NCBI GenBank assembly: GCA_002189035.1
Contig: NEEC01000030.1
Span: 124,001-188,000, forward strand
Origin: Utricularia gibba
Lineage: Eukaryota > Streptophyta > Magnoliopsida > Lamiales > Lentibulariaceae
Reading direction: 5' to 3'
DNA length: 64,000 nt
Both the position numbers and the translations under genes were made by a program. The notes under the pieces were generated by a model, which was given only the letters and a program-made list of their open reading frames with translations, did not search any database and was not told the origin of the DNA. Shown in pieces: positions 1 through 64,000 of this stretch. Every line of letters starts with the position of its first letter. Positions within the stretch are counted from its first letter, which is position 1.

Positions 1-139
1 GTGCCATGACTTCGAGGAATGGAAAAGAGAAAACTGGACGAGAATTGGTCTAAACTAAGACTAAGGATAACGAGATAGATGATTACGAAGTTGTCATGCA
101 AAGTGAAAACGAAGTTTAAGTACTTCTAGAACCTATCAT

Positions 140-720
140 GGTGAAGGTGACCCAACCTCCTTTTCCAGGAAGGCTGAAGTTGAGAGAAGAGCAAAACGAA
201 AAGGAGAAAATGTTTAAAGCATTGGGAAACACGAAGTTGAATTTAACCCTCTTGGAGTATATTAATCTTGTGCCAAAGAGTGTTAAATATTTGAAGTAGC
301 TATGTATGTCTAAACCCAAGCTCAAAGAGAAGGGAAAGGTGAGATTGAGTGAAAGGTGCTCAGTGCTTCTCACATGTACGTTTGTGCATCAAAAGAGCTA
401 TGTTAGACATTGGTGCTTCTATAAATATCATGCCAAATTCTGTCTATCACTTAAGTTGGGACCTTTGCAAACATCGGGTGTGTAAATTGAATTGGCAAAC
501 ATCGGGTGTGTAAATTGAATTGATTTCTCCCAAAGACTTGGTGGAGGATGTTTTAGTGAAAACTGAGCACTTGGTATTATTAATGTGAAGATGGTTTATA
601 TGGTGAGCATGTCCATTAGAGGATCAAAGGACATGACAATCATCTCAGGGAGACCATTTTTGAGCACTTCAAACGCTATCATTATGTGAAGATGGTGACG
701 ATTGAGCTTTCTTTTGATGA
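140..720 (+). pseudogene. Athila gag-end/aspartic protease remnant
   Basis: Translation near 397-436 gives AMLDIGASINIMP, the Athila form of the retropepsin active site, where D-(L/I)-G replaces the usual D-T/S-G. About 200 bases on, ISGRPFLST (near 639-670) is the conserved flap-distal ILGRPF motif. Between them the frame is broken by an exact 28-bp tandem duplication and by stops. The order protease then reverse transcriptase fits the polyprotein downstream. Non-functional. Confidence 0.65.
467..522. repeat. exact 28-bp tandem duplication
   Basis: Two perfect head-to-tail copies of a 28-bp unit (467-494 and 495-522) lie inside the protease remnant. 28 is not a multiple of three, so the duplication itself shifts the frame. 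Confidence 0.9.
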
Positions 721-1109
721 AGACAAAATCACACTCGACATGAAGAATGCGAAAATTATCCCATTGATTTTGAGAGCATTTGTGTAGTAGATATGATGTA
801 TGGACTCATTGAGGAGACTTGGAAAAAGAAATTTAGGAAAAAGAAGAGGCTCATGAAGAATCTCTACTTGCGAAACTAGAAGGTGAAGAAAAATTTGATC
901 AACTGAACGTGGTGCAAGCCAAGACTCAAGAAGAGAGGTTAGTTGAATCGAAACCATTGCCTACTCATTTAAAATATGTTTTTCTTGATGCAGAGTTCAT
1001 GAACCCTGTTTTCATTTCCATTGGTCTAAGCTTAGACCAAGAGTCACGACTTCTCGAAGTGCTGAACAGAAACAGAAGGCAGTAGATTGGATGCTTGATG
1101 ACATTGAAG

Positions 1110-2440
1110 GGATATATGCTCATCCATATACATGCACAAAATTTTTCTACAGGATGGAGCTAAACTAGTTCATCAACCTCAAAGACACCTCAACCCAAAC
1201 ATGATGGAGGTGGTAAGAAAAGAAATTATTAAACTTAATGATGCAGGGATTATTTACTCTATCACAGATAATGAATATCTGAGCCCCATTCATGTTGTGC
1301 CAAAAAAGACTGAGATGACTATGGTGGAAAATGAGAGAGGCAAACTTGTTCCACAAAGGGTGCAAAATGGATGGCGCGTTTACATATATTACCAAAAATT
1401 AAATGAAGTGACAAAGAAAGACCATTATCCTTTGTCTTTTATTGATTAGATGATGGAAAAATTGGTTAGAAAATCATTTTATTGTTTTTTGGATGGATAT
1501 TCTAGATATAATCAAGCTCTTATTTTAGGACATGAACAAGATAAGACAGCCTTCATGTACTCATTTGGAACTTATGCTTATAGGAGGACGCCTTTCGAAT
1601 TGTGTAATGCCCCAGCTACATTTCAGAGGTGCATGACTAGTATTTTCTCCAATTTCAGTGAGGATTTTATTGAAATATTTATGGATTGAAAAGAACCTGG
1701 TTTTAAATTCTGAAAAATGTCATTTTATGGTGGACTATGAAATTGTTTTAGGGCATGTGATTTCTAAAAAGGGAATTGAAGTGGATAAAGCGAAAATTGA
1801 GATTATGTCTAAGCTTCCTTATCCTATTTATATAAAAGGTATTAGATCATTTTTAGGACATGATTGTTTTTATATGAGATTTATTAAGAATTTTTCAAAA
1901 ATTGCTTTACCTCTTAGTAGGTTGTTGCATCATGATGTAGCCTTTGATTTTGATGATTCATGTAAGTATACTTTTAATTCTTTGAAAAAGGCTATTACTA
2001 CTACACCTATGATGCAACCACCTGATTAGAGGTATAATTTTGAGATCATGTGTGATGCAAGTAATCATGATTTGGGTGCTATTTTGGGATAGAAAATTGA
2101 AGGGAAACACCATGTTACTTCTTATGCTTGAAAAACCTTGGACAGAAAAATTATACCATCTTTGAAAGGGATTTTTTTACTATTATTTTTGCCTTGGAAA
2201 AATTTTATTCTTATCTTTTACATAGCAAAGTGGTGGTATATAGTGATCATTCGGCGATGAAGCACTTGATGGAAAAAAAGGATTCCAAATCAGGACTTAT
2301 CAGATAGGTCCTTCTAGTTCAAGAGTTTGATGTTGAGATAAAGGACAGGCATGGAAAGGAGATCTTTTATGAGAATGCTGACAACATGTTCACTAGGAAT
2401 GTGGAGATAATCAAGCTAATGGATGCACCAGAAATGTAGC
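1110..2440 (+). pseudogene. Athila reverse transcriptase-RNase H remnant
   Basis: Recognisable pieces in order: the Athila RT entry segment with QPQRHLNPNMMEVVRKE (about 1171-1225), the GWRVYIYYQKLN segment near 1371-1408 (usual form GWRVCIDYRKLN), KDHYPLSFID, and FGTYAYRRTPFELCNAPATF (about 1564-1623). The catalytic FMDD box is cut: the frame reads IEIFMD then stops at 1687, and sequence that normally follows is missing. RNase H traces follow (DASNHDLGA near 2055, YSDHSAMKHLM near 2238). Several in-frame stops; inactive. Confidence 0.75.
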
Positions 2441-3009
2441 CATACGAGAAGTCGGATCCAAGACTATAAACAAGGGCGCTTATGAGAGGCAGCCCATGGT
2501 TGAATTTTTATTATTTCTGCATTTTTATTTCTCTTTTAATATGTTTTTTTTTAGAATTTTTACCATATTTTGTGCTGTCGGGCAATGATGGACACTTAAC
2601 TTAGGGGAAGTTAACAGTAAGGAGTTACAAAAAATTAGACCGTTGAGGGAAGTGGGAAGTCGAACCAAAGGAAATGTTTTAAAAACCCCCAGTGTTCGAA
2701 ATGATATGGAGGAACAATTTCATTGTTCCTAATTTTACCCATTTGCTCTAGGATTTTTCTGCAAAAATTATAGTGGTAGAAACAAAATGTCTGCGACAAG
2801 AAGTGCAAGAAAGGCACAAAGGAGAGATTCACCCGGAAGAAAATGTAAGCGGAGCAACCAAAGGAAGGTGTTGGAGATGCAGAAGCGACAATCACCATTG
2901 CTCCAACACTAGAAGAAGGGGATCTACATGCTATTGCAACTGCAGAAGATTTGTGAGGCGTAGAGGTGATTCTTCAGGTAGCGGAGATGGGAGAACCCTG
3001 GGACAACAC

Positions 3010-4319
3010 TGTTAAGTGTCATTTTCTTGTTATTTATTAGGTATTATTATGTGTTAATTATGTATTAAGTCACCCAATTAGAAATTATATGATAACTAAT
3101 TGATTTTCCTTAGAAAAATTCTATTTTTTTATTTTGCATATATTTTCTGTCTTTTTCCGTGCTTTTTGACCGAGACATGTCAGGAGATTGTCATGGAGTA
3201 TTGCAGGAGTAGTGCAGGTGGTCAGAGTCTGACTTTTTGTGCCTTGTACACGACTTAGAACAATTGTGGGTGGAAGACTGACATTCGTCAAGGCCCTTGA
3301 CTTACGACATGTCAGAGTCTGCAGCAATAATTGGGCGCTAACTTGCATGCAAAGGAAAGCTGCTGGCGCACGCAAGACAGAAGGAATGATGGGAAAGGAA
3401 CCCAAAGGAGTTAATGCACGTGGGAAGTGATATAAAAGCCACTTGGAGCACTTAGTTTCAGACTTTTGAACATTTTCTCTTGTACTTAAAACTTTTGAGT
3501 TCTTCCTCCCCTCCAATGAGGAAGAACACTAAGCTTCAATTTTCATTTCTATTTTCATGGCCCTTTGTGACTAAAACCCTTTAGTTTTTTGGAGAAGATG
3601 AAGTTTCCTTCCAAGTCTTGAGCAATACACTCGGTTCTTCGCTGAATTCAATTCGGATTCTGCATACTTCCACGCGTATTGTTGCAGTCTTTCTGTAACG
3701 ACTCTTAGTAAAGGTCCATGAGTAGTAGGCCACTCCTCGCGGATTTTGGTGAAGATCAAGGTGAAGAGCACCAACTCTAACCCTGTCAGTTCGAGGGAAG
3801 TAGCAGATTATTTGTGGCCTAGATACCGCGACAGTGGACAAGTTGTGACCTCGGACCTTCCACTGGCCATTGAAAACAGCTAGGCACACGCACGCAATTC
3901 GGTTTTAAAGGCAATCGAAGGCAATCCTCTTGTCTTCCTAATCGTCCAAGGGGGAATCACATGAGGCTATTCCCGTGCCTCCTTGTCAATCAGAGTGTAA
4001 GGGAGAGTAGACTATTCCTTGCTCCTATAACCAGCTATTCGGAAGAAATCAGTGAAAACTGAGGCAAGGATGGACAAATGAAGGAAATGGAATCTTATTC
4101 CCAAGAACTACGTACCGTAGTCAAGGTCCATCACTTAGGTTGTAACTTTTATTTTTTTCATCTTAAAAACCCCCTTTTGCAAAACCATGACATTTTGAGA
4201 AAGTTTCTTACAAACACTTTTCACGAAAAATAACTCCCTGAGATCGATACTTGTACTACGCTTTTTGTGTTTTACATTTTATAAATATTTAAAATTTGTT
4301 GTGGAAACGACACGCAACA
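3010..4319 (+). mobile_element. solo LTR A1 (Athila type), TSD AACAC
   Basis: A 1310-bp LTR that starts TGTTAAGTGTC and ends GACACGCAACA. It is flanked by a perfect 5-bp duplication, AACAC at 3005-3009 and 4320-4324, with no internal region, so it is a solo LTR left by LTR-LTR recombination. It is closely similar along its whole length to 43163-44458. A TATA box lies at about one third of the LTR. Confidence 0.95.
3431..3437 (+). promoter_or_regulatory. TATA box of solo LTR A1
   Basis: TATAAAA in a GC-richer context, followed about 35 bases on by a likely transcription start. The same box is conserved in the sister solo LTR at 43572-43578. Confidence 0.6.
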
Positions 4320-5155
4320 AACACCAACTTAGAGCATATTAGGCTCCAACAAAGATTGAGGGACATGCATCAAAGTTACAAGAAGAGAAAAACACTAGTG
4401 AAAGAACCACCCATAGAACCACAAGTCCTAACTAAGAAGAAGAAAGGGAAGGGTAGGAAGAAAAAGCAAAGAACACCACTAGCCGAACCTGCCCCTCAAG
4501 AAGAAGATGTCACACTCAAGGAACAAACATTGCCTGTCCCAAAGAAAAATACTAAAAAATCTAGAGATGAAGCGGAGGCAATTGAGGAAGAATCGATTGC
4601 TAGAGATGAAGTTTTAATGGACACAAATGGGGGCGAAAATGAAGAAAATCAGAATAAAGAAATTGAGCATGCAGAGTAGGAAGAAGGGGAGCAATCATTA
4701 AGGAGTACTAGAGAAATGGAAAATGAAGATATAATTAAAAGAAATAAATTTTTAACTAAATTGGTGCCTTTGTACATGAAAGTAGGGAAGTTTGCACAAG
4801 AAAAGGAGAGATTTTAGAGGGAAATGACTCACAAGGGGATACCATATTTCAAGCACCGCACAGACATGTTGAACACCCAGTACTTGACCTTCATGGAAGA
4901 AACACATGCTGATCGTTATGGTGAGGTCAAAGGTGCAAAGGTAACACCTTGTTGTCATATTGATCATGAGATTCTAGTGGAGTTAGGAATAGTTGATAGA
5001 GTTTCTTCTATGTTTGCGAGCACAACATTCATGACTCTATTTGAGATGAAATTTCTTGCATACATCGAATTGTCTTATGAATTTGCTTCCACTTTTGTGT
5101 ATGAGATACCTGAAACTATCCTAGATTATGCTGCGATTTCTTTTAGATTGATGGG

Positions 5156-6185
5156 TGATAAATGAAAAATTTACACGTCGTAAATGTAAATCTTCCTATC
5201 AAATAAATTTATAACCTAATACACATTCTAGCATAAAACAATTATGAGCATACTGATTAGGGTCGAACACGAAGAGCAGGTGCTTGCTATGTGAAAGTTA
5301 ATGCATGAAATCAGTATCACGTTGGTAAAATTGGTCTTAGCTAGGAATAAGACAGAACTATGATGGAATGCAATAAGGAAAAGCAACAAGTTTTGGGATT
5401 CGGTAGTTTCTGGAATGGAATGGGTGATGCCTTGGGACTCCTAGGGAATGCATGTCTATCACTAAACAAGCTCACATAAATCATAAATCATACAACTAAC
5501 TCACAAGATCTAAGTCTACCCGGATTCTTGTTTTTCCCCCTAATCTTTGGTCTACCTCTAATTAGGGTTGTTAAGTTGGGTTTCACTACTTCCCCTTCCT
5601 GGATCTATCCTGGTTTGTTAAGGAAGTGGTATGACTCATGGTTTATTAGATCTAAGGATTGATTAGCATATTTCTCCCCCTTTCACCCCCAAGGCACCCC
5701 TTATAAGTGCTTAGCCACTCACAACAAAGAAAAGAAAAACATTTTCATAGCATATCCTAAGCAACATTCTGGTTACAAATGCTAAACAACAACGAGCAGT
5801 ATATAGCAGTAGTAGGAAAGACAATTTGTTCACACAGGAAATCCAAATCTAGTCTTAGCTAGGCACAGTAAGTATCAAGAACGAAAATAAATCTCCAAAG
5901 AGAAGCTGCGTTCTTCTGGTTCGTCGCTCCCTTTCCTCTTCTATCCCAGAAAAATTCTCCAGAAACTTGTTCGTGAGTCTCCAAGGGGAGATCTGCCTTC
6001 TCTCTCCAACTTTTTCTGCTTTTGTTCAAAATCTCCCTTTTTTCCTCCTTGAATTTTGTGTGTACCACTTTTCAGACTTTTGGACTCATCTTCTGCCACT
6101 GCACTGTGCATATTCGGCTCCTTGGGATTTTTGTTGCGACCTGCACTACATTACTCGAATAAAACTATTAGAAGGTTGGGACTAA
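5156..6185 (-). mobile_element. family B LTR fragment, minus orientation
   Basis: Reads in reverse as the 3' ~1 kb of the family B LTR, including the (T)TTTATCA terminus at 5156 (TGATAAA on the plus strand) and the conserved block around 5520-5720 that recurs at 33.6-33.9, 44.5-44.7 and 47.1-47.3 kb. The far end is eroded, so the limit near 6185 is approximate and no TSD is found. Confidence 0.7.
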
Positions 6186-6658
6186 ATCGTAGATTCATAA
6201 CTCATAACTCAAATTTTTGATCTCAAATGTTTCATAACTCATAACTCATAAATCTATGAAGTTATTAAAATGAGGACAATAGATATTAGTTCAAGATAGA
6301 ACATGTAGCTTCATAACTCAAATGTTTGATTTAGAGGTAGACCAACAAATCAAAACGAGGACAATAGATATTAGTTCAAGATAGAACCAATAGAATCGGG
6401 TAGACCTAGTTCTATATACTTTGTATGCGGGTAGACCTAATTGCAATGTTGGTGATGATATTGGGGCTATGTTAGTCGAAAACATGAAGAATTCTACATC
6501 TGCTAAAACACTTTGAAGGCACCAACTCCTTGTGATCCACCACGAATTTCACTTTACATTTTGTGTTTGATTTGTATTTTGTGAGGATTAGGAATTATAA
6601 GTTTATTTGATATGAAGATTTCATTTCTTGCAATGATTTTCAGAAATTTTGTTTACCA
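6186..6658 (+). mobile_element. family B LTR 3' fragment, plus orientation
   Basis: Holds the last ~470 bp of a family B LTR, with repeated AGACCTA phrases around 6400-6440, ending GTTTACCA (usual form GTTTATCA). Its left part is scrambled by local duplications of a CATAACTC-rich unit (about 6195-6330). Together with the preceding feature it forms an inverted pair. Confidence 0.65.
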
Positions 6659-7121
6659 CACGCTTTGAAGCAGATAATTAAAGAAGGCTGGAAGATTGAG
6701 AATGGTTTCAGGGGTGGGTATCACCAAGCGCTAGAGACAAAGATCTTGAAACTCTGTCTTGGAACTAAAATCCATGCACACCCGCACATATCCAGTGAGG
6801 TGCATACATGGAAAAAAGACTACTACCTCCTTGTGGATTTTTTTTGCAAGGTCGCGCACCAGTTTCAGTGAGCTAACCAACATCGTAGATGTCGACGAGG
6901 AGATCTGGAAGGAGATTGACCAGCTACCTATCTCCTTATAGATGCATGTACTAAGATACAAAGCGTGGTCATATTACATGGAGTGGCAAGAAAACTTTGG
7001 AAAGGATCGAGCTATCGAATATAATATTATGGGCTTCGTAGGCGCAACCAAGAAGAGAAAATTCATCAAAGAGGCTGGTGAATATGTAGATACTTCTTCA
7101 GATTGTCACCTCGGAGAGTAG
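6659..7121 (+). pseudogene. Myb/SANT-like domain relic (transposon-accessory type)
   Basis: Three short frames together cover a plant Myb/SANT-like domain of the kind found in L10-interacting MYB proteins and in accessory proteins of PIF/Harbinger transposons. Segments: GFRGGYHQALETKI, KIHAHPHISSEVHTWKKDYY (6665-6850), then after a frameshift IVDVDEEIWKEI (to 6941), then YKAWSYYMEWQENFGKDRA (from 6944). Frameshifts and stops make it a pseudogene. I saw no DDE transposase partner nearby. Confidence 0.55.
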
Positions 7122-8229
7122 GGACTCTAACTCACACAATACCATCGACTCCTCGTGGTGATGGATGAAGCAAATAGAGGCTGAGGGGAAGTGATGATCA
7201 TATGTAGTTCTTTCACAAAATGCAGAAGTTGAATGTGTTGACATGCAAGTAGTTACGTCGCTTGAGGTTGACAGTTGTGCAGAAGGCACGAGAGTTGGTA
7301 GAGAACCAGCGTTAGGTAGGGGAGATCATCTACGTTTCTAGGATTTACCATAGCAAAGATGATTAGTTCCAACCCTACGAGGTTACGCTTCTATCTTGCA
7401 TCAAGTGATTGTGAAAGAGAACTCATTGTGCATAGTCTAGTTTTTGGCCTTAGATCTTGAATCATCTGTGGGGTTTTTGTATTTTGGTGGACTTTGGGGA
7501 TGCTTGTATGCTTAACTTTTGTTACATCAGTCCACTTGTTAGTTTATGCACTGAAAGCTCTAGCTTGTAAGCAAATGCATATTATATTGCATATTGCGGT
7601 GTGTACCAAATATGAGTACATGTAGCTCGTATAAACAACACCACATTGAAGTGGGAAAGGTTGTGCGTACACTAGCATCCTCCTCGTAAGCACTATAGTA
7701 GAGGAAAAGCAGTGTTCCAACGTCGTCCTCATAAGCACTAATACGTACACATGGTGCTCCACATGATGGCAAAACACATTGTGGTGCTACATATGGAAGA
7801 GCACTGCATTGGCATCAACTGTTGTGCTATAATTAGCTAAAGCATTGCATATGGATCTACGTAGTGTAGTGGTCAGTTTTGGCACCAGATCTTAAGATAC
7901 TCGGTGCTTCTATAGTAGTTGTCCAACGTAACGACAAAGTTAGATTACAATAGTTCAAGCAATATCCATACAAATTAAAGTGACATCATCTATCAAGTAA
8001 TAAACTTGTAATGCTTCCATAGGGGTGCTCCTCGTCTATCAGTTGTTGTTGACCTAGTCGTCGACGATCGATGAATGTGGGAACATCCATCTTGTCAATA
8101 AGTGCCTCTAGTAACATCCTGATATCACCCTCTCAAAGCAAGGAACAATCGTTGACCGAGGTGTACTTATAGGTGGTTGCTAACAGCCTTGGGTACTAGT
8201 AACCATTGGATAATATCGTACAAGTGTTA
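7122..8229. other. non-coding, nothing recognised
   Basis: No coding pattern that I can support. Contains two near-copies of a TCGTAAGCAC/TCATAAGCAC segment about 50 bp apart (7680-7740). Probably decayed transposon or intergenic sequence. Confidence 0.5.
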
Positions 8230-8610
8230 CCTGAAACATGTTATCCAAACAATGGAACATCAGCATCGTGCATCCCCACCACATAATCACTGTACAGAGT
8301 TATCATCCTCTTGAAGACCAGAGCGAAATGTCAAAGTGTTCCATGCAAAACTGTATCAACTCTCGTGCCATTGGTTGGAGATACACTACAATAACGACAC
8401 AATTGAAACATGCTAATATTAAATTGATATCAAACTTCAAACAACTACATGGGGATGGATGGTCATAAATGACGGCATCCAGCCTCGAAGTTCCCAACAT
8501 AACATCCCCAAGATATACGATGTCCACAAGTATGTCATTCACATCGAATATTAATAACTTTCGTAGGGGAGATGCTTCATTGCTTGAATATCCACTGTAT
8601 GGCCACCTGC
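8230..8610 (-). pseudogene. FCP1/NIF-like phosphatase domain relic
   Basis: On the minus strand RKLLIFDVNDILVDIVYLG (around 8500-8555) resembles the first motif of plant HAD-family FCP1/NIF-like proteins (usually LLVLDLNGLLVDIV). It is followed by ARELIQFCMEHFDISLWSSR (around 8300-8360), which matches the family's RPF..FL.FCFE.FDV.IWSSR block. The catalytic DxDxT motif is already divergent in the plant members. A stop follows WSSRG and the rest (YVVGDARC-like) is out of frame, so this is a relic. The ~300 bp upstream (8627-8935) is open but unrecognised. Confidence 0.45.
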
Positions 8611-11600
8611 ACTCATACCAAGCAAATCATCCATATGGTTCAAGATTCTCTGCATACAATTTCTCTAACTCGGAGTACTTTGTAGCGGCGACACCACACC
8701 GATTATCCAATGTCAAAAACAGCCTCGATGCATGGACTACATCCTCCACATCCTTGTTTGGTGTCTTGTGTTCTCTACGATGTCGAGGAGTTCCACACCA
8801 TAGATGTTGTGTCCTAGGTGCATTTACAAAAGGTGGGAAGATGTGCTCGAGTGACTTCGTTCTGATAGAGAAAAAATTTAAAAACTTCTTTGCTGCATGC
8901 TTTGGCCAAACCTCCAAACCTAAAACAACAACCATTTGATGTGCACAAATTTAGAATAATAAAGTACGTGCATGTGATTATCTGATGGCTCTCAAACATT
9001 CTATGACATTGTTATTCTTGCCGGCTATTGTGGATTGTTTGGTGGGCATACCCATACAAAGCTAGTCCATCAATCATCATATGTGCTTCTAACATCTATG
9101 ACAAGAACCATGCCTAGTTTACCATGTAGAGAATAGTGGGGGCTTCCCTTATATTGCACACACACAAAGATTGCAAAGAAGACATTCATTTTTGGGAGGT
9201 ATATCCTCCTATTGGAAGATCTGAAAAAACATGAGAAGATGTGTGACAGATTGCAGAGTCAAGTGCGAGAGTGGGATCGATAGTGCACCAAGAAAGGAGG
9301 TGGCGACACTCGCAACCCACAATGAAAGTGCTCGATGCTGATGGAGAATCCTAGTGCTCCAACTCTGGTCGATTGTTTGGAGTCACATTTTTATTTACCC
9401 CACATCATGTAACCATCAAGAATTGAGAAGCAGGAACATAATTTTTTATACGTCAACATCTATAAAAAAATAAGGCTGCATATTGTTTTGCCTACCATTG
9501 AGTAGCTCTTCAAACGACAACCATGGGCCACAGATGGTATCCCATGTATGTAGTGCTACTGCATATATGCTTGAAGAGGAAAAGAGATGTAAGAACATGA
9601 TTAATGAAGTCATTTTGGAAAGGGTGAAATGTCAGGCACTATTATTGTGTACAGGTGGGAATTTCTAGCCCACTGTAGTTAATGTTGGATAACTTCACCT
9701 TTAATCTCAATTTAAAAAAAAAAAAAAACAGAACATGGGACAACACAACATGCAATGCTGCTATGCATGTAGTATCCCATAGGGTTTCCAAAGCACCGGA
9801 TTTTACGGATCATAGTGTTTCGTCCAACAGTCCTCCATCTATTACCTTTCCATGGTAACCCGCACCAGAGTGGTAGTCTCTTACCATCATTAGACGCAAG
9901 CACTAGTTACCATGAATAACAGTGTTATGTGAACGTTTGCTCCTTGTAAATATGACCCTGCATCTGATATGTATGTATGTGGTGCTTGTTCACTCCATCT
10001 GATGCATACTAGATTCATCAAAAAATCCAATACCAACGTCACTATGAATTGACAATGGTCATTTAGGGAAAGCAATAATGCAACAACTAAAAGAAGGCCT
10101 ACCTGAAAGTGTTTGAACTTTTCTTCAGATACACATTCTCTTACTACCCGGATCTCCAATAGCACATCATGAGGACAAAGGACCACATGTAACACCTGTT
10201 GGAAGTACCTCCTCCTATAAATATACTTTTGCACCTAGATTCTTTTATGGTGATCTAAAATTTCTAAAAATATGTAAAACATCTCTAGAACCATAACATA
10301 TTTCCTAGCTCGTAAACGCAAACAATTCTCTAATAAGCTACATAAAATACCAAAAGCGTCTCATGTGATTCTCAAGTGATCAATAAGTGCTCTAGCACTC
10401 ACCAACCTACTTATATACTCAACTTGTTTAGTAATTTTGTACGTAAGAGAATACCTGCACATTACCCTATATCTCACATGGTAATTTTTTCAATATAATT
10501 ATATTAACACATTCATTCCAATCAAGTATTCGGTTAATACCGCCACAGCCACACTCAAGATGACATAACTCTCATGGGAAAAATTCATGTCCCCTCAACA
10601 CTCCAAAAAATCAAACAAAAGAAATCCACACACATAGCACTACCTTCGTCAGTATTGGAAAATCAGCTAACACCACCACAAATGCATCGCCAGTAGACAA
10701 ACCCACCAATAGCAAAAAATACAAGTACCGAAAGACCCACCCCTCTGCACCCAATGTACATGAATGTACATGAATGAGACACTGCTAGCAATTCACAATG
10801 GTTACATCTGGTTTCTGGTAGATCTATGTTCAAATTTACAATAGTGATGGTAAAATTGGGAGTTGAACACTTGTATATCCATAAATCCACACAAAAACCC
10901 ACCAAAACTACCCACCTAAACGCACCTTTAGCGACATTGTTGCAGATTTCTCGTTTATGTTGTAAACCATGCCTCTATGATATTTTTCAATATACAAATT
11001 TTTCAATTTTGTTGAAATAATAACTATCATTTACATTCCAAGATATTATATTAAAAGTATAGTTACTTATAATATAAACATGTCACACGCTTTTACATTT
11101 TAAATCAGTTAGTATGATTTATAATATTTGAAAATTTGAAATAATTATTTACACATATCCAATTATCAATATAGTCATTTATATTATATTATATTATAAT
11201 TTCAAATAAATATATATTTTTTATTATTTATAAAAAAATATTTTTATAAATTACATTCTAAAACATATAAAAAAATATTTTGTTATAAACAAAAAAACAT
11301 CTCAATAAACATAATTTATTAAAATAAAAGACAAAAAAAAATAGAAGCAAGTGCGGTATATAACAAATACATTGTTTCCTAAATGTTGTAGTTAATGTAT
11401 TTCTCCATAATAAAATAAGTTGAATGATACAATCAAAATATGATATTTCGTAAGTGTTGTTGATAATTTCTGTGTCCATATCGAAATAAATTTGGTAGGA
11501 GTGTATCAAAAATTTAAATATACGATATATGCATTATTGTTACATTGCAAATATTTTCCATTGTAATCGCTATGATACAAAGAAAAGCCAAACCATTGGT

Positions 11601-11988
11601 ATTTACTAAAAGATTTTTTTGAGTCAGTGCTATATTGCAAATTTATCCCTCGATACTATTAATGATTTAACGATCGAATGATGATGCGTAATAAGTGCTC
11701 GAGCAAAATAATTCGTAAGAATAAAATGACATGTAACATAAGTTTTAAATAAGAAATAAACAAACATCCAAGCGTTAAACTTTATTTGCATCCAATGAAT
11801 TATAATATAAGTTTCAAATAAAAAAATATACACTCAAACCAAATAACATCTACATATCAAATGTCAAAATTATGACATAGTTACAAAGAGTATTTCATAA
11901 ACTATACTAAAAATAGGGTATCACAAACTGATTTTTGTGAAATGGTATGTCGCCCATTTGCATGATTCATTCACTTTTTTTTTTACCA
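8611..11988. other. low-copy intergenic DNA, becoming very AT-rich rightwards
   Basis: Short open frames only, with no family resemblance I could support. 10.9-11.9 kb is strongly AT-rich with many TATA/ATAT runs. A 15-base A-run lies at about 9714-9728. Confidence 0.5.
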
Positions 11989-14472
11989 CTAATGCACATT
12001 AAATTTAGCAACTCGACATCTCTTCTGGCTCAAGAATCCCAAGCTCTTTTGCATATGCCAAGGCAAGGGTGCTTCTAGCTCGATATTGGGTACCTGTGTG
12101 TCACCCGAATCATCTCCATTTTTCAGAGCTTGGGATATATCGGGTATACTCATCTCCTTGCAGTGAAGGTGGAGAAGGACTTCTCCATCACAAATGCACC
12201 CTGCTTCAGCATTCGAGATTCTACCATGCTTTCCATATTCTGAAGCAGGGCTCAAGCCGATCGCCTTGTGCACCTTCCATCCGTACTTGTAATCCCCGAC
12301 GATCGGAGTTCCCAACACCTCCGCACAATGAACTCGAAGCTGGGTTTCAGGTAAAAGGTCTAGCTGTTTCTTTGTATGATTATTCTAGTTCGCGGAAAGA
12401 AGAGGGGCAACCACCGTACCTGATGCTTTCTTCCAGTAAGAGGTGATAGTTCTAACAACGTGTAATCTGCAACGCGCACCCCCTCCATCAAAATACTATT
12501 GCAGATATCGGATTCATGAACAAAGTTTACGAAAAGAGGAACCTACCACTCGAAAAGGAATCCAAGATCCGATATTTTGTCACCGCATGTTGCGCTGATG
12601 GTGGCTGGTGACTAGTGGTAACTGTGATCCTATCAGATTTTCCATTATCAACCACCACCTTAGACCAAGGGACATAATTAACCAAGAGATTACAATAGAT
12701 GCAGTGTGCCATGAAAAAAATAATGATACAATGAAGACTCTCCTGAAGAGGAATGACTAACCACCTTCATCAGTGGAACAGAAATGAGTCCTTCTTGACG
12801 TCTTGGAGAGCCAATCACAAGAGCCCAGTACTTCTTCTGCAGTGTTCTCTCGTCGCCAACAACCTGCAGGGGCATGACTGTGATCTCAAGAATACATTGG
12901 ATCACATGGGAGAAAGACTAAGAGACACTGACAGATTAGCATACATATTACATTATCCATATCAAAAGAAAAACACACATTACACGAAGCTCCATGAGTT
13001 TTCTCACGAAAGATAGAATGAAGAATTGTAGCACTCAGCGTGGTCCTTCCCATCACAAGTATGCCACTGCTGTCTCTATCAAGTCTGTGAACCTGCCGGT
13101 GTGCACGCATCAAAGGAAAGTTGAAAGAATCACGAAACATACGAGATCGGCAACATACGAAACTCCAGATTCATTGTAAGAAAGGTTAAATATTACATTA
13201 TACCGACAATGTTAGAGAGACTGGAAGTCAAGAAGCTCACCAGCCGAGGATACTCTCTAAAATCATATCTTAAATACTTGGCAGCCAATTCATCTAAACT
13301 TCTCCTTATCCCTAAACCACCCTAAAACAAGCCTCTTCTTCGATTAAAGTGAGTTGAAAGTTGCAACACGCTTCTAGCATTAACACCAAATGAATGAAAA
13401 TATACCTGAACAGGCAATCCAGGGGGTTTATTGACTGCAATTATATGTGGATCCTACATTTTGCGACTTGGGAATTAGGAATCCCGTTAATTCATGCCTA
13501 AAGAGACCAGCATCATTGAAGAGAAACAGTATATCCAACTATCGATACCTTATGCAACACAAGACCGCGGACAAATCTAGATTCCTCTTCGTCAAAGAAG
13601 CTTTGCTTCGTACTCGCTTTTCTAGAAGACGTCTCCAAAACTGATCTAGGCAGAAATATGATATCCCCAGGTTTCATTACATCAGTAGCTCCCACCTAGG
13701 GGAACATCATGTAGAGCTCATATCAGAAGCAGGATGAAAAAGAAATCATCAGAAAAATTATATTCACCCTTTTTGGCTGCACATCTTCACTACACTCGGT
13801 GGACTTTTTTCGAATCTGGAACACATGAAATCAACATAAAAAAAATATACCATCCATCATGTTAAATGATCAGCTCCTTAAGTCACATTAGTTTGCACCA
13901 GACATTCAGTGATAAGAACCAGAAATCAATTAAGAATCTACCTTTTTGAATTACGAGGCTACATTACAAGACACCAAGTAATCTAGAATGTGTTTTCCGA
14001 TTCAAATTATACATTCCACTTCTCATTTATAAATAACTTTAACACGTAAAATTACATTTTAAATTTTACTATCGGAAGATAAATCCAAAAAAAAAAAGAA
14101 ACTCGGTACTTCTGCTCAAGAAGACGCTGTTACACAATAACTTACCCGCCTCAGACGAAATAACTTCTGAACGAGAGACCGGGGGAGCTGGGGGTAGCAT
14201 GTGAGGACCCATTTAAGGGTCTTCATGTTCGCCCTAGGAGAGTGGCTGCACAGCTTTTTACCGATTGAAGAACCGTCGGCGGCCGTCGAAAAAGCAGGCA
14301 ATACCATCCAATTACAGCTATAATGTTGCTTCTCTTTTTCCCTGCTCACATCGATGGTTTCAAGGGCGCAGAGATCGGAGTAACGTTTCTGTTCGTGAAG
14401 CAATCTTCTCGAGTTTCCCTTCTCTACGGCAGCGCTGGCGGCGGCTCTAGCCACCCATTGACGGAAAAGCAT
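11989..14472 (-). CDS. RNA pseudouridine synthase, RluA family, probably organellar
   Basis: Ten exons (minus strand): 14472-14146, 13815-13768, 13695-13549, 13453-13406, 13321-13241, 13092-12979, 12863-12765, 12658-12547, 12466-12420, 12339-11989. All introns are GT-AG and phases agree, giving 1374 nt and 457 residues with no stop. The N-terminus ([19 protein letters not shown]) is basic and hydroxylated like a mitochondrial presequence. A weak S4-like RNA-binding segment follows (about 90-150). The catalytic motif [16 protein letters not shown] places the nucleophilic Asp at about residue 222. [12 protein letters not shown] and [21 protein letters not shown] (two adjoining exons) complete the family core. 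It should isomerise uridine to pseudouridine in rRNA or tRNA. Closest in type to plant RNA pseudouridine synthases 3/4. An ATG ten codons upstream (14502) is possible. Exon 6 uses a weak GTGTGT donor, chosen because it alone keeps the frame. Confidence 0.9.
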
Positions 14473-14689
14473 TTCTCGTAGAAAGTAGAGGAAAGTAACC
14501 ACTATAATTTATCACTGCTAGCTAGAACGAGTTTGATGCCCTAGTTTTCCTTTTTGGTTTCCTCTAAAAGGAACAACACTATTTTATTCCTAAGATTAAT
14601 CTTCGTTTAATATAATAAATGCGAAAATTAGAAGATTAGGCAAAGAAGCCATGGCACATACATATCTGGCCTTGTACTCGTGGAAGAGT

Positions 14690-15200
14690 TCCTCCTGTTG
14701 CTTCCCGAGCAATGAAACCCATCTCCTAGTTGATTGCAATAGGAAATTCCAAGAAGCACAACGTTACATCATACCATTCGTGTTATCTATAGCCTTGCCC
14801 CCATTGCATCCAATGGCCATTGCGGCTCCATTGCAAAATATAGATCATCTAGTGGTAAACACGATCAAAGTGATTGAAAAAAAATATGACAGATTGCCGC
14901 TATGGGAGGAAGAAGGATTATATGAAAGAACTCATTCCTTCATTAAAAGAATACAACAAAACTACGTATAATTCTATTTCTAAAATAAAGTTGTATATTT
15001 TCTAGTAATAATAATGTATACAAAATTGTAATTTTAATCTTAATCATGGGTTACCTCTTTGAACATGCCCCTCAAACTGCATAGGAGATTATCGTTGGGT
15101 TATCATATCGAACCAATGAACACATATACCCATGCTTGCTTGTGCATATTTATTTAATTTTATCGAGTGAGAAATTTATTTACAAATGAGAAAAATTGCT
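14690..15200 (+). repeat. repeat family F, copy 1
   Basis: Closely similar to 28840-29215, including the phrase CATGCCCCTCAA near the end. Its tail (about 15120-15180) matches 30440-30510, which suggests the second copy was split by an insertion (family H). A 106-codon open frame at 14651-14971 is not conserved in the second copy and is not called as a gene. Probably a non-LTR or copia-derived fragment; class uncertain. Confidence 0.55.
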
Positions 15201-15539
15201 AGATTAGTATTAAAAAAAATTTGTAATATCATCAATTTGTTTATCGAACTAATACGATTGAAAGTGGTGGTGGTGTCCTTACTTGCCAAAAGATATGTAC
15301 TTTAATTTCAGTTACATAGATCCTAACTTCAAATTGGCTATGCATATTTCATGTTGTTGAGTATTTGGATATTCTTAACGCTGTACATAATCGAGAATCT
15401 CATTCTAGAGATTTGATTCCTTTAAATATTAGTTCAACTCTATTTTCTTTATTTTTTTTCATTTATTTCAACTTCAATTGAAGTATGAGAAATAATAAGA
15501 GCAACAATTGAGAAAAGATGGTTGAAATGATTTCTTAAG

Positions 15540-15701
15540 TAAATGCTAATTTTTTGTGAGAACTATGATATTGATGTTTCAAAAATAGATGATATTTATA
15601 TTTTTCTTGAAGAACGTGCACACCACCAACAAGATCATTTTACAAATGAAAGGTATTATCAAGTTGATATACTTTTAATTATTATTGATGCACAGCTTAA
15701 T
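15540..15701 (+). pseudogene. hAT transposase relic, left part
   Basis: CENYDIDVSKIDD then NERYYQVDILLIIIDAQLN matches the C-terminal half of plant hAT/zinc-finger-MYM-like transposases (family pattern C.KY.I.V..MDD...LHHYRVE.F..VIDMQLQELN). The frame is interrupted at 15697-15701 (TTAAT) by the family E solo LTR and resumes at 26746. Confidence 0.6.
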
Positions 15702-16445
15702 GGTAATTCTGTAAGTGAAAAGAAATTGTCGAAGTAGTAAAATAAGATCATATCTACAAAAAATTGTTCTTGGAATTTTATTTTCAAACAAATATTCAAA
15801 AAGATTGAAAACCAAAAATAAGTGGTGTTTTAAAAACAACATGAAAATGACTTTGAATTTAAGATCCACCTTGCTCAAAACTCATCCATAACTATATATG
15901 TAAACCTTGAGGATTGACATGATTGCATAAGTTATGGGGTCTTATTCTAAAATAGTACTACTTGATGACCATTATACTACCATCTCTCATTTAATGAGAT
16001 TATAGAATCAACCATATCACCAAAGTCTTTCACTCCTTGTGATAACCCGTGTTTTCCTCATACTTAAATCTAACCTCTACACCTCAAACCCGCAGACAGA
16101 TTAGATAGAATGTACCCTACCAACAATATCCAATTGAACCCTTCTCTTTAGATGCTTGAGGCCGATTCGAAATTCTCCCACATTTCCTTGAGGTTATGTG
16201 GTAATAAAGAGCACATTGGTAAAGAAAACATTGCGAACAATAGAATCAAACATTAAATTAAATGTCAAAAAACATAATAAATCAGTTACATGCATACAAC
16301 TTGGACAATTAACACTTCACCGCAAATCCTTAGCCACAAGCACCTACACGCACACGCTTGAATCTAACATGAAAATAAACATGAAAATAGAAAAAATTCA
16401 AAGAAAAAGTGATCAAAAGACATGTCTAATGGTTGAGAAAGTGGG

Positions 16446-16962
16446 TGATGAGGGATAAAGTCGGCTGAGGTTAATCGGATTCTGAAAAGCTGCAAAAAGG
16501 GACTCTGAGGGGATAATGCCAACCGACATACCGATATCTGTCAGAAATCTGACAGGTATAGCCATATAACGCAGTTTGAAAAGCGGCTGAATTACGGCAT
16601 AACAGGCGGCCGATATCTAAAAAGCGAAATCGTATAGCATATGCAGAAAGCAACTGACATTTGCAGATGTCAGGATTCTGTCAGGTTGAGCCCTTCTATA
16701 AATAGAAGGAACTATGACAAAGAGGGGGATTTTTCTTCAACTTGTATTCTCTTCTTCACCTTCTCCGTCGAGTGAAAACCTTTTCCGGCGAGCTCCGGTA
16801 GCTCCGTGGTTTTTCCGCTTTTCGGCGGTTTCCACGTAAAAATCTTTGCTCATTTTTATTTCAATTGAACCAACCGTGAAAAACACAACTAAGTGCGACA
16901 TTCCCGATGGCACCTGCCACCTTAAATCAGCCTCCCACCGGATACCGATTTTACTCGTAACA
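16446..16962 (+). repeat. 5' LTR of the Tat element
   Basis: 517 bp, starts TGATGAGGGATAAAG and ends CTCGTAACA. TATA box at 16697-16704. Confidence 0.95.
16697..16704 (+). promoter_or_regulatory. TATA box in the Tat 5' LTR
   Basis: TATAAATA set in the short palindrome CTTCTATAAATAGAAG, conserved in the 3' LTR at 26085-26092. Confidence 0.7.
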
Positions 16963-16966
16963 TTTT

Positions 16967-16984
16967 TGGCGCCCACCATGGGGC
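16967..16984 (+). other. primer-binding site of the Tat element
   Basis: TGGCGCCCACCATGGGGC begins five bases after the LTR end. TGGCGCC is the complement of a tRNA 3' end with CCA. I did not assign the tRNA species. Confidence 0.7.
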
Positions 16985-17040
16985 TGCGTTCTACAGCCCC
17001 ACTTGAGAAACCCACAGGAGCCACTTGTTAATCACGGATC

Positions 17041-18449
17041 ATGGTGGAAAATAGCACAGCCACCGACCCGGCTCAGGACGGAAGCACCGACGCGCGAGAC
17101 CTCAGCCTTATGATCACCAGCAGGGAGCAACTGAAGGCCCTGCTAACGGAAATCCTCGCCGACCTCCGGGCACCTTCAGGTCTCAACTCCAACGCCCACG
17201 AGAGAACACCCGAAACTGCACCACGAACGGAGAAGCAACCTCTTATTTCGGATTACTCCCCAGATACGGAAACTGCATTCGAAACTGAGGAGGAGATGCT
17301 GCGAAGAAAGAGCTGAAGAGAGAGTTAGACCAGATCCGCGAGAGGAGAAGACTTATCGACAACCGGAGATCGACGGGAAGAAGAGAGGATAGGGGTTTTT
17401 GGGACGTTTTCGATCAGAACGTATCCACCTGTAGAGGGGACGTTCTGGCCGACATCGCTTTAGCCTTGAAGAGTGGGGTTGAGGGAGCAGCTGGGACCAC
17501 AACGCTGCGTTTTGACCCCTTCTCGGACGATTTAATCAAGGAAGAACCCGAGAGAGGATTCAGGGTCCCAGACGGATTACCCATGTACGACGGGAAAGGG
17601 GATCCCATATCACAGATAACTGACTTCGATATGAGGATGTCCACGGTTCGACATTCAAAGGCCATGAAGTGTAAGCTGTTCGCTTGCTCGCTCCAGAAAG
17701 GAGCAAAGACTTGGTTCAAACAGTTAGAACCATGCAGCGTGGCATCTTATCGGGAGTTAGTGCTGCTTTTCACTACCTGATACGCTATCAACATCGAAGC
17801 TCCACCTTCAAAGGCAACATTATACTCTGTTCGGTATGACCACCGAAAAGAGAGCTTGAGAAGGTTCATCGACCGATTTAACTGCCAAGCGCAAGACGTC
17901 CAGCTGGATTTAAAGGAGAGGGTGGAAATAATGAAACGGGCCTTAGGAACGTCGAAATTGGGACAAAGTCTATCAAAGTGTCTGCCAAAGAATCTCGGAG
18001 AATTGTTAAGGAAAATCATGAAGTACATCCGAGTTGATGACGACCTCAGGGCCGAGATGAAAAGCCACGTGGAGATCCATCCGAGCCCGCAGCAAGAGAC
18101 CCAACTTAACCGGGGGCCTAGGCCGAACAAGCGCTGTGAAATATATCAGGTGGAACCAACCAGAACAGATGCCTACTGCGAAATACACAAGACCAGCGGG
18201 CATGATACTACCAACTGCCGAGTAATGAAGAGAATGATCGAGCAATATCATGTTGGTGGAGGAATGAGCAATGTGATACGAAACCCCGCATCGATGACGG
18301 ACCGAAAAAGAGGACGCAACGAACGAATCGGGAATGAAGGTAACCGATATCTGAAGTTCCTCCCAAAACCAATGAGGGAAGACCTGAAAGCATGTAGGGA
18401 ACCGAATCCCGGAGGAGGACAAGACGTACCGGAAAGTTCACGGAATTAA
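17041..18449 (+). pseudogene. Tat gag
   Basis: Starts at ATG 17041 (MVENSTATDPAQDG), shortly after the primer-binding site. The frame breaks near 17316 (stop after EEEMLRRKS), near 17780 (stop after LVLLFTT) and ends at 18449. Retained features: the gag core with GLPMYDGKGDP and GAKTWFKQLEP, then a zinc-knuckle-like YCEIHKTSGHDTTNC (C-x2-H-x4-H-x4-C, about 18175-18220), the Tat form. Would form the virus-like particle. Disabled by two or more frame lesions. Confidence 0.8.
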
Positions 18450-18455
18450 CACCAA

Positions 18456-20939
18456 ATGCAAGGCAGTCCCCCCTACATTCGAGAAATCCATGTGATATCC
18501 AGAGGGACCGAAATGGATGTATCCGGAAAAGCGCGGAAGAGATATTTGGATGAAGCCAGAAGAGAAGAAGTCTTCGAGATCGGAAATGGTCCGACTGAGA
18601 AAACTGCTTGGGAAAAAGAAGAGATCAGCTTCTCCGACACAGACGTCCCAGTCGCCCCAGCTGCAAGAGATGAACCTTTGGTGGTATTGGGAATATGCGG
18701 GAGCACCAAGGTAAGAAGGATTCTTATTGATCAAGGATCCTCCTGCACCATCATGAAGAAGGAAGTAGCAGAGTTACTGGCATCATCAAACAAGGGAAAC
18801 ATCCGCCACGTGCGCATGGGGTTATACGCCTTCGATCAGCGAGCCGTGCAAACTATCGGGAAAATAACCCTGCTCGTAACATTCAGAGCGGCAGGGCAGA
18901 ACCGAACCAAGAGGTTGGAATTCTTGATCCTGGATTTAGAGGTCTCATACAACATCATCCTCGGGCGACCCGGCATCAATCAATTCGGTATGATACCCTC
19001 CACTGTGCATTTGAAAATTAAATTCCCGACATCGAGGGGTATTTGCACGATGGGCATCGACCAACCAGCCGCTCGGTCCTGTTATGTATCTTCCTGCCGA
19101 GACCCCTACGCAAAAAAGCCGAGAGTGATGATGGTAGAAAAGGAATCCCGAGAACCCCCTAGACAAGCAATGGAACCAGTAGGGTACAAGTCAGTGCAGC
19201 TAATACCAGAAGATGCGCAGAAAGCAACCCGCATTGGTGCCAATCTGGACATCGGATTTGAGAAGAGGTTAGTTGAACTTTTGATGAAGAACGCCGATAT
19301 TTTTGCCTGGACTGCTGCAGACTTTGTAGGCATTGATCGATCTGTCGCCGAGCATCACATTGATACCTACCCGGGGGCAAAACCAGTTCGGCAAAAGCAA
19401 CGGCATTTCTCAGAGGAAAAGTGCCGAATTATCAAAGAAAAAACAAGGGAACTCTTGGAAGCCGATTATGTGAAGGAGATCTAGTATTCCGAGTGGGTAT
19501 CCAACCCAGTCATCGTCCTGAAGCTCGGGGGAAAATGGAGGATGTGCATTGACTTCACCGACCTCAACACCTGCTACGAAAGGGACCCTTATCCTTTGCC
19601 AAATATTGACAACCTAGTAGACGCCATTGCCAGATCCCGACTCTTGAGCACCATGGATGCCTATTCGGGATACCACCAAATTTTCGTTGCCGAGAGAGAC
19701 CAACTGAAAACCACCTTCTACACCAAGGATGGGGTTTACTGTTATGTGGCCATGCCCTTCGGTTTAAAGAATGCTGGGGCGACTTATCAGAGATTGGTAA
19801 ATAAAATATTCTCTTCTGAAATCGGTACCTCGATGGAGGTATATGTGGACGATATGATCGTAAACTCTATGAATGAAGAAGACCACTTAGCGTATTTGGA
19901 TTCTTGTTTCTCTTTGTGCCGGTCATACGGGTTAAAACTCAACCCATTGAAATGTTGCTTTGGGGTACGAAGTGGAAAATTCCTGGGGCATTACGTATCA
20001 GAGAGAGGAATCGAGGCTGACCCCGAGAAGATTAATGCAATATGCGAAATGCAACCCTCAAGGACAATCAAGGAGTACCAGAGCCTCACGGGTAAATTGG
20101 CTACCCTCAGCCGTCGATCAGCCGATAAGTCGGCATCCTTCTTCAAGGTCTTGCGAAAGGGAAACGCTCAAGAATGGAACGAGGATTGCCGGCTTGCCTT
20201 TGAAAAACTCAAGGAATATCTCTCATCATCCCCACTTCTTGTGGCTCCGAGAGCAGGAGAGCCTTTAGGACTATATTTGTCTATATCGCCCGTTGCAGTC
20301 AGCGCAGTCTTGACAACCATCTCTGCAAATAAACACCTTCTGGTGTATTATGTGAGCAAGGTTCTGTTACCGGCCGAAACCCGTTATTCGGTGACGAAAA
20401 AATTCATCTTGGCTCTGAAGATGGCGGCCACAACGCTGAGGTCATATTTCCAAGGTCGGCACATCGTGGTATTCACCAATCAGCCTCTGAAGAATATCCT
20501 ATCTTGACTAGAGATTTCCGGAAGGGTTGCCAAATGGGCGGTCGAATTGAGTACAATGGATATTGAGTTTAAATCGAGAACAGCAATCAAGGCCCAACCT
20601 CTTGCCGATTTGGTGGTCGAAATGACCAGGCCTATAGACCGTTTTGAAGAAGCCAATGACCGATGGGCCATGCACGTTGATGGCTCGACGTACAACGGCG
20701 CTAGAGGAGGAATAGACATCCGAACCCAGGACGGGGAACACATTTATATCATGGTGAAATTCTTATTCCCAGCCTTCAATAATGTGGCCAAGTATGAAGC
20801 CTTGACTGAAGCAATGAAAATTGCCAAGGAACTAGGAGTGGTGGAGCTCGACGTCTACACTAATTCACGACTTCTGCAAGGACAGTTTTCGGGTGAATAC
20901 GAAACCCATGACCCCCTCATGGCTTTATACCATATTTAG
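18456..20939 (+). pseudogene. Tat protease-RT-RNase H-second RNase H
   Basis: One reading frame throughout, broken only by stop codons at 19482-19484 (TAG), 20505-20507 (TGA) and 20937-20939 (TAG). Protease: RRILIDQGSSCTIM with catalytic Asp, and NIILGRPG. RT: WRMCIDFTDLN, MPFGLKNAGATYQ, and the catalytic EVYVDDMIV box. RT-linked RNase H ends with VVFTNQPLKNIL, where the usual form is TDQPLK, so an acidic residue may be changed to Asn. The second RNase H (RWAMHVDGSTYNGARGG ... YEALTEAMKIAKELG, about 20665-20850) keeps its first Asp (HVDGS) and Glu (YEAL). The aspartate of the usual DS(Q)L motif is changed (VYTNSRLLQG). The three stops are consistent with point nonsense mutation. Confidence 0.9.
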
Positions 20940-21289
20940 GTAAAGGAGCTAGCGAAAACCTTCAAGGAATTCAACATGTCGCGCGTGGCACGCGAGGAGA
21001 ACGATCAGCAGATAGCCTCGCCCGATTTTTTGCAGGGTTTCATGAGCTGAGGGAAGGAAGTGTGACGATTTGGCTGCGGGATCAACCTTCAGTGACCTTG
21101 TGAGCCATGAATTATATTACCCAGCAACCAGGAAATGATATCTCTCCATAGCTGAGTCACCTCGATGATTGGACATCACCCTACGTCCGGTATCTACGAA
21201 ATGGAGAAACACCATCTGATAGATCCAAAGCCCGACACTTAGAGATTAGAGCAAAGAGATATACACTGGTAAATGGAATTCTCTATCGC

Positions 21290-22371
21290 AAATCCTTAGA
21301 TGGACCCTTCTTGAGGTGTATCGGGGCAAAGCATTCTCAAGAACTTATAACCGATCTGCATGAAGAGGAATGTGGCAGCCACGTCGGCATACGATCCTTA
21401 TGCAGGAAAGCCTTGAGAACCGGGTATTATTGGCCAACTATGGAGCGGGATATTACCGCCAATACCATGCGAGTACACCAAGAAAGCTGGTAAATAACCT
21501 GACCCCTCTTCCATTCTCATGCCCGTTCGATCGATGGGGAGTGGATATTATGGGGCCATTCCCCCAAACCTCGGGCCAAAGGAAATTTGTCATCGTGGGA
21601 GTCGAGTATTTCTCCAAATGGGTGGAGGCTGAAGCCGTGGCAAAAATATCAGAGGAGACCGTTATTCAATATCTGTGGAGAAATATCTTCATCCGGTTCG
21701 GAATCCCTCAAGAACTAGTGACCAATAATGGAACCCAATTCGCTGGAGGAAGAATGGAGGCATTCCTGGATAAATATACGGTCAAGCACAACTTCACCTC
21801 GGTGTATCACCCGCAGAGCAATGGTCTCACAGAGGTGACGAATCGAATGCTCAGGCTAGGAATGAAGACTAAGCTTGAAGATTTTGGAGGATCATGGGCA
21901 GATCGCTTGGATGAATTGCTGTGGTCATATCGCAGCACCCCTCGGACCACCACGGAAGAATCTCCGTTCTTATTGGTTTACGGGTCAGAAGCCGTATGCC
22001 CTATCGAGCTAACCCTAAAAAGCTACCGGGTGGAACATTATAATGAAGAAGAAAATGCTAACCTACGAAAACTAGAGTTGGAGCTGTTGGAAGAAAAACG
22101 GCAAAGCATCTATAGCCGACTAGGGGCTCATCAGAGGAGAACGGAAAAGAGATATAACAAGTCAGTGTCCCCAAGGGAATTCTCTAAGGGAGATTTGGTG
22201 CTCCGAAGCATTCAACCACAGAGACATGTTGGAAAATTTGATCGCAAGTGGGAAGGCCCTTATCGGATTTCAAGGGTAATCGGAAAAGGAGCGTATCATC
22301 TAGAACAATTAGACGGCGTGGAATTCTCAAGGTCGTGGAATGCATCACACCTAAGGAAATTCTATACCTAA
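21290..22371 (+). pseudogene. Tat integrase
   Basis: The zinc-binding module keeps its histidines (LHEEECGSHVG near 21356-21388) and GYYWPTMERD. The expected C-x2-C is absent, and a frameshift and stop follow near 21480. The catalytic core continues at about 21525: WGVDIMGPFP holds the first Asp. VTNNGTQF has Asn where the second catalytic Asp belongs (AAT at about 21725). SVYHPQSNGLTEVTNR keeps the Glu. The C-terminal GPYRISRVIGKGAYHLEQLDG and WNASHLRKFY are intact. Catalysis is therefore lost even if the frame were whole. Confidence 0.85.
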
Positions 22372-22469
22372 CTGGCTCAATGTCAATCTCCACAGGATTG
22401 CGCAGAATTCGGTATTCTCTCCCTCAAAACACTCAAGCGCCTGTAAATTCCTCCAAAGTGGAGATGGGT

Positions 22470-22730
22470 AAACGAAACCATAAGCCCTGGTCGAGTCGCG
22501 TAAGCCCACGCAGACCCTGAAAGATCTAAACCACAAGCCCTGGCCAAGCAACGCAAACCCAGGCAAATCCCCTAAATCGGCACCCCCTACGGGATACGGC
22601 AAACCAACTCGGGATCTCCCCCGATATATATACATGTGATCTCCCAAAACCCAAGCATAAGTCGGTGACAAGAATAAGCCCTGGTTCCCGTAAACCGCAC
22701 GCGTAAGCCCTGAAAAGCCCTTAAGTATTG
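22470..22730. repeat. degenerate AAGCCCTGG repeats in Tat 3' region
   Basis: The phrase AAGCCCTGG(T/C)C recurs near 22485, 22533 and 22677, each followed by a similar CGC-AAGCCC/AAACCC stretch. This is a short decayed tandem array between integrase and the antisense ORF. Diverse short tandem repeats in this position are common in Tat elements. Confidence 0.5.
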
Positions 22731-23227
22731 ACCTTATTGTCGAAATCTCGAGACGACAAGTGCACCCAAAGCAAATCCACCCATGTTCAAAACAATGGGG
22801 TTCGGCCAGAAGAGGGCCCTTCCGGATTGGGGAAGTCGCTCAACCTATGAGGGTTCCGACCTACTTCCTTAGCAGCGGTTCAGCACGCATGAAGAAATAC
22901 TAAGGCAAAAAAAATCAAAAAGCCCAACCAAAGGGTTGGCGAAAAGACACCCACCCTCGGATCACAAAAGCATAGGCGAACCTTCCAAGCCTAAACACGT
23001 GATAGACATAACAAACCAACTCGAGGCTTCCCCCGAAATGTGATATCATCAAAGGCAGAAATGATGCGCAAAAAATGGAGTAAATCAGAAGGAAATCCCG
23101 AACCGGGATATAAAAAATGTTCAAGAAGCCCCACAGTAGGAGGAAAATACACCAAGTTAAAAAAGTCACTAAAGTGCGGGAGGAGATGGGGGTTAATGGG
23201 AGGATTGGCAGAGGAACCGGTATGTCG

Positions 23228-25328
23228 CTACATCCTGGCTCTTAACTTGGCGTCATTCTCTCGCCCTATCCTCATCCGAATCAGCGCAATCAGCCGCTCC
23301 CGATCAGCTTCGAACCCGAACTCCAAGGCTTGGAAAGTATCCGCGATAACATCAAGCATGTTCTCATCCTTCGTCAAATGGGTTTACCCTGTCGAAGCGT
23401 GGATCCATGATTGAAAGCCCCAATTCCTGGCTGAACTGTCGCCTCTGACGGTATAGAAGTAAGGCGATTAAGTCTCCTGCATAGATATCGGAGAGTTTGG
23501 AAAAACAGGCCGAGTTGACAAAATCATTCAGAAGACCCTACCGAGATGCTTGTTGATGAAGCAATTCGGCCTCTAGTGCCGAGATGCGGTCCCTGGAATG
23601 CTCTAACTCCGCTTCAGCCACCTCAAATCGAACTTTGAAGTCTTCTCTCTCCGATTTAGCGTCGTCAACCGCCTTTCCCATTTCCTCGACCACATTCCGC
23701 AATTCTTCCTCCTGGTGGGTGCGTTTCCCTTGAACGGTCTTCGGCGAACTCCCCTCCTCCTCCAACAACTTTATCTGGGCATCTTGAGCTACATCGTGGG
23801 CTTGAAGCCGAGAGACTACTGCCGACTGAGAACCAATCTCTCTAACCACTCCCCATCCAAGAGTTAAAGCCTGAAGGAATATTGCCGAGTCAAGAACCGA
23901 CTACTTAGAATTTAGAAGAGAAAATGGGATGCGTACCTGCCAGATCCCTTCAAGTACCGTTTCCGGTCGAGCATCTGAGGTATTAGGCATAGCTCCATCC
24001 AGGATTCTCCTTAGTTCAGCTGGAACTGAAGGTGGGGGGAGCACCGGGTTATCCCTTACTTCCACAAGGATAGAATCCCTCTGTATCTCAACTGGGGGAG
24101 CCGATGTTGAAGCTCGAGCCGAAAAGAATCTCGCATCAGGAATGGAAGCATCATTGAGGTCGGGTGATGGAGGAATTTTCTCTTTCCCTTTTCCGGCTGA
24201 AGGACAGGGAGTCAACTCCCGAGTCTCAGAGACTTCTACTACTGGATCCTCTCCCGAGGAGAGATCGGTGGCGTCCTGCTGAGCTCCAAACGTATCAATC
24301 TGAAAGAAAAACCGAAAAAGATTATCAACGGGAATTCATGGTAACTGTTAGATAGAAGACAGACCTGTGCAGGGGAGAGATCGGGTTCCTACGCCCTCTG
24401 CATCTCGGCAGAGAACCGCGCCATCACTGAATCCTCCAGGGAGTTACTTCGAGCCATCTCTTTAGCTAAAAACGGAAGTAGGAAAAGTAATAAGGCATAA
24501 TGATGATTTTGAAACTCGGGAAAGCTAAGCCCAACTACCTCTTTGCCTCTTTGAGGGTTTGTGCGCGAGTGCTTTAACCCTCTTCTTTTTCTTGGGGCCT
24601 CGGTTTGAGCAGGTGGGGGATCGGGAATGAAGCCGAAACAAGAGGAAGTGACGGAGGGGGGCCAAGAGGAAAGTTTCTCGAATCGGCGCCATCGAAAGGA
24701 ATGATATCGGGCCAATGGGGATCTCGAGAACGACCGATAATACACAATCTTTTCAGGGATTCACCCGAAAACATCAAGGCACGAGACTCGTACCGGATTG
24801 AGCCTCGGCTAAGCCTCTCGTAAAGGACCTCACGGGATTCGGAAGAAGATCGATACGCGTCAAAGAGCTTAACTCTTAATGGGCTCGGAGGATCGATTGG
24901 GAAATTCCACCGAAAACCCGAAGGGGGTGCTACCCATAAAAAGGATGACCATCAATTGTGGTGGGTATCAGGGGCTTTAACAATCGTGGTGAGATCGGCC
25001 ATCCCATCGGAGACTTGGCTTTACGAACGGCTATCTTGAAGAGATGACAGAAGTCCGCCATACCGGCCGAATAGAAAAGGAAAGTAGTAAAGTAGAATAT
25101 GGAATTCGGGGCGAGACAGTAAATCGGGATTGCAAAGGTAAAGAGAAAACGGACTATTAAAGGATGAAGAGGGAAGTGTAAACCGCTTTCGAAATAGGCA
25201 AGCGGAATTGGGAGACTGAATGGAGGCAGGGGGTCCTCACCTACCCCCAAGGAATTTCAGTATCCTGAGCATGAGAAAGCTGTTACTCATCAGGGATCGA
25301 GTACCGAATGCGAAGGGAGGGGATGTTT
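23228..25328 (-). pseudogene. antisense ORF of the Tat element (plant gypsy-type aORF)
   Basis: Coding on the strand opposite to gag-pol, between integrase and 3' LTR. Pieces in order: IPSLRIRYSIPDE (about 25285-25328), GLHFPLHPLIVRFL and CLAPNS (25100-25200), a middle stretch to about 24745, a proline/serine-rich linker with a basic patch (24215-23901), and a heptad-rich coiled coil (23849-23538, e.g. EEELRNVVEEMGKAVDDAKS). After a frame change it ends with LDVIADTFQALEFGFEADRE and a stop at 23228-23230. The FPLHP...APN pattern is that of the plant family annotated as putative gypsy-type transposon proteins. Several frame changes occur; some may be introns. Role unknown. Confidence 0.7.
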
Positions 25329-25834
25329 AGTTCACTAGATCTCCAACCCATTTTCAAAAAAATTGAAAGAAGCCCAAAACCCTAGAACGAGGCAGGAGTC
25401 AGGAAGGGTGAAGGACTTAGAATGACAAGGGGGACCTATCAAAAATCCCAGAAGACCGAACGGAAAAGACGAAGAACCGAATGATACCTGGAAAATTGGC
25501 GGTTTCCGACGTATATCGCGACGATCGAGCGGCAGACGAGTGCGACGGAGTACGGAGGGCACAAAACTCTTGCAGGCAACAAAGAGGGCAAAGGAAAGAA
25601 TTGACGCGAAGGGTGCTTATTTATACGGGAAAGGTTTGGGAGACGGAGCGTCGTGACATTTGAGGTACCCAGAATGACCGAGAAAAAACGTGGCGTGCCG
25701 ATGAGCTGACGCATGGCAGAGAAAGGCATTTGGCTTATTCGGGGGAAGCGGCAGCTCAAGAATCGATATCGTAGTAGTTCTGATCCCCCGATTTACCCCG
25801 AAAGGGCTAATATCGGCGAATCAGAGGAGCTGAA

Positions 25835-26349
25835 TGATGAGGGATAAAGTCGGCTGAGGTTAATCGGATTCTGAAAAGCTGCAAAAAGGGATTCTGAGGG
25901 ATAATGCCAACCGACAGACCGATATCTGTCAGAAATCTGACAAGTATAGCCATATAACGCAGTCTGAAAAGCGGCTGAATTACGGCATAACAGGCGGCCG
26001 ATATCTAAAAAGCGAAATCGTATAGCATATACAGAAAGCAACCGACATTTGCAGATGTTAGGATTCGGTCAGGTTGAACCCTTCTATAAATAGAAGGAAC
26101 TATGACAAAGAGGGGGATTTTTTTCAACTTGTATTCTCTTCTTCACCTTCTCCGTCGAGTGAAAACCTTTGCTGGCGAGCTCCAGTAGCTCTGTGGTTTT
26201 TCCACTTTCCGGCGGTTTCCACGTAAAAATCTTTGCTCATTTTTATTTCAATTGAACCAACCGTGAAAAACGCAACTAAGTGCGACATTCCCGATGGCAC
26301 CTGCCACCTTAAATCGGCCTCCCACTGGATACCGATTTTACCCGTAAGA
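25835..26349 (+). repeat. 3' LTR of the Tat element
   Basis: 515 bp, about 96% like the 5' LTR over the part compared. The last two bases read GA instead of CA. Preceded by a purine-rich AGAGGAGCTGAA that could be the polypurine tract. Confidence 0.95.
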
Positions 26350-26745
26350 GTGGGGTATTTATAGGAGAGCAAATTCAAGTATTTGTATTGAGCTTGCTTG
26401 ATGGGCTTAAATGAGATTAACTATCCAAATCTTTTATCCAATTTTTTTAAGATCATCTTCAAATCTTTATCAAATCTTGGACCAAATCTTCATAGTTTGA
26501 TCGAGTCTTGGTTTGAGATTCGTGGTCCATCAAGTCTATAGTTTGGTGATTCTTGATTTCTCCTCAAATTGATCCAAAAATACCATAAAAATCCAAAAAA
26601 TACATTTCTTTCTAAAAAGATTAAAGCAGTGTGAAAGATACAGAATCATTTGAAAATAATGAGAAAGTAGGATTTAAGGTAATTAAAAAACATCAAGGAG
26701 TAATGGAAGAATATGTTTTGGAACGACATAAAATCACTTACCACA

Positions 26746-27130
26746 TTAATTGAATCTCAAATTGAATGAAAAAGTTATGGATCTATTAGTCCTTATAACT
26801 ACATTGATTCTCAAGAAGTTTTTTTAATTATTTCATCCAGTTGAAATATATCGAGTGGTATAGAAATATATCTAGAAGGTTTTACTGGTCAAGAGATTTT
26901 TGACTTGTATGCTCAATTAAGATATTTTATTGTAGATATTCCTCGTGATCCATAAATAAACAATATAGGTATATTATTTGAATTGTATCTATGCATAACA
27001 ACAAAGAGTGGTAGAAATATGACTTATTATTGGGTTGATAGGCTTCTTCACTTGCTCATCAATCTTCTTGTTATCATTTTACAGCAGAAAGTTTATTGAA
27101 ATTGCAGAAAAATATAGTTATCATGATGTT
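26746..27130 (+). pseudogene. hAT transposase relic, right part
   Basis: Continues the relic from 15540-15701. LNEKVMDLLVLITTLILKK resembles the family's LNNRFNEVNTELLLCMACLNP segment. DLYAQLRYFIVDIPRDP and TYYWVDRLLHLLINL resemble the C-terminal dimerisation region (LVYRLI.LALLLPVATASVERAF). Stops and frame changes throughout. Confidence 0.5.
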
Positions 27131-27239
27131 ATTGAAGACTTCAAGAATGTGAAAAACGTAGAATGCATATATAAAATGTAAGTATTTTAAATATATATTC
27201 TTTACATTTTATTATATATAATTATAATTTTTGTCCCTT

Positions 27240-28840
27240 CTAGATTGAAGTGCAACATCTGCCTTTGCTCTTAGAAGAGTTCCTCTAGCTGTTGGGTTTC
27301 TCGTAGACATCATATGCTCAAAACCAGCGGAATTTTAAAAATTTTCAGAAACCCTCAACGCAGATCTTGGAATACGGTATACATCAGACTAAGGGATGCT
27401 GAAATACCTTTCAGATGACTCCGTTGTTCACCAACCGCCAATAGGAGACGGCCTCTATGGTATCCACACGTGGAGCACTCCGTCGATAACCTTCTCAAGG
27501 CTTTTGAATGCTGGTCGAATTTCTCAGGTGCTAGTAGAGAAAAACGCCTCCTTGTGGATTAGTCTCAGAGAGCACGAAGACCCTTGGAACATATCTCAAG
27601 ATCTAAATCTTTTTCGATAGATATATGGTAACATATCAAATCATATCTCCGTAAAGATCTTATCTTGTGGAGATATGTATATGTTCCAAATCTTATCTAT
27701 ATATGATCTTTTATTTTGAGTTTAATCAATATTAATCTCAAAATAACTCTCAATTTAATTTATCCACTTTACAAATTACATCTCATGTAATTGTGTCATT
27801 CTATTTTATATCGTTGAGTGACTCCATTATTATGTGTGACCCTATACGCTTCTTCAATCAAGGCCGTAATAATGGATTTATTAATTAACTCTTAATTAAT
27901 CAAATCCATCATTATCAATCATGAGTGATGTCTAGCAACATATCATGATCCCCAAGATGTAAGAATAATCAGGTGAACTGATTGAGTCTTTCCATGACCA
28001 GCCACCATGCAATGAACAGCTTTCATCATACTTATATCTCATTCAATACTAGAACATGGGTGTGTGTCTTTTTGATGTATCAAACTTATAATTGCATTCA
28101 AGCACTAACACTCAATGACCTACTCAAACAATTCGAGTGTCATTACCCTGGGCCCAGGACTTATTGTTAGGCTTTGATGCAATTACTTGAGATATGATCT
28201 CATCGCTAATATGAGTGATGAATGCTTTATTGATCAATCAACTATCTCCAACTTTAAGGAGTCACGTGCCTAGTCATCCATACTAGGCAATCCATGGTTA
28301 GGCTCCCATTAGTAATGAGCGAAAATGTGAGCTTAAGATCAAGATAACTTTGTTGACCTCAAGTCTAAGCTTAATTGGACGGCTGTCATATTCGAGATCT
28401 TGCTACTGACACTTGGTTAGCTTCCCATAGTAGCATCTCGAAGATGAGTCATCCAGTGAATCAATTCTCTAATCGACACTCACACATAGGTTCTAGTAAT
28501 CTCATTACATCAATTGTGAGAACCATTGCCTAAACAATTTAGGGAACTCAATGTGTGCCAGCTTATCCGTATTTGTGATACCCTCATTTCACAAATACTC
28601 TAGCTAGGGAGTTTTTTAACTTGATCATGAGTGCTTGAAGAATTTCACATTATGATCTCATCATAACTTCTATAGCACATAGATCAAGTAGAGGATTTTA
28701 TCAATGATATAAATTTGATCACAATTCAAAGTAAATATCATAAGATAAGATTTGCCAATGAATTGATTGTCTCTAGAACACATACACTAACACTAGCTAC
28801 TTCCTGAGGAATTCAACGAAGTGATGTAAGAATCCCCCTC
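27240..28840. repeat. repeat family I, copy 1 (LTR-like), class uncertain
   Basis: A non-coding block. TGTTGGGTTTCTCGTAGAC at about 27292 looks like a plant LTR start. The right end (about 28560-28800) recurs in reverse at 62480-62740. No polyprotein is readable inside. I cannot fix its ends or find a TSD. Confidence 0.4.
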
Positions 28841-29215
28841 CTCACTCCACTTCAGCACGTCTTTGAGTTGATTGTAATATTCCAAGAAGTAGTACATTAC
28901 ATCATACTATTCATACCATCTATCACCTTACACTCAATTGTCATTGTGGTTCCACTACCAAATGTGGATGATCTCATGGTATACATGATCAAAGTGAAAA
29001 AAAAATTATAGACTGGAGGAAGAAGATCTACATAGAAGAACTCATTTCTTCATTGAAAGAATAAAACAAAACTAAGTAAAATCCTATTTCTATAATTGAG
29101 ATGTATATTTTCTAATAATGATAATATATATAAAACTAAAATTTTAATCTCAATCATGGCTGCTTCTTTTAACATGCCCCTCAAGCTGCATGGGAGGTTG
29201 TAAATAGAGTTGTTA
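28840..29215 (+). repeat. repeat family F, copy 2
   Basis: Similar to 14690-15110 over about 370 bp. The open frame seen in copy 1 is broken here. Confidence 0.55.
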
Positions 29216-30440
29216 TGTCAAGACTCAAATTTATATTTTTATGAACTTAAGTCCTGATGTTATGTTCCCAAATGAAGGAACATAAGACCTTATTATCTTA
29301 TTAATTTAAATTCATATGCAAACTAAACACATTTTAATAAATATAGCATAGAGAAGGTCATTCACATGAACACAGTAAAGGATGATGTAAATGTCTTGTT
29401 TAGTTCTCCTAACACAACTCCCTACATAGTGACAAGCTTTAAAGAACTCAGATAGACAACCTAGAAGCATAAGAACTAGTTTGGAAGTGACCTTCATTCC
29501 TAAGGAATAACTTAGGACCGCAAATGAGAAATAGAAAAATGTCTAGTACTGAATCCTCTTCCCTTATGACCTAGATCACAACACGGAATTCTTCATTTTC
29601 CATTCGTTTTCTATAAAAATTAGCAGTCAAGATATTGAATGCAATACATACAATCAAGGATGACATGTAAAGCAAGCATTTAAGTATTTAAAATATAAGA
29701 TCATTAGGAGACATGAAGAATATGTAAAAACATTTATCAAATCATGAGTTCCTTAGCTATGTGATCTTATCAGATCATGATCTTATCAAGTATAAGATCA
29801 TTAGTACATGGTTGCATCCACTCAACATCAACAACTTCACTCTAGCCACCTTAGAAACCAAGATCAAGAAGTCCATGTGTCTTTAGCCTGATGAAATCAG
29901 TAGAGGGGTGCCAACCTCTTTATCAACTCCACACAATTGTAACCCATCTTCTTTTTTCCTTTCAATTCTTCAACATTATACCTTCCGGTGACTAAATTTC
30001 TATAAGAAGTTTTCTAAAACATGTTTGATATAAAAGAGTATGCATCCACAACTTCCTCATAAGTCTTCTAGATGAAAGAACAACACTACACCTCAATCTC
30101 ATGATACACCACGATAGACATGAATATTAGGTCATATTTCATGAACTTTTTCTTGTTCAAAATTATCAAATATAAATTATTCAAAAGTTAAGGAGTTAGG
30201 AGTCCTCTAGTAATAACAATCATCAAAATGTGAGCATCTAGTAGAGAATATACAAAATTTAGATATCGTCTTGAAAACTTATTTTCGGGGCTTGGCAAAT
30301 TTGAGTGTTTTTAAAAACAAATTCCTAATTCCCTGTTTCCATCCCCAAATCAATAATCTTTTTTGAGACAAAATCACGCAAAAGTCTCATTTATCATGCC
30401 TCAAGAATCATAGCCAATCAGTAAATAAAAGTTATCAAAC
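29216..30440. repeat. repeat family H, copy 1
   Basis: About 29220-30060 aligns with 58010-58790. It sits between the two halves of a family F copy (28840-29215 and 30440-30510), suggesting it inserted into F. Non-coding; class unknown. Confidence 0.45.
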
Positions 30441-31190
30441 ACATATATAGTCATGCAAGTACAAAAATTTGTTTATTTATTTAATTTTATTGAACGAGAA
30501 ATTTGTTCATATTTCTTTATTTAAATCAATTGGACAAAAATTTTGTTTCTGTTCATTAATTTATAGTTCATGATTATTGAGAAATACAGAATATATTTAT
30601 ATAATTCATGCTTAAATATCAAAATCTTATATTAATTAGTATATAATCAAATATATAAAAAATAAAACAATTGAAGATTAATTTTGGAATACATAATATT
30701 TTCATTGATCCAAAATCTTTGTTTTATTATTACAATTCTTCTTTTATTGTTAAAGTTTGATGTGATTCAATATAAAATATAGTTATTTTTAAATTAATTA
30801 ATTATATATATAATGTAAAAAGTATCTTAAGAAGTAAATATTATTTATGTGTTTATTTTACGATATGAATTTTTCTCACTCGATTGCCATTATATAGTAC
30901 CATTTTATATGTGTTAATCTACAAGGATGATAAAAAATCATTCATAACTTGACCTTGACTACCAACACTAAAAATAGTTATATATCATTGAAATAATCAT
31001 AATGTGCTTATAATATTGGTTAAAATCATATATTTAACATTATTCAATTTATATAAACTAAATATACTCAATTTTGATGCAACATCAATATTACAATCAA
31101 ACAAAATTTAGCTTAACTGAACATCAATCTCATTTGTATTCGTTCATTAAATTAATGGAATATGAATTTTATTTATGTTCATTTGCCTAC
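30441..31190. other. AT-rich non-coding stretch
   Basis: Very AT-rich. A short part (30440-30510) matches the tail of family F copy 1. Nothing else recognised. Confidence 0.5.
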
Positions 31191-32525
31191 TGTTAAGTGT
31201 CATTTTCTCATCATGTTTTATATTGTTTTTATGTATAAATGTTATTAAAGCTATTTAGTTAGCAGTTTATAATATAAGATTTAAATTTTTATCTAGTTCA
31301 GAGTAATTTTCCTAAATCTTGTATTTTATCTAATATTTTTGTCTAGTTTTATTTAAGTTTATTTAGAGGCAAACATGTGACTAGAGGTATGAAAAAGGAA
31401 GTATCAGATGGTGACAAAACAGATCTTTGCAAACTAACATCTCCTTGATTTCTGGAAGACTGCAGATGCCTAATGATGAGCCTTGGCATGCGGTACACAG
31501 AAGTCTCTGACAAATGAAATCATTAGCTACAAATGTCAGAATAGGAGCTTTCATGCAAGTCACTCCAATTCACAGCAGGACCAAGGGGACATGAAAACTC
31601 ATACTTTCATTAGAATTAAGTTCAATTCAGACATGGAGCATTCGAATTCAAGTTTTTAGTTTTACTTTCAGTTTATCTCTCTAGAGGATTTTCCTCTAAT
31701 TTTTCTCTAGAACCTGCTTTTGTTTTCCTTGTTTTGTATGACCGTTCACAGCTAGAAACTTTCGTTTTTGGGTTGGAATACTCCCAGATCTATGTTTTGT
31801 TAGTCGATCTTCATTTCTTCTTTGAATTTTATCAAGTTCCGTATGTTTTTGCATGACTATGTTATAGTCATTCTCTAACAGTCCCCTTATTTAAGCTTCA
31901 TGGCTAATTGATCACTACCTGCAAGTTTTGAAGAGGAGTAAGGTAGAAAGCACCAACTCATGCCCTTTTGGTAAGAGGGAGACAATGTTTTGTCTGTGGC
32001 TATACCTCAGGATCAATGGACAGATTGTGACCCTCGTATCTGGACTCATTGAGTTATTGGCAATACTCGGGGCACATGCATGCAATTCAACCATGAGGGT
32101 ATGATGACAAGATCTTTTATCTTCACATTCGTCCAAGGAGGAGCAATATCGGGCTACTCTCGTGCCTTCTTGCAAGAGAGTGTAAGGGAGTATAGACAAT
32201 TCTTTACTCCTATAATCGAGTACTCGAGAAGATCAGTGAAGACATGAAGAACGTAGTTGGGTAGGATTCCAATCCCAAGAACATTCTCTTTTTTTAAGAT
32301 TCATCGTTTAAGTTTATTTCCTTTGTCTGTTTGCAACCCTCTTATCCCCTTACTCAAGCTTCATCATTTACATTTCTCGTACCTTTTACTTTACAAAAGC
32401 ATTTACAAATCATGATAATTGTATTCGGTGTGACTTCACCTTTCACTAAAAAACAACTCTCTGTATTCAACACCCATGCTATTCATTCTGTGTTTTATGA
32501 GTTCTAAAAATCTTTAAAATTTGTT
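31191..32525 (+). mobile_element. LTR D, Athila C-type LTR in plus orientation, 3' end truncated
   Basis: Starts TGTTAAGTGTC at 31191 and follows the family C LTR along its length. This includes the GTTCACAGCTAGAAACTTTC block near 31743, which is reversed at 42355-42375, and the CGTCCAAGGAGGAGCAA block near 32128. It stops at AAAATTTGTT, about 25 bases short of the usual terminus, and continues directly into family B sequence. No TSD. It faces the 3' LTR of the Athila element just to the right. Confidence 0.75.
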
Positions 32526-32712
32526 TCTTTGAGCAATGCAGCACATGTGGACAACACAAATCCCAAGGAGCCGGATATGAATAGTGTAGTGGCATAGGAT
32601 GAGGCAAAAAGTCTTACAAGGAGTACACAAAATCCAAGGAAAGAAAAAGTGGGATTTTGGACAAACAAGGGACAATATGGAGAGAGAAAAATATCTCCCC
32701 CCATTGGGAGCA
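32526..32712 (+). mobile_element. family B LTR fragment, left flank of the Athila insertion
   Basis: Matches the reverse of about 6015-6160 and ends in GAGCA, the target-site duplication of the inserted 10.2-kb element. The same B copy resumes at 42908. Confidence 0.7.
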
Positions 32713-33460
32713 TGATGCGTGTCGTTTCCACAACAAATTTTAATATTTTTAAAACTCGTAAAACACAAAAGCGTAGTACGGGTGTGGAATGCAGGGAGTT
32801 GTTTTTCAGTGAATGGTGAGGTTACACCAAATACAACTGTCACGATTTGTAAATGGTTTTGGAAGTAAAGGTACGAGAAACGTAAATAATGAAGCTTAAG
32901 TAAGGGAATAAGAGGGGTTTTGAATAGACAACTGAAATAAACGTAAACGTTGAACCTTAAATAAAGTGAATGTTCCTGGGTTTGGAATCCTGTCCAGCTA
33001 TTTTCTTTTGCGTCTTCACTCTTTTGTGGTCTTTTTGAATACTCGGTTATAGGAGTAACGAATTGTCTACCCTCCCTTACACTCTCTTGCAAGAAGGCAC
33101 GAGAATAGCTCGATGTTGCTCCTCCTTGGACGAACATGAGAATAAGAGGTCCTACCAGCATACCCTCCCGGCTGAATCGCACGCATGTGCCCGGGTGTTG
33201 CCAATGACCCAATGAGTCTAGATACAAGGTCTCTATCTATCCATTGATCTTGAGGTACGGCCATAGACAAAACGTTGTCTCCCTCTTGCCAAAAGGGCAT
33301 GAGTTGGTGCTCTCCACCTTGCACCTCTCAAAAACTCATGGGTAGTGATAAGTTAACCATGAATCATGAATCAGTTAACCATGAATCTAAAGTGAAAGTA
33401 AAACTAAACTTGTCCAAACTGAACTGAGCTGAACTATTTTGCCTGAGATTTCGTGTTCCT
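32713..33460 (-). repeat. 3' LTR of the Athila element (R/U5-side part only)
   Basis: Nearly identical to 41573-42220 of the 5' LTR. After an internal gap (about 240 bp of the 5' LTR missing near 33355-33390) it breaks off at 33460, where family B sequence begins. Confidence 0.85.
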
Positions 33461-33893
33461 TTTGTTCTTCTGGGGGATGAAGGAAGGGGACAACGACCCA
33501 GAAGAATCAGTTTCTCTTTGAAGATTTTCTTTCGTTCTTGATGAATATTGAGACTAGTTTTAGATTTACTGCGTGAACAATTTCTCTTTTCTATTTTTGT
33601 TATGCACTACTTCTTGTTGTTTAACTTCGAGACCAGAATATTGCTTAGGATATGCTATAAAAACGTTTTCCTTTCCCTTGTTGTGAGTGGCTAAGCACTT
33701 AGGGGGTGCCTTGGGGCGAAAGGGGAGAAAAGTGCTAATCAATCTTTAGACCTAATCAACCATAAGTCATGCCACTTCCTTAACAAACTAGGATAGATCG
33801 AGGGGGGGGGGGGGAGTAGTGAAACCCATCTTAACAACCCTAATTAGAGGTAGACCAAAGATTAGGGGGAAAACAAGAGTCCGGGTAGACCCC
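33461..33893 (+). repeat. family B segment embedded in the Athila 3' LTR
   Basis: 433 bp nearly identical to 42946-43162 joined to 44464-44665, that is, to the element's own right flank without the solo LTR that sits there. It replaces the outer (U3) part of the 3' LTR. Contains a poly-G run at about 33800-33813. Confidence 0.85.
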
Positions 33894-34299
33894 CGCTTTG
33901 GGGAAGAACTGTCTGGATTACGAAACCTTGTTCTTGGTACATAAGTAAAGTTCGTGTCATCACGGTTTCGCCAGACAATTCTTACCTTTGGCATCATCTT
34001 TTTTTTTTATTTGAATGTGAGGTGTCACTGGGCTGTGAATGTACAATAGAAACGTGAGAGCTATTCTAAACAAGTCTCAACCCTAATGCATGTCATAAAA
34101 GCAAGAAATTTAGAGTAAGGAAAGATAAGTCTAAGCACCCTAATCATGAATCAGCCGTAAGGAATACATAAGCATGGATGTCATCTAACTTAGGAAGCAT
34201 GATATGGGGCAGACTCAAGATAAAAATGCAAACATTGAAAATAAAACATGCGAAAAATTGTCTCAATACTTAAGAGAGTAAATAGTTCGATCGATAGAG

Positions 34300-34345
34300 A
34301 AGAGCTCCTCCCCCACACTTAATTCTGAGGATGTCCTCATCATCA
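34300..34345 (-). other. GGACATCC...AAGTGTGGGGGAGG tract
   Basis: On the minus strand a GAGGACATCC motif is followed by AAGTGTGGGGGAGG, a purine-rich tract typical of the 3' internal region of plant gypsy elements. It may be a central or terminal polypurine tract. It lies about 400 bp before the LTR junction. Confidence 0.4.
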
Positions 34346-34363
34346 AGCATGGTGGAGGGTACC

Positions 34364-36041
34364 TTAGTGATGGCGCAGTAGAGAGGTGGTCAGGGTGTCC
34401 AGTTTGGACGACAGTGTGGTGATCTGGCGCTGCAAATCTTGAAGAGCCAGAAAGAGGGTGCGTTTGTCCAGAGATGCAGGGGTAGTTGCGAGAGGAACTT
34501 TCGAGGAGTCACTGTATGTATCTACAATGGTGTGCGGCATCATGGTGGTCTTACTCTTCGTTCCTGCTTGGACAAAGACGGCACAGCCTCCAACTTCCTT
34601 GAGGTAACTGCATTGAAAAAGGTCAACCAAATCAAGGTACTGGAAATGGGCGTCTACCTTGGGTGTGTTGGCAGTGAGATCCACGTTGAGGTGCATCACG
34701 AGCTTAGTGATGAGGGATGCAAATGGGAGCACTCATTCGCTACGCGATGCCACATGATTCATGTGCATGGCGATCCACCAGCCAAGGTTGATCGGGATGT
34801 TTTTCATCATGGCCCAAAGGAAGAACACTACCACCTTGGAGACCACACTGGTGCCCTAGCGAGTGGTAGAATAGCATCCTCTGAGATACCTGTTCAAAGC
34901 TAACAGGGCAGGGGCCCTCAAGTGATGGGCCTTGGGTTTGGAGCTAATAAAGGGTGGTTCACACATAGACATGGAACCATAAGCAGTATGCACATCAAAT
35001 GATGGGGGATAATCACAGCAGGATTGCGAATAATGAGCAGAAGTAAGTTCATTTTCAGACACAAAACCAAGAGCAACATTAAAATCATTAACAAAAAGTT
35101 CAAAATCTTTCCCACCCAACCGAAAAGAAATGAGAGGTTCTGCAATAGGGTTCCCTTTCACATCATCAAAAGCTAAAGTAGTGTAGAACTCGAAAACTAA
35201 TTTGGGGAAAACAAGAAGTTCAATTTCTGAAAAGAGACACCATTTAGGTGAAAATTCAAACATGTGGTTAATATCATGCATCAGATTCAAATGTGCTAAC
35301 ATAGGAGCATGCATACAGAAAGCAAATAAGATGCGGCGACTCGTTAAAGCATTAAAAGGGCCTGAGACTATAGCAAACAATCTCGCCAGAACTTTTGTCG
35401 CCCGCGTTGTCCTTTGCCACGCTACCTACTGGTTTGGCCAGTGTTGATAGCCTGCTCTCCATCTTGGAACGTTAGTGGTGGTCCTTCGTTAGCGGCTCCA
35501 TGCATTTATGCAATCCATAGATCTACTTCAGAATCAATATTATCATCCTCACCTTCCCCTTCCGCATTAGGTGCGTCTGTTTTCAGTAGCTGGTGGGCTG
35601 GATGCCTCTTCCACTTTGGTTTCTTCTTCTTTCTCCTCCAAGTTTTCCAGTCGGAAATCTTCATCGGAGCTATCGGTATGGGCTTTGGTTGCAACAGCAT
35701 CTTGCTCCGGGGTGTCATCTGCAACAGATTCAAGTTGCATCTTCCTTCTCCAGGGTTGCATGCTGGTGGTTCCCGGACTGCAGAAGGTTCCTCATCTTTC
35801 CATGGGAGGTACAAAACAGGGGCAAGCTCGGGTAAAGGGACTGGGGAAAACAATGAAGAAATCTCCCAGGATGATGTTTTCGTTGAAGGCACGGACTCGG
35901 TTTGTGAGGTCTCCGTGAGGGTGAAGCAGAATGCTGTCGGTTCCTCCGTGATGTACCTTTAGTGGTGGCCTTGCATCGTACAGTAGTGCGGGGTTTCCTT
36001 ACAGGGGTATGAAGAGACGACGTAGAAGAGGTTCCCTTCAT
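34364..36041 (-). pseudogene. Athila downstream (env-position) ORF
   Basis: Begins MKGTSSTSSLHTPVRKPRTT at 36041 with a basic N-terminus, then an acidic/lysine linker in shifted frames (35892-35506). The conserved Athila domain is 35380-34856 (MFAIVSGPFNALTS ... LVFEFYTTLAF ... ISFRLGGKDFELF ... NVALGF), followed by ASLITKLVMHLNVDL and a short C-terminal coiled coil (LQDLQRQITTLSSKLDTL, near 34400). Protein role unknown. At least three frame breaks. The plus-strand copy at 2788-5155 has the same layout. Confidence 0.7.
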
Positions 36042-36582
36042 GGTTGGTTGCTGTGATGGGTCGCAAGGTTGAAGAAGAAGGTAAAATGGGGGATTTGCAG
36101 AAGTGAAGGAATGTTTTACGGAAGAGTGGGGAAAGTGGGTTAGTAATGGAAGTAGTGGTGTGAATGCGGAAATGGGCAGTTATGGTGAGAGAAGAGTTCC
36201 AAAGAGGATAATCATGGGGGGAAAGGAAAGCAAAATAATAATGTTTCTCGGTAATGATGTGTGGGATAGTGTGTAATCCTAACAGAATCTTGGGGAACCT
36301 GCAACGTCAAACAAAAGCAAAAGAGGAAAGAGAAAATTAACTCATGGGTTGCCTCCTTCACACCACCAATTTAAAGTCATTGGCCAACTTGGTATGCTAC
36401 TGATGGTCCTCAATTAAGAGCAAACAGCAGACTGTTTGCGGCTGAAAGTTCTCATAATACATTTTCAACCTATGGCCATTGACCTTGAAGCATTTCCCTG
36501 TCTCATAAGAACGTATAACAACAACACCATAAGGGAAAACATGTGAAACTTCATAGGGTCCTTGTCATTTTGATCTCAGTTT

Positions 36583-37166
36583 TCAAGGAAAAAGTTTCAA
36601 AGTGGTATTGTATAAAAGAACTTTCTGACCAACTCGAAATTTCTTCTCATGCAACTTACTATCATGGAGGTGTTTTATCTTCTCCTTGTAGATCAAGTGA
36701 TTGAAGTAGGCGCTCAAGCGGATTTCTTCTAACTCGTTCAGATCCAGTAGTCTCTTTTCTTCAGCTTGATCACTAATCATGTTGCATGCTTTGACGACCC
36801 AATACGCTTTGTGATGAATCTCCACTGGAAGGTGGTAAGACTTCCCATAGATCATGCGAAAGGGAGATATTCCAATGGGATTTTTGTAAGCTGTGCGGTA
36901 GGCCCACAACGCATCATTCAACCTGAGACTCTAGTCTCTTCTGCTATGACCTTGGGACCAAAATGACCCCCACAAGGTAGTTCTTGGCAGTGAGTAAGCA
37001 TGGAATGCATTTCACCTTGAGGGATACACCGACAAAGGATTTGATCAGGCCAAATCTTCCACAGGTATGGGTTGTCCCAAATGTAGTGCATGTTGTCACT
37101 CCGTAACTTCTCCTTTTGATGGTGCTGGAAATCCTCTGGGAAATGTTCTGTTACAAGAAAATTCAC
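36583..37166 (-). pseudogene. Athila integrase with the catalytic core deleted
   Basis: The zinc-binding N-terminal part is present: HSMLTHCQELPCGGHFGPKV, 36940-37020. The sequence then jumps at about 36920 to the C-terminal part [21 protein letters not shown] ... [15 protein letters not shown] ... [12 protein letters not shown]. The stretch between GGHFG and ALWAYRTA, normally about 200 residues with all three catalytic acids, is missing and the frame shifts. The element therefore cannot make an active integrase. Confidence 0.85.
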
Positions 37167-37175
37167 AATGTTTGC

Positions 37176-38640
37176 TTACCAGGGACTTCCATCATGGATC
37201 ATGAATAAGTGCTCATCAGGGAAGTTGTCATCAATGGGACTAGATGCATCTCCAAAGGTGATGCGGCTAAGATGATCTGCCACTAAATTCTCGCATCCCT
37301 TCTTATCTCGGATTTCTATGCCAAACTCCTGGCGTAGTAGGATCCATCTGATAAGACAAGGTTTCGAATCCTTTTTGTTGAGGAGATACCTCAACGTTGT
37401 ATGATCGGAGTAAACAATGATCTTGGCTCCAAGCAAGTAGGGTTTGAATTTTTCCAATGCAAAGATGATGGCCAAAAGCTCCATTTCTGTTGTCATATAA
37501 TTCCGCTGTGCATCATCTAGACACTTTGAGGCATAATGGATCACATGTGATGCCTTCTCCAGCTTTTGTTCAAGGACCGCTCCTAATGCTACATCACTAG
37601 TGTCACACATTAACTCAAAAGGAAAATTCCAGTTAGGTGCCTGAATGATAGGGGCCGAAACAAGTCTTTCTTTCAAAGTATCAAAAGCTAACCGACAATG
37701 TTCATCAAAAGTGAATTCAACATCTTTGTGTAATAAGGCACAAAAGGGAGATGCAATTTTCGAAAAATCTTGGATAAACCTTCTATAGAAGCCCGCATGA
37801 CTAAGAAAGGAGCGAATATCTCGAAAACAAGTAGGGTAAGGTAGTTTTTGGATTACCTCAACCTTTGCTCTGTCCACTTATATCCCTCTCTTAGAAACTA
37901 CATGTCCCAAGATGATGCCTTGCTCAACCATAAAATGGCACTTCTCATAGTTAAGCACAAGGTTAGTCTCAACACATCTTTTCAAAATTAAAGACAAATT
38001 TCCTAAGCATTCATCAAAACTATTGCCATAAACAGTGAAATCATCCATGAAGACCTCGAGAATTTCTTCCACATACTCCGAAAAGATACTCACCATACAT
38101 CTTTGGAAAGTCGCAAGTGCATTGCATAGTCCAAATGGCATCCTGTGATAGGCAAAAGTTCCAAAAGGGCAAACAAAAACTACCTTGGATTGATCTTCGA
38201 GAGCCACAGGAATTTGATAGAAACCGGAGTATCCATCCAAGCAATAATAGTGGCTCTTCCCTGCAAGTCGTTCAAGTATTTGGTCTATAAAAGAAAGGGG
38301 ATAGTGGTCTTTCCTGGTGCTGGAATTAAGCTTACGATAGTCCACACACATCCTCCAACCATTCTACACTCTTGTGGGAATAAGTTCCCCTTGTTCATTG
38401 CTCATCACAGTGATACCAGTCTTCTTTGGGGCAACCTACACATGACTAACCCACTCACTGTCAGAGATAAGATAAATGATACTTGCGGATAACAGCTTCA
38501 AAATCTCCTTCTTGACCACTTCCACCATCGGGGGGTTCAGTCTCCTCTGTGGCTGCCGAATGGGTTTCGTCCCGTCCTCTAGGTAAATCATGTGAATGCA
38601 AATAGAAGGGCTGATTCCCTTGATGTCAGCTAAAGTTCAA
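37176..38640 (-). pseudogene. Athila reverse transcriptase-RNase H
   Basis: Order on the minus strand: RQPQRRLNPPMVEVVKKE (near 38550), GWRMCVDYRKLN (38335-38365), FGLCNALATFQRCMV, and the catalytic LEVFMDDFTVYG (near 38050), the Athila F-M-D-D form. A stop at 37878-37880 follows SKRGI and the same frame continues with [10 protein letters not shown]. Next come the RT thumb ([16 protein letters not shown]) and RNase H ([36 protein letters not shown]). Stops also lie upstream of 38351. RT residues look intact; expression would need suppression of stops. Confidence 0.9.
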
Positions 38641-39050
38641 GCAATTACTTGTTTATGCTCTTGAAGCACATCCTTGAGCTTCTCCTCTTGTTCCAAGGTT
38701 AGTGAACTGGAAACAATAACAGGTAGGGTCTCATCATCACCAAGAAACAAATATTTCAAATGTTTGGGCAAAGTCTTTAACTCTAATGATGGTGCTCAAA
38801 TAACGGAAGGCACTAGCAGCTCGCCAGGTGTTTCCATGTTAAGAAAAGAAACATCCTGCACATGAGGTTCATCGGGTGGATCTTCAGATTGAGAAATCTC
38901 CGTGTCTAAATCAGATTCGGGCCCTTGTTCATGGATCATCGTATAGTGATTAGTGTCAGTTTCGCATGTGGAGATCACATGTATCTCACTAATCTGATCA
39001 GGATGCTTCATGGCTTTGTCAAAACTGAAGTCCAGCACCTGTCCATCGAA

Positions 39051-39824
39051 CTAAAGACTAATGGTGCTTGCTTGAACATCAATCTTTGTACCTGCAGTAG
39101 CCATGAATGGTCGTCCCAAAATAATGGACTCCGAAACCTTAGGGTTATCAATTTCCATAGGAATAACCAAAAAGTCAGCTGGAAAAACTAAATCCTTAAC
39201 ATGAACAAAAACATTTTCAATTCTAATATCTGGTGTAACTTGTGATCTATTTTCTAATTGGCATACAATATTCGTCGGTTCAAGTTTTCCTAACTTAAAT
39301 GCAAGAGACAAATAAAGAGATCTAGGCATAACATTGACCAAGGCACCAAGATCACACATAGCTACTGAAATCTTCGTATTTCCTATGATAATGGGAATGG
39401 AGAACGTACCGGGATCCTTACATTTACATGACATTCTTCTTTGAATGATGGCTAAAATGTTTTCGGTCAAAGGGATCACTTCTTGTTCCACCCTTGCTTT
39501 CTTCTTCGGATCACACAAGTCCTTCAACAACTTGGCATACTTGCGGACTTGTTCAATCATACCAAGAAGAGGAATAGAAACATTAACTTTTTTCATCATT
39601 TCCATGAAATTTTTCAATCCTTTCTTGTCCTTGTTCCTTCTTCGAAGCCTCATCGGGAAGGGTGGCGGTATGACCAATGGCTTGGTCTGAGGAACTTCAT
39701 TTGCCTCCTTCTCCTGAACATCTTCTAGTGGCTTCAGAACATCATTGTTCTGCACTACTGAGTCATCTTGATCCTCACAAATGATTTCTTCATCGACATC
39801 CGAATCACTGTCTATGACCTCCAA
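39051..39824 (-). pseudogene. Athila gag C-terminus/aspartic protease
   Basis: 257 open codons. An acidic N-terminal stretch is followed by PPPFPMRLRRRNKDKKG and FMEMMKKVNVSIPLL (gag-protease linker of Athila), then the protease motif VAMCDLGALVNVMPRSLY with Asp in D-L-G, and ESIILGRPFMATAG. The frame is uninterrupted, the longest intact domain in this element. The adjoining gag is in a different frame segment. Confidence 0.8.
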
Positions 39825-39926
39825 CTCCTTTTCTTCGGATCTATCTATCTTGTTTGTGAACCATGGGTAAGGGTCTGGTAGGTTAGTTCCACTTCTCAGC
39901 GAGATGGCATTGATGTGCTCTGGATT

Positions 39927-41190
39927 CTACACTGGTTGTGATGGTAGTCCTCCTTTCGTTTTCAAGCGGTTCATTGCTTGTGCAAGCTGAGTAGTCTGGC
40001 CTTGTATGCTTGTGATTTGGCCCTTCATGTCCTTCTGCTCAGCATGCATCTTAGAGGTTCTTTCAGCAAGAGATTTGACCATGGCCTCTAAACTGTGATT
40101 CGGTTGGTATGGAACCATGTGTTGTTCTAGAGGTCCAATTATCTTCAATGGTTGAGGTGGTCCAATGATAGTCTTGTGAGGAATACCTGGTGGATTCCTT
40201 AATGATGGTGCTTGATCAGGGGGTGCTGGCTGTCTCCAACGAAAACCAGGATGGTGTCTTCGAGGCATCTGATAATTTCCATAGTTATAAGTCCCTCCTT
40301 GGTTCTGATAAAAAGTATTGATTTCTTCCACTGGCATTTTAGGAACTCTCGATCCAGAGTCAACGTGAGATGGCATAGAATTTGAGGTTCCTTGATATCC
40401 TTCCTTTTGTTGAAGCAAGGCATGAAGACCAAACTTCAACATGTCACTTATTGCTGCAAGTTGAGCCAATATTTTTGAGTTGTCCACTCCAAAGACCACT
40501 TTCGCTGTTCCAATGTTTCCACCAGGTGGTCTATAGGAGTTGTCATAACGATTGGCTGTGGAGTAGGAATTAGCAGCCATTTGTTCAATGAGTCTACGAG
40601 CATCAGCACTGTGACGGTTCGCTAATAATGATCCATTACAGGCGGCATGCATCTGTCCTCGAATCATAGGAGGCAATCCTTCATAGAAGTGCTGCAAGAT
40701 TTGGCCTTTAGTGAGTCCATGTTGAGGGTAGGAGTTGCAGATTTGGTTAAAACGATCATAATACTCCTGCAAGTTTTCTCCTTCACTCTGCATCATGGTA
40801 GTCAAAGCCCTCCTTCCGGCTGAAGCTCTTCCAATGGTGCATGGCGATCCAAGAATTTTTTAGCCATCTGCTCCCATGTGGCGATAGATGATGGGGGAAG
40901 TCCATAGAGCCACTCCAAAGCTCATTTAGTAAGACTGAAGGGAAATACTCTAAGCTTGACTTGATTCTCTGTAGCTCCCTTGGGGCGCATAGATGCACAA
41001 GCCGTGTGCAACTCATGTAGATGATAGTTAGGGTCGTCCTTTTCCCTTCCAGCAAACTTTGGAAGCATCTGGAATAAGTAAAGATTATGCATAAGGGGCG
41101 GTCTGAATGATTTGCAGTGATTTCTTCCTTGATGATCTGTAGTGCTGGTCCACGGTTAACCGGGAAGTAGTACTGGAAAGTTTCCATGAG
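39927..41190 (-). pseudogene. Athila gag
   Basis: The upper half (about 41190-40806) reads in mixed frames: MLPKFAGREKDDPNYHL, VKLRVFPFSLTK-stop-ALEWLYGLPPSSI, WEQMAKKFL. The lower half is open for 292 codons from 40805: EYYDRFNQICNSYPQHG, ILQHFYEGLPPMIRGQM, then a proline/glutamine-rich tail with a coiled coil (MHAEQKDMKGQITSIQGQT). No CCHC knuckle is seen, usual for Athila. Inactive through one stop and one frameshift. Confidence 0.8.
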
Positions 41191-41548
41191 GTTGTTCTCC
41201 CTAGGTCTCAGGCACTACTGGTACTCCAATAGGTACATGTGCTGCCATGATGTCTCTAGTGATTGAACAACACGTTTGCTCTCTCTTTTTAGAAAGAAAG
41301 GTTCATTCCACCTCTTGGTTCAAAGGGTATAGAACTTCTCGGTAAGATCTCAGGCTTGGACGAGTCCTTGGTGGACCTGGCTGCATAAAAAGAGAAAAAC
41401 AGAGCAGAAACGGAAACAAGGGAAAGAAACAACAAGGAAAAGAAAGAAAAATAGAAAGAAAAAAGAAAAAGAAAAGAAAAAAAAGGGAAAAAGAAAATGA
41501 AACTCACACACAAAACACCAAACTAAAAAAAAAAAAAGAAATCTCAAC

Positions 41549-41566
41549 TCCAAGGCAATGGCGCCA
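41549..41566 (-). other. primer-binding site, tRNA-Asp type
   Basis: Minus strand TGGCGCCATTGCC starts six bases after the LTR end. It matches the complement of the plant tRNA-Asp 3' end (TGGCGCCGTTGCCGGGG) over its first 13 bases with one difference. Confidence 0.75.
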
Positions 41567-41572
41567 AAAATT

Positions 41573-42907
41573 TGATGCGTGTCATTTCCACAACAAATTT
41601 TAATATTTTGAAAACTCATAAAACACAAAAGCGTAGTACGGGTGTAGAACGCAGGGAGTTGTTTTTCAGTGAATGGTGAGGTTACACCAAATACAACTGT
41701 CACGATTAGTAAACGGTTTTGGAAGTAAAGGTGCGAGAAACGTAAATGATGAAGCTTGAGTAAGGGAATAAGAGGGGTTTTGAACAGACAACTGAAATAA
41801 ACGTAAACATTGAACCTTAAATAAAGTGAATGTTCTTGGGTTTGGAATCTTGTCCAACTATTTTCTGTTGCGTCTTCACTCTTCTGTGGTCTTTCCGAGT
41901 ACTTGGTTATAGGAGTAACGAATTGCCTACCCTCCCTTACACTCTCTTGCAAGAAGGCACGGGAATAGCTTGATGTTGCTCCTCCTTGGACGAACATGAG
42001 AATAAGAGGTCCTGCCAGCATACCCTCACGGCCGAATTGCACGCATGTGCCCGAGTGTTGCCAATGACCCAATGAGTCTAGATACAAGGTCTCTATCTGT
42101 CCATTGATCTTGAGGTACGACCACAGACAAAATGTTGTCTCCCTCCTGCCAAAAGGGCATGAGTTGGTGCTCTCCACCTTGCTCCTCTCCAAAACTCGCG
42201 GGTAGTGATCAGTTAACCATGAATGTTGAATAAGGGAGCTGTTATAGAAAGACTGCATCATAGTCGCATGAAGACATACAGAACTCGTTCGGATTCAAAG
42301 AAGAAATGAAGATAAAATAACGAAACATAGATCTGGGAGTATCCCAACCTAGAAACGGAAGTTTCTAGCCGTGAACGGCCATCCAAACTAAAGGAAATGA
42401 AGGCAAGGTTCTAGAGAGAAGCTAGAGGAAAATCCTCTAAGGATAAAAACAAAAGTCTAAACAAAACTGAAAGTACAACTAAACTTGTCCAAATTGAACT
42501 GAGCTGAACTATTTTTCCTGAGATTTCGTGTTCCTCTGGTTTTGCTGGACTGGAGTGACTTGCAAGCAAGTTCTGCTCTGACACTGGTCCACTAATGATT
42601 TCGCCTGTCAGCAATTCCCGTGTTCCACACATCAAGGCTCATGATTAGGTGTCTGACACTGGTCAGCTCTTGAAGATCCAATTTGTCGCCATCTTTTGCC
42701 CTCTTTTTCTCACTTTATGCCACGTGTGTGCCTCTAGAAAAACTCAATTAAAACTAGCAAAATTATTAGATAAAATACAAGATTTTGGATTATTACCCTA
42801 ACCTAGATAAATACTTAAATCTCATATTATAGACTCCTAATTAGACATTTCTAATCACAATTAGGCATAAAAAAACCTATGAAATAGTGACAAAATGACA
42901 CTTAACC
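41573..42907 (-). repeat. 5' LTR of the Athila element
   Basis: 1335 bp. On the minus strand it starts GGTTAAGTGTC (usual TG changed to GG) and ends GACACGCATCA. It contains a long frame open in the sense direction (41350-42261, running past the LTR end), discussed as a finding. Confidence 0.9.
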
Positions 42908-42912
42908 GAGCA

Positions 42913-43162
42913 CACGACACAGCTTTCTGGAGAATTCTTCTGGGGGGATGAAGGAAGGGGACAACGACCCAAAAGAATCAGTTTCTCTTTGAAGATTTTC
43001 TTTCGTTCTTGATGAATACTGAGACTAGTTTTAGATTTACTGCGTGAACAATTTCTCTTTTCTATTTATGTTATGCACTGCTTGTTGTTGTTTAACTTTG
43101 AGACTAGAATATTGCTTAGGATATGCTATAAAAACGTTTTCCTTTCCCTTGTTATGAGTGGT
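42913..43162 (+). mobile_element. family B LTR, middle part
   Basis: Right flank of the Athila insertion. Continues the copy started at 32526 and is interrupted at 43162 by a solo LTR. Its paralogue at 33461-33893 is uninterrupted. Confidence 0.75.
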
Positions 43163-44458
43163 TGTTAAGTGTCATTTTCTAGTTATTATTTATGTATTAA
43201 TTAAGTGCTAAGTCGCCCAATTAGGAGTCTTATTATTAAGTATTTGATTTTTACTAGAAAATTCCTATTTTCTCATTTTGTGTATATTTTATGCATTTTT
43301 TCTCACACTTTGACCGAGGCATGTCAGGAGACTGTCAGGAGTGTTGCAGGAGGATTGCAGGTGGTCAGACTCTGAGTTTTCGTGCCTTGTACGCGAGTTG
43401 GAATGATTGGGTGGAAGACTGACACTGGTCAAGGCCCATGACTTACGGCATGTCAGAGTCTGCAGCAATTATTGGGCGCAAACTTGCACGCAAAGAAAGT
43501 CTGTTGGCGCACGCAAGACAGAAGGAATGATGGGAAGGGGACCCAAAGGAGTTAATGCACGTGGGAAGTCATATAAAAGCCACTTGGAGCACTTAGTTTA
43601 CGACTTTTGAACATTTTCTCTTGTACTTAGAACTTTTGAGTTCTTCCTCCCCTCAAGGAGGAAGAACACTTAGCCTCCTTTTCGTTTCTATTTCTATGGC
43701 CCTTTTGGGCTAAAAACCTTTAGTTTCTGAGAAGTAGATGAAGTTTCCTTCCAAGTCCTAAGCAATACACTCGGTTCTTCACTGAATTCCATTCGGATTC
43801 CGCATACTTCCACGTGTCTTGTTACAGTCTTTCTGTAACGACTCTTAGTCAAGGTCCATGAGTAGCAGGCCACTTCTCGCGGATTTTGGTGAAGATCAAG
43901 GTGAAGAGCACCAACTCCAACCCTACTGGTTCGAGGGAAGTAGCAGATTGTTTGTGGCCTAGGTACTGCAACAGTGGATAGGTTGTGACCTCGGACCTGC
44001 CACTGGCCATTGGCAACAGCTGGGCACATGCGCACAATTCGGTTTTGAAGGCAATCGAAGGCAATCCTCTTGTCTTCCTAATCGTCCAAGGGGGAATCAC
44101 ATGAGGCTATTCCCGTGCCTCCTTGTCAATCAGAGTGTAAGGGAGAGTAGGCTATTCCTTGCTCCTATAACCAACTATTCGGAAGAAATCAGTGAAAACC
44201 AAGGCAAGGATGGACAAAGGAAGGAGATGGAGTCTTATTCCCAGGAACTGCGTCCCATAGTCAAGGCCCATTACTTAGGTTGTATCTTTCATTTCTGCAT
44301 CTTAAAAACCCCCTTTTACAAAACCGTGACATTTTGTAGAAGTTGCTTGCAAACACTTTTCACGAAAAACAACTCCCTGAGATCGATACTCGTACTACGC
44401 TTTCTAGTGTTTTACGTTTTAAAATATTTAAAATTTGTTGAGGAAACGACACGCAACA
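43163..44458 (+). mobile_element. solo LTR A2 (Athila type), TSD GTGGT
   Basis: 1296 bp, TGTTAAGTGTC to GACACGCAACA. GTGGT at 43158-43162 and 44459-44463. Highly similar to solo LTR A1 (3010-4319). TATA box at 43572-43578. Confidence 0.95.
43572..43578 (+). promoter_or_regulatory. TATA box of solo LTR A2
   Basis: TATAAAA, same position and context as in solo LTR A1. Confidence 0.6.
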
Positions 44459-44463
44459 GTGGT

Positions 44464-45028
44464 TAAGCACTTAGGTGGTGCCTTGGGGCGAAAGGGGAAG
44501 AAATGTGCTAATCAATCTTTAGACCTAATCAACCATAAGTCATGCCACTTCCTTAACAAACCAGGATAGATCCAAGAGGGGGGAGTAGTGAAACCCATCT
44601 TAACAACCCTAATTAGAGGTAGACCAAAGATTAGGGAGAAAACAAGAGCCCGGGTAGACCTAGACTTTGTGTGTTAAGTGTTTGATTTATGGTTTGTATG
44701 ATCGTGTTTAGTGATAAGCATACATCCCTAGGAGTCTCAAGGCATCACTCATTTTCATCTCAGAAACAACCGACTTCCAAATCTTGTTACTTTTCTTTAC
44801 TGCATTCCATCGTAATTCTGCCTTAGTCCTAGTTAAGACCAAATCTATTAACGTGACACTGATTGCATGCATTGACTTTCACATAGCAAGCACCTAGCTC
44901 CTTGTGTTCGACCCTAGTCCACTTTGCTCATATTTTTCATATGATTTGATGTAAATTAGGTTAATAAATTTTATTTGATAGGAGAAATTCGCAATTCTAA
45001 CGATGTTGCATAAATTTTTCGTTTTTCA
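44464..45028 (+). mobile_element. family B LTR, 3' part
   Basis: Completes the B copy split by the Athila element and by solo LTR A2. Ends CGTTTTTCA at 45028 (family end GTTTATCA), beyond which copia RNase H sequence begins. Confidence 0.75.
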
Positions 45029-45372
45029 ACATCATAATATTCCTTGAGAGAAGTTCCTCCACCATATTGGTAAAACAATTCATGAAATTTAGTGGCTAGC
45101 AAATACCCAAGTAATTGTCTTACGGCAATCCAATATTCTTTAGTTGGGGCATGGACATATTGTGATAATTTCTACATTATGAATGCTAAATTTGATCAGG
45201 TGAAGATAAGATAAAACAATTTTTCAACAATTAATTTCTTAAAGATTCAATAAATTTAAAATTACGAGGCATAGGTGTGGTTGATGTCTTCAACCACTAT
45301 GGTCCAACAGAGCCAATAATATCTCCTATATAACGTTTCTAGGAGAAAAATATCATCCACATAAATGATGAT
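45029..45372 (-). pseudogene. Ty1/copia RT end and RNase H start, right-hand piece
   Basis: Minus strand: IIYVDDIFLL at the 45373 boundary is the catalytic YVDD box of copia RT, followed downstream by LSQYVHAPTKEYWIAVRQLLGYL (the copia Q(Y/F)M..P...HW.A..R.LRYL segment). The frame joins across the inserted LTR (45373-48326) to HGPFLAVI at 48327. Decayed, with frameshifts. Confidence 0.7.
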
Positions 45373-48326
45373 TGGTAAGTGTCATTTTCTATATAATTAT
45401 TATGTATTATTATGTGTTAATTAAGAATTAAGTCATCCAATTTAGGAGTTATATTAATAAGTATTTTATTTTATTAGATTAATCCAATTATTATTATTTC
45501 TTTATGTTTTTGTGTTGCTTTCGTGTATTTTCACCCAAGTGTGGCAAGAAGCAATTTGGAGTGTTGCAACATACTTGTAGTAGACAAAACACTGACATTT
45601 CATGTCTTTTATGCAACTTAGATTTATTGTAGGTGGACTGACACTGTTTAGTATCCCTGACTTATGGCATGTCATAGCCTACAATAATGATTGAGTATTT
45701 GTTTACACAAAGGGAAAGCTGGTTGGACAAGCAAGACAGAATGAATGATGGAAATAGAGTAGAGGAAGTTAGAGGAACCTAGGGAGTGTGATTTAGATTA
45801 GCTTAAATTGAGTAGATGGAGTTCATAATCATTTTAGGACAGGTTGCCAGCTTAGAAAAAAAGAGAGAGAGAAAAAAAGAAGAGAAAAGCAGTACCGAAA
45901 AAAAAATTGAGATCAAAGTCTTGAAAAGCAGCACATAATAAAAAGCATGTGCGGACTCAATAAGGAGTGAATGGGTGCATAGGGATGGATTGATCCGGAG
46001 GAGTAGGAGGAGGCCTGGAGATATAAGGTATGGGTGCTTGGCAAACACTCTTTCACAAGAAAGGCCACGATGTTATAACCGGATCAGTCCTGAACAAGCT
46101 GCCCTTCACTATCAAAGAAAAAAAATCAAAACAAAAAAAAACAAAAAAGAAAGAAAGAAAAGAGTTGGCAACCATAGTCCTAAGCGGTTTTAAACGAATC
46201 AACTTGAGGAAGTAATCTTCGAAAACACTCCCCAAGAGGAATTTATTCATGTACATTTGAGTGATAAGATGATATGGACACCAACACTCCTACAGCTCAT
46301 GCATCTGAATTTTATCAGAGTTGTTTATGTTTATCATTGGCGTTGATAAAGTTAGTTTCCTGCTAGTCTTAGCTAGGACTTGAGGACAAGTCTTGTGTGG
46401 TTGCAGCATAGTGTAATAACACACATTTTCTCTGAATTTTATTATACAAAATAGTTATATTTTATTGTGGTTTAGGCTAGGTAAATGTAGTTTTTCATGT
46501 TTTTGCGTGTTTAAGATAATTTTGTGTGTTTATGTTAAAAAGTGGACTAAATCCTTTCATTTAGTCCACAAACTTTGTTACTAATGTTTCAGTAAGTTCA
46601 GCAGGGAAATCAGCAGAAAAATCAAACTTGCAAATGTGTGGAACAAGTGAAAAAGGGTGCAAAATCCGGAGAAGGACAAAGAGCACTGTTCTGCCACCAC
46701 CTGCAGTCTGCAAGTTTAGGTCGGGAACAGTGCTGGTAGTCAGGAACAGTGCAATGAAGTGAAGGAAAGGAGATATTTTATTTTGAAAAGGAGAGAGAGC
46801 GCGAAAAAAAACACACAAACGTGAGAGGGACAGAATGCACGAAAGGGGCTTCTTCTCCAATGTGAAAAACACCAACCAGAAGAGGGGAAGAAGGCCCTCA
46901 TCGTCAAGAGCAGCACCAGAGCCTAGTCCAGTGCTACTGTTCCAGACTGTGAACAGTAGCAACCGGGAGACAGAACAATCTTTATTTGCTTTCGTTTTCT
47001 TAATGTTTCTAGTTTTTGTACCTGACTTGCTCACAATGTTTCTGTCATTTTCACCATATTATCTGAATGAAATCGTGCTTTATTTTCCAAGCATGAGTAG
47101 CTAAAGCCTTAGGGATGCCTTAAGGTGAAGTATGGTGGTGTGTGATTGGGGTTAATAATGAAATTTATGTGTATTCCTTAACTCTTGTTTCTATCAAACC
47201 ATGGGTAGACCTAAGGAGGGAAACAAGTAATTTCACAACTAAGATGCTTGGTTTAGAGGTAGACCAACAAATCAAGACGGGAGCAGTAGGTGTTCATCCA
47301 GGATAGAACCAGTAGAATCGGGTAGACCTAGTTCTATATGCTTTGCATGCGGGTAGACCTAATTGCAATGTTGGTTATGATATTGGGAACTAGCTTAGCC
47401 GAAAATATGATGAATGACCTAAGTAGACTTAGGTTATTTGAAGTTGTGAGTGTAGGAACATGGTAAATTAAATTAGGAACCTTAGCATAACACCATCTAC
47501 AGATCCTTAAGGCATCTTCGTGTTATTCTAAGTCAGAACCAGTACTTGTTACCTTTCGCATTGAAACTTGATATTGTTTACTGATCTTCTTTACCACACT
47601 TGTTTACTACTGTTGGTCCGAGCTTAGACTAAGACTTATTGTTAGCCCGAATTATGCATTTACTAAAACACTTAGCAAGCACAAGCTATTCGTGATCGAC
47701 CCCGTTATCCACTATACAAGTTTTCTAAATTTGTATTTTGTGTAGATTAGGGCTTATAAATTTATTTGATACTGAAGTTTGCTTTAATTGCAACGATATG
47801 CTAAAATTTTTGTTTATCAGTCTGTGATTGAGATACTTCGATAATGAACAGGTAGTGACCTCGTATTCACCATTGGTCACTGGCAACATTTGGGCACACA
47901 TGTAGAATTCGGTTTTGAGGGGGATCGACGGCAATCCTCTTATCCTCTCAATCATCCAAAGGGAAATCACATGTGGCTATTTTCGTGCCTCCTTGTCTAT
48001 CAGAGCATAAGGGAGAATAGATTATTCCTTGTTCTTATAACTAGTTATTTGGAAGAAATTAGTGAAAGTCAAGGCAAGGATAGACAAAGAAGGAAATGGA
48101 ATCTCATTCCCAAGAATCGTTTCCCTTAATCAAGGTCCATTACTTATGTTGTATTCTGTATTTCAGTATTTCAAAACTCCGTTTACAAACTCGTAACAAT
48201 TTGTAAAAGTTTAACACAAAACAATTTTCCAAAAACTCAACTTCTTGAGATCGACACTAATAGTATGCTTTATTTGTGTTCCATATTTTTCAAAATTAAA
48301 ATTTATTGAAAAAATAACATACAATG
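45373..48326 (+). mobile_element. Athila-type LTR A3, split by a 5'-truncated family B element
   Basis: Left arm 45373 to about 45810 and right arm 47820-48326 match solo LTR A1, with about 375 bp of the LTR centre missing. Ends are eroded (TGGTAAGTGTC ... AACATACAATG). The duplication is ATGAT at 45368-45372 and ATGAC at 48327-48331, one mismatch. It is inserted at the catalytic box of the copia RT. Confidence 0.8.
45830..47819 (+). mobile_element. 5'-truncated family B retroelement inside LTR A3
   Basis: About 45830-46413 looks like a 3' internal region, ending in GGACTTGAGGACAAGTCTTG and a short spacer. 46414-47819 is a full-length family B LTR (TAATAACACACA ... TTTTTGTTTATCA, about 1406 bp) close to 54735-55818 and 60585-61960. 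No 5' LTR and no readable polyprotein. No TSD. Confidence 0.65.
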
Positions 48327-50200
48327 ATGACAGCTAAGAATGGACCATGTCCATAATGCATAAATAAGCATGCATAAGAATTGATTTTCGAAAAATTTAA
48401 TCTAGTGAGAAATGTAGTCAACTCTATGCTCTACTGTCATGAAGCTTCTTTTAATCCATGTAAAGATTTCTTGAGCAAGCACACATCATTATGCTTGCAA
48501 AAATAGCTTGCTGAGGGATGCACATATATTTCCTCTTCAAGAAAAGCATTATTCATGTCAACTTAATGAAGATACAATCGACACATTGTAGTTAAGGGTA
48601 CAAATATTTGCATCATAATTACCTTTGCAATCGGTGCAAAACTCTCATGGAGATCAATACACATAACTTGGATATAACTCTTTATTACTAATCAAGATTT
48701 GTATTATGCAATAGAGCCACCAGTGTGTCCTCTTGATTCTGTAAACCTATTTGTACCCCACAGTGCATTTGCTCAATGGAAAGTTTGTCAATGACCATGT
48801 TTCGTTGTCACATAATGTTCCTTGCAATATAGCGAAATGACAAGCTCTTGAGTTTGATAAGTAATATAACGTACAATCCTACAAAAGATTTGTATAGATC
48901 CTGAAAACAAGGACATTCTAGATAATAAAACATTTGCTAGGGCAAAATAACGTGAAAGCTTGAATGACTTGAGAAAAAAAAGATTGTCCTTCCAATAAAT
49001 AAAGCCCTTATTTGATCCTCTCAACAGTGAGTATTTCCTTAGAGTCCTGGGTCTGTAAAAGTCAATAATCATCAGAAATAACACATCGATACACATATCA
49101 TCACCTAATCACATAATAGATAATAGATAGTATCAAAAAATAGAGAACCAATAAAGTTTTAAGCAACTTTTTCATGCTTGCCACATCAATTGTCCCAATC
49201 CCTCAAATGGGGCTAGTGAAACAATATGGCATGCTAAATTGTTGATTAACGACACTTTTGCCCATAGAAAAATGATCAATAGAATAGCAAACAAGAGTTG
49301 TAACACTGGAGTCTATTATCCACTTCCATAGTTTTCATATAAAATCCTATGCAATGTTGCTTGTCATAGTAACTTGAGTGGTCATTAATATTGAAGATTG
49401 TGGTAAACCTAAGAAATAAAGCCCAATGAAATTAACAGGATGATGTTGTCCAACTTTTTTGTATATATATATTTATTTAAATATACTTCCTTTATTCATA
49501 ACAAATATGAGAAGCTCTAATTGAGGCCTCTCTTGTCATTGATTTTACGATCATTGCACCCTATGTGACGATATCAAAAGTTGCACCCTATGTGACGATA
49601 TCAAAAGTTGAGTTATCAGTCACAAGCTTATCGAGATGATTCTCAATGTTCAATATGGTTACAAATGGCATTCCTACAGTAATATCCTTATTCATTGCAA
49701 AAATTTGATTGCAAGTAGCATTTTAAACAGTCAATGAGTCCTCTTAAAAATTGCATCAATCAACTGGTATTAGACAAGTTCAAACGTATAATCATGTTGC
49801 ATTTTTAGCACTTCACTTTAGGTGTGAGAGTATCTAAATACTTCCATAGAGCATCTAACCTTGGATAATGTTGGGCCACACTCTATTATCCTTGGTTGCA
49901 AATGAAAACATCAAGTTGAGCTTGGTAGTATAAGTTGTTAATTAGCAAGCTATAGTGTTCTTCTAACATATTTTGTAGTTTATACGCACTTGATGCACCT
50001 ATGAAACTAGGAAACAAATCCTTTGATATTTATTGAATTTAATATCCAAAAATATACCATATAATCATTATGTAACTACAAAGCACAAGGGGGATCATCT
50101 TTAGAAGGTATGAGAATATCACTAAACCATTCTAAGTTTGTTCTTTGCGCCAAGGGTTAATCGAATACTATGATGCCATTCAAAGAAATTCCAGGTAGAG
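48327..50200 (-). pseudogene. Ty1/copia polyprotein relic (gag to RT)
   Basis: Minus strand. RT pieces near 48330-48580: FLEEEIYVHPSASYF, VCLLKKSLHGLKEAS, YACLFMHYGHGPFLAVI. These match the copia AFL.G.L.EEVYM.QPPGF / C.L.KSLYGLKQ / S.LF pattern. A gag-like stretch is near 49830-50010 (LQNMLEEHYSLLINNLYYQ). Integrase is not clearly readable between. An exact 27-bp tandem duplication lies at 49556-49609. Heavily decayed. Confidence 0.6.
49556..49609. repeat. exact 27-bp tandem duplication
   Basis: Two perfect adjacent copies of a 27-bp unit (49556-49582, 49583-49609) inside the copia relic. Confidence 0.9.
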
Positions 50201-51492
50201 AGAAAAATCAGTCACTAAAGAGGCGCTTGGATGATCGGAGCCATTGAGAAGGAGAAAATCAAACTTATCTTTATGATATCTAATTATTACTCTTTTGATT
50301 TTAGATACTGCATCATCAAATTTTTTGTTTCTAACCATGTTAAAAAAAAAAAAAAGAAACTCTTCTCACCAAAAGGTAATTATAACAAACATGATTCTCT
50401 TCTACTTTTATAATTGAGTTTTTTATAATTGATTCTTTTTCAATGGCAATATTTTTATAATTGAGTGTGTGTTTTTGCTAATAATGATAGTATATATAAA
50501 ACTATATTTTTAGCTTCACCTTATTTGAAAAACACAACGCCGGTAACCACATTTCTCACCTCCCGTTACGATCCTGTGTACCTGCACTCAATTTAGTTTC
50601 CAATCAGCAGAATTGTTCTGCTGGAACACCCACCATATAAACTTTTGGAGGAAGCTATGGTCTGCAGTGTATACGCATCGCGGATGCCTCTCTCAAACCT
50701 GACGCCACCATTTGCGCTTGCAGCACTGTTAGCATTGGGGAATTTTCACGAGCCCCAGTCTAAGGGCGAAAATCGGTGTAGTCGACGGCGACGACTCCAT
50801 CCTCCGCTGAAAAAAAAAGAGATAAACATGAGCATAGCACCAGTATGCACTGCGACTATTCATTCATTAATTTGTGGGACGCTGATGGGAATCTGTATTG
50901 TACTTAGAATCCCTCAACCGCAAAAACTTTGAACACTTCTTTGAATGATAACTACTCCTTGGAAAGACAATTGCCGAACCTTGGCTCTTGTTAATTGGGA
51001 AGTGAAATGAACTGTCAGAAACGGTCTTCCACACTGAATGAAGGATTCTACTAGTTCCAGTACTGTGTATAGGGTGATCCGAAAAGACTGATCGAGTCGT
51101 AAGCTCCGGTCATCTTATCGTTGCATTACGTCGAGATGGGTAGATATGTCTGTGGGTGTTTAGTTTTGCTCTGTTATAAACTACAGATATAAGGGTCTGT
51201 TGCTGCTGCAGATTGTCGAATTAGTGCATATACGCTTGCTAAAAAGCATGGCAAAAATTGTTACTAACACAGATGCTCAACAATGAGCTGTTGTGTATCG
51301 CTGAGTAGTTCACTTCCAGCTGTGCATCTGCAGGCCCTTTCAGCATCGTCCTTGAAGCTGCATTCTGCAGAGAGCTTACAAAACAAATTGGAAATCGGGC
51401 TGGAAGCTGGAAAAAAATCGGAACCTATACAGGAAACAGTCATAGGAAACTTGGTGGATAGTTGTAGGCATGTTAGGTGTTAAGTGTTTTCA
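50201..51492. other. intergenic, 3' side of the zinc-ribbon gene
   Basis: About 50420-50520 resembles part of repeat family F. A 95-codon plus-strand open frame at 50645-50932 shows no family resemblance and is not called. The rest may include the 3' untranslated region of the minus-strand gene at 51493. Confidence 0.4.
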
Positions 51493-52356
51493 TCAGCATC
51501 CGATGCTATCTTCCGATGGCTGTAAAGCTTGGATTTTTACCATGACCTTCTTAAACGACGAACTCGACATTGTTGTACCTTGGAATCCGTAACCATATCC
51601 AATTAGAACACCACATTTGCGACAAAGAAGTTTGGATCTTGGAACATAACCTGCCCAAGCCATAGGCCAGCATTTCGTTTTGTCCTCCTGTGTAAATCTG
51701 CTGGGATCAATGGATCCAAAGGAGATGTACCCCTTGTTGATAGACCTTATATACTTGGAATCAATGGATGATGCTGTGCGGTTCGTTGAGGTTAAGTTAA
51801 GTGGATATCGACACGAACCGCAGCTGCAAACATGCAGATGGACAGATGAAAAGAGCAGATTCATTTTTATATGAAGCCACAGGATGTGGATGGTTCTTCT
51901 CCGATTTGAAAACTAAGAGAAAACTGCCCAACAAGTAGAAGCAAACACACCCCTAACCAACAAGAATGCAAGGGGACCGATCATGATTGAAGAATGGATG
52001 ACAACAAACGCTGTTCCATAAAAAAACTATATTTTTACCAAATCAAAAAAAAAAAAGAAAGAAGCATAAAAAGTGTAGAAACAATAAAAGAAAACATAAA
52101 AGCACCCGATAATACGACACAAATCAAACAAAGAAAAGATTTCGGGCAGAAAACTGGTGGATGCGTAGTGGCTAGAACCAGAGTAATGCAATCGAATCAC
52201 AGTTTTCACGCACCCCCATTAAACTTCCAAAATAATACCGAGCCCACAACAGATAAAGAAAAAATACAACTGAAGGGCCACACGCAGGGATCAAGATAGA
52301 AGGCAATATGGAATTGGAAGATGCAATTACCAGTAGGAGACATTGCGTTGGGACAT
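51493..52356 (-). CDS. zinc-ribbon-like protein, At4g08330-like family
   Basis: Two exons: 52356-52331 (MSQRNVSY plus two bases) and 51823-51493, with a GT-AG intron, giving 118 residues. An in-frame stop just upstream of the ATG fixes the start. Conserved features: C-C-G-S-C-R-Y-P-L-N-L (residues 9-19) with a C-x2-C pair, KGYISFGSIDPSRFTQ, LLCRKCGVLIGYGYG with a second C-x2-C, and the C-terminal VKIQALQPSE. The two CxxC pairs probably bind one zinc. This is a plant family of unknown function named after Arabidopsis At4g08330 (annotated as chloroplastic there). I see no obvious transit peptide here. Residue 10 is Cys where I recall Ser in the family. Length fits. The coding sequence is intact, so the gene is likely functional. 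Confidence 0.85.
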
Positions 52357-52900
52357 TTTCTGGGTCTAAGGCGATGACCCCATGGAGAATACAACAGTGC
52401 CCGAGATGCGGAACCCGATAACTTCTTGGGAGTTGGGAAAGAAGAAGAAGGCGTTTCCGCAGTTGATGTAAAAGTCAGTTGAAAATAACAAAGGATTGGC
52501 GCTCTCTCGTGTCCTTTGTTCACCCGATTCGTGCTAATAAATAGTAACTTGCTACGGTCTCCAACCTAATAAGCTTTCACCTCCCTAACATTAGATTGAG
52601 TTATCGACCGAAATTTTATTTTTATTATAATTTAGGATTCTTTTCGATAAAATGATATTTAATTTGTATGTGAATATTATTGTAGCTTAATTTTTTGTAT
52701 AATTGGCTGGACGGTGGTTCTATTAAACAAAAAAAATCAAATATGCATGAAACATCAAAAAGCTAATATATTATTTTTAGTAGCAATAAATGGGAGGACG
52801 CTAAATGGTGAGACTGAGACCGAGCGTAACAATTTTATCAAAAGGTATCCATTATTATAAAAAAAATAATAATAATTGTAAAAAAATAGTAATGCAACAC
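52357..52900. other. upstream region of the zinc-ribbon gene, then AT-rich DNA
   Basis: Likely 5' leader and promoter of the minus-strand gene, then low-complexity TAA/AAT runs near 52855-52890. No element recognised. Confidence 0.4.
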
Positions 52901-54031
52901 TGTGATAATTGATTTTACTGCAAAACATGTTTTTTATTACTATTGAGTATTGTTTTTAACTACTTTACACTCCAATTTCTCATTATTTTTAATTATTTTT
53001 ATATATTTTACACTAATTTAATCTTTTTGAAAAGAAAGTGTATTTTATGGATTTTTTGGACCTTTTTTAATCAATTTAAAAAGAAATCAATACCTAAAAA
53101 TTTATAGGTTTGATGATACATGAATCTCGATCAAAGGATGAAGATATGATCTAAGATTTATAGATAAGATAAAGATTTTAAGATGATCTTTAAAAATCTA
53201 CATAAAATATTTGAATAGAAGTTCTTATCCAAACCTATCAATCAAGTCCAATATGAAGAATAGAATTTGTTTTCCTATAAATACCCTACTCACTCAATCA
53301 TTAGAGTTCATAACCAATTTTTCTGTGTATTTTTTTCCCTATTTTTGTGTTTAATTTCATGTTAGAATCAAGTATGCACATGTAGATTCTTACAGCTAAG
53401 AATTTATGGTGAAGGCTTACTTGCGCAAGTCCTGCATATGTGACTGTTTTATTATGTTTTTCGACATTTAATTTGAGATTTGTTCTATTTTTTACAATAT
53501 TTTCTTTACCAATGTACTTTTTAGTACCACATAATCCAAAAGGAATATGGAAGAATCTAAGGATAGGCCTCAAACATATTAGAAGAAGAGCTCAATTGGA
53601 CATTGCTGGTAAGACATATTTTATGTAATCAGTATGTGAGGTGTAGGAGATAGATTTGAGTGTGGGGAAAATATAAATTACCATAAGAGGTGAAATAACT
53701 TTAGTATTATGGTTGATTCTATAATCCTGCTAAAACAAGGGACGGTGATATAACGGTTATCGAATAATACTATTTTAGAATAACACCTTCAGAATTTACG
53801 CAAGTAGGTCAGTACCCAAGGTTTATATACACAAGTATAGGTGAGTTTAGAGAAGGGTAGATCCTAGATCCAAACCCACTTTTCATATTATTTTTAAAAC
53901 CAGTCTATTAGTTTGTTTATGGTCATTTTTGAGTCATTGTTTCAAAAGAAAATTCCAAAAACAATTCCTTTTCGATACGGATCTTATTTTATTACTTCAA
54001 CGATTTCTGTACACTTGTAGAATTACGATCA
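52901..54031 (+). mobile_element. complete family E LTR, plus strand
   Basis: 1131 bp, starts TGTGATAATTG and ends ACGATCA. It aligns along its length with the solo LTR split between 15702-16445 and 26355-26745. Promoter block CCTATAAATACCC near 53275. It is followed by a 6-nt spacer and a tRNA-Asp copy rather than by gag leader sequence. Confidence 0.8.
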
Positions 54032-54037
54032 AGCTTT

Positions 54038-54112
54038 TAGTGCCATTGCCGGGGATTGAGCCTGGGTCACCAGCATGATAGATAGGTATACTCACCACTA
54101 TATTACAACAAC
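54038..54112 (-). pseudogene. tRNA-Asp copy fused to the LTR, antisense to it
   Basis: Read on the minus strand, 75 nt align without gaps to a plant tRNA-Asp(GUC): acceptor start GTTGTTG, box A region TATAGTGGTGAGTAT, TGACCCAGG, T-arm CTCAATCCCCGG, and an end GGCACTA where mature tRNA has GGCGCCA. Differences are mostly C-to-T or G-to-A, as expected from decay of methylated DNA. The anticodon reads ATC instead of GTC, and the anticodon stem no longer pairs well, so it is not a functional tRNA gene. The three terminal bases correspond to the CCA tail, which plant nuclear tRNA genes do not encode. Its plus-strand start is exactly where the primer-binding site of the LTR should be. Confidence 0.8.
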
Positions 54113-54734
54113 TTAAAAATTATGCATTTGGGATATAATGGACCCAGAAATTTTCATAATGGGGCATAATGGACTAATTAGTTTTGTAAATGGGCATATT
54201 TGACCTATAAGTTTAGTGAATTGGCATATTTGACCCAAATAGTTTACTGGTTCGATATATTGGACCTGCATAGTTGAACCCTGTTCAATAATATAAAAAG
54301 TATTTTAATAATATATAATTAATTATTAAAATATATAAAAATTACTGTTTTTGATATTTGACCCTAAAGTGAATTGGGGGTGGCCCTCTTTTCCTCTAGC
54401 AAGTGAAGGCAAACTATGAAGAGCTTGGGAGAAATGATTCCCGGACATCCAAAAAGGGGTGAAAATTGGATGTGTTTTTTTTTTTTCTGATTCTGTGCAT
54501 GTTAAAGTTTGTTTTTTTTTTCCTATATAGAGACTAGAAAATAGTAGAAGAAGATTATAGAAGAGTAGTTGCTCTAGATCATCATTCTCTAAAGGTATAG
54601 CTTTTGTGATTTTTTTTCACTTCATTGCATTATTGCATTTATTTCTTGTTTGCCTGATTGCTATTTTTGAACTTTTGTGCAAAATTTCGTTTTTTTTGTG
54701 AATGATAGTTTTCCAAGAGATGCTGAACAATTAT
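54113..54734. other. non-coding flank with degenerate short repeats
   Basis: About 54125-54260 repeats a loose unit around GGCATA(A/T)(T)TGGAC/TTTGACC four to five times. The rest is unrecognised. Confidence 0.4.
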
Positions 54735-55818
54735 TGATAAAAATCCATATCAAATAAATTTATAAGCCATAATCCTCAAAAAATACAAATTAAACACAAA
54801 TTTACAGTGGAATTCGGAGTCGATTACAAGGAGCTTGTGTTTCCTAAGTGTTTCAGTAGATGCATAATTCGGAATAACAGTGGGTCTTAATCTAAACTCA
54901 GACTAGCAGTTGCAAGTAAGTTCAGTAAACAAAATCAGGTTTCAATGTGAAAGGTAACAAGTACTGGTTCTAACTCAAAATAAATCAAGTATCTGAGTTG
55001 CTAAGCTACTTGTTGCCCTCCTTAGGTCTACCCATGGAATGATAGAAACAAGAATTAAGAAACAAACATAAATTATATCATTAACCCTAGACCCACATCA
55101 CCATATTTCATCTTAAGACATCCCTAAAGTTTTAGCTACTCATATATGGAAGATAAAGCATGATATCATTAAGATAAACTGAAGAGAATAGCAAAGACAT
55201 TGTAAAACAATAGTCAAAGTAACGAAATATTCAGCAAACTAAAGATAAAGTAGAGTGTTTTGTTTGTGATCTGCTACAGTTCACTGCCTTAAACAGTAGT
55301 GCTGAATTGGGTTTTTGATGTTGTTCTTCAAGTCTTTGGTCTTCCTTCTGGAGAAATTGCCTTCCTCTTCCTTCTTTCGTATTCGTCGTGTTCGAGTTGG
55401 GGGAGAAACCCCCTCGTGTGTGTGTTGCAAACTGCTGGTTGAACCCCCTTTTGCGACTCGCTCTCCTCCATTTTTTTTCTCTATCTCGCACTTCCCAGAG
55501 CAGGTACAATCTTTGAGAGCTCTGCTGCTCTTGCCCTTGACTTGCAGACTGCCACCGCGACAGTGTACTCATTGCTCCTTGCTGCACGGTGGCTTGCACG
55601 AAATCCTTGACTTTTCCATGATTTTGGGGTTGGTGCTAGACTCAAAATCGGATTAGAACATGGGGTGGGCAAAATCAAAGGATTTAGCCCACTAATACAC
55701 CAAAAATCACATTTTTTCTAATCACATAAAAATACTTAAAATTATAAAATTAACAACTAAACATAATTAAAAATTTGTGATTGTCCTATCCTAAAACCTG
55801 AAAATTTGTGTGCTATCA
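54735..55818 (-). mobile_element. family B solo LTR, TSD ATTAT
   Basis: 1084 bp. Minus strand TGATAGCACACAAATTTTC ... TTTTTATCA. Perfect duplication ATTAT at 54730-54734 and 55819-55823. It defines the ends of family B for the other copies. Confidence 0.92.
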
Positions 55819-55823
55819 ATTAT

Positions 55824-56246
55824 GTTGATCTTTATTATTTATCATTTTGAAGTTACTTTCTTTGAACTTTTTTACCTACTAAACAGAAACTTTACATGGA
55901 TATGTCATGTGTTGCCTATGTGCACTTGAAGAAGATTCTTCAAGATGTTTTAGGGTTGTATATCTCTCTGCAATGTGAATTGGAACAATTTCATGCATAT
56001 AACTAATTGAATACCTAGATAATCCATAATTAATTTAAACTCGTTGTAGTGATATGTGTCTTAACAATTTAAGCTTTCTATCTTCAATTAATGAATGGTA
56101 TGGGTGCCACTAATATAGTTCAAATGAAGCATCATTTGCTCTCTATCTTATTGGAACTAGACCTGCAACTATGTGTTGGCTGCATACATGAATACATGTC
56201 CTCAGATGAATTGTAATAAGCTGCAACCTTGATGTTAGAAATGTAG
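55824..56246. other. unrecognised stretch before the Argonaute fragment
   Basis: Could be an intron of the former Argonaute gene. No upstream AGO exon is readable here. Confidence 0.3.
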
Positions 56247-56536
56247 GTATCAGTGGAGTACCACTGCCATTTCAGTTAGTAAGTATGATAATAAACAATT
56301 GCCTATGTTGGTTGCTTTGCTTAAGATGACTAACTGGGCATGCATGTTATGTAGTGGCTCCTGTTTTTTATGCTCACTTGGCTGTAACCCAGCTAGGTCA
56401 GTGGATGAAGTTTGACCAAAACTCGAAAACATCCTTTGGCCAAGGTGGTGGTTTCAATAGTGCAACTTTCGCTTTGGCTGTTCTTGTGATGCCTCCACTT
56501 GAGAAAAAAGTTAGAAACCCCATGTTCTTATGCTAA
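56247..56536 (+). pseudogene. Argonaute (AGO4 clade) last two exons, 5'-truncated
   Basis: Exon 56247-56278 (YQWSTTAISV), intron with GTAAGT donor and TAG acceptor, exon 56355-56536 ending in a stop. The protein reads ...STTAISV-M-APVFYAHLAV, LGQWMKFDQNSKTS and KVRNPMFLC-stop. This is the end of the Piwi domain and the C-terminal tail of AGO4-clade proteins (STTAISVVAPVCYAHLAA ... MFFC). Splice sites and frame are intact, but upstream exons (catalytic DEDH region) are not found in the window, which is interrupted 430 bp upstream by a solo LTR. AGO4 proteins guide RNA-directed DNA methylation. This fragment alone cannot function. Confidence 0.75.
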
Positions 56537-58009
56537 TCGGAACTAATTCATCATATATAACATATCTTTTTAGAGGTAAATATCATTGATACCCAATTTT
56601 TCTACCCTATCACTTCTCTTCTTCTTGGATTCACCTACTTTGGGGGATAAAGGTGGTTATTTTTGCTAAGATCATTTGCTTGGGAAAATAGAAGCAGAAG
56701 TTAGGGCCACCAAATGAAGCCTAACTCATTTGTTGCTATCATATTTTAGGGCATGGCTTGCTTGGTCTTGCACTACTTGGATTTTTTTTACATTTTAGAA
56801 CATCTAGTTTTATAGCCTTTAGGTGGATTAATCTGTAATATGTTCTTCGACAATGTATTGCATGTTATGAGATTATTAAATCTATCCCCATTATTTATCA
56901 TTTTATATGGATTAGTGTTATTTCTTCTTCAAGATTATGTGCTCTTTTGTATTATGCTATCAATTCTATACATGTGACTTCTGCTCTGCTTTTGATATTG
57001 CAATTCGTGTTCAAGATTTGGCATGGGGCTGATTTAAAACCTTCCACTCGTGAGAGTCTTCATGGGTGACTTAACTAGCTTTTCTTTCACAGTTGTTGCT
57101 CTTTTCTCTTGTTTAGTATTCTAGATAACTTCTTTGTTTCGAAGAACTTCTGCATTTTTATTTTTTGAGATTTTCTTTATCATTACTTCTAGTGTGTGTG
57201 TCTTTTGCATTCAACTCACCTTTGTTAAAATTCCTTTCCAACCTGCACTTTTCACCAGAATCTATTTTGTAAGAACTTTCTTTGCCATGGGCATGGAAGT
57301 TCCTCCTTGGGGTTTGACGAGATCATGGATAATACAGATGGTCACAATGAAGATAAAGGACAGAAGATCAATAAACCTCCATTGATTTCACTTGGGTCAA
57401 TCACTAGATCAAGAGCACTAATGAATTAAGAGGTGGTTAAGGGGCTATGGGTCAATGAACAAATCCATGAGGTATTTGGTATAGAATTCAACCTTCTCAA
57501 AGTGGAACAACTTGAGTAGAGGAGGCCCATCACTCTCAAGTACATTATTACTACTTTTCTTTTGAGAATGCTCAATCCTTCATCTATATAAGAAGGGCTT
57601 CACTCTTGTTTAATACAACTTTGATTGTAATGACTTTTGAGAGCAATGCTATTTCTTTGAGTTCTTGTAGAACTTTAGACTTATCAAGCCTTGCTTGTGG
57701 TGTCTAGTGTGTGGTTTATCACTCCCAATCCCTTCATTGATTTTGTGAGTATGGTACAATTTCATAGTTTGGGTTGCAGGGATTTTCAATCCTTAAGGGC
57801 CAACTTCTTTTTCTTGAAGGATTGCTTCTTTTGAACCAAGATCTAGTTTGTCAATCACTTATTGATTGGAGGGTCATATCAGGGTTTCACATACATTGCC
57901 TTTTTCCTTTTCCTTTAGTTTGCTGCTGGAGCAATGCAACTATCACCCTTGAATATTCTTGAAAAATTGTTGCTATCGGAAGAGCTATCTGCACCACCAT
58001 TTTCCAAGG
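56537..58009. other. mostly non-coding; possible gypsy gag end and LTR-like promoter
   Basis: Around 57380-57430 a frame reads SLGSITRSRALMN, resembling the G(P)(I)TR(S/A)RAK motif near the gag end of plant gypsy elements. TATATAAG at 57585-57592, in a context like plant LTR promoters, follows. I cannot define ends. The rest is unrecognised. Confidence 0.35.
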
Positions 58010-58790
58010 CCCAAATTCATATCTTATGAACTTAGGAATTGATGTCATTTTCCTAAAAAGGAACATAAGGCCCTATTATTCTATCAATTTAAACTCATAG
58101 GAAGTTTGGATACAGTTTAATAAACATCACATAGAAAGAGGTGAAACAAAAAAAGTGATTCACATAATCATAGTAAAGCATGGTGTGGATAACATGCTTA
58201 GTTTAACAACTCCCTACACAGACTCAACATTTAAAGTACTTAACAAAGACAATAGGGACCAATTTGGAGGCAAGCTCTACTCTGAAGGACCAACGTGGAC
58301 CCACAAACAAGAGGCACCAAACGGGTGGTAGTGGGATCCCTTCCTCTATGACCTGGATTGCAACACCTAATCCTGCCTTTCCTGATCATTTCCATGAATA
58401 ATTATAGTCAAGGCACCGGATGCAATACATAGAATCAAGAAGACCATGTAAAGAAGGTATGTAACCATTCAGATTAAAAGCTTACAAAGAAACATGAAGA
58501 ATAATAACATTGAACATATCATGAGTCCCTTGGCTATGTGACCATTTACATGTATGGATGCACTCCCTTGACATTAGTAACTTTATTCTAGAAACCTTAT
58601 TAACCAAGATGAAGAGGTTCTTTTGACTTTGGCCTCATGAAATTAGTAGAGGGGGGCCACCCCCTTCACCAACCATGCACTATTGTAGCCCCTCTTTCCA
58701 TTCCCTTTCAATGCTTCAACCTTATACCATCTGGTGGCTAAAAGTACATAAGGAGTTGCCTCAAGCATGCTTGACATAAATGAGTGTGTG
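58010..58790. repeat. repeat family H, copy 2
   Basis: Aligns with 29220-30060 over about 780 bp with many differences. Non-coding. Confidence 0.55.
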
Positions 58791-58949
58791 TCTACAGCTG
58801 CAGATGACTCTTATATAAGCATAGATTTGTTCCTCCAATGGATCTCCCACATTTTCTTCCTTTCAAATGTTTTTCCATTCACCTATGCTCTCTTCATAAC
58901 CTTAGTCATTTTTATCCGTAATTCCTCTAAACGAGATACATGTCACCAC

Positions 58950-59115
58950 TTGATTAAAACACGTGGCACTTTCTGATTCTACATGAAATACATATGAACA
59001 CCTTATTAAAACATGTAGTGCTTTTTGATTGACCATGCTACATGTTTTATCTTTGTTTGTTTCAATCGAAACACGTCATCTTTTTAAAACACATGGCGCT
59101 TTCCGATTGGCCATG
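58950..59115. repeat. three degenerate repeats, the first with a G-box/ABRE-like core
   Basis: A unit TTAAAACACGTGGC(A/G)CTTTC(T/C)GATTG occurs near 58954-58978, 59006-59033 and 59084-59110. The first copy keeps ACACGTGGC, the G-box/ABRE core. The others have ACATG variants. An extra ACACGTCA lies near 59070. Confidence 0.6.
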
Positions 59116-59876
59116 GTTGCATATCTCATCTATCTTCGTTCTACCTTTTCTTTTCCTTCAATTATAATCTTAGTTCTGAAACCTCACACCGCTGGTGTTG
59201 TTCTAGGTTTTACTAACTTATTTTTCGCTTAGTGTTTTGTTGCTGTTTGTTTCACCTTTTCCATGCTAGTGCTCGTCCAACTAGAGGGTAGTTATCAGCC
59301 ATTGGAAGAGTAGAATGTGGATAGCGATTCCTTCACCCCTTGTCATAGTGATAGAGTTTTGACTACTCAAACTTTAATTCTCTTTTGATTGGGGTAGTAA
59401 CTTTCAACAAAAACGAAATTTTTGGACCTAACTTGCCTCCATCTAAAGTAGAGACTAGCTTGCAGTCATGTAGTGAAATGTTTTGAAAAAATACAGTAAA
59501 ATAAAAATAGTAAACAAAAATAAAATGAATGAAATGAGGTCTCGGTATCTCGTCACAGTGCTCTTTGGTTCGTAAAATGAATGAATGGCAAGATCTTTGT
59601 ATAATCTTTCAGGTATTTTCATCACTACAAGGGTGACGTTATCAAATGCTTAGCAACTGGACATTTATCAAATAATTTCTTCTAGCCATTTTGTTCATAG
59701 ATTTTACAACAAATGGCCCTTCCCATTTCAACTTCAATTTTCCTAGGTGAAGTTGAAACCTGGAATGATACAAAAGTACGTTCTACCTTGCCTCAAATTC
59801 CTTCTTTTCAATCATGGTATCATGATAAAATTTGGTCAATTCCTTGAAACTACAAGAATTATTAATTCAATCGAAC
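59116..59876. other. non-coding, nothing firmly recognised
   Basis: Short open frames only; probably decayed retroelement sequence. Confidence 0.4.
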
Positions 59877-60400
59877 TCAAATATTATTGAAAGAGAGTAA
59901 TAGCTTCATTTCAACTAAGGACTGAAAGTCTCTAAAGACACCAATGACCTTGGATTTATGATGTAGAAAATATATCCAAGTATTATGGCTATAATCATCA
60001 ACAAATATGACACAATATCTAGTGTGAGATAGAGATGAACAAGGAACATTACTGAAAACATCTAAATGCATCAAGCCTAAGGGATGTGAAAGGCGCTTTA
60101 CGATAGTGAGGGTAAAGAGGATGCTTAGTGTGTTTTGCAAGCTCCCAAGAACAAATGGGAAAACTTGAAGAAGAAGAATTCAATAATTTATTGGAAACAA
60201 GGTTCTATAGAAAATGATGTCCATAATGACCCAAATGGTTGTGTCAAACTGCACCATGAAAAATTTTATTAAAATATGAACTCCACAAAGAGGAAGCCTC
60301 GAGAAAAACAATGACCAAGGCGTTGAAGAAGAAGATGGCAAGGGTTGGAAATGATCATTACCCTTCAAATAATATAAATGTCCATGAAGCTTCTCCTCAA
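59877..60400 (-). pseudogene. Ty1/copia GAG-pre-integrase/integrase relic
   Basis: Minus strand: SHPLGLMHLDVFSNVP then RYCVIFVDDYSHNTWIYFLHH and VFRDFQSLVE. This is the start of the copia integrase core, with the first catalytic Asp in HLDV and the FVDDYSR.TW.YFL motif. Upstream, VQFDTTIWVIMDIIF and SSSSTPWSLF fit the pre-integrase segment poorly conserved. Stops interrupt it. A separate element from the copia relic at 45-50 kb as far as I can tell. Confidence 0.65.
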
Positions 60401-60584
60401 TAGTGGTTAATACCTACTTTCACTCTCAACATAGGAACTAATAGGGTTAATACCTGCTTTCACTCTCAATAGAGCTTCATATAATGACTTTTATTTCTTT
60501 TTCTTTTGATACTAAACAATTCACAAATGAAAATGCATGAGAACTAAATTTTACTAAAATAAATCCAAAATCTCAAATAACTAA

Positions 60585-61960
60585 TGATAAACAAAAATTT
60601 TTGAATATCATTGCAAGAAAATCAAATTCGCGTATCAAATAAATTTAGAAACCCTAATCTAAAAAAAATACAAATTCAGAAAACTTGTATAGTAGATTTT
60701 GGGGTCAATCAAGGAATAGGTACTTGCAAAGTGCTTTTCGAAATGCAAAATTTGAAATAAATTTTACTCTTGGTCCATGGTCAAACTAATAGCCGTAACA
60801 AGTTTAGTAACTAAAATTGAATCATAATGTAGAAGGTAACAAGTATAGCTTTTGTCCATAAAGTAATACTATGATGCCTAAAGGTGGTCTAGGTGATGTG
60901 ATACTAAGGTTTCTAATTTAATATATAATGTTTCTATATTCACAACTCCAAACAACTTAAGTCTATCTAGGTCATTTCCCATGGTTTCAGTTAAGATAGC
61001 CCTCAATGTCATCACCCATTCCACACTTAGGTCTACCCATATGCGCAATATGTAGAACTAGGTCTTCTTATCTCTATTGGTTCTACCCAAGACTAAAAGC
61101 TACTATCTCCACCTTGATTTGTTGGTCTACCTCTAAATCAAGCATCTAAGTTATGAAGATGTTCGTTGTCCCCTCCACCCTTAGGTCTACTTGAGGAATG
61201 ATAGAAATGAAAGCTAAGGCGCAATGATCAATTATCTTATGAACCCTAATCCACATCACCTATCCACACCTTAAGGCATCCCTAAAGTTTAGGTACTCAT
61301 GTGTGATATGCAAAAAATGATTTCATAGCTAAACTAATGAAAATGTCAAGAATATCTTGAGAAAATTAGCCTCGCAAACCAAACACATTTAGGAAACTAA
61401 AACAAAGTAGAAATAGTTCTGGTTCTTGTCTACTACTATTCACAACCTAGAACGGTAGCCTAAATTGGGTTCTTGAGCTTGTTCTTCACGTTCAAGGCTT
61501 TTCTTCTAGAAAAATCATCTTCTCCTTCCTTCTCGTTTGTTGTTGTTTCTCAAAGGAGCTCTCTATGTGTTCTTCATTGAGGCTCCTTTTTTTTTCTCTC
61601 TTCCCCCCAAAAAAATTTTCTGCCTCCATTTCTCTAAGCAAGTACGATTCTCTGATAGTGCTGCTGCACCTAACCCTTACTTGCAGTCTACATAGTTGAA
61701 GTGCACTCATTGTCCCCTCTTTTTATGTTGCCCAGTCTGCTAAATGGTTGCTTGCAAGAAATTTCGATCTTCTCCCCTGATTTTTTGAACTTGCTGCTGG
61801 ACTTGAAATGGGTTAATTATATCCTCAATTGAGCCCATATGCACACAAATACATTCCCTAAATTTTGGAAAATATTTGAAACTATAAAATAAACAACTAA
61901 AACATAATTAAAAGGTTATAATTTGTATATCATAAAAACAAGAATATTTTTGTGTTATGA
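60585..61960 (-). mobile_element. family B solo LTR, TSD ACTAA/AATAA
   Basis: 1376 bp, plus strand TGATAAACAAAAATT to TTGTGTTATGA. Same family as 54735-55818. Flanks ACTAA (60580-60584) and AATAA (61961-61965) differ by one base, consistent with an older insertion. Confidence 0.8.
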
Positions 61961-61965
61961 AATAA

Positions 61966-62479
61966 GCTCAATATCATTCTAGATAGGAGACCTTTCTAGT
62001 GTAATGTAATAAGCGATCTATCCCAAGAGAAAATCCTTAAATAAGAATGCAAATCATAGAAACAATCTAAGTATGATTGGACTCCAGCATCATCTCTTCT
62101 TCCTCATTGCTAAGCATTTCTATCTCAACCATAAAATGCATATGTAATTGCCAAGCCCATTGGTGTATAACATTGATAATTACTAAAAATATGAATAGTA
62201 GCTCAAATTTCTTTTTTTAACAAAGACAACTTCACACAACTAGAAAGAAAAGCAAAAAGACAACAAATTAATGCTTATCAAGAGACCTATGTCAAATATG
62301 GCAACAAGAGTGATCAAAATCATGAATGTTCAACCATCCACCAAATAGCAAGGAGACAAGAGTCAAAGAGACCAAGCTATAGTCAATTGAGAAGCAGCCC
62401 CTTGAAACTACTCATTTGTTGTTTTTGTAGTCCATTGCATTTTATCTTCTTAGAATAAGTAGAGGCCAGTAGTGAGGCT
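61966..62479. other. non-coding, nothing recognised
   Basis: AT-rich, no supported feature. Confidence 0.4.
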
Positions 62480-62740
62480 TAATTCTAATGAAGTTAGTTG
62501 ATGTGTTCTAGAGACAATCAACTTATTAGAAAATCTTATCATTTGATATTAACCTTGAATTATGATCAAATTTATATCACTGATAAAATCTTTTACTTGA
62601 TCTATATGTCGTAAAAATTATGATGAGATCATAATGTCAGATTCTTCAAGCATTTATGTTCAAGTAAAAAACTCCTTGGTTAAAGAATTTGTGAAATGAA
62701 GATATCACAAATGTGGATAAACATGGGAGCTTGTTGGAGG
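62480..62740 (-). repeat. repeat family I, copy 2 (partial)
   Basis: Reverse of about 28560-28800, including AGAGACAATCAA and GATCATAATGT blocks. Confidence 0.5.
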
Positions 62741-63437
62741 AAGAGGTGCATATAGATCCCTTTTGGTTAGGGATCTATATGTTGATTAATGTTAAAATAA
62801 GGAAAACAAATAATATCAGTAAAGTTAGACTAACCTATGGCCAAGAAATAGATAAGTCAAACTCCTTCACACAATCCTCATCCCAACCATTTATTTTAAA
62901 AATGTAGTCCAGTAATTGATAAATCATGCATAACAAAAAGATTAATAGAGATTAATAATAAAGCACAATATAACACAAGATATGAAAATACATTATTTAC
63001 ATCTGAAGATCACTTGTTATATGAGTGGACATGGTATGCATCGAATCCTAGATGAGGACACACCGTTAGTATTTCTCTTCGAGATTGCACAATATGACAA
63101 GGGTATAGTGACCACAACTAGATATAGAGACAATTCAAAGTGATACATATTCTGATGTCAAATGTGGAAAATATATATATATGAAAGCTTACTTCATATT
63201 AATTGGCAAGAAGATGTAGCGAATGTTGCATGGATGTTACACACCACTTTTTAATTATTTCCAAGTCAAACTTTTTATCCACGGCATGTTGCATTCATAG
63301 GTTGTGGATGAATGCAACCTCCATTAGATGACTTAGTGGCTGCAATGCCATGGTTTTCCTACATGTAAAAACAATAATCATCAATAAAAATTCCAAAAAA
63401 ACATAATTTATACTCTATTAGTTTCATATCCAATGAC

Positions 63438-64000
63438 TTACTCAATGGTGTCGTCCAATACATCATCCATCAACTCGCCATACACACATTGATGGGGAGC
63501 CTTACACCTTCTTTTATTTTTTGGAACCGGTGGAATACCGAAAGCATCCAAATCGCTGCTGACTTCCACCTGCATATTCACACAACTATTGAAGATGAAT
63601 CCTTTGTTGTAGGTTTGACTATATAGCATGTTATACACCACGCTTTTTGGGACTGTCTTTGGAGATATTTCTAGATGCAGTTTATCATTTTCTTTCTTCA
63701 CTTTCACAGGGCTTTGAAGAGAAGTCTCACCAACTTCCTCATTGCCCATGTTGGTCCTACATGGCTCCAGTGACGTGAGTGTTTCATCCTCTTCCATTCG
63801 TTGAACCCTGTCCTTATTTAATTCACCCTCTTTGCAATCTTTTTTCTTGTAGCCTTTCTTGCCATATGTGGAACATGATACCGGCCTAGAAATTACATTT
63901 AATCAACCATAAATCCAAAACTAATCCATACAAAAAAAAGTGTGATTGACAAAACCTGGAGAATCTGCACTTCTGTGAAGTAGATGACCAACCAGGTTTC
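63438..64000 (-). CDS. 3' end of a zinc-knuckle protein gene, possibly MULE-type transposase tail
   Basis: Partial gene running off the right edge. Exon 64000-63956 (KPGWSSTSQKCRFS), GT-AG intron, exon 63885-63438 ending in a stop; phases agree. The junction region encodes RPVSCSTYGKKGYKKKDC, a zinc knuckle of C-x2-C-x4-H-x4-C type in which the second Cys and the His are both Tyr, so metal binding is probably lost. A basic stretch before the knuckle and position near the C-terminus resemble MuDR-type (MULE) transposases and SWIM-containing relatives. The 119-codon tail (from MEEDETLTSLEP) is open but unrecognised. Could also be a host gene. Confidence 0.45.

Follow-up and report, generated by a model that had tools for sequence, protein, structure and literature searches.

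A tRNA-Asp copy at the end of an LTR

The window, the whole stretch of 64,000 nucleotides of Utricularia gibba DNA that was analysed here, contains a retrotransposon end that is old and decayed. The LTR is followed by a short spacer, after which 75 nt form the complement of mature tRNA-Asp, from the CCA end through nucleotide 1. Beyond the tRNA copy lies a sequence called repeat X here. The features are listed below in window positions.

52903..54031, plus strand: LTR (U3-R-U5), TGATAA...ATCA, solo-like, with no PPT or internal region to its left
54032..54037, plus strand: spacer AGCTTT, 6 nt (AGTTTT in the five PBS-bearing relatives)
54038..54112, minus strand: complete tRNA-Asp copy, with nucleotide 1 at 54112 and the CCA end at 54038
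54038..54055, plus strand: PBS, 18 nt
54056..54112, minus strand: 57 nt past the PBS (A58 to nucleotide 1), absent from ordinary relatives
54111..54112, no strand assigned: AC that belongs to both the end of the tRNA and repeat X where the two meet on the right (GAC should the G>A immediately ahead of it have arisen by later decay)
54111..54715, plus strand: repeat X, without the first ~18 nt of its other copies
56013..56783, plus strand: likely continuation of X, which has matches next to X copies at C321, C255 and C142

TGATAA starts the LTR in 24 of 24 near-full-length relatives and is also found at 52903 in the window copy, giving an LTR of 1129 bp (52903–54031). A preliminary description had reported a full LTR of 1131 bp from 52901; the assignment to the family LTR holds, and the start had been placed 2 nt too early. 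When the genome (100 Mb, 516 contigs) was searched with the LTR, it proved to be repetitive, with at least 42 matches including the window copy, the other copies being 73.7–80% identical; the best 40 of 516 candidates were scored, and the copy numbers are lower bounds. The window copy has the TGATAA/ATCA ends, the 6-nt spacer and the tRNA-Asp PBS of family E. A Pfam scan of ten pieces from L034, L035 and L036, which are short, decayed or interrupted copies, found no retroelement domain by which a possible Athila-type Ty3/gypsy affiliation could be recognised. L035 also carries a hAT transposase piece (5927–6871, Pfam Dimer_Tnp_hAT, E 2.1e-23, plus a hAT-like RNase-H); a family E LTR with its PBS lies approximately 1.1 kb upstream of this piece.

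The Rfam tRNA model matches 54041–54112 on the minus strand over its full length (model positions 1–71 of 71) with 31.9 bits (gathering 29). Aligned without gaps to the antisense tRNA-Asp gene of L010, the same positions show an identity of 60/72; the next best place in the window reaches 32/72, and the best of 50 shuffled windows reaches 38. The identity is 62/75 once the ordinary PBS is used to supply the CCA positions. When the genome was queried with an intact tRNA-Asp gene, the window block was recovered at E 2.9e-17. The covariance-model match and the gene alignment, both of which had been proposed as checks, bear out the preliminary description, in which the 6-nt spacer was followed by a whole antisense tRNA-Asp including the CCA-end position. 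ARAGORN did not detect a tRNA in the window, as expected, because the copy has decayed; 13 of the 75 positions are changed, so there is neither an intact tRNA fold nor a functional tRNA gene.

In the intact tRNA-Asp gene of L010 (C4:990829-990906), the discriminator base is followed by CTA, which is also how the decayed CCA of the window copy reads. We take this as a coincidence, because the adjoining spacer differs.

Leader, flanks and decay of family E copies

The read-through model would have failed if the 75 nt were the ordinary leader of family E, as the preliminary description pointed out. We read 41 other LTR 3′ ends from fetched loci, with at least the listed match C255:41972 left out. 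A PBS follows the 6-nt spacer in five of the 41. In L034, L035, L036 and L037 (the copy ending at 4046), the match to tRNA-Asp extends for 18 nt with 0–1 mismatch and then gives way to the element's own leader, ATTGTATTCC..., and the minus-strand copy of L037 departs from tRNA-Asp after approximately 12 nt. The window copy has the spacer and PBS of its relatives, followed by a gapless tRNA complement from A58 to nucleotide 1. An ordinary family leader is rejected for the 75 nt: the PBS-bearing relatives turn into their own leader, and the tRNA continues beyond the PBS in 0/41 ends. A leader-sequence search of plasmids gave no match and is little informative.

For the flanks, the 24 near-full-length relatives yielded 19 solo LTRs with both sides readable, after three with a PPT, one with a PBS and one clipped by the fetched range were dropped. 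A 5-bp TSD is present in 18 of these 19 (5/5 in 16 and 4/5 in two), and the remaining one agrees at 3/5. The window copy lacks the 5-bp TSD of an integrase-made solo LTR. The left flank CACTG agrees at 2/5 with AGCTT after the LTR, at 3/5 with TAGTG after the spacer and at 0/5 with TTAAA after the tRNA; the best near-TSD (4/5) requires a 2-nt left shift and an end inside the tRNA. The search for a TSD around the copy, suggested earlier, thus found none at any tested right end.

Decay of the tRNA block is mostly C-to-T and G-to-A, as had been noted before: 11 of the 13 changes relative to tRNA-Asp are of this type, and by base the changes fall on 6/24 C, 5/21 G and 2/30 A+T. Private changes in the LTR, scored wherever two other copies have the same letter (all pairs among 24 copies), amount to 30% for C>T, 30% for G>A, 7% for all changes at A, 9% at T and 18.5% overall. 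With all changes counted, the LTR is altered at approximately 40% of C and 36% of G sites (approximately 37% of C+G) versus 11/45 C+G in the tRNA. Divergence that preceded insertion is contained in the value for the LTR and may explain why it is higher. The tRNA block and the LTR are of similar age, which does not imply equality.

Repeat X and the right junction

All 27 of 27 candidates were scored in the genome search with repeat X. In 12 X alignments (11 copies, one of them in two loci), approximately 18 extra nt, GAGATAATTACATATATG with small changes, precede the position at which X starts in the window. The window copy of X is broken near its end, because the other copies have these additional nucleotides. 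The tRNA runs to 54112 and X starts at 54111, which gives a 2-nt overlap, and the tRNA copy stops at the 5′ end of the mature (processed) tRNA. The alignments place the break in X approximately 18 nt in from its end, with tRNA nucleotide 1 joined to it. The terminal letters of X may resemble Mutator-type ends.

The missing end of X was sought to the left of the LTR and was not found there (best ungapped match, 12/21); therefore, sequence was lost or rearranged at this place. An insertion of the LTR within X, with X on both sides, is not supported: the left 100 nt match the first 45 nt of X no better than shuffles do, the fraction of 300 shuffles reaching the score being 0.35, 0.93, 0.99 and 0.95 for the X starts of four copies. 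The 605 nt to the left of the LTR have no match elsewhere in the genome except for one 72-nt stretch. The right end of X and its TSD were sought in this nested region and were not found.

Several other repeats lie in or beside X. A second solo LTR (54735–55818, TGATAAAAATCC...TGCTATCA) is inserted in X, with the 5-bp TSD ATTAT on both sides by eye, and belongs to a high-copy family (37 of 40 listed matches). Another high-copy repeat at approximately 57309–57800, for which most listed matches are 82–91% identical, is nested in X or adjoins it. At L031, an RT_RNaseH_2 domain piece (6718–6987, E 1.3e-16) lies downstream of the C409 copy of X, and a piece that looks gag-like by eye precedes X.

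The preliminary description had left open whether the LTR-tRNA product was integrated or captured. Capture is favoured; integration is disfavoured by the absence of a TSD and by the right junction, which lies at tRNA nucleotide 1 in a broken repeat.

Proposed primer read-through, its rivals and related cases

For LTR elements to be reverse-transcribed, synthesis has to halt where the primer tRNA bears a modified base, and plant tRNA-Asp probably carries m1A58. We consider it probable (roughly 0.78) that the whole primer was copied in plus-strand synthesis and that the product was joined to the broken X by microhomology-assisted end joining. Normally, plus-strand synthesis halts before m1A58, so that the 3′ end of this strand can anneal to the PBS copy; where an HIV-1 primer is unmodified, synthesis continues to the 5′ end of the tRNA, and transfer can make use of the shorter products only (PMC13191261, in the part available, whose primer list does not name tRNA-Asp).

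In a tRNA-Asp-primed LTR retrotransposon, plus-strand strong-stop synthesis would have passed A58, most likely on an under-modified primer, and copied the primer to its 5′ end, yielding U3-R-U5-spacer-tRNA. After strand transfer, 57 nt of the 3′ end would be unpaired with the minus strand, the internal region would not be primed and the molecule would be a dead end; these unpaired nucleotides would account for the missing internal region. Either this product or a full-length cDNA that had kept the copied primer would have been joined at the exact tRNA end to the broken X, by microhomology-assisted end joining at a chromosome break and with no integrase at that end. A 3′ tail in ...GAC would be a good substrate for such joining.

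Strong-stop read-through of the whole primer, as first suggested in the preliminary description, is what we infer from the anatomy. The register of spacer and PBS, the relatives without the extra tRNA sequence, the end at nucleotide 1, the similar decay of tRNA and LTR and the missing TSD all speak for this reading; the end joining and the cause of read-through are inferred as well. The CCA does not prove a mature tRNA template, because the PBS also encodes CCA, and sequence alone does not prove reverse transcription. More tentatively, at somewhat less than even odds, the captured molecule was a one-LTR abortive strong-stop DNA with a complete primer copy, which was never a full element and was caught at a broken transposon end. 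It is quite possible that a full cDNA was captured instead and that LTR–LTR recombination later took out its interior, because 19 of the 24 copies examined are solo LTRs.

The main and serious rival is that the 18-nt PBS of an element recombined, or was repaired by microhomology, with a real tRNA-Asp gene, and that a later break at the tRNA end joined X. The PBS and the tRNA gene have approximately 15–16 nt in common, ten intact tRNA-Asp genes were found in the genome, and the window copy has no TSD. Such an event predicts the 5′ flank of a tRNA gene past nucleotide 1; this gene flank is absent at the junction and X starts there instead, which obliges the rival to assume another break at precisely nucleotide 1. 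None of the ten tRNA-Asp genes has coordinates at an X or LTR place among the matches listed. A copy that came from a gene and was cut back to precisely nucleotide 1 is conceivable; the missing gene flank disfavours the rival, and we regard this history as unlikely.

An end at nucleotide 1 must also be a coincidence if what is seen here is a 5′ LTR, left by a variant element that had a full tRNA copy and an internal region until a deletion ended there by chance. An enlarged PBS region is conceivable, and the absence of a PPT from the left flank fits a 5′ LTR; such a leader was seen at none of the relatives' 41 LTR ends, and we hold this origin to be very improbable. Least credible of all is a tRNA-Asp gene or pseudogene that adjoins the LTR by chance. 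Only the presence of the tRNA-like block speaks for it, whereas the spacer and the PBS end are in register, and the expectation for 11 tRNA-Asp places and 41 LTR ends is approximately 2e-6 (41 x 11 / 2e8). The earlier judgement that a chance tRNA gene at exact PBS spacing is much less likely agrees with these figures.

Further junctions of an LTR with a whole tRNA, which the preliminary description proposed to look for, were sought with tRNA-Asp, tRNA-iMet and tRNA-Lys DNA queries, and no second one was seen; few flanks were read, and the sensitivity for older copies is low. The tRNA-Asp gene query gave 21 genome matches (21/21 candidates scored): ten genes at 93–100%, of which four had their flanks read, the window copy at 85%, and ten at 80–82%, which are probably other tRNAs. 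All five tRNA-iMet matches begin after the CCA positions. Two of the 13 tRNA-Lys matches reach query position 1, and C2:5811109, the one full-length match, has the appearance of an ordinary gene in which a T-run follows a CCA present by chance; the match at C304:170022 covers positions 1–74 at 85%. In a genome search with the Rfam tRNA family, the best 63 of 4707 candidates were all strong tRNAs, a result that is uninformative for decayed copies. The window copy is a single decayed case in the searched sequence.

If primer read-through and capture are the correct reading, this chromosomal fossil shows that germ-line cells of a plant-type host, too, have seen the primer-modification stop fail, and that dead-end products of reverse transcription can be preserved by host end joining. 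The junction of LTR end, spacer and whole antisense tRNA is easily recognised, and its counts in different genomes could serve to document incomplete primer modification. Should the one-LTR abortive intermediate be true, such junctions would be a countable and datable marker of a failed stop in any genome.

Copied tRNAs at the ends of retroviral DNA have been published, and a plant chromosomal case appears to be new within the open-licence PubMed Central literature, in which we recognised no whole-tRNA copy from a plant chromosome or an LTR retrotransposon. A tRNA-Asp PBS is ordinary in plants (6% of surveyed elements in the part of PMC6317226 available). The soybean Diaspora/Calypso elements, of the Athila type of gypsy, likewise have an 18-nt tRNA-Asp PBS a few nt past the LTR, but they are ordinary elements that lack the tRNA beyond the PBS (PMC1142308, in part). 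A tRNA-like sequence associated with an LTR is also found in the Helenus TRIM elements, where it lies inside the LTR and is not PBS-complementary (PMC10886601, in part), whereas the window block is outside the LTR and in PBS register. The full-length strong-stop product 'P1' of HIV-1 on an unmodified primer (PMC13191261, in part) is similarly a plus strand copied to the primer 5′ end and useless for strand transfer; it is a replication intermediate, in contrast to the chromosomal, decayed plant-type LTR retrotransposon described here. Primer-derived sequence also remains at U5 where the junctions of 2-LTR circles contain sequence of the PBS or the primer tRNA (PMC5618025, in part), with PBS-length inserts in the listed samples rather than a whole tRNA. 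A copied tRNA-Gly is kept at the LTR end in an MMLV circle, between the LTRs (Colicelli and Goff 1986, as described in the available part of PMC12220202), and a reverse-transcribed tRNA-Gly lies beside the 3′ end of an HIV-1 provirus (PMC12220202, in part). The MMLV case involves a spurious primer, lacks 4 nt at the tRNA 5′ end and is unintegrated; the HIV-1 case is non-cognate and lacks 5 nt, and its authors propose self-priming and a separate insertion. In contrast to the MMLV circle, the window copy derives from the cognate primer, is complete to nucleotide 1 and is chromosomal, and it differs from the HIV-1 provirus in its PBS register and its cognate tRNA.
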